From Chryseobacterium sediminis (GTDB lineage: Bacteria; Bacteroidota; Bacteroidia; Flavobacteriales; Weeksellaceae): a DNA stretch of 64,000 bases. Positions 1-64,000 of the stretch are shown one piece after another. The stretch is taken from contig NZ_VUNZ01000001.1 in NCBI RefSeq assembly GCF_008386505.1, positions 2,225,937-2,289,936 of the forward strand, written 5' to 3'. Both the position numbers and the translations under genes were made by a program. How positions within the stretch are numbered: position 1 is the stretch's first letter; every line of letters starts with the position of its first letter. The notes below the pieces were generated by a model. It was not told the origin of the DNA. It was given only the letters and a program-made list of their open reading frames with translations, and did not search any database.

Positions 1-1
1 T

Positions 2-904
2 AATAACAGACAAAGTTTAGTGACTGAAATTAAGCCTTTCCAATTAGGTTCTATGTTCATGCAGGCTGGTACAGGTCTGAAATTCAAAGTGAACAGAAGA
101 ATTGACATTGAAGGTAGATTAATGTATGTTGTAACCGGTGATGATGAATTTGATGGTGGTGGAGATAAGTACAGCGCAATCAACAAGCGTGAAGAGCAGG
201 TTTCTGACAACTTCTTCAATGCTACTTTAGGTATTTCATTGAAATTAGGAAAACATGAATCTCATCTAATGTGGCATGATCCACTTCAGGAAATCTATTA
301 CAAACTGGATGTACTGGCTAATAAAAACCAGGATATCGAAGTATGTAAAAAAGGAGATGCTGATAACGACGGAGTATGCGACGATTGGGACAGACAACTT
401 GATACTCCTGCAGGGGCAAGAGTGGACGGTGCCGGAGTTGCACTTGATACTGACCTTGATGGTGTAATCGATCTTTACGATAAGTGTGTAACAGTTCCCG
501 GACCTGTTGAAAACAACGGATGTCCTGTAGCAACAACAGGACCTGTAGTAGAAACAGAAACTAAATTGGAAGGAATCGAATTTGATTTAAATTCTGACAG
601 AATTTTACCTTCAAACACTCCAATCCTAAATAATGCTGTAAACTATATTAATTCTTCAACGGGTTCTTATAATGTAATCGGAGCGACTGATACAAGAGGT
701 ACTGACGCTTACAACCAAAAATTATCTGAAAGAAGAGCAAACAACGTTAAGAACTATCTGATCAAAAACGGTGTTCAGACAGGTAAACTACAGTCAATAG
801 GAAAAGGTGAAAAAGACCTTAAATACCCTGAGTGTGAGCCAGCAACAAAGTGCCCTGAATGGAAAAACAGAGCCAACAGAAGAGTATACTTCGAAGCTAA
901 ATAA
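2..904 (+). CDS. OmpA family outer-membrane protein, 5' partial
   Basis: The frame is open to the left edge of the window, so the true start and signal peptide lie upstream; the GTG at 20 is only an internal codon. The visible part begins with the end of a beta-barrel (alternating polar and aromatic residues). It is followed by thrombospondin type-3-like calcium-binding repeats, of the form DADNDGVCDDWD and DTDLDGVIDLYDKC. It ends with an OmpA C-terminal peptidoglycan-binding domain (IEFDLNSDRILP, then GATDTRGTDAYNQKLSERRA). Barrel, linker and OmpA domain is the usual order of Bacteroidota OmpA/OprF-like porins that tie the outer membrane to peptidoglycan. The gene ends at TAA 902-904 and is followed by a strong terminator. 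Confidence 0.9.
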   Translation, partial: NNRQSLVTEIKPFQLGSMFMQAGTGLKFKVNRRIDIEGRLMYVVTGDDEFDGGGDKYSAINKREEQVSDNFFNATLGISLKLGKHESHLMWHDPLQEIYYKLDVLANKNQDIEVCKKGDADNDGVCDDWDRQLDTPAGARVDGAGVALDTDLDGVIDLYDKCVTVPGPVENNGCPVATTGPVVETETKLEGIEFDLNSDRILPSNTPILNNAVNYINSSTGSYNVIGATDTRGTDAYNQKLSERRANNVKNYLIKNGVQTGKLQSIGKGEKDLKYPECEPATKCPEWKNRANRRVYFEAK

Positions 905-925
905 TAAACTTACTTATATTATATG

Positions 926-953
926 AAAGTCACGCCTGGCGTGACTTTTTTTG
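926..953 (+). terminator. intrinsic terminator of the OmpA-family gene
   Basis: Arms AGTCACGCC and GGCGTGACT (928-946) form an 8-bp stem with a 3-nt loop, followed by a run of seven T. Confidence 0.9.
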
Positions 954-980
954 TCCTAATACTTTCCTTATTTTTACAAT

Positions 981-2885
981 ATGATTTCGCCGCAGGATTT
1001 TCAAAAACTAAAATATGATACCCTTAAATATTTCTGGGGTTATACTGATTTCAGAGATGCTCAGGAAGAAATTATTAATGCTGTCATTAATGAAAAAGAT
1101 ACTCTGGTTCTGTTACCCACAGGAGCAGGAAAATCACTATGCTACCAATTGCCTGCCTTACTGAAAGAAGGAACATGCCTGGTAGTTTCTCCTTTACTTG
1201 CATTAATGAAAGACCAGGTAAATCAGCTTAAATCCCGTGGCATAGAAGCAGAATATCTTTCTTCTGAGCTGGATGAATATGATGCTGAAGCAATTTACGA
1301 CCGCTGTAAAGAAGGTCTTACCAAATTACTTTATGTTTCTCCTGAAAGACTTACCAATACTCAGTTTATTCAGAACATGCAGGAAATTCAGTTATCCTTT
1401 ATTGCAGTTGATGAAGCTCACTGTATTTCAGAATGGGGACAGGATTTCAGGCCAAGTTATCAGAATATCAAAGGATTCAGAAGTAATAATCCTGAGATAC
1501 CGTGCCTTGCTTTGACTGCAACGGCAACACCAAAAGTTTTGGAAGAAATCAAAAATAAGCTAGAACTGAAGAAGCCTTATGTTTTCCAAAAAAGCTTCAA
1601 AAGAGAAAATATCAAAATATTTACAGATGAAGTATCTGATAAATTCCAACGTGTTTTTGATATTTTAAAATACAGCAACGATTCTGGAATTGTATATGTA
1701 AGAACCAGAAAAGAAGCTGAACTGCTGGCAGAATTTCTGAAAAAAAATCAACTGAAAAATGTAGATTATTTTCATGCAGGCTTAACGACCAAAGAAAAAA
1801 ACACCAGACAGAATCTTTGGAACAACAGTGACAATCATGTCCTTATTTCTACCAATGCCTTTGGGATGGGTATTGACAAAGACAATGTACGGTTTGTAAT
1901 CCACTATTCTCCTGCCGCCTCTCTGGAAAACTATTACCAGGAAATCGGAAGAGCCGGAAGAGATGGAAAAGACAGTTTTGCCTTTATGCTTTGGAATAAA
2001 CAGGAACTGCTGAATTTTGATCAGATATTAAAAAATCAAACTCCCAACAAAGCAGAGTTTTTAAAGATCATCAGCTACCTCTACTCTATTTTTCAGGTGG
2101 CAGAATTTGAGCTTCCTGAAAAAACATTTCAGCTGAATACTCTTGGTATACAAAATTTCACAAAACTGTCGAAAGCAAAAATCAACAACATACTCAATTT
2201 TCTGCACAACCAGGAAATTATCTACTACAACGAAAACAAAAGCCTGTCTTCGCTTGAACTTTTTATCAAGGCTGATGAAATAGATCAGTTACCACAAAAA
2301 GATGCGCATTTCATAGAGCTTCTTTTCCGTACTGTATCCGGTATCACTACCCACAAAGTAATGTTCAGTGAGCAACAGGTAAGCAATAAAATCAATGTCA
2401 GTGTCCCTTTAATCAAAGAACGTCTTAAGGAGCTGCAGCAAAAGAATTATCTTGAATATATCGACGGGGCACTTTCCAGTATTAAATTCCTGAAACCCCG
2501 CGATGAAAGAGCAGTCAATAGTTCTTATTGGAAATTATTTGAACATATTCAAAGAAACAAAATCCAGAAATGGGAAGAGATGAAGTTTTACTCAGAAAAT
2601 AATGAATACTGTAAAATGAAACTCATCCTGGCCTATTTTGGTGAAAAAAATTCAAAAAACTGTGGCCAGTGTTCTGTCTGTGAAAAAAATAAACAGTCCA
2701 TGTTTGGTAAGAATATTTCTCAGCAGATCATTAATTTATTAGCTAAAAAGCCAGCAACCATTGAAGAGCTTTCTATACAACTGAGTTATCATTCTAAAGA
2801 GAACATCTTAGAAAACCTTATTTTCCTTTTAGATTCCGGAAAGGTAAGAATGCTGAATTTCAGAACTTATGAACTCAATCATTAA
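981..2885 (+). CDS. recQ: ATP-dependent DNA helicase RecQ
   Basis: 634-aa superfamily 2 helicase that unwinds DNA 3'-5' in recombinational repair and fork restart. Walker A PTGAGKS is at residues 46-52, the DEAH box at 144-147, LTATAT around 178-183, and the arginine-finger motif QEIGRAGRDG near 330. The RecQ-C-terminal zinc site is visible as C544, C561, C564 and C567. A winged-helix-like tail follows. There is no recognisable HRDC domain, and the protein is slightly longer than the E. coli enzyme. The start is the ATG at 981, just after an AT-rich stretch with an imperfect -7 box. It is a single gene between the OmpA terminator and fmt. Confidence 0.95.
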   Translation: MISPQDFQKLKYDTLKYFWGYTDFRDAQEEIINAVINEKDTLVLLPTGAGKSLCYQLPALLKEGTCLVVSPLLALMKDQVNQLKSRGIEAEYLSSELDEYDAEAIYDRCKEGLTKLLYVSPERLTNTQFIQNMQEIQLSFIAVDEAHCISEWGQDFRPSYQNIKGFRSNNPEIPCLALTATATPKVLEEIKNKLELKKPYVFQKSFKRENIKIFTDEVSDKFQRVFDILKYSNDSGIVYVRTRKEAELLAEFLKKNQLKNVDYFHAGLTTKEKNTRQNLWNNSDNHVLISTNAFGMGIDKDNVRFVIHYSPAASLENYYQEIGRAGRDGKDSFAFMLWNKQELLNFDQILKNQTPNKAEFLKIISYLYSIFQVAEFELPEKTFQLNTLGIQNFTKLSKAKINNILNFLHNQEIIYYNENKSLSSLELFIKADEIDQLPQKDAHFIELLFRTVSGITTHKVMFSEQQVSNKINVSVPLIKERLKELQQKNYLEYIDGALSSIKFLKPRDERAVNSSYWKLFEHIQRNKIQKWEEMKFYSENNEYCKMKLILAYFGEKNSKNCGQCSVCEKNKQSMFGKNISQQIINLLAKKPATIEELSIQLSYHSKENILENLIFLLDSGKVRMLNFRTYELNH

Positions 2886-2934
2886 TAATGAGTAATAATA
2901 AGCATAGAATGATTTTAAATTAAAAGATAAAATA

Positions 2935-3002
2935 TACTCATCCTATCTCTAAAACTCTACTATCCTCAGACTCTAACACCCTTCGACTCTCAGATCAAAA
3001 AC
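2935..3002 (+). repeat. pyrimidine-rich intergenic tract upstream of fmt
   Basis: A CT-rich stretch with repeated CTCTA/CTCAG-type words ends just before the fmt -7 box. It resembles one half of the purine/pyrimidine inverted repeats seen near 25.0, 33.4 and 35.0 kb. No function is known to me. Confidence 0.3.
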
Positions 3003-3003
3003 T

Positions 3004-3011
3004 TATCTTTG
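3004..3011 (+). promoter_or_regulatory. -7 box TATCTTTG of fmt
   Basis: A perfect TAnnTTTG lies 4 nt before the ATG at 3016. Transcription from it would start at or inside the start codon, giving a leaderless or nearly leaderless mRNA. Confidence 0.65.
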
Positions 3012-3015
3012 CAGT

Positions 3016-3963
3016 ATGAAATCATTGAAAGTCGTTTTTTTAGGGACTCCAGAGTTTGCAAAAACTTCTTTGGAGGCAATCCATCAATCTCACCATCAGG
3101 TGGTAGGTGTTGTAACTGTAGCTGATAAAGCAAGTGGACGAGGGCAGAAAATACACCAATCTCCTGTAAAAGTCTATGCAGAGGAAAACAATATTCCTGT
3201 TTTTCAGCCGGAAAAGTTGAGAAATCCTGAGTTTTTGGAAGAACTTAGAAAACTAGATGCCGATGTTTTTGTAGTTGTGGCTTTCAGAATGATGCCTAAA
3301 GTTCTTTTTGAAATGCCTAAAATGGGTACCTTCAATCTTCATGCATCTTTACTTCCGGATTATAGAGGAGCTGCTCCCATCAACTATGCTGTAATCAACG
3401 GTGAAGAAAAATCAGGAGCAACAACCTTCTTTATTAATGAAAAAATTGATGAAGGGAATATTCTTCTTCAACAGGAAATAGAAATTTTACCTGACGAAAA
3501 TGCAGGAAGCCTTCACGACAGACTCATGGAAATGGGTGCAGGATTAGTCGTTAAAACATTAGATGGTCTGGCTGAAAATGCTATTGAAGAAAAACCTCAG
3601 CCAGAGGTAGAACATCCTAAAAACGCCTATAAAATTTTTAAGGAAGATACAAGAATCAAATGGGATCAACCTTCAAAAACCGTTCATCAGTTTATTCTGG
3701 GAATGTCTCCCTACCCTGCTGCTTTCACTACTTTAAAAATTGAAAACGAAGAAAAAGGATTAAAAATATTCGGCGGTAAATTTGAACTTTCTGACCATGG
3801 GAAACCGGCAGGAACTTTAGATATTTCAAAGAATGAATTTAAAGTCTATACCCAGGACGGAATTTATTATCCTCTGGAACTTCAGCTGGAAGGTAAAAAA
3901 AGAATGACTGTGAAAGATTTCTTAAATGGTTTCAGAAATTTTGATGGAATTGCATTAAAATAA
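3016..3963 (+). CDS. fmt: methionyl-tRNA formyltransferase
   Basis: 315-aa enzyme that formylates initiator Met-tRNA using 10-formyltetrahydrofolate. The N-terminal formyltransferase fold begins VVFLGTPEFA. The signature NLHASLLPDYRGAAPI spans residues 107-122 and includes the catalytic Asn107 and His109. The downstream IDEGNIL segment supplies the catalytic Asp. The C-terminal OB-like domain (about 205-315) is the tRNA-binding part. Length matches the family. It is convergent with the ribB-type gene and the two share a perfect hairpin. Confidence 0.96.
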   Translation: MKSLKVVFLGTPEFAKTSLEAIHQSHHQVVGVVTVADKASGRGQKIHQSPVKVYAEENNIPVFQPEKLRNPEFLEELRKLDADVFVVVAFRMMPKVLFEMPKMGTFNLHASLLPDYRGAAPINYAVINGEEKSGATTFFINEKIDEGNILLQQEIEILPDENAGSLHDRLMEMGAGLVVKTLDGLAENAIEEKPQPEVEHPKNAYKIFKEDTRIKWDQPSKTVHQFILGMSPYPAAFTTLKIENEEKGLKIFGGKFELSDHGKPAGTLDISKNEFKVYTQDGIYYPLELQLEGKKRMTVKDFLNGFRNFDGIALK

Positions 3964-3981
3964 AGAACTATATTCAGTTCG

Positions 3982-4033
3982 TTACCATATAAAAAAGGTT
4001 TAGAAAATTCTAAACCTTTTTTATATGGTAAAC
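3982..4033. terminator. bidirectional terminator between fmt and the ribB-type gene
   Basis: A perfect inverted repeat with 24-bp arms and a 2-nt centre spans 3982-4031. Internal A6 and T6 tracts provide a U-run in either direction, which fits the convergent genes on both sides. Confidence 0.9.
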
Positions 4034-4063
4034 AGCCAAAAATTATTGTTGGCGATTCATTTA

Positions 4064-5185
4064 TTATAGTTGTACCATCTCAGTAACTTCTACATCATAT
4101 CCTCCAACCTGAGGTTTGATATTAGGATTTTGAGTGATTACTTTGAACTTGTTGATTCCTAAATTCTTTAAGATCTGCGTTCCAATTCCGTAATCTCTGT
4201 AATTGTACGCCAAAGTAGGATGCTGCTCCTGCCCGTCCTGATAGTTCAGGAACTGCTGAAGTTTTCTCAGTGTATTTTCAGAGTTAGAAACGTTATTGAT
4301 GAAAATAATAGCTCCTTTTCCTGCTTCATTTACCATACCGGTTACTTTTTCCAATAATGGTTTTTCACCGTTGTTCAATCTTGTCAGCACATCAAAATAA
4401 GAATCTGAAGATTGTACTCTCACCAAAACCGGCTCATCTACTGTCCATGTTCCTTTTGTCAGGGCAAAGTGGATCTGATCATTGGAAGTTTCTCTGAAAG
4501 CATAAAAATCAAACTCACCGTAGTGCGTTTTTACTTTTTTCTCCTCAAGTCTTTCAACCAGATTTCCTTTTTTAAGCTGATAATGGATCAGATCTTCAAT
4601 AGAAACGATCTTCATATCATGCTTCTGAGCGAATGCATGAAGCTCAGGCAGACGGGACATTGTACCATCTTCATTCATGATCTCACAGATTACTCCACCT
4701 TCTTTCAAACCTGATAAATGGGTAAGATCAATGGCAGCTTCAGTATGTCCGGCTCTTTTCAATACTCCACCTTTTCTTGCACGAAGCGGGAAAATATGGC
4801 CAGGTCTCATAAAATCTGTAGGTTTGGATTTTTCATCCATCAGTGCTAAAATTGTTTTTGCTCTGTCACCTGCAGAAATTCCGGTAGATGTTCCGTTTCC
4901 TAAAAGGTCAACTGATACGGTGAAAGCCGTTTCTTTAGGATCGCTGCTTCTGCTTACCATCACTTCAAGCCCAAGCTCATCACATCTTTTTTCAGGAAGC
5001 GGCATACAGATAAGCCCTCTTCCGTGAAGAGCCATAAAATTGATAATTTCCGGCGTTGTTAGCTCTGCTGCGCAAAGAAAATCTCCTTCATTTTCTCTGT
5101 CTTCATCATCTACTACTATGATTATTTTACCATTTTTAAGGTCTTCAATAGCCTCTGGAATAGTATTTAATTTAATATCGGACAT
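4064..5185 (-). CDS. ribB: 3,4-dihydroxy-2-butanone-4-phosphate synthase with degenerate GTP cyclohydrolase II domain (RibBX-type)
   Basis: 373 aa in a RibBA architecture. The N-terminal half is an intact DHBP synthase (ribulose 5-phosphate to DHBP and formate, riboflavin pathway): DDEDRENEGDF at residues 26-36, GRGLICMPL, TGISAGDRA, and PGHIFPLRARKGGVLKRAGHTEAAIDL-type residues. The C-terminal half aligns with GTP cyclohydrolase II (YRDYGIGTQILKNLGI near the end), but the zinc motif ECLTGD...RCDCG is replaced by QSSDSYFDVLTRLNNG with no Cys. The RQEGRGIG-type catalytic loop is also lost. RibA activity is therefore unlikely, and a separate ribA is expected elsewhere. Similar RibBX proteins with a lost RibA activity are known in Proteobacteria. 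Confidence 0.9.
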   Translation of the reverse strand: MSDIKLNTIPEAIEDLKNGKIIIVVDDEDRENEGDFLCAAELTTPEIINFMALHGRGLICMPLPEKRCDELGLEVMVSRSSDPKETAFTVSVDLLGNGTSTGISAGDRAKTILALMDEKSKPTDFMRPGHIFPLRARKGGVLKRAGHTEAAIDLTHLSGLKEGGVICEIMNEDGTMSRLPELHAFAQKHDMKIVSIEDLIHYQLKKGNLVERLEEKKVKTHYGEFDFYAFRETSNDQIHFALTKGTWTVDEPVLVRVQSSDSYFDVLTRLNNGEKPLLEKVTGMVNEAGKGAIIFINNVSNSENTLRKLQQFLNYQDGQEQHPTLAYNYRDYGIGTQILKNLGINKFKVITQNPNIKPQVGGYDVEVTEMVQL

Positions 5186-5203
5186 TTTTACTTTTTATTT
5201 TTG

Positions 5204-5211
5204 CAAAGATA
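5204..5211 (-). promoter_or_regulatory. -7 box TATCTTTG of the ribB-type gene
   Basis: On the minus strand, TATCTTTG lies 18 nt before the start at 5185. TTGG sits about 21 nt further upstream (5235-5232), inside the end region of the upstream gene. Confidence 0.7.
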
Positions 5212-5239
5212 CTCATAAAAATAAGCATCTGCCAACTAA

Positions 5240-6256
5240 TTATGAATGGTTTATTACGCTTTGGATAGAGTTAGCTGCCTCTCTGAAAATCTCATAAGAC
5301 CTCAATCTTTTCTGATGATCATAAATATGTGAATTGATCATCAGTTCATCAACCTGGAATCTTTCCTGAAAATCTTTAAGCTTTTCCTGAACTTCAGCCT
5401 GATCTCCGATAAAAGTATATCTCAGTTTCTGTAGAACCATAGATTTCTCCATGGGTGACCAGATTTCGTCCATATCATCAACAGGTGGAGCAAAAGGTTT
5501 TCTATCATTTCTTACGATATTGATGAAGGCCTGAAATAAAGTGGTAGAGATTTTATGAGCTTCCTGCGAAGTTTCTGCTGCTACCCCGTTTACACAGGCA
5601 ATGATATAAGGTTTATCCAGATATTTTGAAGGTTCAAAATGTTCTCTGTATATTTTAAAAGCCATTTCCATCTGCTCGGGAGCAAAATGTCCCGCAAAGG
5701 CATAGGGTAAACCAAGTTCTGCGGCCAGCCATGCACTGTCGGTACTTGATCCCAAAATATAAATTGGAATATCAAGTCCTTCTCCAGGAATAGCACGAAC
5801 CATCGCATCTGAATTTTCTTTTGAGAAATATCTTTGAAGCTCAAGTATTTGTCTTGGAAACTGTTCATTGATAATTGCTGGATTTCTTCCTAAAGCCTGA
5901 GCCGTCAATCCGTCAGTTCCAGGCGCTCTTCCTACTCCAAGATCTATTCTTCCGGGGAAAAGGGATTCCAGGGTTCCGAACTGTTCGGCAATAATCAGAG
6001 AACTGTGGTTGGGAAGCATAACTCCTCCTGAACCTACTTTAATTGTTTTCGTTCCGTTGGCTATAAATCCAATCAAAACAGAAGTTGCCGAACTGGCAAT
6101 ACTTTCCATATTGTGGTGTTCTGCCAGCCAGAATCTTTTATAATTTAAATTTTCAGCGTGATTAGCTAATGTTAAGCTGTCCTGAAAGGTATCGTGAATG
6201 CTTTTGCCTTGCTTTACCGGTGCAAGATCTAAAACAGAAATTTCAAAATTTTTCAT
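5240..6256 (-). CDS. LLM-class flavin-dependent oxidoreductase (luciferase-like monooxygenase)
   Basis: 338-aa TIM-barrel flavoprotein of the bacterial luciferase-like family. Typical features are the opening LSVLDLAPV-like strand, YKRFWLAEHHNM, GSGGVMLPNHSSL and RIDLGVGRAPGTD segments, all common to the single-component-like LLM subgroup. The substrate cannot be predicted. The genes on either side do not form an obvious pathway. It lies upstream of the ribB-type gene on the same strand, with a separate promoter between them, so the link to flavin synthesis is only positional. Confidence 0.88.
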   Translation of the reverse strand: MKNFEISVLDLAPVKQGKSIHDTFQDSLTLANHAENLNYKRFWLAEHHNMESIASSATSVLIGFIANGTKTIKVGSGGVMLPNHSSLIIAEQFGTLESLFPGRIDLGVGRAPGTDGLTAQALGRNPAIINEQFPRQILELQRYFSKENSDAMVRAIPGEGLDIPIYILGSSTDSAWLAAELGLPYAFAGHFAPEQMEMAFKIYREHFEPSKYLDKPYIIACVNGVAAETSQEAHKISTTLFQAFINIVRNDRKPFAPPVDDMDEIWSPMEKSMVLQKLRYTFIGDQAEVQEKLKDFQERFQVDELMINSHIYDHQKRLRSYEIFREAANSIQSVINHS

Positions 6257-6297
6257 ATTAAAATGCTAATTTTTCTTTGGTCTCGAAAAAAACCATA

Positions 6298-6305
6298 CAA
6301 ATGTA
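6298..6305 (-). promoter_or_regulatory. -7 box TACATTTG of the LLM oxidoreductase gene
   Basis: A perfect TAnnTTTG on the minus strand lies 41 nt before the ATG at 6256. No clear TTG at -33. Confidence 0.5.
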
Positions 6306-6500
6306 AAACATAAAAACTGCATTAGTTACTTTTTGTAATTAATAAAAACAATTGATCAGTTCAGGGAAAAACTATTGACATTCAAACTTTATTTGCCTGA
6401 TTTTATTTATACATTAAAATCTATATACTTTAACAGTAATAATTCAATAAAAAGAGAAATATTTATTATATTCGTATACCTAATCTTAAAAAACCTTAAT

Positions 6501-7349
6501 ATGAACAAAAAACCAAACGGTCTGTTGTATCGGCAGATTCTGACAGGAAAAACTGTCTTTATGAGTTTTCTTATTGCAGCAGTATTAACATCTTGCAGTA
6601 AAAATAATGAGGAAATTGCCTCCGAAGCTGAAACCAATGCCTTCAATGTTAAAAACGTTAAAAAAGGACAATTGAATGGCCAGGAAATTATTTATGAAAG
6701 AAAAAACGGAATGAATTTTTTCCAGGGAGACATTGTTCTTACCGACAAACAACTTGCAGAAGGCAGCGAATTCAATAAAGGCGGCGCCAGCTATTCAAGG
6801 TGGCCCAGCGGTAAAATTTATTATACTGTTGCCAGTAACATGGGATCTATCAATGCTAATAAAATTACAACTGCCGTGAACGAGTACAATACAAAAACAA
6901 ATACTCAATGGATTCCACGTACTAACCAAACCAATTATGTTGAATTTATTTTTGGAAGTTCTTCCGGATCAGATGGCTGGGCTCATATTGGATATCAGGG
7001 AGGAAAACAGACGGTTTCTCTGGATCAATATATTTCTGTAGGATCGGTTATTCATGAAATGGGTCATACGGTTGGACTGTACCACGAACATACGCGTAAA
7101 GACAGAGATCAATACGTAAAAATCCTGTGGAATAATATCCAAAGCGGGCAGTCTTATAATTTCAATATTTATAGCTCGGGGACAGATATAGGACCGTTTA
7201 ATATTAATTCTGTGATGATGTATTGGCCAACTTCTTACTCTAAAAACGGACTACCAACTATTACAAGAGCAGACAATTCAAGCTTTACATATAACAGAAC
7301 AGGCTTTACCACCGGGGATATCAATACTATTAATGCGATGTACCCTTAA
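6501..7349 (+). CDS. astacin-type (M12A, flavastacin-like) zinc metallopeptidase lipoprotein
   Basis: 282 aa from the ATG at 6501. I prefer this start to the TTG at 6375 because it opens directly on a lipoprotein signal (MSFLIAAVLTSC, lipobox Cys32). A propeptide follows, then the catalytic domain. The zinc signature HEMGHTVGLYHEHTRKDRD begins at His185, with ligands His185, His189 and His195. The Met-turn is SVMMYW at 237-242. This is the astacin pattern, as in Flavobacterium/Chryseobacterium flavastacin. It probably acts as a surface-anchored endopeptidase. Unlike secreted flavastacins it has no T9SS tail. Confidence 0.9.
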   Translation: MNKKPNGLLYRQILTGKTVFMSFLIAAVLTSCSKNNEEIASEAETNAFNVKNVKKGQLNGQEIIYERKNGMNFFQGDIVLTDKQLAEGSEFNKGGASYSRWPSGKIYYTVASNMGSINANKITTAVNEYNTKTNTQWIPRTNQTNYVEFIFGSSSGSDGWAHIGYQGGKQTVSLDQYISVGSVIHEMGHTVGLYHEHTRKDRDQYVKILWNNIQSGQSYNFNIYSSGTDIGPFNINSVMMYWPTSYSKNGLPTITRADNSSFTYNRTGFTTGDINTINAMYP

Positions 7350-7373
7350 CTTTAAAGAACTTTTGTGACTATC

Positions 7374-7411
7374 AAAAAAGGGAAGAATTCTTATGAACTC
7401 TTCCCTTTTTT
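7374..7411. terminator. bidirectional terminator between protease and helicase
   Basis: Arms AAAAAAGGGAAGA and TCTTCCCTTTTTT close a 12-nt loop. The helicase stop codon (minus strand, 7391-7393) lies in the loop, so the hairpin overlaps the last codons of that gene. Confidence 0.88.
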
Positions 7412-9517
7412 ATAATTATAATGATTAATCAGAATCCTGATTTCATTGAATTCAAAATGGCTTGGCAATGCATTCTTCCACTCAGTCAATGTTTCGTGTG
7501 GATTTTTGTAAAACTCTTCTTCAAAAGCTTTGATTTTATCTGAGGTAATTACTCTTGAAATATCCAGCAATCCCTGTTCTGCAAACTTAGCAAGATGTCC
7601 AATGACTGTTTCTTTCACCAAACCTCTTTCCAGTGCAATTTCTCCGATCGTTTTTCCCTGTTCAAATAACTGAAAGGTTAAAACCTGAGACGGAACTTTA
7701 GCTATTTTCAGATTGATTTCTTTATCATTTTTTTCATCTAAAAGTTTAGTTTCCAGAAGATAAATTTCTCTTAAGCTATTCAGGTATTCTTCAATGTCTT
7801 CCAGCCAGTTTTTGAATTCCTCGTTATATTGTTTTAAACCTTTCGCTCCTTTTATTTCGGCATAAAATTCTTTCAAAGGATCAAAAATTTTGTTTCTGGT
7901 TTCTGTAAAGAAGAAATTAACGGCTCCTTTTGATTTACTTTCAATCTCGGACCAGTCTTCCTTTTGTTCAATGAAATTATTGACTTTCTGGAAAATGATC
8001 CTTTCCAGCTTTTCAAAGATTTTTCCAAGATTTACCGCTTCATGCTTCAACTGAAGATAAAGCTGTTTAGTCTTGGCATGATCTATATTCTTGGTTACGA
8101 TGGACAGGTTATTCCACTCTTCTACTTCTTTTAAAAACCATGTACAATCAAGGGTACGAAGTACTTTCCTGATGCTGTAGTCATATTTTTCCTGATTCAG
8201 AATGGCTTCCACATTGTCGTTGGCAATAGTATCAGAATGAAAATGCAAAATCCTGTTATCTTTGAAAATAACTTCAGGGGTAATTTTTGATTTTAAAACA
8301 ATTCCTTCCAACGTTCTGCAGCGGGATAAAGCCACATAAACCTGGCCGGCTGTAAAACTTTTTCCGGCATCAATAATAACTTTATCAAATGTCAGTCCCT
8401 GACTTTTGTGGATTGTTACAGCCCACGCAAGTTTAATAGGAAATTGTTCAAAACTTCCCAACACTTCTTCCTGAATATTTTTATCGGTATCAAGGAAATA
8501 TTTTTTCTGTTCCCAGGTTTCTCTTTTAACTACAATTTCATTTTCGCTTTCGTCCAGAACAACACGAATTTCATTTTCATCCAACCCAATAATCTCTCCT
8601 AGTTTTCCGTTGAAGTATTTCTTTTCCCCTGAAATATCATTTCGGATAAACATAATCTGAGCGCCAATTTTCAATTCTAAAAACTGTTCGTTGGGAAACT
8701 GGTTTTCTTTAAAATCACCTACAAGTTTAGCTTCATAAGTCTGAGGATCTACCTTGATTTCCGCTAATTTTTCCAAGTTGATTTCATCAGCCATCTTATT
8801 GTGAGAACACAGATATACGTAAGATTCTTTCCCCATGTCAAAATCAGGATCATATCTTTCATTGAGGTGGTTAAAATCTATATTATCCACATCACCGTCA
8901 CGGATAGCATTCAGAATCGCCAGAAATTCCTGATCAGACTGTCTGTAAACTTTTGTCAGTTCGATGGTAACAATCGGAATTTCCTTAATGGCATGGCTGT
9001 CAAAAAAGAAAGGTGAATTATAGTACATTTTCAGGATATGCTCATCCCTTACCACAGGCGGAAGCTGAAACAAATCCCCAATGAACAGCATCTGCACCCC
9101 TCCAAACCTTTGATTATTCCTTCTGATAAATCTCAAAGAAAAATCCATCATATCCAGAACATCAGCTCTCAGCATTGAAACCTCATCGATGATAATGATT
9201 TCAACCTCTCTCAGAAGTTTAAGTTTATCTTTACGGTATTTAAAATGGGGCATCAGATCGGCAATATTATTAGCCAAACTGGTGTCTATTCTTTCTGTCG
9301 TAGGAAGAAAAGTTCTCAACGGCAGTCCAAACATAGAATGAATGGTAACTCCTCCCGCATTGATTGCAGCAATTCCAGTAGGGGCTACTACAATATGTTT
9401 TTTCTTTGTACGTCTTACAAAATCATTGAGAAACGTTGTTTTACCTGTTCCGGCTTTCCCAGTCAGAAAAACACTTCTGTTCGTATATTCTATTAAGTCA
9501 AAAAAATGATTGTTCAT
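7391..9517 (-). CDS. Pif1-like AAA ATPase / DNA helicase with C-terminal helix-turn-helix
   Basis: 708 aa from the ATG at 9517. The longer frame from 9691 runs through the promoter and the neighbouring gene start and is rejected. Walker A GKAGTGKTT is at residues 20-28; Walker B IIIDEVSML and the QLFIGDLFQLPPV-type motif III follow. The C-terminal helicase motifs are AVTIHKSQGLTFDKVIID and VYVALSRCRTLEGI. This is the SF1B Pif1/RecD-like pattern. A long charged segment leads to a small HTH (about 630-680: GKTIGEIALERGLVKETVIGHL), a C-terminal module found on some helicases. Its role is probably in genome maintenance, but the specific substrate is unknown. Confidence 0.9.
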   Translation of the reverse strand: MNNHFFDLIEYTNRSVFLTGKAGTGKTTFLNDFVRRTKKKHIVVAPTGIAAINAGGVTIHSMFGLPLRTFLPTTERIDTSLANNIADLMPHFKYRKDKLKLLREVEIIIIDEVSMLRADVLDMMDFSLRFIRRNNQRFGGVQMLFIGDLFQLPPVVRDEHILKMYYNSPFFFDSHAIKEIPIVTIELTKVYRQSDQEFLAILNAIRDGDVDNIDFNHLNERYDPDFDMGKESYVYLCSHNKMADEINLEKLAEIKVDPQTYEAKLVGDFKENQFPNEQFLELKIGAQIMFIRNDISGEKKYFNGKLGEIIGLDENEIRVVLDESENEIVVKRETWEQKKYFLDTDKNIQEEVLGSFEQFPIKLAWAVTIHKSQGLTFDKVIIDAGKSFTAGQVYVALSRCRTLEGIVLKSKITPEVIFKDNRILHFHSDTIANDNVEAILNQEKYDYSIRKVLRTLDCTWFLKEVEEWNNLSIVTKNIDHAKTKQLYLQLKHEAVNLGKIFEKLERIIFQKVNNFIEQKEDWSEIESKSKGAVNFFFTETRNKIFDPLKEFYAEIKGAKGLKQYNEEFKNWLEDIEEYLNSLREIYLLETKLLDEKNDKEINLKIAKVPSQVLTFQLFEQGKTIGEIALERGLVKETVIGHLAKFAEQGLLDISRVITSDKIKAFEEEFYKNPHETLTEWKNALPSHFEFNEIRILINHYNYKKGKSS

Positions 9518-9523
9518 CGTTGT

Positions 9524-9531
9524 CAAAAATA
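9524..9531 (-). promoter_or_regulatory. -7 box TATTTTTG of the Pif1-like helicase gene
   Basis: A perfect TAnnTTTG on the minus strand lies 6 nt before the ATG at 9517, which supports the short start and implies an almost leaderless mRNA. Confidence 0.6.
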
Positions 9532-9599
9532 CGGAAATGAATTTGAATTTCTTACCTTGGCATAAGTTTTGAAAATTCTTAAAAAGAAAAAAGTTTATT

Positions 9600-10052
9600 G
9601 TGAAAAAAATATTCTTCCATTTCCCGGTGATAGTATTATGTACTACATTAACTCTTGTTTCCTGTAATACATCAAAAAACGCCAATACCAATCTTCCTGT
9701 TGATATCGCAGACAGACCTGCTGACGAAGACAGTCAGAAATATGAGCAGGCACAGCTCGATAGATTAAAAGCCTCTATTGAATCTGAAGTGTCCGGAGAA
9801 AAATGTACAGATGCCAGTGAATGGGCATTTGCTCCCATGGGGTCAAAATCCTGCGGCGGACCTCAGCTATATATTGCTTATCCAAAGAAAATAGAAACCG
9901 CTTTCCTACAGAGAGTGAATGATTATACGGATAAAGTAAAAGCTTTCAATGAAAAATATAATATCATGTCTGACTGTGTAATGATCACCCCTCCTACATC
10001 TTTGAAATGTATTCATGGAAAGATCAGACTGATCACACCAGACACTAACTAA
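9600..10052 (+). CDS. hypothetical lipoprotein
   Basis: 150 aa from a GTG at 9600. It opens with a lipoprotein signal peptide (VLCTTLTLVSC, Cys22). The mature part has four further Cys in CTDASEWAFAPMGSKSCGGPQ, MSDCVMI and LKCIHGK, which probably form disulfides in the periplasm. I do not recognise a named domain. It is divergent from the helicase gene and followed by its own terminator, so it is a single-gene unit. Confidence 0.75.
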   Translation: MKKIFFHFPVIVLCTTLTLVSCNTSKNANTNLPVDIADRPADEDSQKYEQAQLDRLKASIESEVSGEKCTDASEWAFAPMGSKSCGGPQLYIAYPKKIETAFLQRVNDYTDKVKAFNEKYNIMSDCVMITPPTSLKCIHGKIRLITPDTN

Positions 10053-10082
10053 CAATAAAGCAAAGGTTCTATATCAAATCGA

Positions 10083-10112
10083 AAAAAGCTCTGTCTCAGG
10101 ACGGAGCTTTTT
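10083..10112 (+). terminator. intrinsic terminator after the hypothetical lipoprotein gene
   Basis: A 13-bp stem (AAAAAGCTCTGTC with GACGGAGCTTTTT, one G-U pair) with loop TCAG ends in T5. Confidence 0.85.
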
Positions 10113-10119
10113 ATATTTA

Positions 10120-10212
10120 TTATAAGGTTAATTTTGAATTTTGCTTCGCAAGTGAAATGTGAGCTTTCAAAATTGACAAGCGTAGCGAATTGACTATTCA
10201 CTATTCACTTAA
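10120..10212. repeat. intergenic stretch with GCTTCGCAAG / AGCGTAGCG words
   Basis: The non-coding stretch holds the partly inverted words TTTTGCTTCGCAAGTG and CAAGCGTAGCGAATTG and a tandem ACTATTCACTATTCACTT. It looks like a degenerate intergenic repeat. Function unknown. Confidence 0.3.
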
Positions 10213-10215
10213 TAG

Positions 10216-10752
10216 CTAGAATTGATGATCTTTTACATTTTCCTTATACCATGATGAGTATTTCACATAGTTATCAGCAATTCTGTTAACTTCTCCTTCT
10301 AATAGCTGAGCATTAATATCTTTGATCTTTTTCGCAGGAACGCCACCCCAGACTTCTCCGGATTTGATATGAGTACCCTGGGTTACTACAGAACCTGCTC
10401 CTACAATAGAATTTTCCTCCACCAGACAGTCATCCATTACAATAGCTCCCATCCCAATCAGTACATTATCTTTAATGGTACACCCGTGAACAATTGCATT
10501 ATGTCCGATAGAAACATTATTTCCGATATTCAACGGATGTTTCTGATAGGTACAATGCAGCATTGCATTATCCTGAACATTTACTTTGTCACCCATTTTT
10601 ATATAATGAACATCGCCTCTGATCACAGCATTATACCAAACGCTGCAGTCTCTTCCCATTGTAACATCACCAATAATAGTAGCGGTTTCTGCTAAAAAAG
10701 TGTTCTCTCCGATCTGTGGTGCTTTTCCTAAAAGTTCTTTTATAAGTGCCAT
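10216..10752 (-). CDS. gamma carbonic anhydrase family protein
   Basis: 178 aa from the ATG at 10752 (MALIKELLGKAP); an in-frame ATG 33 nt upstream adds an atypical leader and is less likely. The protein is a left-handed beta-helix of hexapeptide repeats. The gamma-CA core is clear: SVWYNAVIRGDVHYIKMGD, then VQDNAMLHCTYQKHP, then IGHNAIVHGC. The three zinc-ligand histidines are present. The closing VWGGVPAKKIKDI is typical of YrdA/CaiE-type members. It may hydrate CO2, but many bacterial homologues have no proven activity. Confidence 0.9.
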   Translation of the reverse strand: MALIKELLGKAPQIGENTFLAETATIIGDVTMGRDCSVWYNAVIRGDVHYIKMGDKVNVQDNAMLHCTYQKHPLNIGNNVSIGHNAIVHGCTIKDNVLIGMGAIVMDDCLVEENSIVGAGSVVTQGTHIKSGEVWGGVPAKKIKDINAQLLEGEVNRIADNYVKYSSWYKENVKDHQF

Positions 10753-10889
10753 AATATTAATTTGAAAATTTGAAAATATGCCCAATTGAGATAATGATCT
10801 TCTGCCCTATAATCTCTGGTATCTAAGTTCTAAATTACAGCGATAGCAAAAATCTAACTCTCAATTTTCAGCTTCTAACTTCTAATGCG

Positions 10890-10897
10890 TATTTTTG
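10890..10897 (+). promoter_or_regulatory. -7 box TATTTTTG of the Nfu gene
   Basis: A perfect TAnnTTTG lies 21 nt before the ATG at 10919. It contains the TTG (10895) that would otherwise give a longer protein, which argues for the ATG start. Confidence 0.65.
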
Positions 10898-10918
10898 TAT
10901 CTCAAATTTAACGAAAAA

Positions 10919-11797
10919 ATGCGTACCGTACTTATAGAACCAACCGAAAACCCGAAAGTAATGAAATTTGTTGCAGATTACAATCTCATTCCCGGGTCTT
11001 TAGAGTTGGACAGAACTTCAGATATTTCAGAAATTCCTTTGGCTCAAGAGCTTTTCAATTATCCGTTTGTAGAAAGAATTTTCATAACGGCTAATTTTGT
11101 AGCTGTGGCAAAACAGGATACCATAGAATGGGAACATGTAGCTGAAAGTCTGAAAAATGTGATTGAGGATGAATTATTGGCCAACCCAAGAATTTATCTT
11201 CAGAAGAAAAAAGAAATGTATCAGATCTATGCTGAAATGACTCCTAATCCTAATGTAATGAAATTTGTTTCAAACAAATTACTGATGGATGGTTTTGTGG
11301 AAGTAAAATCAAGTGAAGCTGCTGAGGAAGTTCCTTTGGCACAGGCTATCTTTAAAGAGTTTGAATTCACAAAAGAAGTTTTCATTTCTGATAATTTTGT
11401 AGCTGTTACCAGAGACAATTCTGTAGAATGGCATCAGGTAATGATGACTGTTCGTGCGCTTATTGCCGACTATCTTCAAAATGGAGGCGAGATTTCTAAA
11501 ATAGAACCTCAGAAACACGAAAACCCTGTTGAAAAGATCATCAACAGAGATTACACGGAAGATGAGCAGAAAATTTCTGACATTTTAAATGAATATGTGG
11601 CTCCTGCAGTAGAAAATGATGGCGGAAAGATTTCCTTGATGGAATATGACCAGGAGAGCAAAACTGCAAAAATGCTTTTACAGGGCGCTTGTTCAGGCTG
11701 CCCAAGTTCTACGGCTACTTTGAAAAACGGAATTGAAAATATTTTAAAGCAATTCGTTCCGGATCTAGTAGAAAAAGTAGAAGCGGTAAACGGATAA
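10919..11797 (+). CDS. NifU/Nfu-type iron-sulfur scaffold protein with duplicated N-terminal domain
   Basis: 292 aa from the ATG at 10919. It carries two tandem Nfu N-terminal domains. The first (about 1-95) has ENPKVMKFV, IPLAQELF and FVAVAKQDTIEWEHV. The second (about 101-190) has PNPNVMKFV, VPLAQAIF and FVAVTRDNSVEWHQV. A NifU C-terminal domain (about 205-290) follows, with CSGCPSS at Cys258 and Cys261 for a bridging [4Fe-4S] cluster. Such proteins deliver Fe-S clusters to apo-targets. The gene starts a run with an FMN reductase and ferrochelatase at close spacing, which suggests an iron/haem theme. Confidence 0.9.
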   Translation: MRTVLIEPTENPKVMKFVADYNLIPGSLELDRTSDISEIPLAQELFNYPFVERIFITANFVAVAKQDTIEWEHVAESLKNVIEDELLANPRIYLQKKKEMYQIYAEMTPNPNVMKFVSNKLLMDGFVEVKSSEAAEEVPLAQAIFKEFEFTKEVFISDNFVAVTRDNSVEWHQVMMTVRALIADYLQNGGEISKIEPQKHENPVEKIINRDYTEDEQKISDILNEYVAPAVENDGGKISLMEYDQESKTAKMLLQGACSGCPSSTATLKNGIENILKQFVPDLVEKVEAVNG

Positions 11798-11809
11798 TCG
11801 AGTTTAAAA

Positions 11810-12337
11810 ATGCCTTCCCAAAAGAAAATTTTAGTTATTATTGGAAGTGCTTCGGAGAATTCCAGCAACCAGAAACTGATGGAACAGGTTTTGGCAAAAA
11901 TGGAAAATACAGATTTTCAGATGTATGATAATCTTTCTGTTCTTCCCCATTTTGATACTGCAATAACGGATGAGAATATTCCGGATGAGGTTCTGAAGAT
12001 CAGAGAGGATATTAAAAACTCGAAAGGTGTTATATTTTCCACTCCGGAATATATTTTCAGTATTCCCGGAAGATTAAAAAACATGTTGGAATGGTGTGTT
12101 TCCACAACGGTCTTTTCTGAAAAACCCGTTGCAGTGATCACCGCATCAGCCAGTGGAGAAAAGGGACATGAAGAATTATTAATGATTCTAAAGACTCTTG
12201 GAGCGGTAACGAATGATAAACATCAGACATTAATAAAGGGAATAAAAGGCAAATTTGACAGCAATGGCTTACTGGAAAGTAATACCTTTGCTAAAGTATC
12301 AAAATTAGTAGCAGATTTTACAACATCTGTTTCATAA
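11810..12337 (+). CDS. NAD(P)H-dependent FMN reductase family flavoprotein
   Basis: 175-aa flavodoxin-like fold. The phosphate-binding loop IGSASENSSNQKL lies near the N-terminus. The family signature TPEYIFSIPGRLKNMLEW is in the middle and AVITASASGEKGHEEL follows. These fit NADPH-dependent FMN reductases and azoreductase-like quinone reductases. The gene begins 12 bp after the Nfu gene and ends 15 bp before hemH, so the three are probably co-transcribed. It may supply reduced flavin for iron reduction, but this is inference from context. Confidence 0.87.
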   Translation: MPSQKKILVIIGSASENSSNQKLMEQVLAKMENTDFQMYDNLSVLPHFDTAITDENIPDEVLKIREDIKNSKGVIFSTPEYIFSIPGRLKNMLEWCVSTTVFSEKPVAVITASASGEKGHEELLMILKTLGAVTNDKHQTLIKGIKGKFDSNGLLESNTFAKVSKLVADFTTSVS

Positions 12338-12352
12338 TTAAAAAATAGAATA

Positions 12353-13381
12353 TTGAATAATAAAGGAATTTTACTGGTCAACCTCGGATCACCGAGATCA
12401 ACATCCGTAAACGATGTAAAGGAATATCTTGATGAATTTTTGATGGATGAAAGAGTAATCGATTACCGTTGGATCTTCCGTGCCCTTCTTGTACAGGGAA
12501 TCATCCTGAAAACAAGACCTGCCAAATCTGCTGAAGCTTATAAAACCGTTTGGACAGATGAAGGTTCTCCTTTGATTGTCATCACTGAAAAAATTCAGAA
12601 AAAGCTTCAAAAACTGGTAGATGTTCCTGTGGAAATAGGAATGAGATATGCACAACCCAGCATTGAAACCGGCATTCAGAAACTGGTAGATCAAGGAGTT
12701 ACGGAAATTGTTCTTTTTCCTTTATATCCTCAATATGCGATGAGTACTACCGAAACGGTGATTGAAAAGGCGGAAGAGGTAAGAAAAAAGAAGTTTCCAA
12801 AGGTAAAAATCAATTATATCCAGCCTTTCTATAACAGGGATATTTATATTAACTGTCTGGCAGAAAGTATCAAAGAAAAACTTCCTGAAAATTTTGATGC
12901 CCTTCAGTTTTCGTATCATGGGGTTCCGGAAAGACATATTTATAAAACAGATCCTACCAAGACTTGTAATCTTAATGACTGCTGCTCCAGAGAAGATAAT
13001 CCTAGTCATCAATTTTGTTATCGTCATCAATGTTATGCAACGACACAGCGTGTTATTGAAAAACTAGATTTACCAAAAGAAAAAACAATTGTTTCTTTCC
13101 AGTCAAGATTAGGAAAAGACAAATGGATTGAACCTTACACGGATGAAACACTGGAAACAATTGGTAAAAAAGGAATAAAAAATCTGGCTATAGTCTGTCC
13201 GGCATTCGTTTCTGACTGTCTTGAAACTTTGGAAGAAATTTCTGTAGAAGGTAAAGAACAGTTTATGCACGGAGGAGGAGAAAATTTCCATTATATTCCA
13301 TGTCTGAATGATGAAGACCGATGGATTGATGTAGTAAAAATACTTTGTGAAGAAAAACTGAATGATTTCTATCTGGTATAA
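12353..13381 (+). CDS. hemH: ferrochelatase
   Basis: 342-aa enzyme that inserts ferrous iron into protoporphyrin IX to make haem. The start is a TTG at 12353, which directly opens on the conserved GILLVNLGSPRS; no ATG fits. The catalytic histidine motif QFSYHGVPERH is in the middle and CPAFVSDCLETLEEI near the C-terminus. Between residues 200 and 230 lies an insert with five Cys (TCNLNDCCSRED...FCYRHQCYATT). Such Cys-rich inserts occur in other Bacteroidota ferrochelatases and might bind metal. It is the last gene of the Nfu-FMN reductase-hemH run. Confidence 0.95.
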   Translation: MNNKGILLVNLGSPRSTSVNDVKEYLDEFLMDERVIDYRWIFRALLVQGIILKTRPAKSAEAYKTVWTDEGSPLIVITEKIQKKLQKLVDVPVEIGMRYAQPSIETGIQKLVDQGVTEIVLFPLYPQYAMSTTETVIEKAEEVRKKKFPKVKINYIQPFYNRDIYINCLAESIKEKLPENFDALQFSYHGVPERHIYKTDPTKTCNLNDCCSREDNPSHQFCYRHQCYATTQRVIEKLDLPKEKTIVSFQSRLGKDKWIEPYTDETLETIGKKGIKNLAIVCPAFVSDCLETLEEISVEGKEQFMHGGGENFHYIPCLNDEDRWIDVVKILCEEKLNDFYLV

Positions 13382-13402
13382 TTCACTTTACTCAAAATAT
13401 AC

Positions 13403-13435
13403 AAAAGGCTGTAAGAATTAACTTACAGCCTTTTT
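13403..13435. terminator. terminator of hemH, shared with convergent M4 protease gene
   Basis: A 13-bp perfect stem (AAAAGGCTGTAAG with CTTACAGCCTTTT) closes a 6-nt loop. T5 follows on the plus strand. Confidence 0.9.
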
Positions 13436-13462
13436 GTTGAATATATTAAAATTTGATTTGGT

Positions 13463-15421
13463 CTATTTTTTAATAAGGTTTCCTGCTTTTTGGCCGTTTA
13501 CCGTTACAATATATACTCCAGGAAGCATATTGGAAGGAAGCTGAATGTTCAGTTTATTTGCACCTTCTGTAATTTCAACTTTTTCAGAAATTTCCTTCTT
13601 ACCTGTAAGACTTACCACTTCTACAATTCCTTTTCCGGCTTTACCTTCAAAGTTTACAGTAAATCTGTCAGTTGCAGGGTTTGGACTGATGGTATAAGCT
13701 GAGACATTTGAAGTTGCTGCAACAAGTCCTGCTGCGGAAGTTCCTCCTCCTACACCTACTGCATTCCATGCATTGGTAACTTGTGTCACTTCATTGCTTC
13801 CGGCTCCGTATAGATCTGCTGCTGCCTGAAGAGAATAGGTTCTTGTGTTGGCATAGTTGGATGATGAAGTCAGGTAAGTAGTTAATGTTCTGTATGCAAT
13901 AGCACCTGCCTTATCCAGTCCGATTCCGGAAACATTATAAGCGAAACCATTATCATTCGTCCCTGAACCTCCTGTTACCAATAAATAATACCAGAAATTA
14001 AGGACTCCTGAATTGGTATGAACTCCACAATAATCATTGGTAGTCTGTCCAGGTACTGCACACCCTGTAGTAGTAGCATCTTTCCAGTATGTACCTTTAT
14101 AAGTATCCGGCTGGCGATAAGCATTAGGGTTTGCCATATCTCTGATGACATAATTAAAATCTTCTCCCAATGTCCAGCTTGCTTTTGTAGGTCTTGCCCA
14201 ACGTTCTATTGAGTTTCCGAAAATATCAGAAAAACCTTCGTTTAATGCTCCCGGTTCTCTCTGATACACAAGATTCGCTGTTTTGGAAGTAAGCCCATGG
14301 GTAATTTCGTGCCCGCAGACATCTATCGCTGTTAAAGGCTTACCACCATTGGTTGTAGAGCTTCCGTCACCGTAAAGCATTCTTGAGCCATCCCAATATG
14401 CATTGAAGATATTATTTCCATAGTGAACATATGATTTGATGGTAAAGTTATTATTGTCAATACTTTTTCTTCCGTATTTTGTATAGTAATAATCCAAAGT
14501 CTTTTCTGCTCCCCAATGGGCGTCTGTAGCATATTGATCTTTATTGGTATTTACGTTATTCCAGGCATTATCTGCATCTGTAAAATCTACAGCAGATGCG
14601 AAATTGGTTGTTTTCTTAAGATTATAGGTTTCTACAGATGTTCCTGCATTTCTTCCTGTTTCTCTCAGTCTGTAACTTCCGTTATAAGAATCAGTCACTA
14701 TATTTTGGCTTCCACTGTAAACAGTTGTAGCTGTTCCCGGAGTATTTACTTCATGAATAATTGCATCTACTCCTAGCACTTTTCCGTTTTTAGCATCTAC
14801 AAAAACAAATTGTCTGCTTAATGGTTTGTCTGCGTAAATATCAAATTTATAAGCGAGTGTTAAATCATTCATTTTTTCATCCGTAGGATCTGAATAATAC
14901 ACTAATTCACCTTTAGGAGCAAAGCTTGCATTGGCATCATTGGAATCTCTTTTGATAAAATCTTCCTCTTCTTTGTTCTGCCATTTGTAGGATTCTGCCC
15001 CCACGAATGATAAAGCACTCTGCAGAGCGATGCTTTCAGAAATATTAGCTTTCTTTTCAGCTCCTTTTGGAATAGTAAGAACCCATTTTCCTGACTGTCC
15101 TACAATTTTGCCTCCTTTTGTCTGTACGGCCATCATCCCGTATTCTACCGGAATTCCATTTACAGTTTGTTGAAATCTGTGAGTTTCAAAACCTAAAGCA
15201 TCTCTTTCCAGTCCCAACTTGAGCCCTTGTCCTTGAGAAAGTCTCTCTGTAGCTTCGTCAAATAAAACCGGGCTTCCCTGAAAAGCAGGTGCATTTTTTT
15301 CAAATCGCATAAAGTCTGCGTGTAATCCGCTTTTACCTGGAATTAATTTGGATGGTGTGTTTTGTGCAAAAACAAAAGAGCAGGCAGCAACACTTGCCAC
15401 TAAGATAAATTTCGTTTTCAT
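13463..15421 (-). CDS. M4 family metallopeptidase (thermolysin-like) with T9SS C-terminal sorting domain
   Basis: 652-aa secreted zinc endopeptidase. The signal peptide is the first ~20 residues (ending VFAQ). An FTP/PepSY propeptide follows to about residue 220. The catalytic signature is HEITH at 371-375, with the third ligand Glu395 in GALNEGFSD, spaced as in M4 enzymes. The active-site His lies in CGVHTNSGVLNFWYYLL. The C-terminal ~75 residues are a type A T9SS tail (SPNPATDRFTVNFEG ... LPSNMLPGVYIVTVNGQKAGNLIKK). It is therefore exported across the outer membrane by type IX secretion and digests extracellular protein. Confidence 0.95.
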   Translation of the reverse strand: MKTKFILVASVAACSFVFAQNTPSKLIPGKSGLHADFMRFEKNAPAFQGSPVLFDEATERLSQGQGLKLGLERDALGFETHRFQQTVNGIPVEYGMMAVQTKGGKIVGQSGKWVLTIPKGAEKKANISESIALQSALSFVGAESYKWQNKEEEDFIKRDSNDANASFAPKGELVYYSDPTDEKMNDLTLAYKFDIYADKPLSRQFVFVDAKNGKVLGVDAIIHEVNTPGTATTVYSGSQNIVTDSYNGSYRLRETGRNAGTSVETYNLKKTTNFASAVDFTDADNAWNNVNTNKDQYATDAHWGAEKTLDYYYTKYGRKSIDNNNFTIKSYVHYGNNIFNAYWDGSRMLYGDGSSTTNGGKPLTAIDVCGHEITHGLTSKTANLVYQREPGALNEGFSDIFGNSIERWARPTKASWTLGEDFNYVIRDMANPNAYRQPDTYKGTYWKDATTTGCAVPGQTTNDYCGVHTNSGVLNFWYYLLVTGGSGTNDNGFAYNVSGIGLDKAGAIAYRTLTTYLTSSSNYANTRTYSLQAAADLYGAGSNEVTQVTNAWNAVGVGGGTSAAGLVAATSNVSAYTISPNPATDRFTVNFEGKAGKGIVEVVSLTGKKEISEKVEITEGANKLNIQLPSNMLPGVYIVTVNGQKAGNLIKK

Positions 15422-15714
15422 AATAATATTTGGTTGATTGTGAAGACGAATTTATAAACTTTTCGCAATAAAACAAGATTTTAAGTATTAAAAACTCAAT
15501 TGATTTTATAAATCAATAAATAAAACACAATAATGATTTTAAAACAAAGAAAATTATTTAAAGATAATTTTATCGTAATAAAGATTTTACATGAATATAT
15601 TTAACAAAAATCAAAATTTTGTGAATTATTTTTTTTCACTATGCGGTGCATTATAATTAAAAAAATTATAGTACCTGATATCTGGCAGTATAATATTTTT
15701 CAATATGAATAAAA
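15422..15714. other. AT-rich intergenic region with no gene
   Basis: About 290 bp of very AT-rich DNA between the M4 protease start and the Plug gene terminator. It should hold the protease promoter, but I see no exact TAnnTTTG; a TAAATTCG near 15448 on the minus strand is the nearest match. No ORF is supportable. Confidence 0.5.
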
Positions 15715-15749
15715 AAAACAGGACTATCTTAATAGACAGTCCTGTTTTA
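15714..15749 (-). terminator. terminator of the T9SS Plug gene
   Basis: On the minus strand, arms AAAACAGGACT and AGTCCTGTTTT pair and are followed by a T8 tract. Confidence 0.85.
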
Positions 15750-15790
15750 AATGTATAATTTTTATGTATTAATTAATACTTAATCATTGC

Positions 15791-17011
15791 TTAACGCTTA
15801 TTGGCAATCGGAGTTCTGAATTCACCATATCCCATCAAACCATCATAATTTCTTCCGAAAGGTGCATAATAAAGAAATGCCTGATACAGGTTTTCCGTCT
15901 GCCAGAAATTACCGTTTACCTCACCGAAATTCAATGCTCCATTTCCTTCTTTAGTCACTAAAACGTAATTATAAAAACCTTGCTTCAGGAATATTTTAGC
16001 CACATATTGTTTAGTAGCAGCATCATACTGCATCTGATTTTCTTTACTGGGTTTAAAATTATTAAAACCACCCAAAACATAAATCTCTTTATCTACCGGA
16101 TCCGACTCCAGATAAAAATGTACCCATGAATAGTCAGCTTCTCTTTCTGCATCCCTTTCTCTTCCTAAATCATTTCTTCTGTAATACCATGCTCCATTGA
16201 CGTCCGGCTGATATTGATAATTTAAAGGAAACGCCCAAACCGGATGAAGATAGGTCTGGTTGACATCTTCTTTTATTTCGGTAGCACGCACCATATCCGC
16301 GGCCATATTCATATTTTTATTATCGAAATAATAAAATTCATTGTCTCCCGGAAAGGTAAGGTTCATCTGCTGGAAAAGTACCTGATTTCCTAAAACACTG
16401 CTTGGCTTAAGATTAGAAATAACCATGTTCGGGTTATTATTCTGCATCACATTCATCGTGATTGAATTGACATTGGAAGAAATATCTCCTCCTTTCGGAG
16501 AAACGTTCACTTCTACCCTTTGGTTAAGGTTTGGATTTTTTGCATCTGCAAACCTTGAAATATTTAGCCCTACAGAGGTTGCATCTTCTACCAGATAAAA
16601 TCTTTTTTTGAAAAGAGGCTGAACTGCAGAATCTTTGTAAACAATAAGCTCATAGTTCCCTGAAATTTTCAACTGGATCTTATCATTCGGAAAAACCAGT
16701 TTATAGTGGGTATAAGCCTGTAAAGTGTTGAAAGAATACTGAAACTGATCCAGAAGCGCATTCATACTTCCGGTAGCAAATTCTGTAAAAAACAGATTAT
16801 CATCGTTCCAGTTTCTGTCATAATGTTTGAATGTGTATCTATAGATCTGACTGCCGTTTGTAAGATCATCAAAGCCCAGAACCAACTGTTCACCTATCTT
16901 GATTACCGGCGTTTCATCATTGGTCTGAGGATTGAACAGCTGAACACTTTGGATATTTTGTCCAAAAACCAGTCCGCTCAAAGTAAGTAAGAGTATTCGC
17001 AAAGTTTTCAT
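15791..17011 (-). CDS. type IX secretion system Plug protein (DUF5103)
   Basis: 406-aa secreted protein with a signal peptide (LLLTLSGLVFGQ). The N-terminal DUF5103 domain shows IQSVQLFNPQTNDETPVIKIGEQLVLGFDDL, YRYTFKHYDRNWN and FNTLQAYTHYKLVFPND. The second half has SWVHFYLE, IYVLGGFNNF and GFYNYVLVT, a beta-sandwich like a carbohydrate-binding fold. In Flavobacterium johnsoniae the Plug protein closes the periplasmic end of the SprA translocon. Its presence fits the four T9SS-tailed proteins in this window. It is a single-gene unit with its own terminator. Confidence 0.88.
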   Translation of the reverse strand: MKTLRILLLTLSGLVFGQNIQSVQLFNPQTNDETPVIKIGEQLVLGFDDLTNGSQIYRYTFKHYDRNWNDDNLFFTEFATGSMNALLDQFQYSFNTLQAYTHYKLVFPNDKIQLKISGNYELIVYKDSAVQPLFKKRFYLVEDATSVGLNISRFADAKNPNLNQRVEVNVSPKGGDISSNVNSITMNVMQNNNPNMVISNLKPSSVLGNQVLFQQMNLTFPGDNEFYYFDNKNMNMAADMVRATEIKEDVNQTYLHPVWAFPLNYQYQPDVNGAWYYRRNDLGRERDAEREADYSWVHFYLESDPVDKEIYVLGGFNNFKPSKENQMQYDAATKQYVAKIFLKQGFYNYVLVTKEGNGALNFGEVNGNFWQTENLYQAFLYYAPFGRNYDGLMGYGEFRTPIANKR

Positions 17012-17055
17012 TATGACGAAGATAACGAAAAATAGTCATTTTCTTAATAATATCG

Positions 17056-17063
17056 TATTTTTG
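17056..17063 (+). promoter_or_regulatory. -7 box TATTTTTG of the MBL-fold hydrolase gene
   Basis: A perfect TAnnTTTG lies 17 nt before the ATG at 17081. A TATCTTCG on the opposite strand (17017-17024) may serve the divergent Plug gene. Confidence 0.6.
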
Positions 17064-17080
17064 AATAAAAATATTCAGAT

Positions 17081-17719
17081 ATGCTTCAGATTCAAGGTTT
17101 CGTATTCAATTTTGCGAGCGAAAATACTTACATCATTTACAACGAGAATAAAAATGCTTGGTTAATTGATCCGGGAAATATAAAAGGGCAGGAAACTCAG
17201 GCTATTGAAAATTTCATTACAGAAAACGGACTGAAAATTCAGAAAATTCTTCTTACCCACGCCCATATTGATCATGTATTGGGACTTCAATGGGCCTTTG
17301 ATACGTTTAAAGTACCTGTAACGATGCATCAGGAGGATCAGGAAGTTCTGGATATGCTTCAGGCAAGCGGAATGAGATTCGGAATGCAGATAGATCCTGT
17401 AAAAGTAGATGTGGAATATATAAAGGAAGGGGATGAACTGGATCTGGATGGTGAAAAGTTTAAGATTTATCATGTTCCGGGACATTCTCCGGGAAGTGTA
17501 GTTTATCACCATAAAAATCAGAAATTCATGATTTCAGGAGATGTCCTTTTTGAAGGTAGTATCGGAAGAACAGATTTATATAAAGGTAATTACGAACAGT
17601 TGATTGATGGGATCAAAGCCAAACTTTTCATTTTAGATCATGATACTCAGGTTTTTTCAGGACATGGAAATCCTACCTCGATTGGTTTTGAGAAGCAGTA
17701 TAATCCGTTTTTGAAGTAA
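17081..17719 (+). CDS. MBL-fold metallo-hydrolase (glyoxalase II-like)
   Basis: 212-aa metallo-beta-lactamase fold. The binuclear metal motif THAHIDH is at residues 59-65. The remaining ligands lie in HVPGHSPGSV, SGDVLFEGSIGRTDL and VFSGHGNPTSIG. Length and motif order match the short YcbL-type hydroxyacylglutathione hydrolase-like group, which has no C-terminal substrate-binding domain. The natural substrate is uncertain. Confidence 0.9.
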   Translation: MLQIQGFVFNFASENTYIIYNENKNAWLIDPGNIKGQETQAIENFITENGLKIQKILLTHAHIDHVLGLQWAFDTFKVPVTMHQEDQEVLDMLQASGMRFGMQIDPVKVDVEYIKEGDELDLDGEKFKIYHVPGHSPGSVVYHHKNQKFMISGDVLFEGSIGRTDLYKGNYEQLIDGIKAKLFILDHDTQVFSGHGNPTSIGFEKQYNPFLK

Positions 17720-17807
17720 GAGAGTTTGAGAATCGGAGAGTTTGGGAGTGCTGTTCATGTTTGGATTCAAAATGAGCCCTCTTAACATATGACACAATAT
17801 AAAAATA

Positions 17808-17836
17808 CAAAACCGTCAGTATATCCGACGGTTTTG
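17808..17836. terminator. bidirectional terminator between MBL hydrolase and TonB receptor
   Basis: Perfect 10-bp arms CAAAACCGTC and GACGGTTTTG close a 9-nt loop between two convergent genes. Confidence 0.8.
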
Positions 17837-17856
17837 TTGTTATAAAGAAATAGAGT

Positions 17857-20286
17857 TTAGAAATCCAAAGTAATTGACGCTCTGGCGGCAGCTCCCATAA
17901 TAGGTCTGGCCATGATGATTCCATCTCCATTAGGCGATCCTGCTCTAGGGTCTCCTTCTGTAATTCCTATTGTATTAAAGATATTGGTTCCATCTACTGC
18001 AAAACGTATTTTTCCAAGTTGGTAAGACATTCCTGCTCCAAACTCTGTGAAAGAAGGTAAAGTCTGTACATTCTTCTCATCCTGGAAACGCTTTCCATAA
18101 TAATTCATGCTTACATAAGCTCTCCATGATTTTGTAATATTAACTGCCGGTGAAATATTAAAATAAAATTTCGGCATTCTTCTTACTACATTGCCTTCAA
18201 GAACACTTCCGGCTTCAAGGTTTTTATATTTAGGACTCTGAATGGTTCCATTGAATGTTACCTCTAAAATATTATTGAATAAACGGGCGTAACCTTCCAG
18301 CTCAACTCCATAGTTTTCTGTATTGGCAAAGGTATTTTCGGATTTACCATCAGAGAAGATATCTGTAAATGACAGGTTCTTGAGGGTAGAATAGAACGGA
18401 ATTACTGCTACATCAAAAGTACGTGAGTAATATTTATACCCTACTTCCAGCTGATTGGTTGTTACTGATTTTAAAGGTTTATCAGGGTTCGGATTGGAGA
18501 AATAGTTGTAATACGCTTCTTCATTTGGTGATCTGAAACCATTGGAAAAACGGGCATATACTGCATTCTCTCTATTGATTTTATAATTGGCAGCTAATGT
18601 GAAAGATACCTTATCTACATTATAATTCCAATAAGTATATTTATTTCCGAGTACACTCATATTATCATCCGCTGTAGTCGTGTTGAAACCATGAGTTCCA
18701 TCAGTGGTCAGCCCTGAATTATTTAAATTGGAAGAGGTTGTATTGGCAAAATTCCCTTTATAATAATCATGGCTGTAGCGAAGACCTCCGTTCACGCTTA
18801 AAGCATCAGTGATATTATAATCAAGGTTTACATAAAGATCATTTAAACTTCCCTGAGTTTGAGTATCTCTCTGTAAAAATGTCATATTGGTAACTCCGTT
18901 ATAGGTTTTGGAATATCCGGTATCTGATGGACTAAGAGAAGTGTCTACAAGATTCAGTAACTCTGGTCTGTCCGTAGCTGTAGTCAGAATATTACTCCAA
19001 TTCCAGTATTGATGGGACTTCCAGTTAGATTTATAAAAACCTGCCGTAACATTTCCCTGATCAAATTTATAATTGAATTGCAGATCATTAACAAAGTTAT
19101 TCATCTGCTTATCAATTGCCCAGAATCCTAATTTTTGTACATACTCAGGATTCACAATAGCTCCATTGCTTACCAATGAATATTGGTAATTGTTTCCGTT
19201 AATTCCGTTGCTTTTAGCAAATTCTTCCCTCGTCTGTGGGCCTCCTGCCGGAAAAATCCCAGTATAATTCATGTTGATATTAGTGTATCTGGTTTTGTTT
19301 AAAACACTGAAATTATTTCCAAGATCATATTTAAACTCAGCTCCCAGTACGTCTACTTTAGGATGAATTCCGTCTTCAAGATTTCTGTTAAAAAAACCTC
19401 CTCCAGCTTGTGGAATATTCAGCTGGCTGATTGCCCTGTAACTGTATGTTCCATAATTAGGATCAAAATTCTGGAATCCTTTCAGCTTGTTGCCGTTTTG
19501 TACCAAAGGAATAGGAAGGAAGAATGTATTTCTGTCATCCAGTTTTTTGTAATATACTTTTACATAGCCTTTATCAAAGACGTATTTCAGATTCATCCTG
19601 ATTTGCCCGCCATTATTGGCTTTGAAACCTGTTTTTCTGATCCCGTCATCTGTTCTGTAAAAACCACCTACATTGAAAAACAATTTATCCTGAACCAAAG
19701 CTCCACCCACATTCACGTCAGTACGCATCAATCCATAAGTACTTGTTTCCAGCTTTGCTGTACCTCTGAAGTCATTAGTTCCTTCTCTGGTAATAAAGTT
19801 GATCAAACCGCCAGGTGAATTGGTGGCAAAAATAGATCCCGATCCTCCTCTCAAAGCTTCCATACGGTTTACCGAATTATCTACACGGAAAAAATTATCC
19901 GCATTGGCAAACTGAAGGGCGCCATCTTCAAAAACCGGAAGACCATCTTCCTGTACCTGTACAAACTCGTAAGCTCCTGCAGAAGGAATCCCTCTTGCAA
20001 AAAGGTTGTTTCCTACTTCACCTCCTGAGGTTTCTACCGCAAATCCGGGAACTCTTTGTAATAAAGCAGCTGCACTAATAGGATTTTGCTTCTGAATTTC
20101 TTTGGAACTGAATGTGGAAATCGCTGTACTGGATTCTATTTTTTTCTTTGGATTTGAATTTCCTGTGATGACAATCTGATCGATAGAGGAAATTTTTGCA
20201 GAATCCTGCGGAGTTTCCTGGGCATAAGCATTATTAAAGTATAACGTAGCTGTTGCGGCGATTAAAAAGATTGATTTTTTTTTCAT
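17857..20286 (-). CDS. TonB-dependent receptor of the trehalose locus
   Basis: 809 aa from the ATG at 20286 (MKKKSIFLIAATATLYFNNAYAQ signal peptide); a longer frame to 20358 overlaps the trehalase gene and is rejected. A plug domain follows (DQIVITGNSN, ALLQRVPGFAVETSGGEVGNNLFARGI, ALRGGSGSIFATNSPGGLINFITR). A 22-strand barrel ends in ...ARASITLDF with terminal Phe. It has no N-terminal carboxypeptidase-like domain and no SusD partner, so it is a classic TonB transporter. It begins 22 bp after trehalase on the same strand. The likely cargo is trehalose or a trehalose-containing glycoside, inferred from its neighbours. Confidence 0.88.
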   Translation of the reverse strand: MKKKSIFLIAATATLYFNNAYAQETPQDSAKISSIDQIVITGNSNPKKKIESSTAISTFSSKEIQKQNPISAAALLQRVPGFAVETSGGEVGNNLFARGIPSAGAYEFVQVQEDGLPVFEDGALQFANADNFFRVDNSVNRMEALRGGSGSIFATNSPGGLINFITREGTNDFRGTAKLETSTYGLMRTDVNVGGALVQDKLFFNVGGFYRTDDGIRKTGFKANNGGQIRMNLKYVFDKGYVKVYYKKLDDRNTFFLPIPLVQNGNKLKGFQNFDPNYGTYSYRAISQLNIPQAGGGFFNRNLEDGIHPKVDVLGAEFKYDLGNNFSVLNKTRYTNINMNYTGIFPAGGPQTREEFAKSNGINGNNYQYSLVSNGAIVNPEYVQKLGFWAIDKQMNNFVNDLQFNYKFDQGNVTAGFYKSNWKSHQYWNWSNILTTATDRPELLNLVDTSLSPSDTGYSKTYNGVTNMTFLQRDTQTQGSLNDLYVNLDYNITDALSVNGGLRYSHDYYKGNFANTTSSNLNNSGLTTDGTHGFNTTTADDNMSVLGNKYTYWNYNVDKVSFTLAANYKINRENAVYARFSNGFRSPNEEAYYNYFSNPNPDKPLKSVTTNQLEVGYKYYSRTFDVAVIPFYSTLKNLSFTDIFSDGKSENTFANTENYGVELEGYARLFNNILEVTFNGTIQSPKYKNLEAGSVLEGNVVRRMPKFYFNISPAVNITKSWRAYVSMNYYGKRFQDEKNVQTLPSFTEFGAGMSYQLGKIRFAVDGTNIFNTIGITEGDPRAGSPNGDGIIMARPIMGAAARASITLDF

Positions 20287-20308
20287 AGCCTTATTTTTAT
20301 TGTTAGTT

Positions 20309-21790
20309 TCAGTTTTGTTGTAATTGTAAATACACTCCATTGGTCCAACCGAATCCATCCTGATTAGGGTATTCCCCGCCGCCTGCTATTGTTTCTGTGT
20401 CTAATGCATTGTATTTTTCCATTAGTTTTCCGGTATTCTTGTAGACTCTTTCTACATTGGAACACCAATTATTTTTTATCTTCTCTGCCAGTTCATCAAA
20501 ACCATAATTTTTCATTGCTTTGAAGCCCAGCCACTGATAAGGAGCCCATGCATTGGGAAGGTCCCACTGCTGACCTGAGTTTTTAGTGGTGGTAACCAAC
20601 CCACCTTTATAAAGAAATTTTTCGGCTATAACTTTAGCAATAGCTTCCGCTTGTTCCTGATCTGCAATTCCAAGGAATAAAGGGTAAAGAGCAGCAATAT
20701 GTTCAGACGGTGTTTTTGTGTTTTTTTTAATGTGATAATCTTTATAATTGTTAGTATTTCTATCCCAGAAATATTTATTGATCATCTGTCTTCGGCTTGC
20801 TGCTCTTTCTGAAAAATAATTTTCTTTTTCACTCAGATTCTGAAGCGCTGAAGATTTTGCCAAAGTCATTTCCAGATGCCACAAAAGGCAGTTTAGGTCT
20901 ACTTGTGCAAGATTCAGTGTTTCTATCGTCTGTATATTTTCTCCGTCTGCGAACCATCTGCTGGAAAAATCCCAGCCTGACTCACAGGCACTTCTTATAT
21001 TTCTGTAAAATTCATCTCCTGAAGTTTTTTCATGATCTTCAATGTCGATCAGATAACTTTCAGGACGTGGTGCATTTTCTGCATCGTAGTAACGGTTCAG
21101 AATATCTCCGTCTTTTGTTTTAATCACTCTTTTTACACTGGAATTATTTTCCAGCCATTCTTCACCATTCATCCAGAAAGCATATTCTTTTTCCAGAGTA
21201 TCGTGATATTTTGTATAAATTCCTTCATCACTCGTTGTTTCAAAAAGAAGATCCAGCATTAATGAAAAATAAGGAGGCTGCGATCTGCTCAGGAAATGAG
21301 TTCTGCTGGCATTGGGAACAAACCCTACGTTTTGAATCAGATAAGAACAGTTTTCAATAATATTTTCCATCATTTCAATTCTGCCGGAAGCTTTTAACCC
21401 CAGCATAATAAAATAGCTGTCCCAATAGAAAAATTCATTAAAACGTCCTCCAGGAACGATATAAGGTTTCGGTAATTTTAAAAGCGTTCCTTTTTCTTCA
21501 TAAGCTGTACGGGTCAGTTCATCCCATAATTTTTCAATATGTTCTTTAATAGGAAGATGATCTTCTCTCTGAACGGAAACTCTGGCCCCTAAAAAGTCAA
21601 AATGATTCATCACAAAATCTTTCAGATCAAAACCTTTAGTATTTTTTGATTTTTCATAATCCTCATTAATCTTTTCAATAGGAAATAAAGGAACTGCATC
21701 CGTCATCATTTTCTGATCTTCAAAAATTGCAGATCTCTGTACCTCATCAAAAAGAGTTTGAATTTCGTTTATGTAAAGCTGATTACTCAT
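20309..21790 (-). CDS. alpha,alpha-trehalase (GH37)
   Basis: 493-aa glycoside hydrolase that splits trehalose into two glucose units. Signature 1 is PGGRFNEFFYWDSY at residues 113-126; signature 2 is QWDLPNAWAP at 408-417. The catalytic acid is Asp274 in SGWDFSSRW and the base Glu473 in GGGEYPNQDGFGWTN. There is no signal peptide, so the enzyme is predicted cytoplasmic (TreF-like). Trehalose must then be carried across the inner membrane by the MFS gene, which ends 2 bp upstream. Confidence 0.95.
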   Translation of the reverse strand: MSNQLYINEIQTLFDEVQRSAIFEDQKMMTDAVPLFPIEKINEDYEKSKNTKGFDLKDFVMNHFDFLGARVSVQREDHLPIKEHIEKLWDELTRTAYEEKGTLLKLPKPYIVPGGRFNEFFYWDSYFIMLGLKASGRIEMMENIIENCSYLIQNVGFVPNASRTHFLSRSQPPYFSLMLDLLFETTSDEGIYTKYHDTLEKEYAFWMNGEEWLENNSSVKRVIKTKDGDILNRYYDAENAPRPESYLIDIEDHEKTSGDEFYRNIRSACESGWDFSSRWFADGENIQTIETLNLAQVDLNCLLWHLEMTLAKSSALQNLSEKENYFSERAASRRQMINKYFWDRNTNNYKDYHIKKNTKTPSEHIAALYPLFLGIADQEQAEAIAKVIAEKFLYKGGLVTTTKNSGQQWDLPNAWAPYQWLGFKAMKNYGFDELAEKIKNNWCSNVERVYKNTGKLMEKYNALDTETIAGGGEYPNQDGFGWTNGVYLQLQQN

Positions 21791-21792
21791 TT

Positions 21793-23022
21793 TTATTTTT
21801 TAGGATTAATTTTTAATTTATTCATGAAAACCGCCGAAGTGATCAGTAATGAAAGCGGAATGAGGGAAAGATAAAATGCCTGCTGCCCGCTGAATTCCTG
21901 AAACACAAAACCGGTAATAATAGATCCGATAGTTCCTCCGATTGCCGAGAAAACAACAATTAACCCTGACATCGCACTGTGTAAATATTTGGGGATTGAT
22001 GCCAGAATTACAGAATTGATGCTTGGATAAATGGGTGCCAGCAAACCTCCCATTAATGGGAATAAATAGACAACCAAAGGTGCATTCAGCCAATTTGTAT
22101 TTGTATCAATATGAATATTATGAGTCAATGGTAAAACCAGCAGTAAGCTGATGGCAAAACCTACCACACAAAAAGAAACTACATAGATCCAGTTGAATTT
22201 CTTTGAAAAGAATCCCGACAAAAATCTTCCCAGCGCAAAAGCTCCCGCCAAAACAGCTCCCGCCTGAATACTCATTGAGGTAGGTACTTTTAAGATTTCT
22301 TTATAAAAAGTGGGTGTCCATGTCTGAAAACTCTGCTCTACCAGTACAAAAAGAAAAGCACATAATAAAAAGAACAATACTTTTTTATAACTGAATAAGC
22401 TGGCACTATTCCTTAAATCTCCCAACAAGTCTGTTTTCTCACTTTTAGCTTCCTGCTCATTCAGTTTTGAAAAGAACAGGAATAAAAAAGATAAAGTGGA
22501 TAGTCCTCCCAGAACCCAATAGACATTCAGCCATCGCGTAGATTCCGGATTGTGATCATCAATATATAAACTGAATAATACATTTCCTGCCAATACGCCA
22601 ATCATGAAAAACCCTTCCAGAAATCCCATAAAACTGGAATGTTCCTTATCTGTTTCTGTCACCAACCCAATAGATGTAAAAACTGAAATTTTAATTAAAG
22701 CAAAGGAAACTCCTACTGTTGCAAATAATAATTTAAAAACCCAAAAGGTATTGCTAAACGGCATTACAAAACACATACAGCTTACCAGAAATAAAGCAAT
22801 CAACATTGATTTTTTGATTCCTATTTTGGGAAGAAATGATGCCAGAATGAATGAGCAAATGGCGATAGGAAGATCTTTGAATCCTTCCAAAACACTGGCC
22901 GCAGATTTTGAAATCCCAAAATTCTGCTGTACCTGTAGAATGACTGTTCCTACAGAATTCAGAAGAATGGCGAAGACAAAATAATTTAAAAATAAAACGG
23001 CCTTGATGTTAATATTTTTCAT
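21793..23022 (-). CDS. MFS transporter, probable trehalose or sugar carrier
   Basis: 409 aa with about 12 hydrophobic segments in two six-helix halves, as in the major facilitator superfamily. The N-terminal half starts LNYFVFAILLNSVGTVILQVQQNFGIS and resembles the fucose/FHS-type carriers. The cytoplasmic loop between halves carries NEQEAKSEKTD. The stop overlaps the trehalase promoter space by only 2 bp, so transport and hydrolysis are translated from one mRNA. Substrate assignment rests on context. Confidence 0.87.
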   Translation of the reverse strand: MKNINIKAVLFLNYFVFAILLNSVGTVILQVQQNFGISKSAASVLEGFKDLPIAICSFILASFLPKIGIKKSMLIALFLVSCMCFVMPFSNTFWVFKLLFATVGVSFALIKISVFTSIGLVTETDKEHSSFMGFLEGFFMIGVLAGNVLFSLYIDDHNPESTRWLNVYWVLGGLSTLSFLFLFFSKLNEQEAKSEKTDLLGDLRNSASLFSYKKVLFFLLCAFLFVLVEQSFQTWTPTFYKEILKVPTSMSIQAGAVLAGAFALGRFLSGFFSKKFNWIYVVSFCVVGFAISLLLVLPLTHNIHIDTNTNWLNAPLVVYLFPLMGGLLAPIYPSINSVILASIPKYLHSAMSGLIVVFSAIGGTIGSIITGFVFQEFSGQQAFYLSLIPLSLLITSAVFMNKLKINPKK

Positions 23023-23145
23023 TCAGGTTATTTCTTGTCGGCTAAGATAGAAGCATTTGTGTTAACGATAATTTAACACAGTAAATCAATATTTGAACTA
23101 TATTAATATAATTAGTATTTTTAGTAATTAAATATGATTAATTAA
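23023..23145. promoter_or_regulatory. divergent control region of the trehalose locus
   Basis: The 123 bp between the MFS and AraC-type genes must hold both promoters. It has TATCTTAG on the minus strand (about 23043-23050, one mismatch from TAnnTTTG) and the inverted words GTTAAC and TTTAACAC near 23061-23078, a possible regulator site. Confidence 0.4.
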
Positions 23146-24051
23146 ATGAAAGTTACTTTTGAAAGGGTAATCCCTAATGAAAAGAGTTCATTTCGCACGA
23201 TTCATAATAACTCTCCTATTTCAGAATTCAAATGGGAGTATCATTATCATCCCGAAATTGAGCTGGTGTGTGTCATTTCCGGGAACGGAACCCGCCATGT
23301 AGGCTATCATAAAAGTAATTATACCAACGGAGATCTGGTATTAATCGGGTCCAACATTCCTCATTCCGGATTTGGGCTTAATTCTATTGATCCGCACGAA
23401 GAAATTGTACTTCAGTTCAAGGAAGAAATTCTGCAATTTCCCCAACAAGAAGTAGAAGCCAGATCGATCAAAAACCTGCTGGAACTTTCAAAATACGGGA
23501 TTCATTTTCATCATAAAGTTAAAAAAGTAATGCTTCCCAAACTGAAACTTATGCTGGAATGTGAAGGTTATAAAAGATATTTGCTGTTACTTGAAATTCT
23601 TTTTGAGCTTTCAAAATGTGAAGATTATGATCTTCTGAACAAAGAAATCATGCCTTATACCATTATTTCAAAAAACAAAACACGTCTTGAAAATATCTTC
23701 ACCTATGTAGAACATCACTATGACAAGGAAATTGAAATTGAAGAAGTCGCAAGACTCGCTAACCTGACTTTACCAGCTTTCTGTAATTTCTTTAAAAAAG
23801 CTACTCAGATTACGTTTACAGAATTTGTCAATAGATACAGAATCAATAAGGCGTGTCTGCTGATGGCACAGGATAAGTCTATTTCAGAATGCAGCTATCA
23901 TTGCGGGTTCAATAATGTGACCTATTTCAATAGAATGTTTAAAAAATATACAGGGAAAACGCCTTCGGAATTTATAAAGAATTATTCTCACAATAAAGTC
24001 AATGTAGATTTGAAGGTTGAAAATGAGACTAAAGCTAAGGTAAGTTTTTAA
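23146..24051 (+). CDS. AraC family transcriptional regulator of the trehalose locus
   Basis: 301 aa. The N-terminal cupin sensor (about 20-100) shows WEYHYHPEIELVCVISGNGTRHVGY and GDLVLIGSNIPHSGFG. The C-terminal double helix-turn-helix (about 185-285) has EIEIEEVARLANLTLPAFCNFFKKATQ and SISECSYHCGFNNVTYFNRMFKKYTGKTPSEF, typical of AraC/XylS. It is divergent from the MFS-trehalase-TonB receptor genes, so it probably activates them in response to a sugar ligand. Confidence 0.92.
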   Translation: MKVTFERVIPNEKSSFRTIHNNSPISEFKWEYHYHPEIELVCVISGNGTRHVGYHKSNYTNGDLVLIGSNIPHSGFGLNSIDPHEEIVLQFKEEILQFPQQEVEARSIKNLLELSKYGIHFHHKVKKVMLPKLKLMLECEGYKRYLLLLEILFELSKCEDYDLLNKEIMPYTIISKNKTRLENIFTYVEHHYDKEIEIEEVARLANLTLPAFCNFFKKATQITFTEFVNRYRINKACLLMAQDKSISECSYHCGFNNVTYFNRMFKKYTGKTPSEFIKNYSHNKVNVDLKVENETKAKVSF

Positions 24052-24064
24052 TAAAAACTATACT

Positions 24065-24205
24065 GAGACTCCTACGGAGTGACAAGTTGTGTGGATAGAC
24101 CATATCTTGTATTTGTCATTCCGTAGGAATCCAGATTTCTTAGTTATAAAAACTTTTTGAGGTTTACAATAAAAAAGCTACGCTGAGACTCCTACGGAGT
24201 GACAA
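24065..24205. repeat. dispersed intergenic repeat, type 1 (GTCATTCCGTAGGA family)
   Basis: GAGACTCCTACGGAGTGACAA occurs at 24065-24085 and again at 24185-24205. The inverted form TTGTCATTCCGTAGGAATCC lies between them (24113-24132). The unit is thus direct plus inverted. A related copy is at 32323-32345. Confidence 0.75.
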
Positions 24206-24280
24206 AGTGGATGAAGAAATATGCTATGAATTAAACATCTTCCAAATCCACGAAGGAAAGACTAAATCTATAAAGAAACA

Positions 24281-24309
24281 AAAAAAGCCACCCTAAAAAG
24301 AGCAGCTTT
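24281..24309 (-). terminator. terminator of the thioredoxin-like gene
   Basis: On the minus strand AAAGCTGCTC pairs with GGGTGGCTTT (three G-U pairs) and T4 follows. Confidence 0.55.
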
Positions 24310-24351
24310 ATATTATAATGAACAAGCAACTAAATAACTAGCAACCTGTAA

Positions 24352-24906
24352 TTATTTCCACTTAATATTACATCCCATGCTTGGTCTTTGAATTTCTTCC
24401 TGAGCTTCTCCGGCCAAAAGATTTTCAAAAGCAATAATAAGATCTTCACCTGTTACATCTTTATTGTTTCCCGGTCTTGAATCATCCATCTGACCTCTGT
24501 ACACAAGATCCAGCTTATCATCAAAGAAATAAAAATCCGGTGTACAAGCCGCATCGTAAGCTTTAGCTACTGCCTGGCTTTCATCAAATAAATAAGGGAA
24601 ATCAAAATTTCTTTCAATCTGAAATTCGATCATTTTCTCAGGAGAATCTGCCGGGTATTTTTCAATATCATTAGCATTAATGGCGATAAATTCTATTCCT
24701 CGCTCATTATAATCTTCATATAATTCGTTGATCTTATCAATCACATGAAGAACAAACGGACAGTGGTTGCACATAAAGATCACCAAAGTACCATTTTCTC
24801 CTTTCAGTTCTTCCAAAGACTGAAGTTCATTTGTTTTTGACGGGTTAGGAAGTTCAAAAAACGGGGCCTTTGTTCCTAATGCCAGCATATTTGATGGAGT
24901 ATTCAT
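24352..24906 (-). CDS. thioredoxin-fold (AhpC/TSA-like redoxin) protein
   Basis: 184-aa cytoplasmic thioredoxin-fold protein with no signal peptide. The N-terminal LALGTKAPFFELPNP is the usual redoxin opening. The active-site motif CNHCPFV (about residues 47-53) is a CxxC variant seen in PRX-like proteins annotated as thioredoxin family. DACTPDFYFFDDKLDLVYRGQMDDSRPGN closes the domain. It may be a peroxiredoxin-like or disulfide reductase protein; the exact reaction is unknown. It has its own promoter and terminator. Confidence 0.87.
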   Translation of the reverse strand: MNTPSNMLALGTKAPFFELPNPSKTNELQSLEELKGENGTLVIFMCNHCPFVLHVIDKINELYEDYNERGIEFIAINANDIEKYPADSPEKMIEFQIERNFDFPYLFDESQAVAKAYDAACTPDFYFFDDKLDLVYRGQMDDSRPGNNKDVTGEDLIIAFENLLAGEAQEEIQRPSMGCNIKWK

Positions 24907-24925
24907 ATCCTTTTTTCTTTACCGG

Positions 24926-24933
24926 CAAAGATA
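24926..24933 (-). promoter_or_regulatory. -7 box TATCTTTG of the thioredoxin-like gene
   Basis: A perfect TAnnTTTG on the minus strand lies 19 nt before the ATG at 24906. Confidence 0.65.
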
Positions 24934-24985
24934 GATATTTCTTTTATTAATTAGGAAGAAGACCTTTCTATTTTAACTTTAGTAA

Positions 24986-25114
24986 GGAAGATTGAAGCTT
25001 GAGGAGGGAAGATTGTAAGGTCTCAAAAATAGTTATAGTCAAATTCTATTAATAGTTTTTTTACACCCAAAATCAACTTCCAGCCCCCATTCTTCCAACT
25101 TTCAGCCTATTGAT
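24986..25114. repeat. purine/pyrimidine inverted intergenic repeat (GGAAGATTGAAG type)
   Basis: The left side holds AGGAAGATTGAAGCTTGAGG and GGGAAGATTG. The right side holds CAACTTCCAGCCCCCATTC and TTCCAACTTTCAGCC, which is roughly their reverse complement. The same style of element occurs near 33.3-33.4 and 35.0 kb. Confidence 0.5.
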
Positions 25115-25185
25115 TAAAATCTTCTATAAACCATCTTTTGAATTTAAATGTATAATATCCTTTGGAAGTTATATTAAAAAGTTTG

Positions 25186-25193
25186 TAGTTTTG
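25186..25193 (+). promoter_or_regulatory. -7 box TAGTTTTG of the TetR-type gene
   Basis: A perfect TAnnTTTG directly abuts operator copy 1, with TTTGG near -33 (25161-25165). A repressor on the operator would cover the transcription start, which predicts autorepression. Confidence 0.7.
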
Positions 25194-25206
25194 CTAACGC
25201 TGTTAG
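25194..25206. promoter_or_regulatory. operator copy 1 (CTAAC-N3-GTTAG) of the TetR/RND locus
   Basis: The perfect palindrome CTAACGCTGTTAG lies between the -7 box and the tetR start codon (25219). Three more copies precede the efflux genes. Confidence 0.75.
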
Positions 25207-25218
25207 TAAATAAATATC

Positions 25219-25815
25219 ATGGGTCTACATGAACGCCGTCAACGAGAAAAAGAATCCATCCGTGCAAATATTTTGCAGGCTGCTTTTACTTTGGCTAAAA
25301 CGGAAGGCTGGGGTTCACTGTCTATGCGTAAAATAGCTGATGCTATTGAGTATAGTGCGCCTGTAGTATATGATTATTTTGAAAATAAAGAAGCTATTCT
25401 ATTTGAAATTTCTTTAGATGGCTTTCATAAGTTACACATAGAATTATTAAAAGCTCAGCAAAAACATGACACTCCGGAAGAGCAGCTTGTTGCTATTGTG
25501 GATGCCTACTGGAACTTTGCTTTTAAAAACAAGGAATATTACCAGCTTATGTTTGGTCTTGGAATGCAATGCTGTGGAAAAGGGCAGATGAAAAAAGAAT
25601 TCTCATCATTCCAGGAACTGATCTATGAATGTACCTATGAGATTATTAAGAAAAACGGATCCAATCCGGACAATGCCTGTCATATGTCTCACGCTCTGTT
25701 TTCTGCCGTTCACGGAATGATCTCTATTATGATGATGCGTACTGCTGATATCCCTTCCACAATGAACAAGACAACATTGGACGAAACTGTTTCGGCTTTT
25801 ATTAAGTCTTTATAA
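25219..25815 (+). CDS. TetR/AcrR family transcriptional repressor
   Basis: 198 aa. The N-terminal DNA-binding helix-turn-helix (about 15-60) is clear: RANILQAAFTLAKTEGWGSLSMRKIADAIEYSAPVVYDYFENKEAI. The C-terminal ligand domain carries WNFAFKNKEYYQLMFGLGMQ and ends with a helical pair typical of TetR_C. It is followed by an RND efflux operon on the same strand. The same 11-13 bp palindrome occurs before tetR and three times between tetR and the pump, so it probably represses both and responds to a pump substrate. Confidence 0.92.
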   Translation: MGLHERRQREKESIRANILQAAFTLAKTEGWGSLSMRKIADAIEYSAPVVYDYFENKEAILFEISLDGFHKLHIELLKAQQKHDTPEEQLVAIVDAYWNFAFKNKEYYQLMFGLGMQCCGKGQMKKEFSSFQELIYECTYEIIKKNGSNPDNACHMSHALFSAVHGMISIMMMRTADIPSTMNKTTLDETVSAFIKSL

Positions 25816-25835
25816 AATTTTTTTGAATTTAAAAT

Positions 25836-25846
25836 TAACACCGTTA
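25836..25846. promoter_or_regulatory. operator copy 2 (TAACACCGTTA)
   Basis: The TAAC-N3-GTTA palindrome followed by GGAAA lies 21 bp after the tetR stop codon. Confidence 0.7.
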
Positions 25847-25964
25847 GGAAACTTAACATCGAATTAACTTAGTTTATTCTGTAATTCCTGATTAAAAATA
25901 AACCCATTTATGAAGCAATTCATAGTATTCAGTTGTTAAAAATAGTCATTTTTTGCTTATTAAT

Positions 25965-25975
25965 TAACACTGTTA
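25965..25975. promoter_or_regulatory. operator copy 3 (TAACACTGTTA)
   Basis: The TAAC-N3-GTTA palindrome is in the context TTAACACTGTTAGTAAA, 129 bp after copy 2. Confidence 0.75.
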
Positions 25976-26100
25976 GTAAAATTAACGCACCTTACACCAT
26001 CATTATACACTTAAATACATTAAAAAAACAATTTTCAATTATGGAAACAATCGACTTTATCGGACATTAAAAATTCTGTAATTTTTTTTGAACTAATCAT

Positions 26101-26111
26101 TAACACTGTTA
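26101..26111. promoter_or_regulatory. operator copy 4 (TAACACTGTTA), next to the efflux operon start
   Basis: The same palindrome in TTAACACTGTTAGGAAA lies 72 bp before the adaptor ATG and 136 bp after copy 3. The 25816-26182 gap has no other gene; a 9-codon ATG frame at 26041-26070 is too short to call. No exact TAnnTTTG is visible for the operon. Confidence 0.75.
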
Positions 26112-26182
26112 GGAAAAAAAACAGCATTTATTAAAAAGAACTTTACTTAAATCTAACACTTCATTAAAAAAATTAAACCACA

Positions 26183-27343
26183 ATGAAAATACCTGGAAAA
26201 ACAAGGTTTATTGTACTTATTGCAAGTATAATTCTTTTACAGAGCTGTACCAAGGCTGCAGAAGGATCCAATGCCGCGCCGCCAGCTCCAGAACTTCCGG
26301 TTTATACCGTTCTCACATCACCCGCTACTACATATCAGGAATTCCCTACTGCCTTAGAAGGGAAAAATAATGTTGAAATAAGATCTCAGGTAGACGGATA
26401 TCTTGATAGAATCTATGTAGAGGAAGGATCTTACGTAAGAGCCGGACAGCCATTATTTAAAATAGACTCCAGAAGCTATGGCGAGCAGATGAATATGGCG
26501 CAAGCTAATCTACAGGCTGCTAATGCTAACATACAGAAGGCAAGAGTGGAAGTAGACAGACTTCAGCCATTGGTTGCTGCAAAAGTAGTTTCTGATGTAC
26601 AGCTAAAAACAGCAAAGGCCAACTATGAAGCCGCTGTTGCAGCTGCTTCACAAGCAAGAGCTTCTGTAGGAAGTGCAAGAATCAATGTAGGATTTACAAC
26701 CATTACAGCTCCTGTAAGCGGTTATATCGGAAGAATCCCTTTCAAAAAAGGAAGTCTGATCTCCAGAACAGATGTAAATCCATTGACCTTATTATCTGAT
26801 ATCAGTGAAATTTATGCTTATTTCTCTCTGAGTGAACTGGACTTTATTGCTTTTCAGAATAAATATCCCGGAGCTACTCTGGAAGAAAAGCTGAAAAATA
26901 TGCCAATGGTAGAATTGGTGATCGCTGACAACAGCACTTATCCTGAAAAAGGAAAATTGAGTATCGTAGACGGACAGTTTGATAAAACTACCGGAGCCAT
27001 CAGTGTACGTGCCGTTTTCCCTAATGCCAACGGTACTTTAAGAACCGGAAACACAGGAAGAGTACGTATGCCGCAACTGATCTCAAATGCCGTAGTAATC
27101 CCACAGGAATCTACTTTTGAAATTCAGGATAAAACCTATGTATATGTAATGGGTAAAGATAAAAAGGTAACCGGAAGACCTATCAAAGTATCAGGAAAAA
27201 CGGATAGCTATTACTTTATTTCTGAAGGGCTTGCACCTGGAGAAAAAATAGTTTACACTGGAATTGGAAACCTAAAAGACGGTGCTTCCATCAATCCAAA
27301 AAATATTTCTTCTGACAGCTTGCTAAAAGCAAAACCATTATAA
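26183..27343 (+). CDS. RND efflux periplasmic adaptor subunit (MexA/AcrA-like lipoprotein)
   Basis: 386 aa with a lipoprotein signal (LIASIILLQSC, Cys22). The mature part has the membrane-fusion-protein order. A lipoyl half-motif is VEIRSQVDGYLDRIYVEEGSYVRAGQPLFKID. The alpha-hairpin is rich in Ala (about 95-160). The second lipoyl half is FTTITAPVSGYIGRIPFKKGSLIS, and a beta-barrel and membrane-proximal domain follow. It bridges the inner-membrane pump and the outer-membrane channel encoded downstream. It is the first gene of the operon, 40 bp before the permease. Confidence 0.95.
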   Translation: MKIPGKTRFIVLIASIILLQSCTKAAEGSNAAPPAPELPVYTVLTSPATTYQEFPTALEGKNNVEIRSQVDGYLDRIYVEEGSYVRAGQPLFKIDSRSYGEQMNMAQANLQAANANIQKARVEVDRLQPLVAAKVVSDVQLKTAKANYEAAVAAASQARASVGSARINVGFTTITAPVSGYIGRIPFKKGSLISRTDVNPLTLLSDISEIYAYFSLSELDFIAFQNKYPGATLEEKLKNMPMVELVIADNSTYPEKGKLSIVDGQFDKTTGAISVRAVFPNANGTLRTGNTGRVRMPQLISNAVVIPQESTFEIQDKTYVYVMGKDKKVTGRPIKVSGKTDSYYFISEGLAPGEKIVYTGIGNLKDGASINPKNISSDSLLKAKPL

Positions 27344-27383
27344 TTCTTTCCGAATACAGAAGACTTAAAAAAATAAACTTCTT

Positions 27384-30300
27384 ATGTTAAAACAATTTAT
27401 AGAAAGACCGGTCCTTTCAACGGTCATCTCCATAATACTCTTATTATTGGGAGCCCTGTCTCTCTTTAATTTACCGATAGCCCTCTTTCCGGATATCGCT
27501 CCACCGAGTGTACAGGTAACGGCATTCTACCCTGGAGCCAACGCGGAAGTTGTTGCACGTTCGGTTGCCACCCCAATTGAGGAAGCCGTGAACGGAGTTG
27601 AGAACATGACGTATATGACCTCAAATTCCAGTAATGACGGTACAATGACACTGAGTGTGTTCTTCAAACAGGGCGCTGATGCTGATAATGCAGCGGTAAA
27701 CGTACAAAACCGTGTATCGAAAGCGATGAGCCAATTGCCTCAGGAGGTAGTACAGGCCGGAATTTCAACACAGAAAGTGCAGAACAGTATGATCATGTTC
27801 ATGGGTTTGACCAGTGAAAATGAAAAGCAATATGACGAATTATTCCTTCAAAACTACCTGAAGATTAACGTTATTCCTCAGATACAGCGTATTCCTGGAG
27901 TAGCACAGGCTCAGGTTTTCGGAACAAGGGATTACTCTATGAGAATCTGGCTGAAACCAGACCGTCTGGCTGCCAACAATCTTTCACCTCAGGAAGTTCT
28001 GGGAGCCATTAAAGACCACAACCTTGAAGCAGCTCCGGGCCGTTTGGGACAGGGAAGTAAGGAAACTTACGAATATATCCTTAAATATAAAGGGAAACTG
28101 AATAAGAATGAAGACTATGAAAACATCGCTATTAAAGCCAATAGTGACGGCTCATTCTTAAGATTAAAAGATGTAGCAAGAGTAGAATTCGGTTCTTATA
28201 CTTATACTGCTACCAACAGAGTAGATGGGAAACCGGTTGCCGGATTTGCGATTTTACAGACTGCAGGTTCCAATGCGAATGAAATCCTTACTGAAATTGA
28301 AAGTCAGGTGAAAGTAATGGAGACTACCCTTCCAAAAGGAGTAAAGCCGATTATCATGTATAACTCCAAAGACTTCCTGGACGCATCTATCCATCAGGTT
28401 GTGGAAACATTAGTCATTGCATTCATTCTGGTATTTATTGTAGTGTATATTTTCCTTCAGGATTTCAGATCTACATTAATTCCTGCTATCGCGGTGCCGG
28501 TTGCGATCATCGGAACATTCTTCTTCCTTCAGTTATTTGGATTCAGTATCAACATGCTTACGCTGTTTGCGTTGGTTCTGGCCATTGGTATTGTAGTGGA
28601 TGATGCCATTGTAGTGGTAGAAGCCGTCCATTCTAAAATGGAACAAACAGGAATGCCTGTAGAACATGCTACAATGAACTCTATGAGCGAAATCTCAGGA
28701 GCCATTATCTCCATTACCCTTGTAATGTGTGCGGTATTTATTCCGGTTGGTTTCATGCAGGGACCTGCAGGGGTTTTCTACAGACAGTTTGCATTTACAT
28801 TAGCCATTGCAATTTTAATTTCAGCAGTGAACGCATTAACATTAAGTCCTGCGTTGTGTGCAATGTTCTTAAATGATCCTCAGGGAGAACATGGAGAACA
28901 CGGTCATAAAAAAGGTTTTGGAGCAAGATTCTTCAATGCATTTAATGCCAGCTTCAACAGCATGACCAGAAAATATATCTATAGCCTTAAATTTTTAATT
29001 AAAAATAAATGGGTTGCAATTGGAGGTCTTGTAGTCATTACAGCCGCAAGTGTATTTCTGATTAAAAAAGCACCATCAGGATTTATTCCTACTGAAGACC
29101 AGGGATTTGTATTGTATGCTGTAAATACTCCTCCAGGAAGTTCACTGGAAAGAACACACAGAGCGACAGCACAAATTGATAAAATTATCAACAGTGAAAA
29201 AGCCACCAATCACCTTTGGGTAGCCGATGGTATGAACTTTATCAGCAACGCCAATGCTTCTCCATATTCTGCAGGTTTCATCAAGCTTAAAGATTATGAT
29301 AAACGTGGTGAAATGAAAGATCCTGATCAGATTGCAGGAACATTAACAGGAAAAGTAAGCCAGGTGAAAGATGCCAATGCATTCTTCTTCAACTTCCCTA
29401 CTGTACAAGGTTTCGGTAACGTTTCCGGATTTGAATTCATGCTTCAGGATAAAACAAATGGTTCTTTTGAACAATTGGGAACAACCACCCAACAATTCAT
29501 TGGAGAGCTGATGAAAAGACCGGAAATTGCCTTCGCATTTACCACTTATGCGGCAGGAAACCCTCAGTATACTATTGATGTGGACACTGATAAAGCCAAC
29601 CAGCTGGGAGTTTCTGTAACAGAACTGATGCAGACGATGCAGATCTATTTCGGAAGTAGCTTCGTATCAGATTTCAACAGGTTTGGAAAATACTACAGAG
29701 TAATGGCACAGGCAGATATTCCTTACCGTACTGATATTAACTCTCTGGAAGGAATTTATGTTAAAAATAAATCAGGAGAAATGGTTCCGGCTAAAACACT
29801 GGTAACGTTAAAAAGATCTTTCGGACCTGAAACGGTAACAAGAAATAACCTTTTCAACGCAGTAACGATTAACGGAACACCAAAACCTGGTTACAGTACC
29901 GGAGATGCCATTAAAGCAGTAGAAGAAGTGGCTCAGCAATCCCTTCCGAGAGGATATGGATACGAGTGGACAGGGATTACCCGTGAGGAAATCAAAACAA
30001 GCGGACAGACTGCTTTCATTTTCTTCTTAAGCATTTTGTTTGTGTATTTCTTACTGGCAGCACAGTATGAAAGTTATATCCTTCCTTTTGCTATTATTCT
30101 TACAATTCCAACGGGGATTTTTGGAGTATTTGCTTTCACAGGGCTGGCAGGAATTGATAACAACATTTACGTTCAGGTAGGATTGATCATGCTTGTTGGA
30201 TTATTGGCGAAAAATGCCATCCTGATCGTAGAGTTTGCCGTACAGAGAAGAAAAGCAGGGAAAACCTTGATTGAGTCTGCACTTCAGGCATCGAGATTAC

Positions 30301-30566
30301 GTTTAAGACCAATCTTAATGACCTCTTTTGCCTTTATCGTGGGGATGCTTCCGCTGGTTTGGACACAAGGTGCTTCTTCAAAAGGAAATCACTCCATCGG
30401 ATACAGTACTGTAGGAGGAATGCTTACAGGAGTAATATTCGGGATTTTTATTATTCCGGTGATGTATGTAATCTTCCAGTATCTGCATGAAAAAATGCCA
30501 AGCAGAAAACAAAAAAGACTTCTGAAAAAACAAATGGAGGAAGAACTTTTAACTGCTACTCACTAA
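27384..30566 (+). CDS. RND efflux permease, HAE1 family (MexB/AcrB-like)
   Basis: 1,060-aa proton-driven inner-membrane pump with 12 predicted helices and two large periplasmic loops. It opens MLKQFIERPVLSTVISIILLLLG. The proton-relay Asp pair in helix 4 is visible in LALVLAIGIVVDDAIVVVEAV, and the partner Lys in helix 10 in GLLAKNAILIVEFA. Full length matches AcrB/MexB. It exports hydrophobic or amphiphilic compounds with the adaptor (upstream) and the NodT/OprM-type channel (downstream). Regulation is most likely by the TetR protein upstream. Confidence 0.96.
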   Translation: MLKQFIERPVLSTVISIILLLLGALSLFNLPIALFPDIAPPSVQVTAFYPGANAEVVARSVATPIEEAVNGVENMTYMTSNSSNDGTMTLSVFFKQGADADNAAVNVQNRVSKAMSQLPQEVVQAGISTQKVQNSMIMFMGLTSENEKQYDELFLQNYLKINVIPQIQRIPGVAQAQVFGTRDYSMRIWLKPDRLAANNLSPQEVLGAIKDHNLEAAPGRLGQGSKETYEYILKYKGKLNKNEDYENIAIKANSDGSFLRLKDVARVEFGSYTYTATNRVDGKPVAGFAILQTAGSNANEILTEIESQVKVMETTLPKGVKPIIMYNSKDFLDASIHQVVETLVIAFILVFIVVYIFLQDFRSTLIPAIAVPVAIIGTFFFLQLFGFSINMLTLFALVLAIGIVVDDAIVVVEAVHSKMEQTGMPVEHATMNSMSEISGAIISITLVMCAVFIPVGFMQGPAGVFYRQFAFTLAIAILISAVNALTLSPALCAMFLNDPQGEHGEHGHKKGFGARFFNAFNASFNSMTRKYIYSLKFLIKNKWVAIGGLVVITAASVFLIKKAPSGFIPTEDQGFVLYAVNTPPGSSLERTHRATAQIDKIINSEKATNHLWVADGMNFISNANASPYSAGFIKLKDYDKRGEMKDPDQIAGTLTGKVSQVKDANAFFFNFPTVQGFGNVSGFEFMLQDKTNGSFEQLGTTTQQFIGELMKRPEIAFAFTTYAAGNPQYTIDVDTDKANQLGVSVTELMQTMQIYFGSSFVSDFNRFGKYYRVMAQADIPYRTDINSLEGIYVKNKSGEMVPAKTLVTLKRSFGPETVTRNNLFNAVTINGTPKPGYSTGDAIKAVEEVAQQSLPRGYGYEWTGITREEIKTSGQTAFIFFLSILFVYFLLAAQYESYILPFAIILTIPTGIFGVFAFTGLAGIDNNIYVQVGLIMLVGLLAKNAILIVEFAVQRRKAGKTLIESALQASRLRLRPILMTSFAFIVGMLPLVWTQGASSKGNHSIGYSTVGGMLTGVIFGIFIIPVMYVIFQYLHEKMPSRKQKRLLKKQMEEELLTATH

Positions 30567-30579
30567 TAAAAAATGAATT

Positions 30580-30713
30580 ACAAAAACTTAGAGAAAATTT
30601 TAAGATCACAAAAGATTCACTATTCTCTTATTGATTCTTAATGGTTAAAACAGCTAAATATTTTCTCCTACTAAAGACAATTTTTGCATCAACAAAACCT
30701 CTCTAAGTTTTGT
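30580..30713 (+). other. long-range inverted repeat between RND pump and outer-membrane channel genes
   Basis: ACAAAAACTTAGAGA (30580-30594) and TCTCTAAGTTTTGT (30700-30713) are reverse complements apart from one bulged A, with 105 nt between them. The mRNA could fold here. This sits in the 170-bp gap inside the operon and may set the channel-to-pump ratio or be an mRNA processing site. Confidence 0.45.
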
Positions 30714-30736
30714 ATTCAATTAAAAGTTAAAAAACT

Positions 30737-32149
30737 ATGAAAAGAGTAAAAAATATTATTCTAACTTTTGCGCTGGCAATAGGCTCTGTTTCGTGTGTGT
30801 CCAAACTGGCATACACGGAGCCTGAGCTGCCACTTCCGGAAAAGTTTCAGTATACTGCAACTGCCGATACTGCCAGCATAGCGAATCTGGAGTGGAAACA
30901 GTTCTTTAGCGATCCTATTTTACAGGGATTAATTGAAAAAGGAATTAAAAATAATTATGATCTTCAGATTGCTCTAAAGCAGGTTGCCTCTTCACAGGAA
31001 AAACTGAAACAGGCAAAATATATGCAATATCCAGATGTAGGGTTTGGAGTAAGCGGGCAGATCTCAAGGCCTTCTAAAAACAGCATGAACGGGCAAAGCT
31101 TAAATTTATTTTTAGGCTCAAGCCATGTTGAGGATTACAATGCAGCGTTCAACCTTTCATGGGAAGCTGACATCTGGGGAAAAATTAAAAATCAGCAGGA
31201 AGTTTCAAGAATGCAGTATCTGCAGACTTATGAAGCTTCAAAAGCAGTTCAGACTCAGGTAGTAGCAGCGATTGCTCAGGGATATTATAACCTGTTGATG
31301 CTTGACAGACAATTGGCTATTGCAAAATCGAATCTGGAGCTAAGCAGCAATACCCTAATGATCACACAAAAAATGTGGGAAAGTGGTGATAATACCTCTT
31401 TGGGTGTACAGCAGGCAGCAGCACAGAAACAAGCTACGGAACTTCTGATTACGCAGCTGGAACAGAATATTGCCATTCAGGAAAACGCTTTAAGCATTCT
31501 TGTGGGTGAAGTACCTAATAAAGTAAACAGAACGATTGAAATGTCTGATACTTCCCTGCCTCAGAATATCGCTGCGGGACTTCCTGCAGCCATGGTAAGC
31601 AGAAGACCGGATGTTCGCCAGCAGGAACTTGTTTTACTGGAATCAAACGCTATCGTAGGAATTGCTCAGGCCAATATGTATCCTGCATTGAAGATTACCG
31701 CTAACGGAGGGGTAAATTCATTCAAGTTTGATAACTGGTTTCAGATTCCGGCTTCGTTATTCGGATCTGTTTTGGGAGGACTTACCCAGCCTATTTTCCA
31801 GAAAAGACAGTTGAAAACAGATCTGGAAGTAGCTAAAATTCAAAGAGAGAAAAATGTACTGGCATTCCGTCAGTCGGTATTAAATGCTGTAGGTGAAGTT
31901 TCAGATGCTTTAGTATCCAATGAAAACTTAAAAGCTCAGGAACAAAAAGCGACCGAACAGGCAACTACGCTGAAAGACGGAATAAAAAGTGCGCAACTTC
32001 TTTACAAAGGAGGTTCAGCCAATTACCTGGAAGTGATTACAGCACAGGGGAATTCCCTACAGGCAGAGTTGAATCTGGCTTCCATTAAAAGACAGAGATT
32101 AAGCAGTATTGTAGATTTATACAGAGCTTTAGGCGGCGGTTGGAAGTAG
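30737..32149 (+). CDS. RND efflux outer-membrane channel (NodT/OprM-type lipoprotein)
   Basis: 470 aa with a lipoprotein signal (LAIGSVSC, Cys20). Two homologous TolC-like repeats are visible: WKQFFSDPILQGLIEKGIKNNYDLQIALKQV in the first, and the periodic long helices with AQANMYPALKITANGG and KSAQLLYKGGSANYLEVITAQ in the second. The latter motifs are hallmarks of the OprM/NodT family. It forms the outer-membrane exit duct of the tripartite pump. The gap to the permease (170 bp) is wider than within the rest of the operon. Confidence 0.93.
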   Translation: MKRVKNIILTFALAIGSVSCVSKLAYTEPELPLPEKFQYTATADTASIANLEWKQFFSDPILQGLIEKGIKNNYDLQIALKQVASSQEKLKQAKYMQYPDVGFGVSGQISRPSKNSMNGQSLNLFLGSSHVEDYNAAFNLSWEADIWGKIKNQQEVSRMQYLQTYEASKAVQTQVVAAIAQGYYNLLMLDRQLAIAKSNLELSSNTLMITQKMWESGDNTSLGVQQAAAQKQATELLITQLEQNIAIQENALSILVGEVPNKVNRTIEMSDTSLPQNIAAGLPAAMVSRRPDVRQQELVLLESNAIVGIAQANMYPALKITANGGVNSFKFDNWFQIPASLFGSVLGGLTQPIFQKRQLKTDLEVAKIQREKNVLAFRQSVLNAVGEVSDALVSNENLKAQEQKATEQATTLKDGIKSAQLLYKGGSANYLEVITAQGNSLQAELNLASIKRQRLSSIVDLYRALGGGWK

Positions 32150-32171
32150 TAAATTAAATTATATTTGTTGA

Positions 32172-32201
32172 AGTGCGGTTCTTTTTAGGACCGCATTTTT
32201 T
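32172..32201 (+). terminator. terminator of the RND efflux operon
   Basis: An 8-bp stem (TGCGGTTC with GGACCGCA, one G-U pair) closes a 6-nt loop and is followed by T6. Confidence 0.85.
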
Positions 32202-32218
32202 GTTCTATAAGACTGCAC

Positions 32219-32293
32219 TGTCATTCTGAATGGAACAAAGTGGAGTGAAGAATCTATTCGTAGTAATGAGATTCTTCCTTAGTCAGAATGACA
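32219..32293. repeat. dispersed intergenic repeat, type 2 (TGTCATTCTGA ... TCAGAATGACA)
   Basis: A 75-bp inverted repeat with outer arms TGTCATTCTGA and TCAGAATGACA and inner arms GAAGAATCT and AGATTCTTC. The same arms bound an element at 57430-57535. Confidence 0.8.
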
Positions 32294-32322
32294 AACTGTA
32301 CGCCTAGCTTATTCATACACTA

Positions 32323-32345
32323 TGTCATTCCGTAGGAGGAATCTC
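32323..32345. repeat. fragment of type 1 dispersed repeat
   Basis: TGTCATTCCGTAGGAGGAATCTC matches the 24113-24132 copy with a GGA insertion. It lies just before the miaA stop. Confidence 0.7.
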
Positions 32346-32367
32346 TATTTTCAAAATTGCGAAGTAT

Positions 32368-33288
32368 TTATTTCTCAAACTGCTCAGCAATCCATTTTAG
32401 CAGCTCTTCAAAATCATTTTGAGAATATCCCAATTGCAAATAATGAATATCATCCGCTTTTCTGTACCAGGTCAATTGACGTTTAGCATACCTACGGCTA
32501 TTTTTTTTAATTTCCGAAACAGCAAAATCAAGTTCCCACTCTCTATCAAAATATTTAAAAAGTTCAGCATAGCCTACTGTATTCAAAGCGGTAAGATCTT
32601 TGAATTGTTCAAGGCCTTTCACCTCATCCAGTAAGCCATTCTCCATCATAATATCCACTCTCCTATTGATTCTGTCGTACAGTTCTTCCCTTGGAGCTTC
32701 TATTCCGATTCTGATCACATTGAAATCTCTTGAATCCTGAGAAACAGCGATCAGTTCAGAATATTTTGTATCCGTTTGCCAGATCACATCTATAGCACGT
32801 AAAAGCCTGCGGTGATTGTGAATATCCACCACACTGAAATATTCGGGATCGAGTTCCTGTAAAATTTCCTGAAGTTTTTCTATCCCCTCCTCTTCCAGAA
32901 TAGTCTGAAGTTTTTCCTGATTTTCAGCATTGGCTTCAGGCAGATCATGCAAACCTTCTATTACTGCTTTTTCATACATCATGCTTCCACCAACAAGAAT
33001 AACAGTGTCATGAGTTGCAAAAAGTTCATTGAGTTTGTGAAGAGCATCTTCTTCGTACTGGCCGATAGAATAATATTCTTCAACCGAAAGATTTCCGATA
33101 AAATGATGAGGTGCCTCAGCCAGTTCCACTTCAGAAGGTGACGCTGTTCCTATTTTCATTTCTTTAAAAAACTGACGGGAATCACATGAAATAATCTCCG
33201 TATTGAAATGCTGAGCCAAATCAATTGCCAATCTCGTTTTACCAATTCCGGTGGGTCCTACTACAGAAATCAAATTTTTCTTTTTCAC
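32368..33288 (-). CDS. miaA: tRNA dimethylallyltransferase
   Basis: 306-aa enzyme that adds a dimethylallyl group to A37 of tRNAs reading UNN codons. The start is a GTG at 33288, opening on KKKNLISVVGPTGIGKTRLAIDLA with the P-loop at about residues 11-18. Conserved segments are ISCDSRQFFKEMKIGTASPS, HHFIGNLSVEEYYSIGQYE, and NHRRLLRAIDVI. The C-terminal QLTWYRKADDIHYL is typical. Length is normal. The gene is divergent from yicC, with an inverted repeat element between them. Confidence 0.95.
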   Translation of the reverse strand: MKKKNLISVVGPTGIGKTRLAIDLAQHFNTEIISCDSRQFFKEMKIGTASPSEVELAEAPHHFIGNLSVEEYYSIGQYEEDALHKLNELFATHDTVILVGGSMMYEKAVIEGLHDLPEANAENQEKLQTILEEEGIEKLQEILQELDPEYFSVVDIHNHRRLLRAIDVIWQTDTKYSELIAVSQDSRDFNVIRIGIEAPREELYDRINRRVDIMMENGLLDEVKGLEQFKDLTALNTVGYAELFKYFDREWELDFAVSEIKKNSRRYAKRQLTWYRKADDIHYLQLGYSQNDFEELLKWIAEQFEK

Positions 33289-33324
33289 CGCGCTAATTTA
33301 CGAAAATGAGTTTATTTAATTTGC

Positions 33325-33421
33325 TGGAAGATGGAAGCCTGAGATTGGAAGTTAAAATGAGATATAATTTATATTTACAACAATCTTCCTACTTCCTGCC
33401 TCATCTTCCAACCATTCAACC
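33325..33421. repeat. purine/pyrimidine inverted intergenic repeat between miaA and yicC
   Basis: GCTGGAAGATGGAAGCCTG and GATTGGAAG on the left mirror CAATCTTCCTACTTCCTGCC and CATCTTCCAACC on the right. It belongs to the same family as the elements near 25.0 and 35.0 kb. Confidence 0.55.
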
Positions 33422-33446
33422 TAGTTAAACTATACACTTAAATGTT

Positions 33447-33454
33447 TATCTTTG
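33447..33454 (+). promoter_or_regulatory. -7 box TATCTTTG of yicC
   Basis: A perfect TAnnTTTG lies 17 nt before the ATG at 33472. Confidence 0.7.
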
Positions 33455-33471
33455 TACAACAATAAAAAACT

Positions 33472-34329
33472 ATGATTTTATCAATGACCGGATTCGGTAG
33501 AGCCGAAGATGTTTTTGAAGGAAAAAAAATTACAATAGATATTAAATCATTGAACAGCAAGAGCTTTGATTTGAATATTAAAATTCCTTTACGTTATAAA
33601 GAAAAAGAATTTGAAATCAGAAAAATTCTTAATGATAGAATTATCCGTGGAAAAGTAGACTGCTACGTTAATATTGAGAACCTTGAAGAGTCTAATGATG
33701 TAAAGATTAATAAAAATTTAATTGACTCTTATATCAAAGAACTTAAAAACATAGCTTCTGACGGCCCCGATTTCGAATACCTTAAAATGGCGGTAAGACT
33801 TCCTGATGCCATCTCGTCAAGACCTGATGAGCTTACAGAAGGTGAATGGGAAGCACTGGCAAAAATTGTTAATAATGCTGTAGACAGATTTGAAGAATTC
33901 AGAAAAACTGAAGGAAGCATTCTGCATGAAGAATTAAACAGAAATATTCAGAATATTGACAAATATCTTGGAGAAGTGATTCCTTTTGAAGAAGAAAGAA
34001 TTGTAAGCGTGAAAGAGCGTTATCAGAAATCTTTAAAAGAATTTGAAAACGTTGATGAAACACGTTTCTATCAGGAAATGGCCTATTTCACTGAAAAACT
34101 TGATATTTCTGAAGAAAAGGTAAGACTTACCCAGCACTTAAAATATTATAAAGAAGTAATGGATAACGAATCTTTCAACGGAAAAAAACTGGGCTTTATA
34201 TCTCAGGAAATCGGAAGAGAGATCAATACATTAGGTTCTAAAGCCAATCATGCAGAAATCCAGAAACTGGTAGTAATGATGAAGGATGACCTGGAAAAAA
34301 TTAAAGAACAAACGTTAAACGTATTATAA
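33472..34329 (+). CDS. YicC/YloC family protein (endoribonuclease family)
   Basis: 285 aa starting with the hallmark MILSMTGFGRAE. The central segment has EIRKILNDRIIRGKVDCYVNIE and the C-terminal DUF1732 part has KLGFISQEIGREINTLGSKANHAEIQKLVVMMKDDLEKIKEQTLNVL-type residues, ending as family members do. YicC proteins form rings and have been reported to cleave RNA in E. coli and B. subtilis. The gene is followed by gmk after a palindromic element, as in many bacteria where the two are neighbours. Confidence 0.93.
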   Translation: MILSMTGFGRAEDVFEGKKITIDIKSLNSKSFDLNIKIPLRYKEKEFEIRKILNDRIIRGKVDCYVNIENLEESNDVKINKNLIDSYIKELKNIASDGPDFEYLKMAVRLPDAISSRPDELTEGEWEALAKIVNNAVDRFEEFRKTEGSILHEELNRNIQNIDKYLGEVIPFEEERIVSVKERYQKSLKEFENVDETRFYQEMAYFTEKLDISEEKVRLTQHLKYYKEVMDNESFNGKKLGFISQEIGREINTLGSKANHAEIQKLVVMMKDDLEKIKEQTLNVL

Positions 34330-34330
34330 G

Positions 34331-34424
34331 ATGCGGGGTTCGAGATGCGAGGTAATAATTCCGAGTGCAAATACTACGGAATCACTACCCGAAACTCACA
34401 ATCCCGAAACCCGAAACCCATAGA
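34331..34424. repeat. imperfect palindromic element between yicC and gmk
   Basis: The left part GGGGTTCGAGATGCGAGGTA and ATTCCG mirrors the right part CGGAAT, ACTACCCGAAACTC and ATCCCGAAACCC. It begins right after the yicC stop and ends at the gmk start, and it accounts for the spurious in-frame extension of gmk. Confidence 0.6.
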
Positions 34425-34425
34425 A

Positions 34426-34989
34426 ATGGATAAAGTAATTATATTTTCAGCGCCATCAGGGAGCGGAAAAACTACATTGGTAAAGCATTCACTGGAAACA
34501 TTTCCTGAACTGGAATTTTCAATCTCATGTACCACAAGACAGCCGAGAGGAAGTGAGGTGCATCAGGTGGATTATCATTTTCTTACACCGGATGAATTCA
34601 GACAGAAAATTTCTGAAGATGCTTTTGTAGAATATGAAGAAGTATATACTGATAAATATTACGGTACTTTAAAATCTGAAGTAGAAAAAATCTGGAATCA
34701 GGGAAAAGTTGTTATTTTTGATGTAGATGTAAAAGGAGGTATTTCGTTAAAAAAATATTTTGGTGAAAAAGCCCTGTCTATTTTTATAGAACCGCCTTCC
34801 ATTGAAGAATTGGAACGAAGATTGATCTCCAGAAATACAGATGATGCAGAAACCATAAAAACCCGTGTAGCAAAGGCAGAAGAAGAAATGTCCTACGCAA
34901 GCGAGTTTGATAAGATCGTTATTAATACCGATCTTGATGTAGCTAAAAAAGAAATAGAAAGTTTAATAAAAAGTTTTATCAGTAATTAA
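34426..34989 (+). CDS. gmk: guanylate kinase
   Basis: 187 aa from the ATG at 34426; an in-frame ATG at 34345 lies inside a repeat and is rejected. The P-loop APSGSGKTTLV is at about residues 9-19. The GMP-binding signature FSISCTTRQPRGSEVHQVDYHFLT follows, and the lid region RRLISRNTDDAETIKTRVAKAEEEMSYA is intact. It converts GMP to GDP with ATP. Length is standard. Confidence 0.96.
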   Translation: MDKVIIFSAPSGSGKTTLVKHSLETFPELEFSISCTTRQPRGSEVHQVDYHFLTPDEFRQKISEDAFVEYEEVYTDKYYGTLKSEVEKIWNQGKVVIFDVDVKGGISLKKYFGEKALSIFIEPPSIEELERRLISRNTDDAETIKTRVAKAEEEMSYASEFDKIVINTDLDVAKKEIESLIKSFISN

Positions 34990-35076
34990 TGGCTGAAAGA
35001 TGGAAGCAGGAAGATGGGAGTAAAATACTACACTCAAAATCTAACTTCTTAATTTCTAACCTCTAGCTTCTGATAA
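34985..35076. repeat. purine/pyrimidine inverted intergenic repeat between gmk and nadA
   Basis: GCTGAAAGATGGAAGCAGG and AAGATGGGAG on the left face CTAACTTCTTAATTTCTAACC and CTAGCTTCTG on the right. The arms match less well than those at 33.3-33.4 kb. Confidence 0.4.
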
Positions 35077-35094
35077 TAAAAAATTGAGGTTGAT

Positions 35095-36114
35095 ATGAGT
35101 ACCGAAACATTAGAAAAAGCTAAATCTGCAATTCCTGTCAGAGGATTTCTGGATATAAAAGATATAGCTATTCCTCAGGGAGAAGAGCTGGTAAAAGCAA
35201 TTCTTAAACTTAAAGAGGAGAAAAATGCTGTTATTCTTGCCCACTACTACCAGCCAGGAGAAATTCAGGATATCGCTGATTTCCTGGGGGATTCCTTACA
35301 GCTGGCAAGACAGGCAAAAGAAACGAATGCAGACATGATTGTATTCTGCGGTGTACATTTCATGGCGGAAGCAGCTAAAATTCTGAACCCAACTAAAAAA
35401 GTAGTTCTTCCTGATACCATGGCCGGATGCTCTCTGGCTGACGGTTGTTCCGGAGAAGGATTAAGAAAAATGCGTGAGCAGCACCCGAATGCTTTAATTG
35501 CAACTTACATCAACTGTAACGCAGAAACTAAAGCAGAAAGTGATATCATCGTAACCAGTTCAAATGCTGAAACCGTAATAGAAGCACTTCCGAAAGACAG
35601 ACCTATCATTTTCGCACCAGACAAAAACCTGGGAAGATATTTATCTAAGAAAACAGGCCGTGATATGATTCTTTGGGACGGAAGCTGTGTAGTACACGAA
35701 GCATTTTCAATGGAAAGAATTGCTCAGCAGTTAGCTGACAATCCGGATGCCAAGCTGATTGCACACCCTGAAAGTGAAGAAGCTGTTTTGAAATTGGCTC
35801 ACTTTATCGGTTCTACTTCTGCCCTACTGAACTATGTAGAAAAAGACGACTGTCAGAAATTCATCATTGCCACAGAAGAAGGAATTCTTCACGAAATGAG
35901 AAAACGCGCTCCTCACAAGGAACTGATTCCTGCATTGGTTTTTGATGAAAGCTGTAACTGCTCAGAATGTTTCTACATGAAACGTAATACAATGGAAAAA
36001 TTGTACTTATGTATGAAGTATGAACTTCCTGAAATTCTTATCGACGAAGAATTAAGATTAAGAGCATTGAAACCTATTGAAGCAATGCTTGATCTTTCAA
36101 AAAGCATAAAATAA
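35095..36114 (+). CDS. nadA: quinolinate synthase A
   Basis: 339-aa [4Fe-4S] enzyme that condenses iminoaspartate with dihydroxyacetone phosphate in NAD synthesis. Motifs: AVILAHYYQPGEIQDIADFLGDSLQLAR, then MIVFCGVHFMAEAAKIL with Cys85. GCSLADGC and the WDGSCVVHEAFS segment follow, and ESCNCSECFYM supplies the C-terminal Cys. These are the three positions expected for cluster ligands. nadB and nadC are not in the window. A strong terminator follows. Confidence 0.96.
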   Translation: MSTETLEKAKSAIPVRGFLDIKDIAIPQGEELVKAILKLKEEKNAVILAHYYQPGEIQDIADFLGDSLQLARQAKETNADMIVFCGVHFMAEAAKILNPTKKVVLPDTMAGCSLADGCSGEGLRKMREQHPNALIATYINCNAETKAESDIIVTSSNAETVIEALPKDRPIIFAPDKNLGRYLSKKTGRDMILWDGSCVVHEAFSMERIAQQLADNPDAKLIAHPESEEAVLKLAHFIGSTSALLNYVEKDDCQKFIIATEEGILHEMRKRAPHKELIPALVFDESCNCSECFYMKRNTMEKLYLCMKYELPEILIDEELRLRALKPIEAMLDLSKSIK

Positions 36115-36119
36115 ACAAA

Positions 36120-36164
36120 GAGGCTGTCTCTGAAAGAATTTACTTTTGAGACAGCCCTTTTTAT
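36120..36164. terminator. terminator between nadA and the small-peptide cluster
   Basis: GGCTGTCTC (36122-36130) pairs with GAGACAGCC (36148-36156), with an inner AAAG/CTTT pair and T5 on the plus strand. The peptide genes converge on it from the right. Confidence 0.85.
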
Positions 36165-36166
36165 TT

Positions 36167-36376
36167 TTAGTCAGCACCAATTGCAACAAAACAATCTGCA
36201 CTCACAACTACACACATCCTGCAATTCTCGGACAATGTCCAGTATGCCTCACATGATGGATCGCTGGAAGAGCCCGGTCCAAAAACCAAATGAGTAGGAC
36301 AGCCATCACATTTTGATACACCAGCCCCTTTCATCTGTTCCAAATCTCTTCTGTTCAGTTTCCTTAAATTTTTCAT
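36167..36376 (-). CDS. small Cys-rich peptide with double-glycine-type leader (peptide 1)
   Basis: 69 aa. The leader MKNLRKLNRRDLEQMKGA is close to the leaders of the next four genes and ends in GA, a GG-type processing site. The core has six Cys and shares a pattern with peptides 2 and 5. In peptides 1 and 2 the pattern is CxGCP, then FGxG, then C, then C-K/R-M-C, then V-x-V-S-x-D/E-C. No maturation enzyme, C39 peptidase or transporter is in the window. It is probably a bacteriocin-like or RiPP-like exported peptide, by leader type only. Confidence 0.7.
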   Translation of the reverse strand: MKNLRKLNRRDLEQMKGAGVSKCDGCPTHLVFGPGSSSDPSCEAYWTLSENCRMCVVVSADCFVAIGAD

Positions 36377-36392
36377 AAGATCAAATTATCTT

Positions 36393-36602
36393 TTAAGAAA
36401 CTCCTCCGTCCACACACTCTATACTCACTAAGACACACATCTTGCAATAATCAGGAAGTCCCTGATAAGCAGAACATGGATACTGATATTCAGGACCATC
36501 TCCAAAAGTAGCATGTTGTGGACATCCTGCACATCTTGAAGGACCTGCTGCTCCATTTAATTGTTCAAGTTCTTTTCTGTTTAATTTCTTCAGATTTTTC
36601 AT
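36393..36602 (-). CDS. small Cys-rich peptide with double-glycine-type leader (peptide 2)
   Basis: 69 aa from the ATG at 36602; a longer frame to 36692 overlaps peptide 3 and is rejected. Leader MKNLKKLNRKELEQLNGA. The core has six Cys and closely parallels peptide 1: CAGCP, FGDG, CSAY, CKMC and VLVSIEC. The gene ends 16 bp before peptide 1, so the pair is probably co-transcribed. Function unknown. Confidence 0.7.
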   Translation of the reverse strand: MKNLKKLNRKELEQLNGAAGPSRCAGCPQHATFGDGPEYQYPCSAYQGLPDYCKMCVLVSIECVDGGVS

Positions 36603-36670
36603 AATAGTTTTTAAATTAAATTTTGATTTATGTTTTACAACAAATTGATAGTCTTTTAAATAATATTTTT

Positions 36671-36868
36671 CTAGCCTTCCAGAACCATACAACTTCCCGG
36701 AATTGATGGATCATAGGGAAAAAGATAAAGACAAACTTTACGTCCTCTAAAATCTGTACACACCGCACATCCTTTTGGTCCGCAATCAAGATCAACAGCA
36801 CAGCTGTCTCCTACACCTCCAATAATAGCTCTTAAATTTTCTCTGTTTAATTTTTTTGAATTTTTCAT
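36671..36868 (-). CDS. small Cys-rich peptide with double-glycine leader (peptide 3)
   Basis: 65 aa. Leader MKNSKKLNRENLRAIIGG with a true GG site. The core differs from peptides 1, 2 and 5: six Cys in a SC...DCGPKGCAVC...VC...SC arrangement, with a charged middle (DFRGRK). It keeps the leader but has an unrelated core, as expected if one exporter handles diverse cargo. Confidence 0.7.
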   Translation of the reverse strand: MKNSKKLNRENLRAIIGGVGDSCAVDLDCGPKGCAVCTDFRGRKVCLYLFPYDPSIPGSCMVLEG

Positions 36869-36929
36869 GGTAGTTGAATTTTAAATTAAATTTTGATTTT
36901 TTTAATAGAACAATAGAAGTAGTAATCAG

Positions 36930-37097
36930 TTACAACATGGGTGCATAACAGGTTCCTCCAGGTTTTAGCCAGCATCCCCATCCGCCTTTACGGAAACATA
37001 CAAATTGCTCACCTCCGCAAGCTTCAATCTGAATATCAGTGAATCCACCGATAACACTTTTCTTTTCTTCGCGTGATAATTTCTTAATTGTTTTCAT
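36930..37097 (-). CDS. small peptide with double-glycine leader (peptide 4), short gene
   Basis: 55 aa, translated by hand on the minus strand from the ATG at 37097 to TAA at 36932-36930. The leader MKTIKKLSREEKKSVIGG ends in GG. The core FTDIQIEACGGEQFVCFRKG continues with GWGCW and GTCYAPML, giving four Cys and two Trp. It fits between peptides 3 and 5 with 61- and 57-bp gaps and has the same leader grammar, which supports it despite its size. Confidence 0.65.
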   Translation of the reverse strand: MKTIKKLSREEKKSVIGGFTDIQIEACGGEQFVCFRKGGWGCWLKPGGTCYAPML

Positions 37098-37154
37098 AGC
37101 GCTTAATTTAAATATTAGAAATAAAGAATATTCTTGCCTTTATGCTAGTTAAGA

Positions 37155-37346
37155 TCAGGGACGATCAAAGCATTCAATACTCACCAGTACTCTTCCTTTA
37201 CAACATTCTGGTAAAGCATGATAATCAGTACAGGATCTTGGTTCGCCTGGTCCGTATGGTCCGGCAGGACAATTTTCATAACAAGGACCTATCCCGCCGT
37301 TGACTGATTTTAAATCATTTCGATTGATTTTCTTTAAATTTTTCAT
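37155..37346 (-). CDS. small Cys-rich peptide with double-glycine leader (peptide 5)
   Basis: 63 aa from the ATG at 37346; an in-frame ATG at 37394 adds a hydrophobic stretch and is less likely given the other leaders. Leader MKNLKKINRNDLKSVNGG. The core has six Cys and the family pattern: CYENCP, YGPG, SCTDY, ECCKGR and VLVSIEC. It is the first gene of the cluster in the direction of transcription. Confidence 0.7.
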   Translation of the reverse strand: MKNLKKINRNDLKSVNGGIGPCYENCPAGPYGPGEPRSCTDYHALPECCKGRVLVSIECFDRP

Positions 37347-37372
37347 GTTTGTTTTGTTATTAGTTAATAGTA

Positions 37373-37403
37373 TAAATGTAACATTTTTAATCAATTACAC
37401 CAA
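37373..37403 (-). promoter_or_regulatory. possible promoter of the GG-peptide cluster
   Basis: On the minus strand, TTGG (37403-37400) lies 20 nt from TACATTTA (37380-37373), one mismatch from TAnnTTTG, upstream of peptide 5. Confidence 0.4.
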
Positions 37404-37446
37404 TTATATCTCCAAAAAAGGAAATATATTTTATTATGTTAAAAAC

Positions 37447-37476
37447 TTGGCTGTTTCAAAATAAGTTGTACATTTG
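37447..37476 (+). promoter_or_regulatory. promoter of the threonine operon
   Basis: TTG (37447-37449), 19 nt, then TACATTTG (37469-37476) is an ideal Bacteroidota promoter. The leader-peptide ATG follows at 37487. Confidence 0.8.
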
Positions 37477-37486
37477 TTCCGTTACA

Positions 37487-37588
37487 ATGAATTTATTAAG
37501 AAACATATCTGATATTTCTGCCCTGAAATCACCTATTTCAGGCATATCTTCTGTTTCTACATTCACAACTACAACAACTACCCCATAA
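37487..37588 (+). CDS. threonine-operon leader peptide (ThrL-like)
   Basis: 33-aa reading frame, translated by hand: MNLLRNISDISALK, then SPISGISSVS, then TFTTTTTTP and TAA. Seven of the last nine residues are Thr, six in a row, and four Ile precede them. This is the composition of an E. coli-type thr operon leader, where Thr and Ile codons sense the charged tRNA pool. It lies between a strong promoter and thrA, with a hairpin inside the frame and another straddling its stop codon. Start spacing (11 nt from the -7 box) fits a short 5' end. Confidence 0.75.
   Translation: MNLLRNISDISALKSPISGISSVSTFTTTTTTP
37511..37548 (+). promoter_or_regulatory. hairpin inside the thr leader frame (pause/anti-antiterminator candidate)
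   Basis: Stem CCTGAAAT (37522-37529) with ATTTCAGG (37535-37542), extended after a bulge by GATAT with ATATC. It lies before the Thr codons, like the first stem of classic attenuators. Confidence 0.6.
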
Positions 37589-37601
37589 CGGGGTAAATTT
37601 T
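37579..37601 (+). terminator. attenuator hairpin at the end of the thr leader frame
   Basis: TACCCC-ATAAC-GGGGTA contains the leader stop codon in its loop and is followed by AATTTT. A ribosome stalled on the Thr codons would cover the left arm and keep the hairpin open. A second perfect 8-bp hairpin (TACTCTTT with AAAGAGTA, 37624-37644) follows but has no T-run. Confidence 0.6.
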
Positions 37602-37680
37602 CACATATTATTTCCGGTACCTGTACTCTTTTTTCTAAAGAGTAATCACTTCGTTATATCCAACTTCAAATAAATAATTG

Positions 37681-40128
37681 ATGAAAGTTTTAAAATTCGG
37701 CGGAACATCAGTCGCCCATTCTCAGAATATCCTTCTGGTGGAAAAAATCATAAAAGATGAATCTTTAAAAAGCAAAATAGTTGTTATTGTATCAGCACTT
37801 CATGGTGTCACCGATCAATTGATCAGAGCAGCAGAATATGCTTCCGTGAAAGATGAGAAGTATATTCAGATTGTTCAGAATCTTGAAGAAAAACATATCA
37901 ATCTTGTCAAAGATCTGTTTCCAATCGCAGAACAAAGTTCATGGCTAAGCTTCGTGAAAAAACATTTCAACGATATCGAAGATCTTTACAACGGAATTGC
38001 TGTTCTTGGCGAGCTTACCGACAGAATAAAAGATAAAATTGCTTCTTATGGAGAATTTCTGTCATCAAAAATTATAGCTGCAAGACTTCAGCATGAAGGA
38101 TTAGACTGTATATGGATGAATTCGGCAGACCTGATCAGAACAGACAGTAATTTCACTAATGCAAAAGTAGATTTTCAATGCACAGAAAATAATATCGTTA
38201 ATTTTCTGAATGAAAATAAGAATCATATCATCGTAGGTCCGGGTTTTGTCGCTCATGACGAAAAAAATAATGCAACAACATTAGGACGAGGAGGCTCAGA
38301 TTACACGGCTTCCATTATGGCAGCTTCTATTCATGCAGAAGAACTTCAGATCTGGACTGATGTAAGCGGAATGATGACTGCCGATCCACGTTTGGCTTCC
38401 AATGCGAAACCTATTTCAGAGATATCTTATCATGAAGCAATGGAATTATCACATTTCGGGGCAAAAGTGCTTTATCCACCTTCCATCCAGCCTGTCATGG
38501 TAAAAAATATAAACCTGATCATCAAGAATACTTTTGATCCGGATGCACAGGGAACTTTAATTTCTCATCAGTTGAAATCTTCAGGAAATGAAAAGCAGAT
38601 TGCGGTGGGAATTTCAAATATGAACCATATTGCGCTACTCACACTGGAAGGCAGCGGAATGGTAGGAATACCGGGTATTTCAGCAAAACTGTTCCAATGC
38701 TTAAGTCATGAAAAAATCAACGTAATCCTTATTACACAGGGATCTTCAGAACATTCTATCACAATTGCAATTGAAGAAAAAGAGGCTTTACATGCTGAGC
38801 ATGCTATCAATTCTTCTTTTGCGGATGATATCAATCTGGAAAGAGTCTATGCAGTAAAAATTGAAACAGGACTTTCCATTGTAGCCTTAGTTGGTGAAAG
38901 TATGAAAAGCAGAAGCGGTGTAAGTGCCAAAATGTTTGGGTGCCTGGGAAATAACGGAATCAATATAAGAGCAATTGCGCAGGGATCTTCTGAAAGAAAT
39001 ATCAGCATTGTTATTTCAGAAAAAGACAGTAAAAAAGCAGTGAATGTACTTCATGAAGAATTTTTTGAATCTGAAATTAAACAAATACACCTCTATATCT
39101 GCGGAACTGGAAATGTAGGTTCAAAACTGATTCGGCAGATCTATGACCAGAATGCATTTCTAAGAGAAAACTTTTTAATCAACCTGAGAATTGCAGGAAT
39201 TACCAACAGCCGCCATATGATATTTTCAGACAAAGGAATATCACAGGAAGACTACCTTTTCTGGGATCAACAGGGAGAAAAGGCTTCTGCCAGGGAATTT
39301 GCTGAAGAAATCATCCGTCGGAACTTAAGAAATTCTGTTTTTGTGGATGTAACTGCAAGTCCGGACGTACCTGAAATTTATGAAAGCTTATTAAAAAGAA
39401 GCGTGAATATAGTGGCTTGTAATAAAATTGCAGCTTCCTCAGATTTTAAAAAATATAAAACTTTAAAAAATACAGCAAGAAATCACAACTGTAATTTTTA
39501 TTTTGAAACCAATGTAGGAGCAGGACTTCCGGTAATAGGAACCATCAACGACCTGATTAAAAGCGGAGACCAGATCCAGTCTATTCAGGCGGTATTGAGC
39601 GGCACCTTAAATTTTGTATTTAATCATTATGACGGAAGCAGAACATTTTCTGAAGTTGTAGCCCAAGCCCAGCAGGAAGGCTATACAGAACCCGATCCAA
39701 GACTCGATTTGTCGGGAACTGATGTAGCAAGAAAAATATTAATCCTGGCAAGAGAGGCCGGATATCCGCTTCAGTTTGATGAAATTGAGAATATAAGCTT
39801 TCTTCCTGAAGAATGTATGCAGGGAAGCGTTGCTGACTTTTATGAAAAACTTACAGCATATGAAGAGCATTTTAAAAATTTATTGAATAATGCTAAAAAA
39901 GAAGGCAAAATTTTAAAATATGTCGCAGAATTTGAAGACGGAAAAGCAAAAGTAGGTTTACAGCATATCGCTCCAGACAGTGATCTGTTTCATCTTTATG
40001 GCAAAGACAATATTGTCATTTTTAAAACCCTCAGATATTCCGAACAGCCTTTGGTCGTAAAAGGAGCCGGGGCCGGAGCTGATGTAACAGCAAGCGGAGT
40101 TTTTGCAGATATTATTCGTTCCATTTAA
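37681..40128 (+). CDS. thrA: bifunctional aspartate kinase / homoserine dehydrogenase I
   Basis: 815 aa from the ATG at 37681 (MKVLKFGGTSVAHS). The aspartokinase domain (about 1-300) has KFGGTSV, GRGGSDYTASIMAA and ELQIWTDVSGMMTADPR. Two ACT regulatory domains follow (about 310-465: GMVGIPGISAKLFQCL and SRSGVSAKMFGCLGNNGINIRAIAQGSSERNIS-like segments). The homoserine dehydrogenase domain begins LYICGTGNVGSKLIRQIYD (about 475) and has NVGAGLPVIGTINDLIKSGD and SGTLNFVFN. It catalyses the first and third steps from aspartate to threonine. Expression is predicted to be attenuated by the leader upstream; ACT domains suggest threonine feedback. Confidence 0.96.
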   Translation: MKVLKFGGTSVAHSQNILLVEKIIKDESLKSKIVVIVSALHGVTDQLIRAAEYASVKDEKYIQIVQNLEEKHINLVKDLFPIAEQSSWLSFVKKHFNDIEDLYNGIAVLGELTDRIKDKIASYGEFLSSKIIAARLQHEGLDCIWMNSADLIRTDSNFTNAKVDFQCTENNIVNFLNENKNHIIVGPGFVAHDEKNNATTLGRGGSDYTASIMAASIHAEELQIWTDVSGMMTADPRLASNAKPISEISYHEAMELSHFGAKVLYPPSIQPVMVKNINLIIKNTFDPDAQGTLISHQLKSSGNEKQIAVGISNMNHIALLTLEGSGMVGIPGISAKLFQCLSHEKINVILITQGSSEHSITIAIEEKEALHAEHAINSSFADDINLERVYAVKIETGLSIVALVGESMKSRSGVSAKMFGCLGNNGINIRAIAQGSSERNISIVISEKDSKKAVNVLHEEFFESEIKQIHLYICGTGNVGSKLIRQIYDQNAFLRENFLINLRIAGITNSRHMIFSDKGISQEDYLFWDQQGEKASAREFAEEIIRRNLRNSVFVDVTASPDVPEIYESLLKRSVNIVACNKIAASSDFKKYKTLKNTARNHNCNFYFETNVGAGLPVIGTINDLIKSGDQIQSIQAVLSGTLNFVFNHYDGSRTFSEVVAQAQQEGYTEPDPRLDLSGTDVARKILILAREAGYPLQFDEIENISFLPEECMQGSVADFYEKLTAYEEHFKNLLNNAKKEGKILKYVAEFEDGKAKVGLQHIAPDSDLFHLYGKDNIVIFKTLRYSEQPLVVKGAGAGADVTASGVFADIIRSI

Positions 40129-40137
40129 AATATAGTT

Positions 40138-41064
40138 ATGAAAAAAGTAAAATTAAAAGTCCCCGCTACTGTTGCTAATCTGGTTTGTGGGTTTGATATC
40201 CTGGGAATGGCTGTCCATGATCCATATGATGAAATGGAATTCAGATTATTGGAAACTCCTGAAATTATTATTAAACATATTGACTCCTTTGGACTTCCTG
40301 AAGAACCTTCCGAAAATGTTGCCGGAATTGTCTTATTAAAAATTCAGGAATATTTTAATATGAAAAACGGTTTTGAAGTCATTATCCGTAAACATATAAA
40401 ACCTGGAAGCGGGCTCGGCTCCAGTGCGGCAAGTGCCGCCGGAGCCGCTTTCGGAGCCAATATATTATTAGGAAACAAATTATCAAAAGAAGAAATGGTC
40501 TATTTTGCCATGTTTGGAGAAGAACTGGCTTCAGGAGTACGACATGCAGATAATATTGCTCCGTGTATCTATGGAGGAATTACACTGGTAAAATCCACCA
40601 ATCCGATTGATATTATCCCCCTGAACAGTCCTGATTTATTAGTAACCGCTGTGCATCCACAGGTGGAAGTAAAAACTTCTGATGCAAGACAGATTTTGAA
40701 GAAAAATATCACATTAAAAAGTGCAGTAGAACAATGGGGAAATATAGCAGGTCTTGTAACAGGAATTCAGAAAAACGATTTTTCGTTGATTGGCAGAAGT
40801 CTTAACGATGTTATTATAGAACCTATTCGTAGTATTCTGATTCCGAAATTTGACAAAATTAAAACCAGAAGTTTACAGTTGGGAGCTTTAGGTGGAGGAA
40901 TTTCCGGATCAGGGCCATCTATTTTTATGCTGTCCGAACAAAAGGAAACGGCAGAAAAAATTGCTCAGATGATGAAATCAGTGTATGATGAGATTGAAAT
41001 AGAAAGTCTTGTGTATGTTTCAAAAATAGATCCGGCAGGCATTCAAATCGTTGAAGAAGTTTAA
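40138..41064 (+). CDS. thrB: homoserine kinase
   Basis: 308-aa GHMP kinase that phosphorylates homoserine. The substrate-binding start is KVPATVANLVCGFDILGMAV. The phosphate loop PGSGLGSSAASAAG is at about residues 89-102. The C-terminal GHMP motif is LGGGISGSGPSIFML. The gene starts 9 bp after thrA and ends 14 bp before thrC, as expected for one transcript. Confidence 0.96.
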   Translation: MKKVKLKVPATVANLVCGFDILGMAVHDPYDEMEFRLLETPEIIIKHIDSFGLPEEPSENVAGIVLLKIQEYFNMKNGFEVIIRKHIKPGSGLGSSAASAAGAAFGANILLGNKLSKEEMVYFAMFGEELASGVRHADNIAPCIYGGITLVKSTNPIDIIPLNSPDLLVTAVHPQVEVKTSDARQILKKNITLKSAVEQWGNIAGLVTGIQKNDFSLIGRSLNDVIIEPIRSILIPKFDKIKTRSLQLGALGGGISGSGPSIFMLSEQKETAEKIAQMMKSVYDEIEIESLVYVSKIDPAGIQIVEEV

Positions 41065-41078
41065 CATAAAAAACAGAA

Positions 41079-42383
41079 ATGAAATATTATAACTTAAAAG
41101 ATTCTCTGGAAAAAATTGATTTCAGAGAAGCAACAATAAAAGGTCAGGGAAAAGAAAAAGGATTGTTTTTCCCTGAAAATATCCCACAATTTGATAAAGA
41201 ATTCATTCAAAATCTTCATCACTATTCTAATGAGGAAATTGCTTACCAGTGCATGAAAGATTTTGTGGGAGATGAAATTCCCTCAGAAATCCTAAAAGAA
41301 ATTGTAGCAGAAACGGTGAGCTTTGAAATTCCTTTGGTAAAGATCAATGAACAGATATCAATCCTCGAATTATTTCATGGTCCTACCCTTGCCTTTAAAG
41401 ATATCGGTGCAAGATTTATGAGCCGTTGTCTCTCTTATTTTCTGAAAGATCAGCAGAAAAAAGTCACTGTTCTTGTAGCCACTTCCGGAGATACCGGAGG
41501 TGCTGTTGCACATGGATTCTATAAAATTCCACAAATTAATGTAGTAATTCTGTATCCTAAAAACAGAGTAAGCCCGGTTCAGGAGAAACAATTGACCGCA
41601 TTAGGAGAAAATATTTCAGCTTTGGAGGTAAACGGTAGTTTTGACGACTGCCAAAACCTTGTAAAACAGGCTTTTTCTGATGAAGAAATTAATAATCAGT
41701 TATTTCTGACCTCTGCCAATTCTATCAACGTTGCAAGATGGCTTCCCCAACAGATTTATTATCTAATAGCACTAAAACAATGGATTCAACACTATAAGGA
41801 ACAGCCGGTAATCTGTGTACCAAGTGGTAATTTCGGAAATATCTGTGCCGGACTTCTGGCCCATTTCAGAGGACTGCCTGCCAGTCATTTTATTGCAGCC
41901 TGTAATGCCAATCAGGTAATTCCTGATTATTTTAAAACCCAAAACTACCAGCCACAAAAAGCAGTTGCTACCCTATCCAATGCCATGGATGTGGGAGATC
42001 CAAGCAATTTTGTAAGGATTTTAGAACTTTTCGGACATCGGTTTGATGCTTTAAAAAATAAAATATCTGCGTATTCCATTGATGATAACAAAACAATGAA
42101 TATCATCACAAAAGTCTATGAGAAATACAGCTATATTCTGGAGCCTCACAGTGCCGTAGCATTCGCTGCAATGGAACATTATCTGCAAGAAAATCCTGAT
42201 CAAAAAGGATTTATTCTGGGAACAGCGCACCCTGTAAAATTCCCTGATGCTGTGGAAAAAGCAATCCACACTCAGATTGAAATTCCGGATTCTTTGAATG
42301 AGCTGATGAAAAAGGAGAAAAAAACTGTAGAAATAAATTCAGACTTTGAAGAATTAAGACGATTTTTGCTTCATAAAATATGA
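41079..42383 (+). CDS. thrC: threonine synthase
   Basis: 434-aa PLP enzyme, last step of threonine synthesis. The PLP lysine is Lys107 in HGPTLAFKDIGARF. The phosphate-binding turn is ATSGDTGGAVAHGF and the conserved CVPSGNFGNICAG lies mid-protein. The N-terminal ENIPQF and HYSNEEIAYQ helices are typical of the long (fungal/E. coli) type. It ends 4 bp before folB. Confidence 0.96.
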   Translation: MKYYNLKDSLEKIDFREATIKGQGKEKGLFFPENIPQFDKEFIQNLHHYSNEEIAYQCMKDFVGDEIPSEILKEIVAETVSFEIPLVKINEQISILELFHGPTLAFKDIGARFMSRCLSYFLKDQQKKVTVLVATSGDTGGAVAHGFYKIPQINVVILYPKNRVSPVQEKQLTALGENISALEVNGSFDDCQNLVKQAFSDEEINNQLFLTSANSINVARWLPQQIYYLIALKQWIQHYKEQPVICVPSGNFGNICAGLLAHFRGLPASHFIAACNANQVIPDYFKTQNYQPQKAVATLSNAMDVGDPSNFVRILELFGHRFDALKNKISAYSIDDNKTMNIITKVYEKYSYILEPHSAVAFAAMEHYLQENPDQKGFILGTAHPVKFPDAVEKAIHTQIEIPDSLNELMKKEKKTVEINSDFEELRRFLLHKI

Positions 42384-42387
42384 GGCA

Positions 42388-42756
42388 ATGAGCAAAATAT
42401 ATCTTGAAGATGTACGAATATATGCGTACCATGGCGTACTTCCTGAGGAAAACATTATCGGGACATATTATATTCTGAATGTAGAACTTCATACTGATCT
42501 GTGGAAAGCTGCAGCATCCGATGATTTGCATGATACCATAAGCTATGCAGATATCAACGATATTCTTCACAAGGAAATGAAAATAAAATCCAAATTACTG
42601 GAACATGTAGCCGGAAGAATAATCTCAACAATTCACAACAGCTTTCCACAGATTGATTATATTAAATTAAAAATCACCAAAACAGCTCCTCCTATGCAGG
42701 GAGAAATGACAGGTGCCAGCATTGAGCTGGAAAAGAGCTTTAAACCGGAAAATTAA
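42388..42756 (+). CDS. folB: dihydroneopterin aldolase
   Basis: 122-aa enzyme of folate synthesis. It has the DHNA fold: ISKIYLEDVRIYAYHGVLPEE-like opening, the turn ISYADINDIL, HVAGRIISTI, and KLKITKTAPPMQGEMTGASIELE at the end. The gene is 4 bp after thrC, so it probably rides on the thr operon transcript. The link to threonine is not functional as far as I know. Confidence 0.93.
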   Translation: MSKIYLEDVRIYAYHGVLPEENIIGTYYILNVELHTDLWKAAASDDLHDTISYADINDILHKEMKIKSKLLEHVAGRIISTIHNSFPQIDYIKLKITKTAPPMQGEMTGASIELEKSFKPEN

Positions 42757-42791
42757 AATTCTTATTTTCGTTCATTAAAAAAACATACAAA

Positions 42792-44156
42792 TTGAAATTC
42801 GTTAAAATATTATTTTTAATAGCAGGTATCAGCGCTTTTGGGCAGACCGGTGTTGATAACCAGCTGGCGGCTTATAATTTCCCAAAGATAAAGTCCAGTA
42901 TTACAATGCCTGTGACAATTCCTCTTTCGGAACTGAGCAATATGATCAACGCTTCTGTAAAAGAACTTGTTTATCAGGACGATTCTTATACTGACAATAA
43001 TAATGATCAGTTTAAAGTAAAAGTATGGAAAACCAGACCTATTCGTCTTGTAGGCGGAACCAGTCAGAATTTACTGATCGAAGTTCCATTAAAAATATGG
43101 GCAGAAAAAGGAATCGGAACGTTGGGAGTATACACCTATCAGAACACTACTTTTGAAACGGTAATGTCATTTAATACCACCGTTACTTTTAAAAATAACT
43201 GGACCATTACCACCAATACGCAGCCCAATGGCTTCAGATGGGTAGCAAAACCCGTCCTTGATTACGGAAGAATACAAATTCCTATTACCTCCATCGTTGA
43301 AAAAAGTTTAAAAGAGCAGCAGGAAAAATTCTGTAAGACGATAGATCAGCAAATGGCTACACAACTTAATTTCCAGCAATATGCCTTAATGGCCTGGAAT
43401 ACATTTCTGCAGCCCTTCAATATATCGGAAGAATATAATACATGGCTGAAGGTAAGCCCGGTAGGAGTTAATATTACGCCTTTGAAATTTTACGGAAATC
43501 AGATCAATGCTACCCTTGGTGTTGATATTTATTCGGAAACTTTCACAGGAAGCAAACCTGCGGCTTCTTCACCGGTAACCAGTGTTGCCAATTTCAATTC
43601 CACTCCTACTGTTGCGGATAAATTTATTTTACAGACTACAGCCAATATCCCTTTTACAGAGGCAAGCAATATGGCCAGAAAAACATTTCTGAATAAAGAG
43701 TTTGATATCCGCGATTCTAAGGTGAAAGTAACTGATATCAGAGTATACGGCGTAGATAACAGAGTGGTTATTGAAGCTCAGACCGACGGTTATATAAAAG
43801 GTACCGCCATTATTTCCGGAATTCCGGTGTATGATGATACAAAAAGAAAAATTGTTTTATCAGAGACCAAATTTAAACTGAAAACAACCAATATTCTTCA
43901 GAAGACAGCTTCTCTACTATTCCAGGGGAAAATTGTGAAAATGATAGAGGAGGAATATGGAATCCCTACTCAGGAACTGGAAGAAACATCTAGAAAAAGT
44001 ATTGAAGAAGCTTTTAATAAAGAATACTATAAAGGCTTAAAGATGAACGGGAGAGTCTTCAACCTGAAGCCCAGTAAAATTCTACTCAACAATACAGGAA
44101 TTACCGCAGTTATTGATACGAATGCTTCACTAAAACTGCTTGTCAACGGATTTTAA
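42792..44156 (+). CDS. DUF4403 family secreted protein
   Basis: 454 aa from a TTG at 42792, the only codon that opens on the signal peptide (KFVKILFLIAGISAFGQ). The body has the DUF4403 look: VTIPLSELSNMINASVKEL, VPLKIWAEKGIGTLGVYTYQNTT and WVAKPVLDYGRIQIPITSIVEK in the first half, then a weakly similar repeat. The family is found in Bacteroidota and resembles lipid-binding tubular folds, but no role is established. An imperfect TAnnTTCG box precedes it. It might also be expressed from the thr operon by read-through. Confidence 0.83.
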   Translation: MKFVKILFLIAGISAFGQTGVDNQLAAYNFPKIKSSITMPVTIPLSELSNMINASVKELVYQDDSYTDNNNDQFKVKVWKTRPIRLVGGTSQNLLIEVPLKIWAEKGIGTLGVYTYQNTTFETVMSFNTTVTFKNNWTITTNTQPNGFRWVAKPVLDYGRIQIPITSIVEKSLKEQQEKFCKTIDQQMATQLNFQQYALMAWNTFLQPFNISEEYNTWLKVSPVGVNITPLKFYGNQINATLGVDIYSETFTGSKPAASSPVTSVANFNSTPTVADKFILQTTANIPFTEASNMARKTFLNKEFDIRDSKVKVTDIRVYGVDNRVVIEAQTDGYIKGTAIISGIPVYDDTKRKIVLSETKFKLKTTNILQKTASLLFQGKIVKMIEEEYGIPTQELEETSRKSIEEAFNKEYYKGLKMNGRVFNLKPSKILLNNTGITAVIDTNASLKLLVNGF

Positions 44157-44199
44157 AATTTCAATTAAAAAAACTAAACTAAAAACTAATAACCGACCC

Positions 44200-44709
44200 A
44201 TGAGAAAATATTTAGTCGTTGTAGACAAAAGCAGAGCCCAAATATTGGCAAGATTTGCTAATTTTATCATTGACAGAGCGATTATTACCGTTATCTTTTT
44301 TGCTTTTGGAGCTATTGCCGCCCTAACATATAATCTTACCGATAATGATTTCCTTCTCAAAATCGTGTATAAAATGTCAGAAATAAATAGATTTCTCGAT
44401 ATACTGATCACTTCCTTAATCTACTTTCTGTATACTTTTCTTATAGAATATTTTTCCAATGGAAGGTCTATCGGAAAGTATATTACAGGAACAAAGGTTA
44501 TTTGTATAGATGGTACTGAGCCCACTTTTAATGATTATCTTATAAGGAATATTTCCAGATTGGTTCCTTTTGATACGCTTTCTTTTTTCGGAGAAAACGG
44601 CTGGCATGACAAATGGAGTGAAACAAGAGTTATAAACATCAAAAATTATCAGGCTGAAATTCAAGCAAAAAGCGAAATAGAAGCTCTTGGAGAGAAAGAA
44701 ATTGCTTAA
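44200..44709 (+). CDS. RDD family membrane protein
   Basis: 169 aa from the ATG at 44200; an in-frame TTG at 44140 overlaps the previous gene and is rejected. There are three to four hydrophobic segments: ARFANFIIDRAIITVIFFAFGAIAAL, LDILITSLIYFLYTFLIEYF and a weaker third. The RDD signature is RFANFIID, then the cytoplasmic GRSIGKYITGTKVICIDG. RDD proteins have varied roles, including Na+/H+ antiport in some bacteria. AAAAACTAATAACC precedes the start, the same 14-nt word as before an ATG at 45174. Confidence 0.83.
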   Translation: MRKYLVVVDKSRAQILARFANFIIDRAIITVIFFAFGAIAALTYNLTDNDFLLKIVYKMSEINRFLDILITSLIYFLYTFLIEYFSNGRSIGKYITGTKVICIDGTEPTFNDYLIRNISRLVPFDTLSFFGENGWHDKWSETRVINIKNYQAEIQAKSEIEALGEKEIA

Positions 44710-44736
44710 AAACTTTTGTTCATAAAGAAATTTTAC

Positions 44737-44744
44737 TATATTTG
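44737..44744 (+). promoter_or_regulatory. -7 box TATATTTG of tRNA-Cys
   Basis: A perfect TAnnTTTG lies 23 nt before the tRNA, with TTG (44716-44718) 18 nt upstream of it. Confidence 0.8.
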
Positions 44745-44767
44745 CACACCTCAAAAATGGTAAAAAT

Positions 44768-44838
44768 GGTACTTTGGCCGAGCGGCTAGGCAGTGGTCTG
44801 CAACACCATCTACAGCGGTTCGAATCCGCTAGGTACCT
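44768..44838 (+). tRNA. tRNA-Cys (anticodon GCA)
   Basis: The acceptor GGTACTT pairs with AGGTACC. The anticodon loop CTGCAAC has a 5-bp stem GTGGT/ACCAT. The T arm is AGCGG-TTCGAAT-CCGCT. The discriminator base is T, as is usual for tRNA-Cys. CCA is not encoded. Confidence 0.95.
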
Positions 44839-44841
44839 CAG

Positions 44842-44873
44842 AAAAAACCTCTAAATAATTTAGAGGTTTTTTT
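44842..44873 (+). terminator. terminator of tRNA-Cys
   Basis: AAACCTCTAAA and TTTAGAGGTTT form an 11-bp stem followed by T7. Confidence 0.9.
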
Positions 44874-44916
44874 GTTTTTATCTCAAAAATATATTCATTT
44901 TATTTATATCATACAC

Positions 44917-44940
44917 CCTGCTCTTCGGCGGGATTTTTTA
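44917..44940 (+). terminator. second terminator-like hairpin after tRNA-Cys
   Basis: A short stem CCTGC/GCGGG (one G-U) with loop TCTTCG is followed by T6. It may back up the tRNA terminator. Confidence 0.45.
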
Positions 44941-45002
44941 TTTTAAATACATAAACAGTTATCACTGCTATTCTTTCATTGATTTTTTTTAAACAATCTG
45001 CT

Positions 45003-45073
45003 AAAAACAAGCTCTTCCAGATCAAAGAAGAGCTTGATAAATAATGTAAAAAGAAGATGGATAGAAAATTATC
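45003..45073 (-). ncRNA. candidate small RNA A (about 70 nt)
   Basis: On the minus strand a TATCTTTG box (45086-45079) is followed about 40 nt later by a perfect 10-bp terminator stem (CAAGCTCTTC with GAAGAGCTTG, 45008-45036) and T5. No protein frame fits inside. A palindrome lies exactly 21 bp upstream of the box, as in candidates B and C. Its 5' part shares AAGAnnATTTTC with candidate C. The end points are inferred from promoter and terminator positions. Confidence 0.45.
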
Positions 45074-45078
45074 TTGCT

Positions 45079-45124
45079 CAAAGATAGAAGATTAATCAGC
45101 TTACATTTATGAGCAGCGTCATAA
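45079..45124 (-). promoter_or_regulatory. promoter plus palindrome, copy A
   Basis: In plus-strand order: CAAAGATA (45079-45086), 21 bp, TATGAGCAGCGTCATAA (45108-45124). On the minus strand this is a palindrome over the -33 region and a perfect -7 box TATCTTTG. Confidence 0.6.
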
Positions 45125-45130
45125 TAGAAC

Positions 45131-45364
45131 AAAAAAAAATCCTCGGAAATTCCGAGGATAAAAACTAATAACCATGAAAACTCAAATTAAACATGAGTTA
45201 CATATCTATATCGAAAAATCGTGCCAAGAATGCCAATTTTCAGAAAAAAAAGCAATTTACTCTGGTGATATCAATTTTACAATTTCAGCATTTTAGACCG
45301 ATTTTATTGATGCTTTAAAAACCACTTCATAATTATTTATAATTAATTATAATAAATCTAACAT
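45131..45364 (-). ncRNA. candidate small RNA A2 (about 230 nt)
   Basis: On the minus strand an ideal promoter (TTG at 45399-45397, 19 nt, TATTTTTG at 45377-45370) is followed by non-coding sequence and then a very strong terminator: ATCCTCGGAA and TTCCGAGGAT (45139-45159) with T9. Only frames of fewer than ten codons start in the first half. Against this, a 40-codon plus-strand frame (45174-45296) lies opposite. Confidence 0.4.
45174..45296 (+). CDS. possible 40-aa small protein, antisense to candidate RNA A2
   Basis: Hand translation from the ATG at 45174 gives MKTQIKHELHIYIEKSCQEC followed by 20 more residues to TAG. The start is preceded by AAAAACTAATAACC, identical to the leader of the RDD gene. 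Past the TAG the frame continues as TDFIDALKTTS and then stops at 45330-45332, so it could be a truncated form of a 51-codon gene. There are two Cys in a CxxC motif. Not recognised; real or not is open. Confidence 0.25.
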   Translation: MKTQIKHELHIYIEKSCQECQFSEKKAIYSGDINFTISAF

Positions 45365-45369
45365 GCCAG

Positions 45370-45399
45370 CAAAAATATTAAAAATAAAATAATTTACAA
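45370..45399 (-). promoter_or_regulatory. promoter of candidate RNA A2
   Basis: On the minus strand TTG, 19 nt, TATTTTTG: both elements and the spacing match the thr operon promoter exactly. Confidence 0.5.
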
Positions 45400-45534
45400 T
45401 TTGATAAAATAAAGTTCATATTCAGGAAATTTTTTTTTTTTTAATATTGAGTCAACCATCAAAAAAAACTAAACCAACACCAAATTGGCATAGTTTATTC
45501 TTAATATAAATCAATCCAATAAATTTAAATCATC

Positions 45535-45762
45535 ATGGCACAAAGAATTTTTAATAAAGAAGATTTCACGAAAAGCAATGAAAAAGAATATCAGTTGGAG
45601 TATGATATAAATGAAATAGGCAAAGGTTCTGATCTCATTGTAGAAAGACTAACCGAAAAAGGAGACTATGAAATCGTTCAGGCTCCCTTGCGAAGATTAA
45701 ATGATAAAATTTTTATCATCTGGGATACCCCTTTTGACGGTAGAATACTCTTTGATCTTTAA
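45535..45762 (+). CDS. hypothetical small protein (75 aa)
   Basis: 75 aa starting MAQRIFNKEDFTKSNEKEYQ and ending FDGRILFDL. It is acidic, soluble and without a signal peptide or recognised motif. The frame shows good codon use for this genome (many GAA, AAA, ATT) and no overlapping gene. It lies alone between small-RNA candidates. I do not recognise the family. Confidence 0.6.
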   Translation: MAQRIFNKEDFTKSNEKEYQLEYDINEIGKGSDLIVERLTEKGDYEIVQAPLRRLNDKIFIIWDTPFDGRILFDL

Positions 45763-45774
45763 AATTAATATAAG

Positions 45775-45866
45775 AAAAAAAGCCCCCAAAAATGGAGGCC
45801 TCAAAAAACACAAATGATGAAAAAAAATTTTATATCAGAGATAAAAATTATTTTATCTATTAATTC
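45775..45866 (-). ncRNA. candidate small RNA B (about 90 nt)
   Basis: On the minus strand TATCTTTG (45879-45872) is followed about 70 nt later by a terminator: GCCTCCA with TGGGGGC (one mismatch) and T7 (45775-45799). A palindrome sits 21 bp upstream of the box, as in A and C. The segment TTTCATCATTTGTGTTTTTT before the hairpin recurs before the hairpin at 47142-47159. Confidence 0.45.
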
Positions 45867-45871
45867 TTAAT

Positions 45872-45917
45872 CAAAGATATCCCAGATTTTTTTTTTATTT
45901 TATGAGTACAATCATAA
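45872..45917 (-). promoter_or_regulatory. promoter plus palindrome, copy B
   Basis: CAAAGATA (45872-45879), 21 bp, TATGAGTACAATCATAA (45901-45917). Same layout and spacing as copies A and C. Confidence 0.6.
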
Positions 45918-46151
45918 AATATTATTTCTTTTAAACAGTAAGCTATTCAGCTACCAGACAATATTTCTCAAAAAAAGACAATAGATAATTCCTTTTTAAT
46001 ATCTTTTCTTCCGGCTATTCTCAAATATTTCAAACCCGGTTCTCCTGAAAACAATATTTAAGATATAATTTACACCGATAGATTTCAAAATATAATAAAA
46101 AAAATAAAATATCCTATGATCATAGTTATATTTTTCACATGTATTATTTTA
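45918..46151. other. AT-rich intergenic sequence, no gene seen
   Basis: About 230 bp between palindrome B and the glycosyltransferase promoter. It has no terminator-like hairpin, exact -7 box or usable frame that I can support. Confidence 0.4.
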
Positions 46152-46159
46152 TAATTTTG
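46152..46159 (+). promoter_or_regulatory. -7 box TAATTTTG of the glycosyltransferase gene
   Basis: A perfect TAnnTTTG lies 20 nt before the GTG at 46180. Confidence 0.6.
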
Positions 46160-46179
46160 CACAATTAATTCAATACAAC

Positions 46180-47013
46180 GTGATAAATTTTTCTATACTT
46201 ATAGCCAACTATAATAATGGAAAGTATTTCAAGGAATGCTATGATTCATTAATCAGCCAAACCTATAAAAACTGGGAAGCAATTGTTATTGATGATGCTT
46301 CCACAGACGATTCCGTAGAGATCATACAATCACTGATTCAAGGTGATTCCCGTTTCAAACTTTATCATAATACAACCAATAAAGGTTGTGGCTTTACAAA
46401 AGCAGCCTGTATGGAATATGCTAAGGGAGATTTGTGCGCCTACCTGGATCCTGATGATGCACTCTATCCGGAAGCATTGGAAAAAACAGTCCAAGAATTC
46501 TTTGACAGAGATGATATCGTCGCCATTTATTCCCAAATGATGATATGTGATGAAGATCTAACTCCTGAAAGAATATATGCCGGCACCAAGCAGATTTACA
46601 ATAACCGTCATTTTTTCAACTGTCCTATTCAGTTTGCTCATTTTTTCACTTTTAAAAGAGAAACGTATTCGAGAACAACAGGAATCAATCCTAATTTGAA
46701 AAATGCTGTAGACCAGGATCTGTATTTAAAAATACTGGAACAGGGAGAAGCTAAATTCATCAAAGACCCTTTATACTTATACAGACTGCATTCCAATGGA
46801 ATTTCCCAGGATAAAGCAAAACAAAGTGCAAAAGAATCTTTTGCAAGAGTGATACATGATACAATGAAAAGACGGGGAATAAAAAAAATAAACAATCAGG
46901 CTGTTCCTGAAGTTTTTACCAGTTCACAGGAAATCTATAAACTCCTTAATTATCAAACCAATAAAATGCACCGCTTAATCAGCAGAATAAAAGTCACTTT
47001 AGACAATATATAA
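46180..47013 (+). CDS. family 2 glycosyltransferase
   Basis: 277 aa from a GTG at 46180. The GT-A fold opens INFSILIANYNNGKYFKECYDSLISQTYKNWEAIVIDDASTDDS. The metal-binding motif is in CAYLDPDDALYP (DPDD at about residues 90-93). The C-terminal part has LYLYRLHSNGISQDKAKQSA. It uses a nucleotide sugar to extend a surface polysaccharide or glycoprotein; the sugar is unknown. It is a lone gene with no polysaccharide cluster nearby. Confidence 0.92.
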   Translation: MINFSILIANYNNGKYFKECYDSLISQTYKNWEAIVIDDASTDDSVEIIQSLIQGDSRFKLYHNTTNKGCGFTKAACMEYAKGDLCAYLDPDDALYPEALEKTVQEFFDRDDIVAIYSQMMICDEDLTPERIYAGTKQIYNNRHFFNCPIQFAHFFTFKRETYSRTTGINPNLKNAVDQDLYLKILEQGEAKFIKDPLYLYRLHSNGISQDKAKQSAKESFARVIHDTMKRRGIKKINNQAVPEVFTSSQEIYKLLNYQTNKMHRLISRIKVTLDNI

Positions 47014-47072
47014 CAAAAGACTCCTCGAAACGAAGAGTCTTTTTGATAAAATATGGAATGAAAATGTTCTTA
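47014..47072 (-). ncRNA. candidate small RNA C (about 60 nt)
   Basis: On the minus strand TATCTTTG (47085-47078) is followed about 35 nt later by a 12-bp hairpin (AAAGACTCTTCG with CGAGGAGTCTTT) and T4. A palindrome lies 21 bp upstream. The 5' part resembles candidate A. Confidence 0.45.
47015..47045. terminator. terminator of the glycosyltransferase gene, shared with small RNA C
   Basis: The same 12-bp stem, read on the plus strand, ends in T5 directly after the glycosyltransferase stop. Confidence 0.85.
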
Positions 47073-47077
47073 TACTC

Positions 47078-47123
47078 AAAGATACCACCTCCCTTCCAAT
47101 TATTATATGAGCAGAATCATAAA
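47078..47123 (-). promoter_or_regulatory. promoter plus palindrome, copy C
   Basis: CAAAGATA (47078-47085), 21 bp, TATGAGCAGAATCATAA (47107-47123). Same layout as copies A and B. Confidence 0.6.
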
Positions 47124-47141
47124 ACTGAATAAATAGAAACG

Positions 47142-47159
47142 GCCTCCTGATGGAGGCCT
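47142..47159. other. perfect hairpin GGCCTCC-TGAT-GGAGGCC
   Basis: A 7-bp GC-rich stem lies 18 bp right of palindrome C. On its right is AAAAAACACAAATGATGAAAAAAA-type sequence shared with 45801-45822. The T-run on either strand is weak. It may end a minus-strand transcript (perhaps from the 146-aa gene at 47407-47847). A 34-codon plus-strand frame starts at 47171 but is not convincing. Confidence 0.4.
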
Positions 47160-47406
47160 AAAAAACACAAATGATGAAAAAAATCTATTTAGAAAAAATC
47201 CAAACAGAATATCGTAGAGTTATTCAATACAACTATTATTACTACATTTCTTCAAAAGAATATAATACAATATAGAAACAGAGAATAAATACTTCTATAA
47301 GAATCAAACAGCATCCCGAAGACAGAATGAATGATTATTTAATTGGTAAAAAAACACTCATTTTCGGAAAGGGTAAATTTAATTAAATATTTTTTGCCCA
47401 CAAGGC

Positions 47407-47847
47407 CTATTCCTCCCAAATAATTGGAATATAAACGGTAATATATCCATCAGAATCTACCTGTGCGTCCGAAACTGTAGCAATTACCGTTCCATAACCT
47501 ACCCATCCGCCTTGTCCCTGCATAGCAGAAAAGGTATAAGTTCCTGCCGGAAGACCGTTATAATATTGTGGTACCGGCTGAAACCCTCCACTATAATAAG
47601 TATCATACACTTCTCCGGTCACCATATTCTCTGCAAGAAAACTTCCTACATCATAATTTCCGGAAAGAATTTTCGTCCCGTTTTTTGAAAGAAGACCATA
47701 ACGGATCTTATAAGTCTGAGCTTTTGGTGCAGGATCAGTTATTTCTGAACAGTTTTTATTATTCTCTACTATTTCCGTGGAGGAAAATGATGTTACAACA
47801 GCCAGCAATCCAATACATGCTGATACTGTAAAAATTGATTTTTTCAT
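47407..47847 (-). CDS. hypothetical secreted protein (146 aa)
   Basis: 146 aa from the ATG at 47847; an in-frame ATG at 47871 would overlap the -7 box. The signal peptide is KKSIFTVSACIGLLAVVTSFSS. The mature part is rich in Tyr, Gly and beta-formers (TYKIRYGLLSKNGTKILSGNYDVG, GLPAGTYTFSAMQGQGGWVGYGT, DSDGYITVYIPIIWEE). It is probably a small beta-sandwich exported to the periplasm or surface. Not recognised. Confidence 0.72.
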   Translation of the reverse strand: MKKSIFTVSACIGLLAVVTSFSSTEIVENNKNCSEITDPAPKAQTYKIRYGLLSKNGTKILSGNYDVGSFLAENMVTGEVYDTYYSGGFQPVPQYYNGLPAGTYTFSAMQGQGGWVGYGTVIATVSDAQVDSDGYITVYIPIIWEE

Positions 47848-47868
47848 ATTAAAAAGTAATTTGGTATT

Positions 47869-47876
47869 CAAAAATA
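47869..47876 (-). promoter_or_regulatory. -7 box TATTTTTG of the 146-aa secreted protein gene
   Basis: A perfect TAnnTTTG lies 21 nt before the ATG at 47847, with TTG (47896-47894) 17 nt upstream. Confidence 0.65.
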
Positions 47877-48091
47877 GTCAACTTATATGAATTCAATAAA
47901 AATTATTAGTGAATTAAAATTTACAAATACACCTGCAATACCGCATTAACAACATAAAATCAATCATCATTCAAAATTATCTCCACTTTTTAGTCGTAAT
48001 TTTAACATTCATTAACTAAAATTTGGCTTCATAATTGAAAATAAAATTAAAATCAAAGTCGTTTTGGCTTTATCTTATTAAAATTTGAATT

Positions 48092-48646
48092 ATGAGAAAG
48101 ATAGTATTAGCAGGTATTTTATCCGTCTTTTTAATGACGGCCTGCAAGAAAGATGACAGCGTTGCAGAAAAGTCACTGGAAGCACAGAAACTTGAATTTC
48201 AGGCCAGACAACTTGAAATAGAAAAACAAAAACTGGCTATTGAAAAAGAAAAGATGGTCTATGAAGCTCAGAAAAAAGCAGATAGCATCACAGAAACCAA
48301 AAAAGCAAGAGCTGCTGCTGAAAATAATTCAAGACCACAAGTAATCAGAGAAACAAGAACAGTATATAGAGACAGAAACTCAAATTCCGGTTCATCAGGA
48401 AGCAGCAACGGAAGTTATGCCAATAACGGAAGTGGAACTTCACAGGGAACTACTCAGAAAAAAGGATGGAGTAAAGCAGCCAAAGGAACCGTTATTGGTA
48501 CTGTAGGTGGAGCAGCTGCCGGAGCCCTGATCGCTAAGAAAAACAGAGGACTTGGTGCTGTAATTGGTGGTGTTGTAGGAGGTGCAACAGGATATACTAT
48601 TGGTAGATCACAAGACAGAAAAGACGGAAGGGTACAACCCCGTTAA
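48092..48646 (+). CDS. lipoprotein with coiled coil and glycine-zipper (YMGG-like) domain
   Basis: 184 aa. Lipoprotein signal IVLAGILSVFLMTAC with Cys18. A charged coiled coil follows (about 25-75: LEAQKLEFQARQLEIEKQKL and on). A Ser/Gly/Asn-rich linker (about 100-130) leads to a glycine zipper (about 138-175): GTVIGTVGGAAAGALIAKK and GAVIGGVVGGATGYTIGRS. Such zippers insert in or line the envelope membrane. Exact role unknown. It has its own terminator. Confidence 0.82.
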   Translation: MRKIVLAGILSVFLMTACKKDDSVAEKSLEAQKLEFQARQLEIEKQKLAIEKEKMVYEAQKKADSITETKKARAAAENNSRPQVIRETRTVYRDRNSNSGSSGSSNGSYANNGSGTSQGTTQKKGWSKAAKGTVIGTVGGAAAGALIAKKNRGLGAVIGGVVGGATGYTIGRSQDRKDGRVQPR

Positions 48647-48668
48647 TAAATATTTTCACAATAAATAT

Positions 48669-48700
48669 AAAGATTGCTTATTTTTAAGCAATCTTTTTTT
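48669..48700 (+). terminator. terminator of the glycine-zipper lipoprotein gene
   Basis: A 12-bp stem (AAAGATTGCTTA with TAAGCAATCTTT) is followed by a T-run that touches the ATG of the next gene at 48701. Confidence 0.9.
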
Positions 48701-50335
48701 ATGCTGTTAATCCTGTTTTCTTCAATTTTTATCATTCCTGTCTTAATGGGCTGGGGAAAAATCATGAAAAATATCTCCGGGATTTTATTTCAGGGAATCT
48801 TAGGAAAAATTCTATCCGGAATCCTTGGAATAAGCCTGATATGGACAGTTATTTCTTTTTTTATCCCTTTAAATATACATGTAGAAACCGTTTCAGTAGT
48901 ATTAGGATTATTCTTTTTCTTTAGAAACCAGCTCTACAGGGAGTTTCATCAATTTTCAAAGAAAGATTTTACACTCCTTAGCATTGTAACTCTTATTATC
49001 ATGCTCGCGGGCTCTTATTATCCTTATATATTGGATCATTTTGGCTATTATATTCCGACTCTTCAGTGGCTCACAGAATACGGGCTGGTAAAAGGAATTT
49101 CAAACGTAGATCTCACGCTTGGACAGATGTCTGTCTGGCATATTTTTCAGGCCGGATTTTCCAATTTCTCTGACCCCTTTTTAAGAATTAATGCTGTATT
49201 ACTCATTATCTATACCATTTATATTGTTGAAAGAAAAAACTGGATACATCTTTGTTTCCTACCAGTTCTATTACTGTTTTCACAATCCCCGAGTCCAGAC
49301 CTTCCTGTCATTATTTTTTCATTGATTCTCTTAAATGAACTCATCACCGGAAACAGAAACACAACGCTTCTTTTTGCCTTTTCAGTTTTTGTTTTTGCGA
49401 TAAAACCTACCATGATATGGCTACCTATATTGATGTTTTTAAGTTCTGTTTTTATTTTCAAAACCTATTTCAGACCACTGCTTTTAGGAATTCTGATTCT
49501 TTTTCTTTTCTTTATTAAAAATATATGGACATTCGGTTTTCCCGTTTTTCCAGTAGCAGTGGGTGATTTGAATGTATTCTGGAAACCCAATCCGGAAGTT
49601 TTAAAAGTTTCGTCACAGTTTGCCATCATGAAAACCTATGACATGCAATATTCTTATGATGAAATTCAAAAATTTTCAACAGGAGATTATATTAAAAACT
49701 GGCTCTTTCTGGAAGGAATCAAATCAAAAATTAATATTCTCTTCGTTCTGAGTTTAGTTGTTTTTTCTGTATTTGCCTGGATCAAAAAAAGTAAACTTAT
49801 TACTCTGATCTGCATTTCATTGTTGATAAAAAGTATATTGGTCCTTGCTTTTTCCGCTCAATACAGATTTTTTATAGATGTTTTCTTTGTAGTATTTTTT
49901 GTCCTGTTTCATGAATATTTTAATAAGAAGAAATCTATTATTGTTTTTTCAGCTCTCAGTTTATTTTTCATTTCAATATTATCCTTTCCGACATTGATAC
50001 AAAAATATATTCCGAGTTTCAGAGTTGGAAGCTTTATGACAGGTTTTGAAAAAGAACAGCTTTACAAACCCTCCACCTACGAATATCATCAGTTTAAAAC
50101 ATTTGAAATCGGGAATTTTAAATTCAATGTTTCTCATAATTACCCTTATAGTTTTGATACTCCACTTCCGGCTGTTACCCCATTCTATATTTTTGATGAT
50201 GTAAAAGCAGGTATTTTCCCTCAGCTTTTAGACAAAAATGACGTCAAAAAAGGATTTATCTGGAAAAAAATGACTTCGGAAGAAAAAAAAGAAGCCCAAA
50301 AGGTTATCAATAATATCAAAAACACCGATAAATAG
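48701..50335 (+). CDS. polytopic membrane protein (possible glycosyltransferase-C-like)
   Basis: 544 aa from the ATG at 48701; the in-frame TTG at 48674 lies inside the terminator stem and is rejected. About ten to eleven hydrophobic segments fill residues 1-430, followed by a soluble C-terminal tail of about 110 residues. Periplasmic loops contain YYIPTLQWLTEYGLVKGISNVD and FRIN-like motifs, as in large integral-membrane sugar transferases or O-antigen-type proteins. I do not recognise a defined family. The ATG abuts the T-run of the previous terminator, so its mRNA must begin inside it or come from read-through. Confidence 0.7.
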   Translation: MLLILFSSIFIIPVLMGWGKIMKNISGILFQGILGKILSGILGISLIWTVISFFIPLNIHVETVSVVLGLFFFFRNQLYREFHQFSKKDFTLLSIVTLIIMLAGSYYPYILDHFGYYIPTLQWLTEYGLVKGISNVDLTLGQMSVWHIFQAGFSNFSDPFLRINAVLLIIYTIYIVERKNWIHLCFLPVLLLFSQSPSPDLPVIIFSLILLNELITGNRNTTLLFAFSVFVFAIKPTMIWLPILMFLSSVFIFKTYFRPLLLGILILFLFFIKNIWTFGFPVFPVAVGDLNVFWKPNPEVLKVSSQFAIMKTYDMQYSYDEIQKFSTGDYIKNWLFLEGIKSKINILFVLSLVVFSVFAWIKKSKLITLICISLLIKSILVLAFSAQYRFFIDVFFVVFFVLFHEYFNKKKSIIVFSALSLFFISILSFPTLIQKYIPSFRVGSFMTGFEKEQLYKPSTYEYHQFKTFEIGNFKFNVSHNYPYSFDTPLPAVTPFYIFDDVKAGIFPQLLDKNDVKKGFIWKKMTSEEKKEAQKVINNIKNTDK

Positions 50336-50373
50336 AACAAATCCAGAAACTTTATTATCTGAAGAAAAAAAGG

Positions 50374-50381
50374 TAATTTTG
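50374..50381 (+). promoter_or_regulatory. -7 box TAATTTTG of aroC
   Basis: A perfect TAnnTTTG lies 4 nt before the ATG at 50386, again predicting a leaderless or nearly leaderless mRNA. Confidence 0.6.
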
Positions 50382-50385
50382 TACT

Positions 50386-51456
50386 ATGTTCAACACATTA
50401 GGTAATCTTCTTAGTCTTACAACATTTGGAGAAAGTCACGGAGTGGCTTACGGCGGTATCATCAATAATTTTCCGGCAGGTTTAACGGTAGATCTCGATA
50501 AAGTTCAATACGAATTGAACCGAAGAAAACCCGGCCAGTCAGCAATTGTTACTCAAAGAAAAGAAAGTGACACAGTAAAGTTTCTTTCAGGAATCTTTGA
50601 TGGAAAAACAACGGGTACCCCAATTGGTTTTATCATTGAAAACGAAAATCAGAAATCGAAAGATTATGATCATATAGCTGGGGCGTATCGTCCGAGTCAT
50701 GCTGATTTTACTTATGACCAGAAATTTGGTTTCAGAGATCACCGTGGCGGAGGAAAATCTTCTGCAAGAGAAACGATGAACTGGGTAGTTGCCGGAGCGC
50801 TTGCCAAACAGCTTTTGTCAGACATTGAAATTAACGCTTACGTTTCTTCCGTAGGGGATATTTTCTGTGAAAAACCTTATCAGGCTTTAGATTTTTCTCA
50901 AACGGAAAGCAACGATGTTCGCTGCCCGGATGCCGAAACGGCTGAAAAAATGATTTCAAGAATCAAAGAGATAAAAAAAGAGGGTAATACCATTGGAGGA
51001 ACAATCACCTGTGTGATCAAAAATGTTCCGGTGGGAATTGGTGAACCTATATTTTCAAAGCTTCAGGCTGAATTAGCAAAAGCCATGCTGAATATCAATG
51101 CCTGCAAAGGTTTTGAATATGGAAGCGGTTTCTGCGGAGCCAAAATGACAGGAAAAGAACACAATGATGCGTTCAATACAGATTTCACTACAAAATCTAA
51201 CCTTTCCGGAGGTATCCAGGGTGGAATTTCCAATGGAATGGACATCTACTTCCGTGTAGCATTCAAACCTGTGGCCACTATTCTGAGACCTCAGGACAGT
51301 ATTGATAAAGACGGAAATCCCGTGATCGTAGAAGGAAAAGGGCGTCATGATCCCTGTGTGGTTCCAAGAGCGGTTCCTGTAGTGGAAAGCCTTGCCGCAT
51401 TTGTATTGGCAGATCTGTTTCTGATCAACAAAACAAGAAATATCAATAATTTTTAA
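50386..51456 (+). CDS. aroC: chorismate synthase
   Basis: 356-aa flavin-dependent enzyme that makes chorismate from EPSP, last step of the shikimate pathway. The N-terminal signature is [22 protein letters not shown]. The second is [24 protein letters not shown]. The third region has [35 protein letters not shown] and the [18 protein letters not shown]-terminus also match. Length is normal. Confidence 0.97.
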
Positions 51457-51473
51457 CATAAATATTTTTGGTA

Positions 51474-52037
51474 ATGAAAAATTACTGGGAAAAAGGAATT
51501 TCTTTTGAGGAATATCTTCACATTGCAAAAGAAAGATTAGAAAATCCTGCCAACCAGCAGGAAGCTGAATTTAAACAATATTATGAGCTGGGTCTTCAGA
51601 GAATGGACCGAACGGTAAAAAAATACGTCCCGGATGAAGATCAGCTGAAAGAACTTGCCGCAAAAAATTTTGACGGAAAGATTCTGATCATTTCTGAGGC
51701 CTGGTGCGGAGATGCAAGTGCAACAGTACCTGCATTATTCAGGTTTTTTGAAGGTCATAATGAAGTAAGGGTTTTTCTCAGAGACAGTGATAAAAGCTTA
51801 ATCAATCAGTTCCTTACCAACGGTACGGAATCTATTCCTAAAGTATTGATTCTTGATAAAGACCTGAATGTAAAAACTTCATGGGGGCCCCGTCCAAAAT
51901 ACGGATACGAGCTATTAATGAAATATAAAGCTGATCCTGAAGCGTATCCAAAAGATATGTTCTACAATGATCTGCAAATATATTATGCCAAGAACAGAGG
52001 AAAAGATGCTGTTCAGGAAATTTTAGATCTTCTATAA
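51474..52037 (+). CDS. thioredoxin-like family protein (WCGDA motif)
   Basis: 187 aa from the ATG at 51474; the TTG at 51468 lies in a TATTTTTG box (51463-51470) and is rejected. The core is a thioredoxin fold with the single-Cys motif AWCGDAS (the usual CxxC lacks its second Cys) and the cis-Pro segment ESIPKVLILD. No signal peptide, so cytoplasmic. Such proteins are common in Flavobacteriia and are annotated as thioredoxin family; the missing Cys argues against disulfide reductase activity. Confidence 0.85.
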   Translation: MKNYWEKGISFEEYLHIAKERLENPANQQEAEFKQYYELGLQRMDRTVKKYVPDEDQLKELAAKNFDGKILIISEAWCGDASATVPALFRFFEGHNEVRVFLRDSDKSLINQFLTNGTESIPKVLILDKDLNVKTSWGPRPKYGYELLMKYKADPEAYPKDMFYNDLQIYYAKNRGKDAVQEILDLL

Positions 52038-52045
52038 AAAAAGAT

Positions 52046-52585
52046 ATGAAAAAGAGTATCATTTATATTGTAATAATAGCAATCATTGGTGTTGCTGCAT
52101 TTGTTCCGGGAATAAGAAATTTTCTAAAGGATACATTTTTTCCGGTGGCAACCATTGAAAATGCTGTTCACATCAGTGAAGAAGATTACGACATAGAACT
52201 TAAAGGAATTAATGCACCTAGTACAAATCTCAAAAATTTTAAGGATAAAGGTATTTTCCTTAATTTCTGGGGAACCTGGTGTCCGCCATGCAGAAAAGAA
52301 TGGCCATCTATTCAGAAACTGTACAATACCCGAAAAGATCATGTAGATTTTGTATTGATTGCAATGAATGATAAAGAAGAGGATATAAGAAAGTTTTTAA
52401 AGGAAAATAATTATACGGTTCCTGTATATATTGCCCAAAGCCCTATTTCTGAAAAAATTCTTCCTAAAGTTTTTCCTACGACTTTCCTTCTGGATAAGCA
52501 TGGAAGAATCCTTATTAAAGAAGATGCTACAAAAGATTGGGACACAGAAACTGTGCATCAGTTCATTGACAATATTATCAAATAA
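52046..52585 (+). CDS. TlpA/ResA-type thiol-disulfide oxidoreductase, membrane-anchored
   Basis: 179 aa. One N-terminal membrane helix (IIYIVIIAIIGVAAFVPG) anchors the periplasmic domain. The redoxin domain has FLNFWGTWCPPCRKEWPSI with the CPPC active site, IAMNDKEEDI and VFPTTFLLDKHGRI with cis-Pro. It reduces disulfides in the envelope, for instance in cytochrome c assembly or protein folding. It begins 8 bp after the WCGDA gene, so the two are likely co-expressed. Confidence 0.92.
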   Translation: MKKSIIYIVIIAIIGVAAFVPGIRNFLKDTFFPVATIENAVHISEEDYDIELKGINAPSTNLKNFKDKGIFLNFWGTWCPPCRKEWPSIQKLYNTRKDHVDFVLIAMNDKEEDIRKFLKENNYTVPVYIAQSPISEKILPKVFPTTFLLDKHGRILIKEDATKDWDTETVHQFIDNIIK

Positions 52586-52668
52586 GATTTTAACTAAATT
52601 TTATAATTTATTGGTACAGGATTTGTGAAATTTATAGGGTTGAAAAATTTATTAAATCCAAACACAAA

Positions 52669-53010
52669 ATGAAATATTCAAAATTAAATCTTGCAAAAGA
52701 AGCCATCAATCACAAAGGCTTTATAAAAAAGATCCCTGATATTTTCAGAATGGTTAAAATGTGGAGAAAAGGAATTTATCCAATGAAATCCATAGACATT
52801 ATTCTTCCTTTACTGGGAATTTTATATGTACTCTCTCCTATTGACCTGCTTCCTGAATTTGTGATACCAGTACTTGGAGTCATGGATGACCTGGCAGTAT
52901 TGTCACTCACCATTCCTAAACTCATCAAAGAGGTTGACAAGTTTTTATTATGGGAAGCCGAACAAAAATACAGAGGCGCTCAAGTAATTGATGCTGAAAT
53001 CGTAAAATAA
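52669..53010 (+). CDS. DUF1232 (YkvA-like) membrane protein
   Basis: 113 aa. The DUF1232 motif is LLGILYVLSPIDLLPEFVIPVLGVMDDLAVL (about residues 47-77), which forms one or two membrane helices. An N-terminal basic part (IPDIFRMVKMWRKGIYPMK) precedes it. The family is widespread, function unknown. A separate terminator follows. Confidence 0.85.
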   Translation: MKYSKLNLAKEAINHKGFIKKIPDIFRMVKMWRKGIYPMKSIDIILPLLGILYVLSPIDLLPEFVIPVLGVMDDLAVLSLTIPKLIKEVDKFLLWEAEQKYRGAQVIDAEIVK

Positions 53011-53028
53011 TAGTTTATTATATTTTTC

Positions 53029-53061
53029 ACACCATCCTGGTCAATCCGGGGTGGTTTTTTA
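53029..53061 (+). terminator. terminator of the DUF1232 gene
   Basis: ACCATCC pairs with GGGTGGT-type sequence (one G-U) across TGGTCAATCC-like loop sequence, followed by T6. Confidence 0.75.
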
Positions 53062-53104
53062 TTTACAAATGAACGATAAATTTTTAAGCCTTATTTCAAT
53101 TCCT

Positions 53105-53112
53105 TAAATTTG
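53105..53112 (+). promoter_or_regulatory. -7 box TAAATTTG of the UMP synthase gene
   Basis: A perfect TAnnTTTG lies 19 nt before the ATG at 53132. Confidence 0.65.
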
Positions 53113-53131
53113 CAATATCTAATAAAAAATA

Positions 53132-54511
53132 ATGGAAAGTAAAAAAGAATTCTTCTTAGAGTGCTACAAACTAGGCATCATCAAATTTGGTAGGTTTACC
53201 CTAAAAAGTGGTATTGAAAGTCCTTTTTATGTAGACTTAAGACCTTTAGCTTCAGATCCTAAAATTTTAAAAAATCTTGCTAATTATTTATTGGAAATGC
53301 TTCCATTGGATAATTTTGATTTAATCTGTGGAGTTCCTTATGCTGCTCTTCCTATGGCGACTGCAATGTCTCTGGAAAGCTATATTCCATTAATTATTAA
53401 AAGAAAAGAAGCTAAAAGCTACGGTACAAAAAAACTGATTGAAGGAATTTACCAGAAAGGACAAAACTGTCTTTTGGTAGAGGATGTGATTACATCCGGA
53501 AAATCTTTGCTGGAAACTATTCCTGAAATAGAACAGGAAGACCTTAAAGTTTCTGATATTGTGGTTGTACTGGACAGAGAGCAGGGAGGAAAACAATTAT
53601 TGGAAAGCAAAGGATACAGAGTACACACGCTTTTCAACATTTCTGAAGTATGTGATATTCTTCAGGAAACTGGTGAATTGTCCGATGAAGAAGTAAAAAG
53701 AATTCAGGACTTCCTTCAGGGAAATCATATTCAGTTTGAGGAGGAAACAAGATCTTCTTACGAACAGAAACTTCAGACTGCACAACATTCAGTTTCAAAA
53801 AAATTACTGGAAACTGCTTTAGCAAAAAAATCAAACCTTATTGCTTCCGCAGATGTTACTACAACTCAGGAGTTATTGGACCTTGCTGAAAAAGTAGGGC
53901 CACATATTATTGCTCTAAAAACGCATATTGATATTATTTCTGATTTTGAATACGAAAAAACAATCACCCCTTTAAAAGCCATCGCTGCAAAACACCAGTT
54001 CTTACTGATGGAAGACAGAAAATTTGCCGATATTGGAAATACTCAGGAGCTTCAGTTCACAAGCGGTGTTTTCAAAATTACCAATTGGGCAGATTTTGTA
54101 ACGTCCCAGGTTATCGGAGGTTTTGAATCATTAGACTGCTTCCACAATGTAGGAGTAGTAGCTATTGTCGGAATGTCTTCTAAAGGAGCCCTTACAACTT
54201 CAAGCTATCGTGAAGAAGCTTTAAAAGTAGCTTTATCTCATCCAAATGTAATTGGCGGAGTATCTCAGAACAAAATCCCTGAAGATCTTTTATTATTCAC
54301 TCCGGGAGTTAATCTTGCAGATTCAGGAGATGGTAAAGGACAGCAGTACAATACACCGGAACATGTTTTCAAAACGTTGCATACAGATTTTATCATTGTA
54401 GGAAGAGGAATCTACAAATCTGATAATCCTGAAGCATCTGCGATTACTTATAAGACAGAGGGTTGGAACGCGTATATTAATTCTTTGGAAAAAAAAGCAA
54501 TTCAGGGTTAA
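53132..54511 (+). CDS. bifunctional orotate phosphoribosyltransferase / OMP decarboxylase (UMP synthase)
   Basis: 459-aa fusion for the last two steps of UMP synthesis. The N-terminal OPRT domain (about 1-190) has FGRFTLKSGIESPFYVDLR, KRKEAKSYGTKKLIEG and the PRPP loop LLVEDVITSGKSLLE. The C-terminal OMPDC domain (about 210-459) has SADVTTTQELLDLAEKVGPHI, ALKTHIDI and the catalytic MEDRKFADIGNT (DxKxxD). The order pyrE-pyrF and the EDRKFADIGNT form are those of eukaryotic UMP synthase, unlike the separate enzymes of E. coli. All key residues are intact. Confidence 0.95.
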   Translation: MESKKEFFLECYKLGIIKFGRFTLKSGIESPFYVDLRPLASDPKILKNLANYLLEMLPLDNFDLICGVPYAALPMATAMSLESYIPLIIKRKEAKSYGTKKLIEGIYQKGQNCLLVEDVITSGKSLLETIPEIEQEDLKVSDIVVVLDREQGGKQLLESKGYRVHTLFNISEVCDILQETGELSDEEVKRIQDFLQGNHIQFEEETRSSYEQKLQTAQHSVSKKLLETALAKKSNLIASADVTTTQELLDLAEKVGPHIIALKTHIDIISDFEYEKTITPLKAIAAKHQFLLMEDRKFADIGNTQELQFTSGVFKITNWADFVTSQVIGGFESLDCFHNVGVVAIVGMSSKGALTTSSYREEALKVALSHPNVIGGVSQNKIPEDLLLFTPGVNLADSGDGKGQQYNTPEHVFKTLHTDFIIVGRGIYKSDNPEASAITYKTEGWNAYINSLEKKAIQG

Positions 54512-54539
54512 AATCCTAGAAAGTATATACAAAATAAGT

Positions 54540-54547
54540 TATATTTG
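54540..54547 (+). promoter_or_regulatory. -7 box TATATTTG of the M1-like barrel gene
   Basis: A perfect TAnnTTTG lies 17 nt before the TTG start at 54565. Confidence 0.6.
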
Positions 54548-54564
54548 AGCTTTATCACGAATAT

Positions 54565-57387
54565 TTGAAAAAGATCAGCATTTGCCTTATTTTGTTCTGG
54601 GGAGTCGCACAGGTTTCTGCACAGAAGGACAGTATCTATATTGATGCTAAACTATCTCCTGACAAAAAGAACCTTGAGATCAGTCAGGAAATTGTTTATT
54701 ACAATCATTCTGAAAAAGATCTGCAGACCGTAAAACTCCTGAATTGGGTTTCCGCCTACAACAGACGCGGAACATCTTTAGTCTACAGAAAACTGGAAGA
54801 CAGAAATACTGATTTGCATTTTGCAAAGGGAGATCAACTGGGAAAACTTCTTGAACTGAATGTTAAGAATTCTGAAAATGAAGTCATTCCTGTCAATACA
54901 CTTTCAGATGAAAATCTTTTTATTCCTCTGAAAAATGTATTAAAGCCTGGCGAAAGTGTCACTTTACAATTGCAATACCGGATGCAGCTTCCCGATAAAA
55001 CCTTTACGGGATATGGGACATCCGCTCAGAATACAGTATTAAAATATTTCTTTATTGTTCCGGATCATTTTGATCCGGACAATATTTCCAAAAGAAACTA
55101 CCACGATATTGAAGAACCTGTAAGTTTCAATACTTTCTGGACTGTAAACTTTGATATTCCTGTAAATAATTTTGTGGAAGGTAATCTCCCGCAAGTTCAG
55201 ATGAACTCATTCAAAGGATATCTAGATTCGGATCCTGAGTTTTTAATTTCGCCAACAGGCTATCCATCAATAAAAACCAATGTTGACGAAGCCGAAACCG
55301 AAATTAAGTTTGGGTATAACCTGAAACCGGAAGAAAAACAAAATCTCGAGTTTTATCTTCCTTTACAGTTAAAGTTCCTGAAAGAAAGAATAGGTATTCT
55401 TCCAAAAAGTATTTTTATCTCAGATAAATTCAGAGCTAAGGAAGACTTTTTCGGAAATAATGATATTACTTTCTGGAAATTCAGATTTCAGTTATTTACC
55501 AATGCTGAAAAGACGGATCTGGATTATTTTGGAATTATTGCCAAGAAAATTCTTGATGAAAACGTTATTGCTGATAAAGAAAAAGACCACTGGTTCAAAA
55601 ATGGTTTAAAATCTTACCTGGAAATTCAGTATCTGAAAAAATTCTATGCTGACACAAAACTTTTAGGAACCCTTCCTGAAACCAGAATATTTGGCATTAA
55701 ACCTTTAAAATTTTTCCATGCATCCAAAGTAAAACTTCTGGATCGTTACGGACTTTCCTATCAGTATATCATGCTGCAAAATCTTGATCAGAAGATTGAT
55801 GAGCATTTCCCTGTTTTGAGCAACTTCAACGACATGGCTGTCAGCAGCTTTGAAACCGGAAGTCTTTTTAATTATTCAGCGGATAAAATGGGGTATGACA
55901 ACTTCAATGATATTCTAAAAGATTATATTTCTCAGAATACCGGAAAAAAAATTAATCCTGAAAATTTTCTGACTTCTCTTTCTGAAAAAAATAAATCAAC
56001 AGCCTATCTTTCAAACTTTCTGAAACAGAAAAACAGAGTTGATTTTAAGCTAAAAAACATAAAAAAAGGCAACGATTCCTTAGAAATAAAGATCACAAAA
56101 AATACAGACATTTCTATTCCTGTAAAACTGGAAACAGAAACCAAAGAAGGAGAAAAAAAGGCATATTGGATAGACACTGAAGAAAATGAGCGCATTACCA
56201 ATCTGTCACTTCCCGCTTCGGACAACATCTATAAAGTTACATTAAATAGCGGTTATACCTTCCCGGAATCTAATTACAGAGATAACTTCCTGTATGCAAA
56301 GGGAATATTTTCCAATGCAAAAAAAATAAAACTTAAATTAATAAAAGACATTCCGAATCCGGAATACAACGAAATTTATATCACCCCAAGAGTACGTTTC
56401 AACAATACATATGATAAATTTCTTTTGGGAGTTAACTTAAAAAATCAATCTTTATTTGATCAGAAATTCCTGTATTCAGTTACACCAACCTACAGTACCG
56501 GGACAGGAAAACTGACAGGTTCGGGTGCTGTTTCCTACTCTATTCTTCCTGCAGAAAGTATTATCAGAAGCTTAACCTTTGGAGTTTCCGGTTCTTATTT
56601 CCATTACGATTATGGATTAGCCTACAGAAAGAGTTCAATAGCTTCCTCTATTAATTTCAGAAAAAATCCCAGAAGTACGGTAAGCAGAAGCATCGGGGTT
56701 TCCTATAATTATTTTGAAAGAGATCTGAGCCCTAAAATGATTGCCAATAACGACTACAGCAAATACAACGTCTGGAGTGTTGGGTATGGTTATAGCGACA
56801 GCCAGATGATCCACGAAAAAAGTTTTAGTCTGAGTACACAGGGGATGGAGGATTTTAATAAAATAACAGCTGAAGGTTTTTACAGATGGGAATTTGCCCC
56901 TAAACAAAAGCTAAGTTTACGTTTATTTGCCGGATATTTCTTAAGAAACAATACCCGAAATAACCTTTTCGACTATGGAATTTCAAGGGTTTCTAACTAT
57001 TCCTTCTCTTATAATCTTTTGGGAGAAAGTGCCAGCAGCGGTCTCCTTTCACAACAGTTTATATTAGCGGATGGTGGTTTTAAATCATTCCTGCCGGGAA
57101 CGGTAAACCAATGGATCACTTCAGCCAATGTAGATTCAAGTGTATGGAAGATTTTCCACGTGTATGCTGATGCCGGGGTTTATAAAAACAAAGATCTTCC
57201 TGCAAAATTCATATGGGACACTGGAGTTAAGGTGAGAATTATCCCTGATTTCCTGGAAGTCTATTTTCCTATACAGTCTTCTTTAGGATTTGAGCCTTCA
57301 TTTAAAGATTATGGAAAGCGTATCAGATATACATTAATCCTTAATCTTGGTTCCATTATTAATGCCGCAAGAAGAGGCTGGTATTAA
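54565..57387 (+). CDS. outer-membrane protein with inactive M1 aminopeptidase-like domain and C-terminal beta-barrel
   Basis: 940 aa from a TTG at 54565, which opens on a signal peptide (KKISICLILFWGVAQVSAQ). Residues ~22-270 look like the M1 N-terminal beta-sandwich (SIYIDAKLSPDKKNLEISQEI, LQLQYRM). Residues ~275-480 look like the M1 catalytic domain, but the third zinc-ligand motif WLNEG is WFKNG (Asn346), and 19-23 residues before it, where HExxH should be, stands GIIAK (323-327). A Lys/Glu-rich linker precedes a barrel (~610-940) of alternating aromatic strands ending RRGWY. It is probably a surface pseudopeptidase. It is unknown to me as a described protein. Confidence 0.8.
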   Translation: MKKISICLILFWGVAQVSAQKDSIYIDAKLSPDKKNLEISQEIVYYNHSEKDLQTVKLLNWVSAYNRRGTSLVYRKLEDRNTDLHFAKGDQLGKLLELNVKNSENEVIPVNTLSDENLFIPLKNVLKPGESVTLQLQYRMQLPDKTFTGYGTSAQNTVLKYFFIVPDHFDPDNISKRNYHDIEEPVSFNTFWTVNFDIPVNNFVEGNLPQVQMNSFKGYLDSDPEFLISPTGYPSIKTNVDEAETEIKFGYNLKPEEKQNLEFYLPLQLKFLKERIGILPKSIFISDKFRAKEDFFGNNDITFWKFRFQLFTNAEKTDLDYFGIIAKKILDENVIADKEKDHWFKNGLKSYLEIQYLKKFYADTKLLGTLPETRIFGIKPLKFFHASKVKLLDRYGLSYQYIMLQNLDQKIDEHFPVLSNFNDMAVSSFETGSLFNYSADKMGYDNFNDILKDYISQNTGKKINPENFLTSLSEKNKSTAYLSNFLKQKNRVDFKLKNIKKGNDSLEIKITKNTDISIPVKLETETKEGEKKAYWIDTEENERITNLSLPASDNIYKVTLNSGYTFPESNYRDNFLYAKGIFSNAKKIKLKLIKDIPNPEYNEIYITPRVRFNNTYDKFLLGVNLKNQSLFDQKFLYSVTPTYSTGTGKLTGSGAVSYSILPAESIIRSLTFGVSGSYFHYDYGLAYRKSSIASSINFRKNPRSTVSRSIGVSYNYFERDLSPKMIANNDYSKYNVWSVGYGYSDSQMIHEKSFSLSTQGMEDFNKITAEGFYRWEFAPKQKLSLRLFAGYFLRNNTRNNLFDYGISRVSNYSFSYNLLGESASSGLLSQQFILADGGFKSFLPGTVNQWITSANVDSSVWKIFHVYADAGVYKNKDLPAKFIWDTGVKVRIIPDFLEVYFPIQSSLGFEPSFKDYGKRIRYTLILNLGSIINAARRGWY

Positions 57388-57429
57388 AATACCTGAAAAA
57401 GATAGTTTCAAAGTCAAATAATTTGGCTT

Positions 57430-57535
57430 TGTCATTCTGACGAAGGAAGAATCTTATTAATAGCCGGGCTTATGAGATTCTTCACTACATTTGTGAACTG
57501 CGTTCACAGACTTTCAGTCTGTGTTCAGAATGACA
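57430..57535. repeat. dispersed intergenic repeat, type 2, with nested hairpins
   Basis: Outer arms TGTCATTCTGA (57430-57440) and TCAGAATGACA (57525-57535), inner GAAGAATCT and AGATTCTTC, as at 32219-32293. Between inner and right outer arm is an extra ~30 bp with the palindromes GTGAAC-TGC-GTTCAC and ACAGACT-TTC-AGTCTGT. Confidence 0.8.
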
Positions 57536-57564
57536 TTTAACAAAGAAGCTGTTTTTTATTAAAA

Positions 57565-58374
57565 CTAATCTTTTATGATTTTCTGTGAGATCGGGATATT
57601 GTTGATTGTTCCGGTAACGATATAAGTCCCTTTCGGAAGCTCAGCAATATCAAGAGTTGAAGCTAGTTTCGTAGGTGATTTTTTGACAACCTGCCTGAAA
57701 GTATCATAGATTTTTACATCTTTCACTTCTGTTCCGAAGACAATTTTACTGTCCTTTATAAAAGGATTTTGTACAAAACCTGATTTCACGCTGCCTTCCA
57801 GGGAAAAATCAGCGCTGTTATCATTGCTGCCTACTAATGTTCTTTTTATCGCTGTGGTTGTAGTGGGAGAAGGAGCTGGCCCATCTCCTTTAAACTGATC
57901 TGCATTTGATCCATATCCAACAAAATCCAGAACATTAGAAGCAGATGGTCCGGTAACCTGTACTATATTTCCGGCTAAAGCAACTTTTCCTGACACACTG
58001 GAAATTCTCAGTCCGGAAGATTTGTTGGGAGTTCCATCAAAACTGGTAATAGTAGTGGCAATAAAATCCGGTGTTGGTAAATTCTCAACTCCTCCTTCAA
58101 TTGCTGACTCCTGAATTAAATAGGTTTCTTCAGGACCTAAAGTAAGATCCGGTAACGTATGATATTCGGTAAAAGCACCTATGGCCGGAGCATATTGTAT
58201 ACTGGCCCCTGTAAGAGAAACCAAAGTAGTTCCTATATTTTTAAGGACTATATAGTTATTCTTCAATACAGCGCCTGAATTTGCATTTCCACCGTAGATC
58301 TCATTGATTACAATCTGGGCGTTTGAAAAAGCAGTTAATGAGATAAGTCCGACAAGAGTAAAGATTTTTTTCAT
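57565..58374 (-). CDS. lamin-tail-domain protein with T9SS-type C-terminus
   Basis: 269 aa. Signal peptide IFTLVGLISLTAFSNAQ. The lamin tail domain begins IVINEIYGGNANSGAVLKNNYIVLKN and continues with DLTLGPEETYLIQES and SNVLDFVGYGSNADQFKGDGP. The C-terminal ~75 residues (KIVFGTEVKDVKIYDTFRQVV ... AELPKGTYIVTGTINNIPISQKIIKD) are a T9SS sorting-type tail shared with the next gene. It is probably a surface or secreted protein. Confidence 0.88.
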   Translation of the reverse strand: MKKIFTLVGLISLTAFSNAQIVINEIYGGNANSGAVLKNNYIVLKNIGTTLVSLTGASIQYAPAIGAFTEYHTLPDLTLGPEETYLIQESAIEGGVENLPTPDFIATTITSFDGTPNKSSGLRISSVSGKVALAGNIVQVTGPSASNVLDFVGYGSNADQFKGDGPAPSPTTTTAIKRTLVGSNDNSADFSLEGSVKSGFVQNPFIKDSKIVFGTEVKDVKIYDTFRQVVKKSPTKLASTLDIAELPKGTYIVTGTINNIPISQKIIKD

Positions 58375-58481
58375 CGTAATAATTTTTAGAAATGGATTTG
58401 TAATAAAAACATCAAAAACAATACCACCAAATTAAGAAATAAACAATATACAAAAATCTAAAAATCAGTAAATAATCGTAT

Positions 58482-58515
58482 AAAAAAAACAGCCGCTTCA
58501 ATGAAACGGCTGTTT
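58482..58515 (-). terminator. terminator of the upstream T9SS cargo gene
   Basis: Arms AAACAGCCG and CGGCTGTTT with an inner TTC/GAA pair; on the minus strand a T8 tract follows. Confidence 0.85.
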
Positions 58516-58534
58516 GTATTTTTATCTTAAGAGA

Positions 58535-59404
58535 TTAGTCTTTAAGAACCTTTTGAGAAAGTGGCTGGTTGTTTACTGTACCTGTTACAATATAATTACC
58601 TTTTGCCAGTTCAGCAACATTGACAGTTCCGTTTTGTTGTACTGAAGCTTCTTTTACAAGCTGCCCAAACATGTTGAAAACTTTTACATCTTTTACATCA
58701 GAACCGAAAACAATCTCATTGTTTTTAACAAAAGAATTCTTTACGAAGTTCCCTGATTTTACATTTTTAGTATCAATAACAGCTAAAGAAGCCGTAGACG
58801 AAGTAACAATTAAAGAAATGTCATCTATTCTCCAGTTGGCAGTACCAAGAGATGGAGTTCCTGTACCCGGGCTGTCACTTCCATAGATTCTTAAAGTAAC
58901 AGGAGCTGATTCTGCACCTACTAAATTAACACCTGCAAAAGTGATGTTATTTAAAGTCCAGGTACTATTATTGTTAACATTTACAGTACCTATTGCAGTA
59001 GCATAATTATCAATGCTGGAATATACGGTAATCTTTCCAGGTCCGGTAGAAGTACCTCTGGATCCAAAACTTAAAGAATTCAAAGTTACTTTATTACCAG
59101 CAACAGGAGTTACTGTTACACTAAAATAAGTACTTGTAGCTGTAGAAAGGACTTCTTTGTAAGCTGCAGCTCCAAAATTACTAGACCCGCTTGCTCCTGT
59201 ATAACCAGAAGACACAGATGAAGTGGTAATTAAAGTAGTTGTACCATTATTATTTCCCTGAGCTGCCCCGAATGCTACACTTGAAATGTTCGCATTTGTA
59301 CCAGAAATAGGATTTACAGAAGTACAATCCCATACGTAAGTTGTTTGTGCTAAAGCAAATGCGCTCGCTACAACTGTAGCGAAAAGAGAATAAAGTTTTT
59401 TCAT
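58535..59404 (-). CDS. T9SS type A sorting domain protein, beta-sandwich cargo
   Basis: 289 aa. Signal peptide YSLFATVVASAFALAQ. The mature domain is Thr/Ser/Gly-rich beta (TYVWDCTSVNPISGTNANIS, GKITVYSSIDNYATAIGTVNV, ANWRIDDISLIVTSS), like carbohydrate-binding or choice-of-anchor domains. The C-terminal tail (VFGSDVKDVKVFNMFGQLVKEAS ... AELAKGNYIVTGTVNNQPLSQKVLKD) is nearly the same as that of the downstream lamin-tail protein, so the two tails are paralogous. No catalytic motif seen. Confidence 0.87.
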   Translation of the reverse strand: MKKLYSLFATVVASAFALAQTTYVWDCTSVNPISGTNANISSVAFGAAQGNNNGTTTLITTSSVSSGYTGASGSSNFGAAAYKEVLSTATSTYFSVTVTPVAGNKVTLNSLSFGSRGTSTGPGKITVYSSIDNYATAIGTVNVNNNSTWTLNNITFAGVNLVGAESAPVTLRIYGSDSPGTGTPSLGTANWRIDDISLIVTSSTASLAVIDTKNVKSGNFVKNSFVKNNEIVFGSDVKDVKVFNMFGQLVKEASVQQNGTVNVAELAKGNYIVTGTVNNQPLSQKVLKD

Positions 59405-59443
59405 GATTTAATTCTTTTGTTGTTAATAATTTTCTTTCCGTAA

Positions 59444-59451
59444 CAAAACTA
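59444..59451 (-). promoter_or_regulatory. -7 box TAGTTTTG of the 289-aa T9SS cargo gene
   Basis: A perfect TAnnTTTG on the minus strand lies 39 nt before the ATG at 59404, with TTG 22 nt upstream (59476-59474). Confidence 0.6.
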
Positions 59452-59559
59452 CATGCTAATTTCTTTTTTGGGACAATAAAGAGGTTAAGTTTTTGTTAAT
59501 TATAGTTGACCTCTTAATGTTAACATTTTTTAATTATTTTTACGAATTATTTTTAAAAG

Positions 59560-62500
59560 TTGCGGAATTTTATTATCCTATTCGTTTTATTCTTCTTAGG
59601 CATATTTTCAGGAAATGCTCAGGTATTTTCGTGGAAAAATCCCAACGTCCCTGAAGACAGCATTAAAAGGGATAGTATTCTCGCTGCAAGACTGGAGCAG
59701 GATATCTTTGCAAAAGACACTCTGGATTTCATAAGAACCCATAATAAGATCATTATTGACGAAGCTGTACTGGCAAAAAACGATAAAAAAAGATTTTTAG
59801 GAGAGCTTAATTCAAAGGGGTCCATTATCCGTGGGATTACTTTTGGTAATAACCAGGGACAATCTGTACAAAGTTCTATGGATCTCCAGATTTCTGGGCG
59901 ATTATCAAAAGATGTTACGATTTTAGCCAGTATTTCTGATCATAATCTACCTATTCAGGCTGATGGTTATACCCAGACTTTAGAGGAGTTTGACAAAATC
60001 TACATGCAGCTTAATATTAAGGAAAAGTCTATTCTCAGAGCCGGACACCTTGATCTTGTAGAGTCTAAAAATTATTTTGCGAAATACCAGAGAAGAAGTA
60101 TGGGGCTTCAGTTCCAAACAGAATTCGGGAAGGAAAACAAAACATTCGTAGATATCTCTGCCGGTGTTGCACGAAGTGAATTCCACAGAATCCGTTTTCA
60201 GGGGGTTGAAGGCAACCAGGGACCTTACCGTCTTACCGGTAAGAACGGTGAACAGTTTATCACGCTGATCTCAGGTTCTGAACAGGTTTTCATTGATGGT
60301 ATCTTAATGAAACGAGGAGAAAACCAGGATTATATTATCAATTACAATACGGGTGAGGTTACTTTTACCAGTTTCCGTCCTATTTTCCAGCAGAATTTCA
60401 TTACGATTTCTTATAACTACGCCAACAGAAATTATTCAAGATATTTATTTACAGGAAAGCTTGAGCATCAGAGAGAAAAATTCAAAGTGGGCCTAAACTG
60501 GTTCATGGAAAATGATAACAAAAACGCACCTCTTTCTTTAAATCTTTCCAAGGAAGATGAACAAATCCTTGCTGAAGCAGGAAATGATCCTAATCTGATG
60601 TACGCACCATCAGGAGTTGTTACCGAATATGATGTCAATAAAATTTTATACAAATTAAGTCCTGCCGGAAATTTTTATGAATATTCTAACGATTCAAGCC
60701 TAACACTTTATCAGGTTTCTTTTACGTATTTCGGGGTTAATCTGGGAGATTATAAAATAGCACAGACCACCAATAACGGGCGTGTTTTTGAATATGTAGG
60801 CCCTAACGCCGGAGACTACAGAGCGGTAAGAAAACTTCCTTCTCCACAGAAATCACAGGTATACTCCCTGAACTCTGAATATTTATTGAATGAAGGAAAA
60901 ATAGGAGCTGATATTTCCCTGAGTAATTATGATGTCAATTTGTTTTCATCAAAGGATTCTGATCAGAATATGGGCTATGCGTGGCGTATTTTCGGGAATA
61001 AAAGCTTTACTAAGAATACATGGAAAGGAACTCCTAGTTTTGAGTACCAGTATATAGACAGGCAGTTTCATATTCTTGACCGTATCAATGATGTAGAATT
61101 CTCCAGAGATTTCAACCTTACCCAGGAATTTAACAAGAAGACCCAAAACAGATTTATTTTCAGTTTCCTGAACAAATGGAACAATAAGTCTACCTTAAAT
61201 TACCGTATCAATTATTTGAATGAACAGGATTCTTACAAAGGTCTTAAAAACGATCTGGATTTCGGATGGATCACTGGAAAACTCTTTACCAAAGGGAATT
61301 TATCTTATTTGAGTACCAACGCTACTCTTCAGGATACTAAATTTATCCGTGGAGGAATTTCAACAGAATTTACCGGTAAAAAAGGAAGCTGGGCCATTGG
61401 TGGAAGCATGGAACACAATGAGAAAAAGTACAACGACACTCAGCTTATGGATGTCACTAGCTTCAGCTGGAAAGAAATCTTTTTGCAAAAGAAGATCGGT
61501 GACAGTACAAGAACCAAGCTATTGGCCAAAGTATACATGAGGGATAATGACTCTGTACGTGACAACAGGCTTCAGAATATGAATAATATTTTAGGGTTCA
61601 TGGCCGAAAGTCAGATCATCAAAACGGAAAGAACTACGTTAAATGCTTTAATCCACTACAGAAAATTTTTCTACTCAGGTGCGGAAGGTGACGTTACCCG
61701 AAATAATGATTTTGTAGTTGGAAATATTCTGTACAATCAACAGCTTTTCAGAAACGGGATGCGCCTTCAGGCATTCTATGAACTTGGAAACGGACAGGAA
61801 GCACAGAGAGAATTCCAGTACATTAAAGTAACAGATGGACAAGGTGTTTATAAATGGACAGATTATAACGGAGACGGCATACAGCAGCTTGATGAATTTG
61901 AAATTGCAGAGTATTCTGATCTTGCCCAGTACATTCGTGTGTATACCAATTCTGTAAGATATATTCCTTCCAATAAAAATAAATTGCAGTTGGCCTTATT
62001 TGTGAATCCGGCCATTGTTTTCAACTCAGAAAACGGATTTTTAAAGCGTTGGAATTTCAATATTTCATTGAATTCCCAAAACTCATTCTATAAAAAGGAT
62101 AAAGTTCTTGTGCTGAATCCTTTTGAAAAAAACAGCGATCAGATCCTTAAAAATCAAAATATACTTGCTTCCGTACAATTCAATCCTACTGACAAATCAG
62201 GATGGAACGGTAATTACAGATTCATCACAAATGATAATCTTATCAATGCCAATTTCAGTAATGAAGAGCGTGAGCAAACCTCTCATTTCCTGAATATCGG
62301 ATACTGGTTCAATAAAGAATTCAGAGTCGATTGGGAAAATTCCGTTCATGACATTCAAAACTCCTCACAATTGTTTGCAACAAGGGATTACCGTCTTAAT
62401 AATTTTGAAACAAAGCCTAAGGCCACTTATAAATTTACAGATGCCATACAGGCTGAACTGTCCTCCGCTTTCCGTCAAAAACAAAGACTGGATGGTGAAG

Positions 62501-62787
62501 AACTTCTCAAAGCTTTTGATGTTACAGGAACTATCCAATGGGAACGCAGAAAAACGTCGATCCGCGGAAACTTCTCATTCATCAGCAACAATTTTACCGG
62601 AAACAATTTCAGTATTGTAGGAAACCAGATGCTTGACGGTCTGAAACCGGGAAAAAATCAGGTATGGAGTGTATTTATTCAGCAGGCGATCAACTCTTTT
62701 ATCCAGCTGAATCTTAATTACGAAGGAAGAAACTCTGGTGACCGTACCATTCATATCGGAAGTATGCAGGTAAAGGCAAGTTTCTAA
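59560..62787 (+). CDS. large outer-membrane beta-barrel protein, function unknown
   Basis: 1,075 aa from a TTG at 59560 that opens directly on a signal peptide (RNFIILFVLFFLGIFSGNAQ). An N-terminal region to ~130 leads into GSIIRGITFGNNQGQSVQSS and SDHNLPIQADGYTQTLEEFDKIYMQL. I recall similar wording in SprA-type proteins, but this protein is far shorter than SprA. The rest alternates polar and aromatic residues in many strands, ending GSMQVKASF with terminal Phe, as barrels do. A calcium-loop-like YNGDGIQQLDEFE occurs near 770. Role unknown; involvement in type IX secretion is only a suggestion. Confidence 0.8.
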   Translation: MRNFIILFVLFFLGIFSGNAQVFSWKNPNVPEDSIKRDSILAARLEQDIFAKDTLDFIRTHNKIIIDEAVLAKNDKKRFLGELNSKGSIIRGITFGNNQGQSVQSSMDLQISGRLSKDVTILASISDHNLPIQADGYTQTLEEFDKIYMQLNIKEKSILRAGHLDLVESKNYFAKYQRRSMGLQFQTEFGKENKTFVDISAGVARSEFHRIRFQGVEGNQGPYRLTGKNGEQFITLISGSEQVFIDGILMKRGENQDYIINYNTGEVTFTSFRPIFQQNFITISYNYANRNYSRYLFTGKLEHQREKFKVGLNWFMENDNKNAPLSLNLSKEDEQILAEAGNDPNLMYAPSGVVTEYDVNKILYKLSPAGNFYEYSNDSSLTLYQVSFTYFGVNLGDYKIAQTTNNGRVFEYVGPNAGDYRAVRKLPSPQKSQVYSLNSEYLLNEGKIGADISLSNYDVNLFSSKDSDQNMGYAWRIFGNKSFTKNTWKGTPSFEYQYIDRQFHILDRINDVEFSRDFNLTQEFNKKTQNRFIFSFLNKWNNKSTLNYRINYLNEQDSYKGLKNDLDFGWITGKLFTKGNLSYLSTNATLQDTKFIRGGISTEFTGKKGSWAIGGSMEHNEKKYNDTQLMDVTSFSWKEIFLQKKIGDSTRTKLLAKVYMRDNDSVRDNRLQNMNNILGFMAESQIIKTERTTLNALIHYRKFFYSGAEGDVTRNNDFVVGNILYNQQLFRNGMRLQAFYELGNGQEAQREFQYIKVTDGQGVYKWTDYNGDGIQQLDEFEIAEYSDLAQYIRVYTNSVRYIPSNKNKLQLALFVNPAIVFNSENGFLKRWNFNISLNSQNSFYKKDKVLVLNPFEKNSDQILKNQNILASVQFNPTDKSGWNGNYRFITNDNLINANFSNEEREQTSHFLNIGYWFNKEFRVDWENSVHDIQNSSQLFATRDYRLNNFETKPKATYKFTDAIQAELSSAFRQKQRLDGEELLKAFDVTGTIQWERRKTSIRGNFSFISNNFTGNNFSIVGNQMLDGLKPGKNQVWSVFIQQAINSFIQLNLNYEGRNSGDRTIHIGSMQVKASF

Positions 62788-62811
62788 GTTGAACAGTTTC
62801 TTTTTTACCAT

Positions 62812-62845
62812 AAAAAAAATCCCCAATAGTGATATCGGGGATTTG
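62812..62845. terminator. bidirectional terminator between the large barrel and T9SS cargo genes
   Basis: AAATCCCC and GGGGATTT form an 8-bp stem; on the minus strand T8 follows. The genes are convergent. Confidence 0.85.
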
Positions 62846-62864
62846 TATTGGTTATTAGTTAATT

Positions 62865-64000
62865 TTATTTTTTAATAATTTTAAGTGATTGTGAACCTCT
62901 TTCGGTATTCACTTTTAAGATATAAATTCCTGCTGGCGCACGTCTCATATCTACAGAACCTTTTTCTGCGTTGATTGTTTCACTAAGGATTCTTTGTCCA
63001 GAAACATTATAAACTTCAACATCTTTGATTCTGCTGTCATTATTGATGTAAAGGTAATCTACAACCGGGTTAGGATAGAAATTGACGGTATTCTTTTTCA
63101 CTGCTTCATTTACGGCTAATACCGTTGCTGTAAATTCAAAACTTCCGAGATCCGGTGTTACAGCATTTCTTGTAGTACCATCAGCATCCAATGTCACTTC
63201 AACAACCGGAGTTCCTTTGTTATCAAGAGCTGCATTTCCGGTACCGGATACATGGAAATCCGTTGCTGATACAAATACCGGCAGAACATTCAAAGAATTT
63301 ACATTGCCTCCAAATCCTGTCTGGATATCAGCAAGGGTAGCTTTTGCAACTCCTCCGATATACCCAAGATTAGTTCCGGAAGAATAAAAATTATTATAAT
63401 TAATGGTAGAAAAAACCGTACTTGCTGCACCGGCATAAATAGCATATCTATCTCCTGCCTGCGTCTGGGTATTCACAAAAAGATTATTTCTCACATCAAT
63501 ACCTCCTGCACCTGTTACTCCACTTGTAATATTTAAAGCAGACGGCCTTCCGGCAACAGTCTGGCTTACATCCATCACCACTGTATTATAATAAAGCTTA
63601 TATCCTCCTCCTGCAGTAATGATCACTCCGTTTCCGTTGTCATTTACACCTCCGGTTGTTGCATATCCATAACCAGCTACACCGCTTACAATATTGTTTG
63701 CTACTAAGGTATTGGAAGTAAGATTTGTTGTCGCCAGGTAAATCCCCTGCGCACCATATCCGGATACATTGGTATTTTTGATTCCGGTGATTTTATTATT
63801 TGTGATGGTCATTCCGTTTGTTAATGTTCCTCCTGCATAAATTCCCGCAAACAGAGACCCCGTTCCACTGGAATTGAAATTGGAAATAGTATTTCCTCTT
63901 ACAATAATATTAGCTGCTGCAGAAGCACCCGTATTACCGGAAGTAACAGTGATTCCGGAAGCACCACCGGCACCGGTCCCTGTATAACCAAGATTGGTAA
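62865..64000 (-). CDS. T9SS type A sorting domain protein with right-handed beta-helix-like repeats, 5' partial
   Basis: The frame is open to the right edge of the window, so the start is outside; the ATG at 63812 is internal. The visible part has Asn/Gly/Thr-rich repeats typical of parallel beta-helix proteins (ITNNKITGIKNTNVSGYGAQGIYL, NTLVANNIVSGVAGYG, GVTGAGGIDVRNNLFVNTQT), a choice-of-anchor-like layout. The last ~80 residues are a T9SS type A tail (NFYPNPVVDYLYINNDSRIKDVEVYNVSGQRI ... APAGIYILKVNTERGSQSLKIIKK). Secreted or surface-anchored. The enzymatic role, if any, is not visible. Confidence 0.88.
   Translation of the reverse strand, partial: TNLGYTGTGAGGASGITVTSGNTGASAAANIIVRGNTISNFNSSGTGSLFAGIYAGGTLTNGMTITNNKITGIKNTNVSGYGAQGIYLATTNLTSNTLVANNIVSGVAGYGYATTGGVNDNGNGVIITAGGGYKLYYNTVVMDVSQTVAGRPSALNITSGVTGAGGIDVRNNLFVNTQTQAGDRYAIYAGAASTVFSTINYNNFYSSGTNLGYIGGVAKATLADIQTGFGGNVNSLNVLPVFVSATDFHVSGTGNAALDNKGTPVVEVTLDADGTTRNAVTPDLGSFEFTATVLAVNEAVKKNTVNFYPNPVVDYLYINNDSRIKDVEVYNVSGQRILSETINAEKGSVDMRRAPAGIYILKVNTERGSQSLKIIKK

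What the first reader, a model, noticed from the sequence alone, without database searches (positions are those of the whole stretch)
36167..37346. Cluster of five small Cys-rich peptides with a shared GG-type leader and variable cores
All five begin M-K-N/T-x-x-K-L/I-x-R-x-x... and end in GG or GA. Peptides 1, 2 and 5 share a six-Cys core (C-x2/3-C-P, F/Y-G-x-G, C-x-x-Y, V-x-V-S-x-E/D-C). Peptide 3 has a different six-Cys core and peptide 4 a four-Cys, Trp-rich core. Common leaders with diverse cores are the mark of bacteriocin or RiPP families served by one exporter-protease. No C39 transporter, immunity gene or modifying enzyme is in the window, so the machinery must be elsewhere.
Basis: partly seen in the sequence, partly recalled or inferred. 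Interest (0 to 1): 0.8.

Follow-up and report, generated by a model that had tools for sequence, protein, structure and literature searches.

The report
Scattered disulfide peptides sharing one exporter
This Chryseobacterium genome carries about 47 small genes, five of them side by side here, that share one export tag but have mostly unrelated cysteine-rich bodies, and they appear to be cut, exported and cross-linked by a single machine encoded elsewhere in the genome, so that a large untested set of natural peptides could be tested at once.

Summary
In detail: five consecutive minus-strand genes (36167-37346) encode 55-69 aa precursors with one 18-aa double-glycine leader and 4- or 6-Cys cores. 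They are five of 47 leader hits (30 over the family cut-off) scattered over this Chryseobacterium genome. The leader already is an NCBIfam domain, 'bacteriocin-like protein'. Core dN/dS of 0.08-0.15 shows that they are genes. The missing machinery is in the genome: contig C10 has a C39-ABC transporter, HlyD, a VKOR-DsbA fusion and a leader peptide together. Of 118 congeneric genomes, the 7 without VKOR-DsbA have no leader hits; 109 of the 111 with it do. 46 of 47 precursors have an even number of Cys, none in the leader, as full disulfide pairing predicts. Best reading: a genome-dispersed set of disulfide-linked peptides served by one exporter-oxidase, working like bacteroidetocins but scattered over the genome. 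That they kill bacteria is unproven: 31 of 47 cores are acidic, ortholog cores are conserved, and no immunity gene was recognised. A side lead: DUF805b RNA motifs precede eight of these genes, including the exporter's own peptide, but none of the window's five.

The parts
37155..37346 (-). peptide 5, 63 aa: 18-aa GG leader (37293-37346) and 45-aa six-Cys core; first gene of the cluster
   Evidence: (NF047798 35.5 bits)
36930..37097 (-). peptide 4, 55 aa: GG leader and 37-aa four-Cys core; group found in 35 of 41 genomes compared, core dN/dS 0.08
   Evidence: (25.2 bits)
36671..36868 (-). peptide 3, 65 aa: GG leader and 47-aa six-Cys core of a different pattern; model of middling confidence with a short helix and a hairpin
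   Evidence: (24.3 bits)
36393..36602 (-). peptide 2, 69 aa: GA leader and 51-aa six-Cys core; occurs as two types (A here) that no compared stretch holds together
   Evidence: (25.5 bits; given there with one extra upstream codon)
36167..36376 (-). peptide 1, 69 aa: GA leader and 51-aa six-Cys core, 42% identical to the peptide 2 core; leader scores below the family cut-off
   Evidence: (16.4 bits)
36118..36160. hairpin between the convergent nadA gene and peptide 1, T-rich on both sides; terminator by inference (the consensus scan does not list it)
   Evidence: -22 kcal/mol, z -5.8 for 36112-36170
37347..37677 (-). 331-bp upstream region between peptide 5 and the divergent thrA; presumed to hold the promoter of the peptide cluster
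   Evidence: no promoter identified
35095..36114 (+). flanking gene nadA (quinolinate synthase), not part of the system
   Evidence: PF02445
37678..40128 (+). flanking gene thrA (aspartokinase-homoserine dehydrogenase), used as synteny anchor
   Evidence: PF00696, PF00742

Best explanation
The five genes encode precursors of secreted, disulfide-cross-linked peptides. Steps: (1) the precursor is made in the cytoplasm with an 18-aa double-glycine leader; (2) the leader is recognised and cut after GG/GA by the C39 peptidase domain of one PCAT-type ABC transporter encoded on another contig (C10), which exports the core with its HlyD partner; (3) the VKOR-DsbA fusion encoded beside it oxidises the cysteines to disulfides; (4) the mature 37-51-aa peptides act outside the cell. 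The same machine serves about 47 precursors scattered over the genome. Steps 1-3 are inferred from sequence, co-occurrence and Cys parity; none was shown biochemically. For step 4 the likeliest single role is antagonism against related bacteria, as for bacteroidetocins, but I put that at only about 0.45; the confidence given is for steps 1-3.
For: Leader: in the 47 own-genome precursors L/I/V/M/F stand at -4 in 45, -7 in 36, -12 in 45, -15 in 36, and G at -2 in 43, the positions that PCAT peptidase domains bind (PMC7018657, passages). Exporter: contig C10 has, on one strand and in a row, VKOR-DsbA (PF07884 + PF13462), C39-ABC, a leader peptide and HlyD; the other two C39 transporters lie in lanthipeptide-like and radical-SAM loci whose peptides have other leaders. 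Co-occurrence: in the genus VKOR-DsbA (E<=1e-8) is absent in 7 of 118, all 7 without a leader hit, and present in 111, of which 109 have a leader hit at E<=0.01 (108 genomes over the cut-off); Fisher 6.8e-10. In the family outside the genus: 14 leader genomes, 18 VKOR genomes (fragments included), 12 shared among 128; Fisher 6.5e-11. On an rpoB tree of 29 chosen genomes leader absence needs 6 changes (5 forced by well-supported branches); in 5 independent pairs VKOR goes the same way in 4-5 and never the other way. In at least 32 genomes a leader gene lies within 500 bp of VKOR or C39 (hand-picked from capped lists). Disulfides: 0 Cys in 882 leader residues, 259 in 1858 core residues, even number in 46 of 47, in 36 of 37 core families and in 190 of 191 distinct peptides from 51 named loci without any Cys filter. 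Constraint: core dN/dS 0.08-0.16 in eight groups.
Against: No biochemical evidence. The pairing with the C10 exporter rests on adjacency and co-occurrence; the exporter's own peptide scores 21.6 bits, below the leader cut-off of 23.5. Related genomes are not independent, and with 5 pairs the sign test cannot reach 0.05 (median p 0.125). G089 (94% complete, 320 contigs) has exporter and VKOR but no leader hit; G053 has the exporter, only a 25% identical VKOR paralog and no leader hit; G063 (75% complete) has 35 leader hits but only a weak exporter match (8.4e-139) and a VKOR gene broken by stops. G133 and G217 in the family have one marginal leader hit each and no VKOR. Toxin role: window cores have net charge -4 to 0, the genome set 31 negative, 9 neutral, 7 positive; orthologous cores are conserved; no immunity gene was recognised, though none was searched for systematically.
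Confidence: 0.76

Rival explanations
1. Secreted disulfide peptides that are not bacteriocins: extracellular protease inhibitors, signals or other binding scaffolds, exported by the same C39/VKOR machine.
For: Mostly acidic cores, purifying selection on cores, no immunity gene recognised among ten neighbours, about 47 different peptides in one genome, seven cores elsewhere in the genome with knottin-like Cys spacing, DUF805b RNA also before Sec-type small Cys proteins and other genes.
Against: No target or known fold found; gene content at the locus differs between species and peptide 2 has two types never found together, which fits conflict better; the closest system in mechanism makes toxins (PMC6671954).
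Confidence: 0.4
2. True RiPPs: cores are enzymatically modified (thioether or other products) by enzymes encoded elsewhere.
For: The genome has a lanthipeptide-like locus and a radical-SAM/SPASM peptide locus with C39 transporters.
Against: Those loci have peptides with different leaders; no modifying enzyme among ten window neighbours or in the C10 row; even Cys number in 46 of 47 and VKOR-DsbA co-occurrence fit disulfides better.
Confidence: 0.08
3. Relics: the leader family is decaying and the peptides are no longer exported.
For: Hits vary from 0 to 56 per genome and some genomes keep only parts: G087 has one leader hit, an exporter match lacking residues 1-96 and a VKOR match to residues 2-376 only.
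Against: dN/dS 0.08-0.18 in leaders and cores and an uninterrupted exporter gene row in this genome.
Confidence: 0.03

Closest known systems
Bacteroidetocins (class II bacteriocins of Bacteroidetes; PMC6671954, section 8 and passages read)
   Same: Double-glycine leader, small Cys-rich core held to be disulfide-linked, C39-ABC exporter, thiol oxidoreductase and a membrane protein in the gene region, no obvious immunity gene
   Different: There the peptide gene lies beside its machine, leaders are 15-16 aa, the two characterised cores are 42 aa with four Cys and net charge +2 and +6; here leaders are 18 aa, precursors are many and mostly remote from the machine, mostly six-Cys and acidic, and activity is unknown
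NCBIfam NF047798 leader_Chryseo, 'bacteriocin-like protein'
   Same: Four of the five window peptides pass its cut-off
   Different: The model covers an 18-position leader only; its name gives no exporter, disulfides, scale or regulation
Prochlorosins (PMC12328550, passages)
   Same: One enzyme handles many precursors (29) with alike leaders and varied cores; that their genes are scattered is recalled
   Different: There the shared enzyme makes thioether rings; here the shared parts are an exporter-protease and a disulfide oxidase
Class IIa bacteriocins (pediocin-like) and class II microcins (recalled; class IIa also in PMC6671954)
   Same: Double-glycine leader and C39 exporter; disulfides in class IIa
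   Different: No YGNGVxC motif in the five cores, not cationic, no adjacent immunity gene recognised
antiSMASH 'bacteriocin' cluster of Chryseobacterium indologenes PgBE177 (PMC6256643, passages)
   Same: A bacteriocin cluster predicted in the same genus, in a strain that antagonised Pseudomonas syringae
   Different: The passages give one predicted cluster, no sequence and no link to this leader family
DUF805b RNA, Rfam RF02914
   Same: Matches stand 21-25 nt before eight leader-peptide genes of this genome
   Different: Not found at the window's five genes; its ligand or function is not known to me

Membership tests
NCBIfam NF047798 leader_Chryseo | whole-protein score of at least 23.5 bits: peptides 2-5 | tested here: met
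   25.5, 24.3, 25.2, 35.5 bits
NCBIfam NF047798 leader_Chryseo | whole-protein score of at least 23.5 bits: peptide 1 | tested here: not met
   16.4 bits; core is 42% identical to peptide 2
Double-glycine (PCAT) substrates | G-G/A/S before the cut and hydrophobic residues at -4, -7, -12, -15 | tested here: met
   45, 36, 45 and 36 of 47 precursors; positions from PMC7018657
Double-glycine (PCAT) substrates | a C39-domain ABC exporter in the genome linked to the same leader | tested here: met
   C10 gene row with a leader peptide (21.6 bits, below cut-off); co-occurrence
Double-glycine (PCAT) substrates | cleavage after the GG motif and export | not testable with these tools
   needs mass spectrometry
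Bacteroidetocins | peptide gene next to C39 exporter, membrane protein and thiol oxidoreductase | tested here: not met
   no C39 in the window, none of these among ten neighbours; the arrangement exists for the C10 peptide
Bacteroidetocins | 15-16 aa leader | tested here: not met
   18 aa in all five
Bacteroidetocins | net basic core, as in the two characterised members | tested here: not met
   net charge -4, -3, -2, 0, -2 for peptides 1-5
Bacteroidetocins | kills Bacteroidetes | not testable with these tools
   needs an overlay or peptide assay
RiPP with enzymatic core modification | modifying enzyme encoded near the precursor | tested here: not met
   none in Pfam among ten neighbouring proteins nor in the C10 row
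Disulfide-linked peptides | even number of Cys in the core and a co-occurring oxidase | tested here: met
   46 of 47, 190 of 191; VKOR-DsbA co-occurrence
Known small disulfide folds (knottin, defensin and others) | fold match in solved structures | tested here: inconclusive
   peptide 2 model pLDDT 83.6, best E 7.7; peptide 3 model pLDDT 75.5, best E 2.5, best Z 3.6

The most novel reading that the evidence does not exclude
Chryseobacterium species keep a genome-scattered, prochlorosin-like library of up to about 56 mostly unrelated disulfide peptides per genome, matured by one exporter-protease plus one VKOR-DsbA oxidase that are lost together with them, and part of this library, including the exporter's own peptide, is a regulon of the orphan RNA motif DUF805b; the peptides are not classical cationic bacteriocins.
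Probability: 0.4. Interest if true: 0.82.

Novelty: new variant of a known kind. Interest (0 to 1): 0.65.

Why it matters
If right, one knock-out (the C10 transporter or its VKOR-DsbA neighbour) and one mass-spectrometry run would test dozens of uncharacterised peptides at once, and the leader plus machine could become a display system for disulfide-rich peptides. It would show double-glycine peptides organised as a dispersed library rather than as single gene clusters, and it offers a concrete set of target genes, hence a route to function, for the DUF805b RNA motif.

Tried and rejected
Chance ORFs: rejected by dN/dS and the family hit. That any C39-like transporter suffices: disfavoured, since four leader-free genomes (G011, G060, G104, G115) have a best match to the exporter at E 6.5e-203 to 1.1e-206, where 110 of 118 genomes show E reported as 0; I did not check whether those matches bear a C39 domain. 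The other two C39 loci as exporters of these peptides: their own peptides have unlike leaders. Fold: no useful PDB match for peptide 2 or peptide 3; sequence profiles against the PDB gave nothing credible (best E 0.57, 0.02). Shared promoter: TAnnTTTG in 14 of 47 upstream regions against a mean of 4.8 and a maximum of 10 in 300 letter shuffles, and with a TTG box in 3 against 0.6, so some ordinary promoters are likely but no special one. In 36050-37750 sigma-70-like sites were 5 against 7.2 in shuffles, terminator-like sites 4 against 0.8, two of them on the minus strand inside peptide genes, which weakens the idea of one transcript. DUF805b as regulator of the window cluster: Rfam lists none in the window at gathering score or at E<=10 in 35900-37750, and the core pattern is absent from the window and 91 related loci. 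Peptide 2 was given with one extra upstream codon, without visible effect. Alignment A3 held a wrongly placed row and was replaced by A5. One search labelled seven small proteins 'secreted-small'; by eye five of them bear GG leaders and two are Sec-type. Prior art: the ten paper searches showed no paper on this peptide set, but several lists were cut at 20 (of 49, 40 and 102) and the library holds open-licence papers only. Passages were opened of PMC6671954 (with section 8), PMC8939145, PMC10352776, PMC7018657, PMC12328550, PMC6256643 and PMC8584744; none was read whole. The paper that I recall as describing the DUF805 motifs is not held.

Full report
1. What is there. Between nadA (ends 36114) and thrA (starts 37678) lie five genes on the minus strand, 36167-37346, encoding 69, 69, 65, 55 and 63 residues in order of coordinates. 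Gaps between them are 16, 68, 61 and 57 bp, and 331 bp separate peptide 5, the first in transcription order, from thrA; one transcript is plausible but not shown, and two terminator-like sites fall inside the cluster. A strong hairpin, T-rich on both sides, sits between peptide 1 and the convergent nadA (-22 kcal/mol, z -5.8), though the consensus scan does not list it. The five share an 18-residue leader ending in GG or GA; 1, 2 and 5 share one six-Cys core, 3 has another, 4 has four Cys.

2. Known name. NCBIfam has this leader as NF047798 leader_Chryseo, 'bacteriocin-like protein'. Peptides 2-5 pass its cut-off, peptide 1 does not. Pfam gave one sub-threshold match, Bacteriocin_IIc for peptide 3 (18.4 against 27.1 bits).

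3. Real genes, conserved cores. I fetched 4.3-kb stretches covering about 4 kb upstream of thrA from 40 congeneric genomes, taken from the 76 of 118 with a thrA match, mostly those nearest to the window's. 39 of 40 hold at least one leader-peptide gene (script requiring two Cys), G026 none; 0 to 7 per stretch. With the window's five this gave 157 peptides in these groups, counted by genome of 41: p1 9, p2 type A 17, p2 type B 8, p3 16, p4 35, p5 35, two further groups 11 and 5; 16 peptides stayed unassigned. Pairwise Nei-Gojobori dN/dS within groups was 0.12-0.18 for leaders and 0.08-0.16 for cores; synonymous differences are near saturation (pS up to 0.66), so the ratios are rough. Cores of orthologs are thus constrained about as strongly as leaders; the diversity lies between paralogs and in gain and loss. 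Types A and B of peptide 2 are never found together in these stretches.

4. Scale. The window's genome (4.9 Mb, 12 contigs, completeness 99.99) has 47 leader hits at E<=1, 30 over the cut-off, on six contigs; of 14 control genomes two have a hit at E<=1 and none over the cut-off. All 47 read out as short ORFs with the leader near the N-terminus; the weakest are candidates only. Leaders are alike (median pair identity 0.55), cores are not (0.19, shuffled 0.17) and fall into 37 families at an ad hoc score threshold. In 118 congeneric genomes hits at E<=0.01 range from 0 to 56; 109 have at least one, 108 over the cut-off (rich genomes may be undercounted because the candidates scored were capped). 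In the family 33 of 148 genomes have hits at E<=0.001, 19 of them in the genus; in the order 30 of 296 at E<=1e-4, 27 in the genus. The 51 named loci with the peptide 4 core are all titled Chryseobacterium.

5. The machine. The genome has three C39-domain transporters. Two lie in other peptide loci: one with Lant_dehydr and LANC_like proteins, one with a radical-SAM/SPASM protein, both with longer, different leaders. The third, on contig C10, has in a row on one strand a 504-aa protein with VKOR and DsbA-like thioredoxin domains, the C39-ABC transporter, a leader peptide (21.6 bits, just under the cut-off) and an HlyD adaptor. In at least 32 genomes a leader gene lies within 500 bp of the VKOR or C39 gene (rows picked from capped lists).

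6. They come and go together. VKOR-DsbA (E<=1e-8) is absent in 7 of 118 genomes and all 7 lack leader hits; of the 111 with it 109 have leader hits (Fisher 6.8e-10). A close exporter (best E below 1e-210) is missing in 8: those 7 and G063, a 75% complete assembly with a VKOR gene broken by stops; Fisher 5.4e-9. The two leader-free genomes with a VKOR match are G053 (only a 25% identical paralog; exporter kept) and G089 (both kept; 94% complete in 320 contigs). Outside the genus, among 128 family members, 14 have leader hits, 18 VKOR matches (some fragments), 12 both (Fisher 6.5e-11); G133 and G217 have a marginal leader hit without VKOR. Fisher tests ignore kinship. On an rpoB tree of 29 genomes that I chose, leader absence takes 6 changes, 5 forced by well-supported branches; in five independent pairs VKOR changes the same way in 4-5 and never the opposite way, consistent but too few for significance (median p 0.125).

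7. Disulfides. There is no Cys in 882 leader residues and 259 in 1858 core residues. 46 of 47 precursors have an even Cys number; by core family 36 of 37 (p 2.8e-10). In 51 named loci, with no filter on Cys, 190 of 191 distinct peptides are even; many of these are orthologs, so they are not independent. In the p1/p2/p5 group the sixth Cys occupies one of two columns four apart, 25 and 35 of 60 rows, with every other Cys fixed. This is what complete disulfide pairing predicts and fits a co-occurring oxidase. The AlphaFold model of peptide 2 is fairly confident (pLDDT 83.6, pTM 0.61) and has no useful match in the PDB; that of peptide 3 is weaker (75.5, 0.51) with no significant match.

8. Leader recognition. 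L/I/V/M/F occupy -4, -7, -12 and -15 in 45, 36, 45 and 36 of 47, the positions bound by PCAT peptidase domains (PMC7018657, passages). The same passages warn that substrate-exporter pairing is not dictated by these residues alone.

9. How it works and what it resembles. The best-supported chain is: GG-leader precursor, cut and exported by the C10 PCAT, oxidised by VKOR-DsbA. It works like the bacteroidetocin system, whose four-gene region has a five-TM protein, the peptide, a thiol oxidoreductase and a C39-ABC transporter, with no obvious immunity protein (PMC6671954, section 8 and passages). It is not a bacteroidetocin by the tests made: leader length, gene adjacency and charge differ. In having one machine for many precursors it resembles prochlorosins (PMC12328550, passages). 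Function outside the cell is open: gene turnover, exclusive types and mechanism favour antagonism; 31 of 47 cores negative, conservation and the lack of a recognised immunity gene speak against a classical bacteriocin.

10. Regulation lead. Eight of the 47 genes have the core of Rfam RF02914 DUF805b RNA 21-25 nt before the start codon, one of them the peptide beside the exporter; five of the eight reach Rfam's gathering score, three fall just below. The exact pattern CCGAAAANCN{2,9}GAGTAGG occurs at 12 places in the genome, 0 for the reversed control, and 8 of the 12 are these genes; since I drew the pattern from these upstream regions, that share is partly by construction. The Rfam model, made independently, finds 19 sites in the genome at E<=0.001, not all of which I placed. 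The other four pattern sites precede a 197-aa protein, a caspase-like protein (recalled motif), a 4-Cys Sec-type small protein and a 336-aa protein. Among 30 Rfam-model loci from the genus, 27 could be resolved: 18 precede GG-leader peptides (13 by script, 5 more by eye), 2 Sec-type small Cys proteins, 7 other proteins. DUF805b and leader counts per genome correlate over 118 genomes (Spearman 0.82, kinship not corrected), with a median of 2 in the nine leader-free genomes against 11 in the rest. The window's five genes lack the element.

11. Verdict. The leader family was already named, and a bacteriocin cluster had been predicted in Chryseobacterium indologenes (PMC6256643, passages). The genome-scale set with a co-lost exporter and oxidase, the Cys parity and the RNA link did not turn up in the paper searches made (calls listed in Tried and rejected).

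Noticed in passing
L034, L003, L010, L018, L021, L025, L030, L001 (own genome) and L187-L216: The orphan RNA motif DUF805b (Rfam RF02914) stands 21-25 nt before eight GG-leader Cys-rich peptide genes here, including the one beside the exporter; its counts follow leader counts across 118 genomes.
   Followed up: partly
L043 (contig C6, about 75299-76308) and L044: A tandem of five leader peptides, four of them in one core family, has knottin-like spacing C..C..CC..C..C; seven precursors of the genome fit that spacing. Bacterial knottin candidates; fold not tested.
   Followed up: no
window 37487-37588: Short ORF upstream of thrA ending in SVSTFTTTTTTP: looks like a threonine-operon attenuator leader peptide (recalled pattern; no Rfam match at gathering score).
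   Followed up: no
L035 6406-6847: Two alike 58-59 aa peptides with GG-type leaders beside a radical-SAM/SPASM protein and a C39 transporter: a separate peptide-modification locus.
   Followed up: no
L036 10261-17111: Lanthipeptide-like locus with Lant_dehydr and LANC_like proteins, two alike precursors and a C39 transporter nearby.
   Followed up: no
L175, L207, L209: Sec-type small proteins (84-89 aa) with four Cys preceded by DUF805b RNA, suggesting that the RNA controls secreted Cys-rich products beyond the GG-leader group.
   Followed up: no
window 44768-44839: tRNA-Cys gene, the only tRNA found in the window.
   Followed up: no
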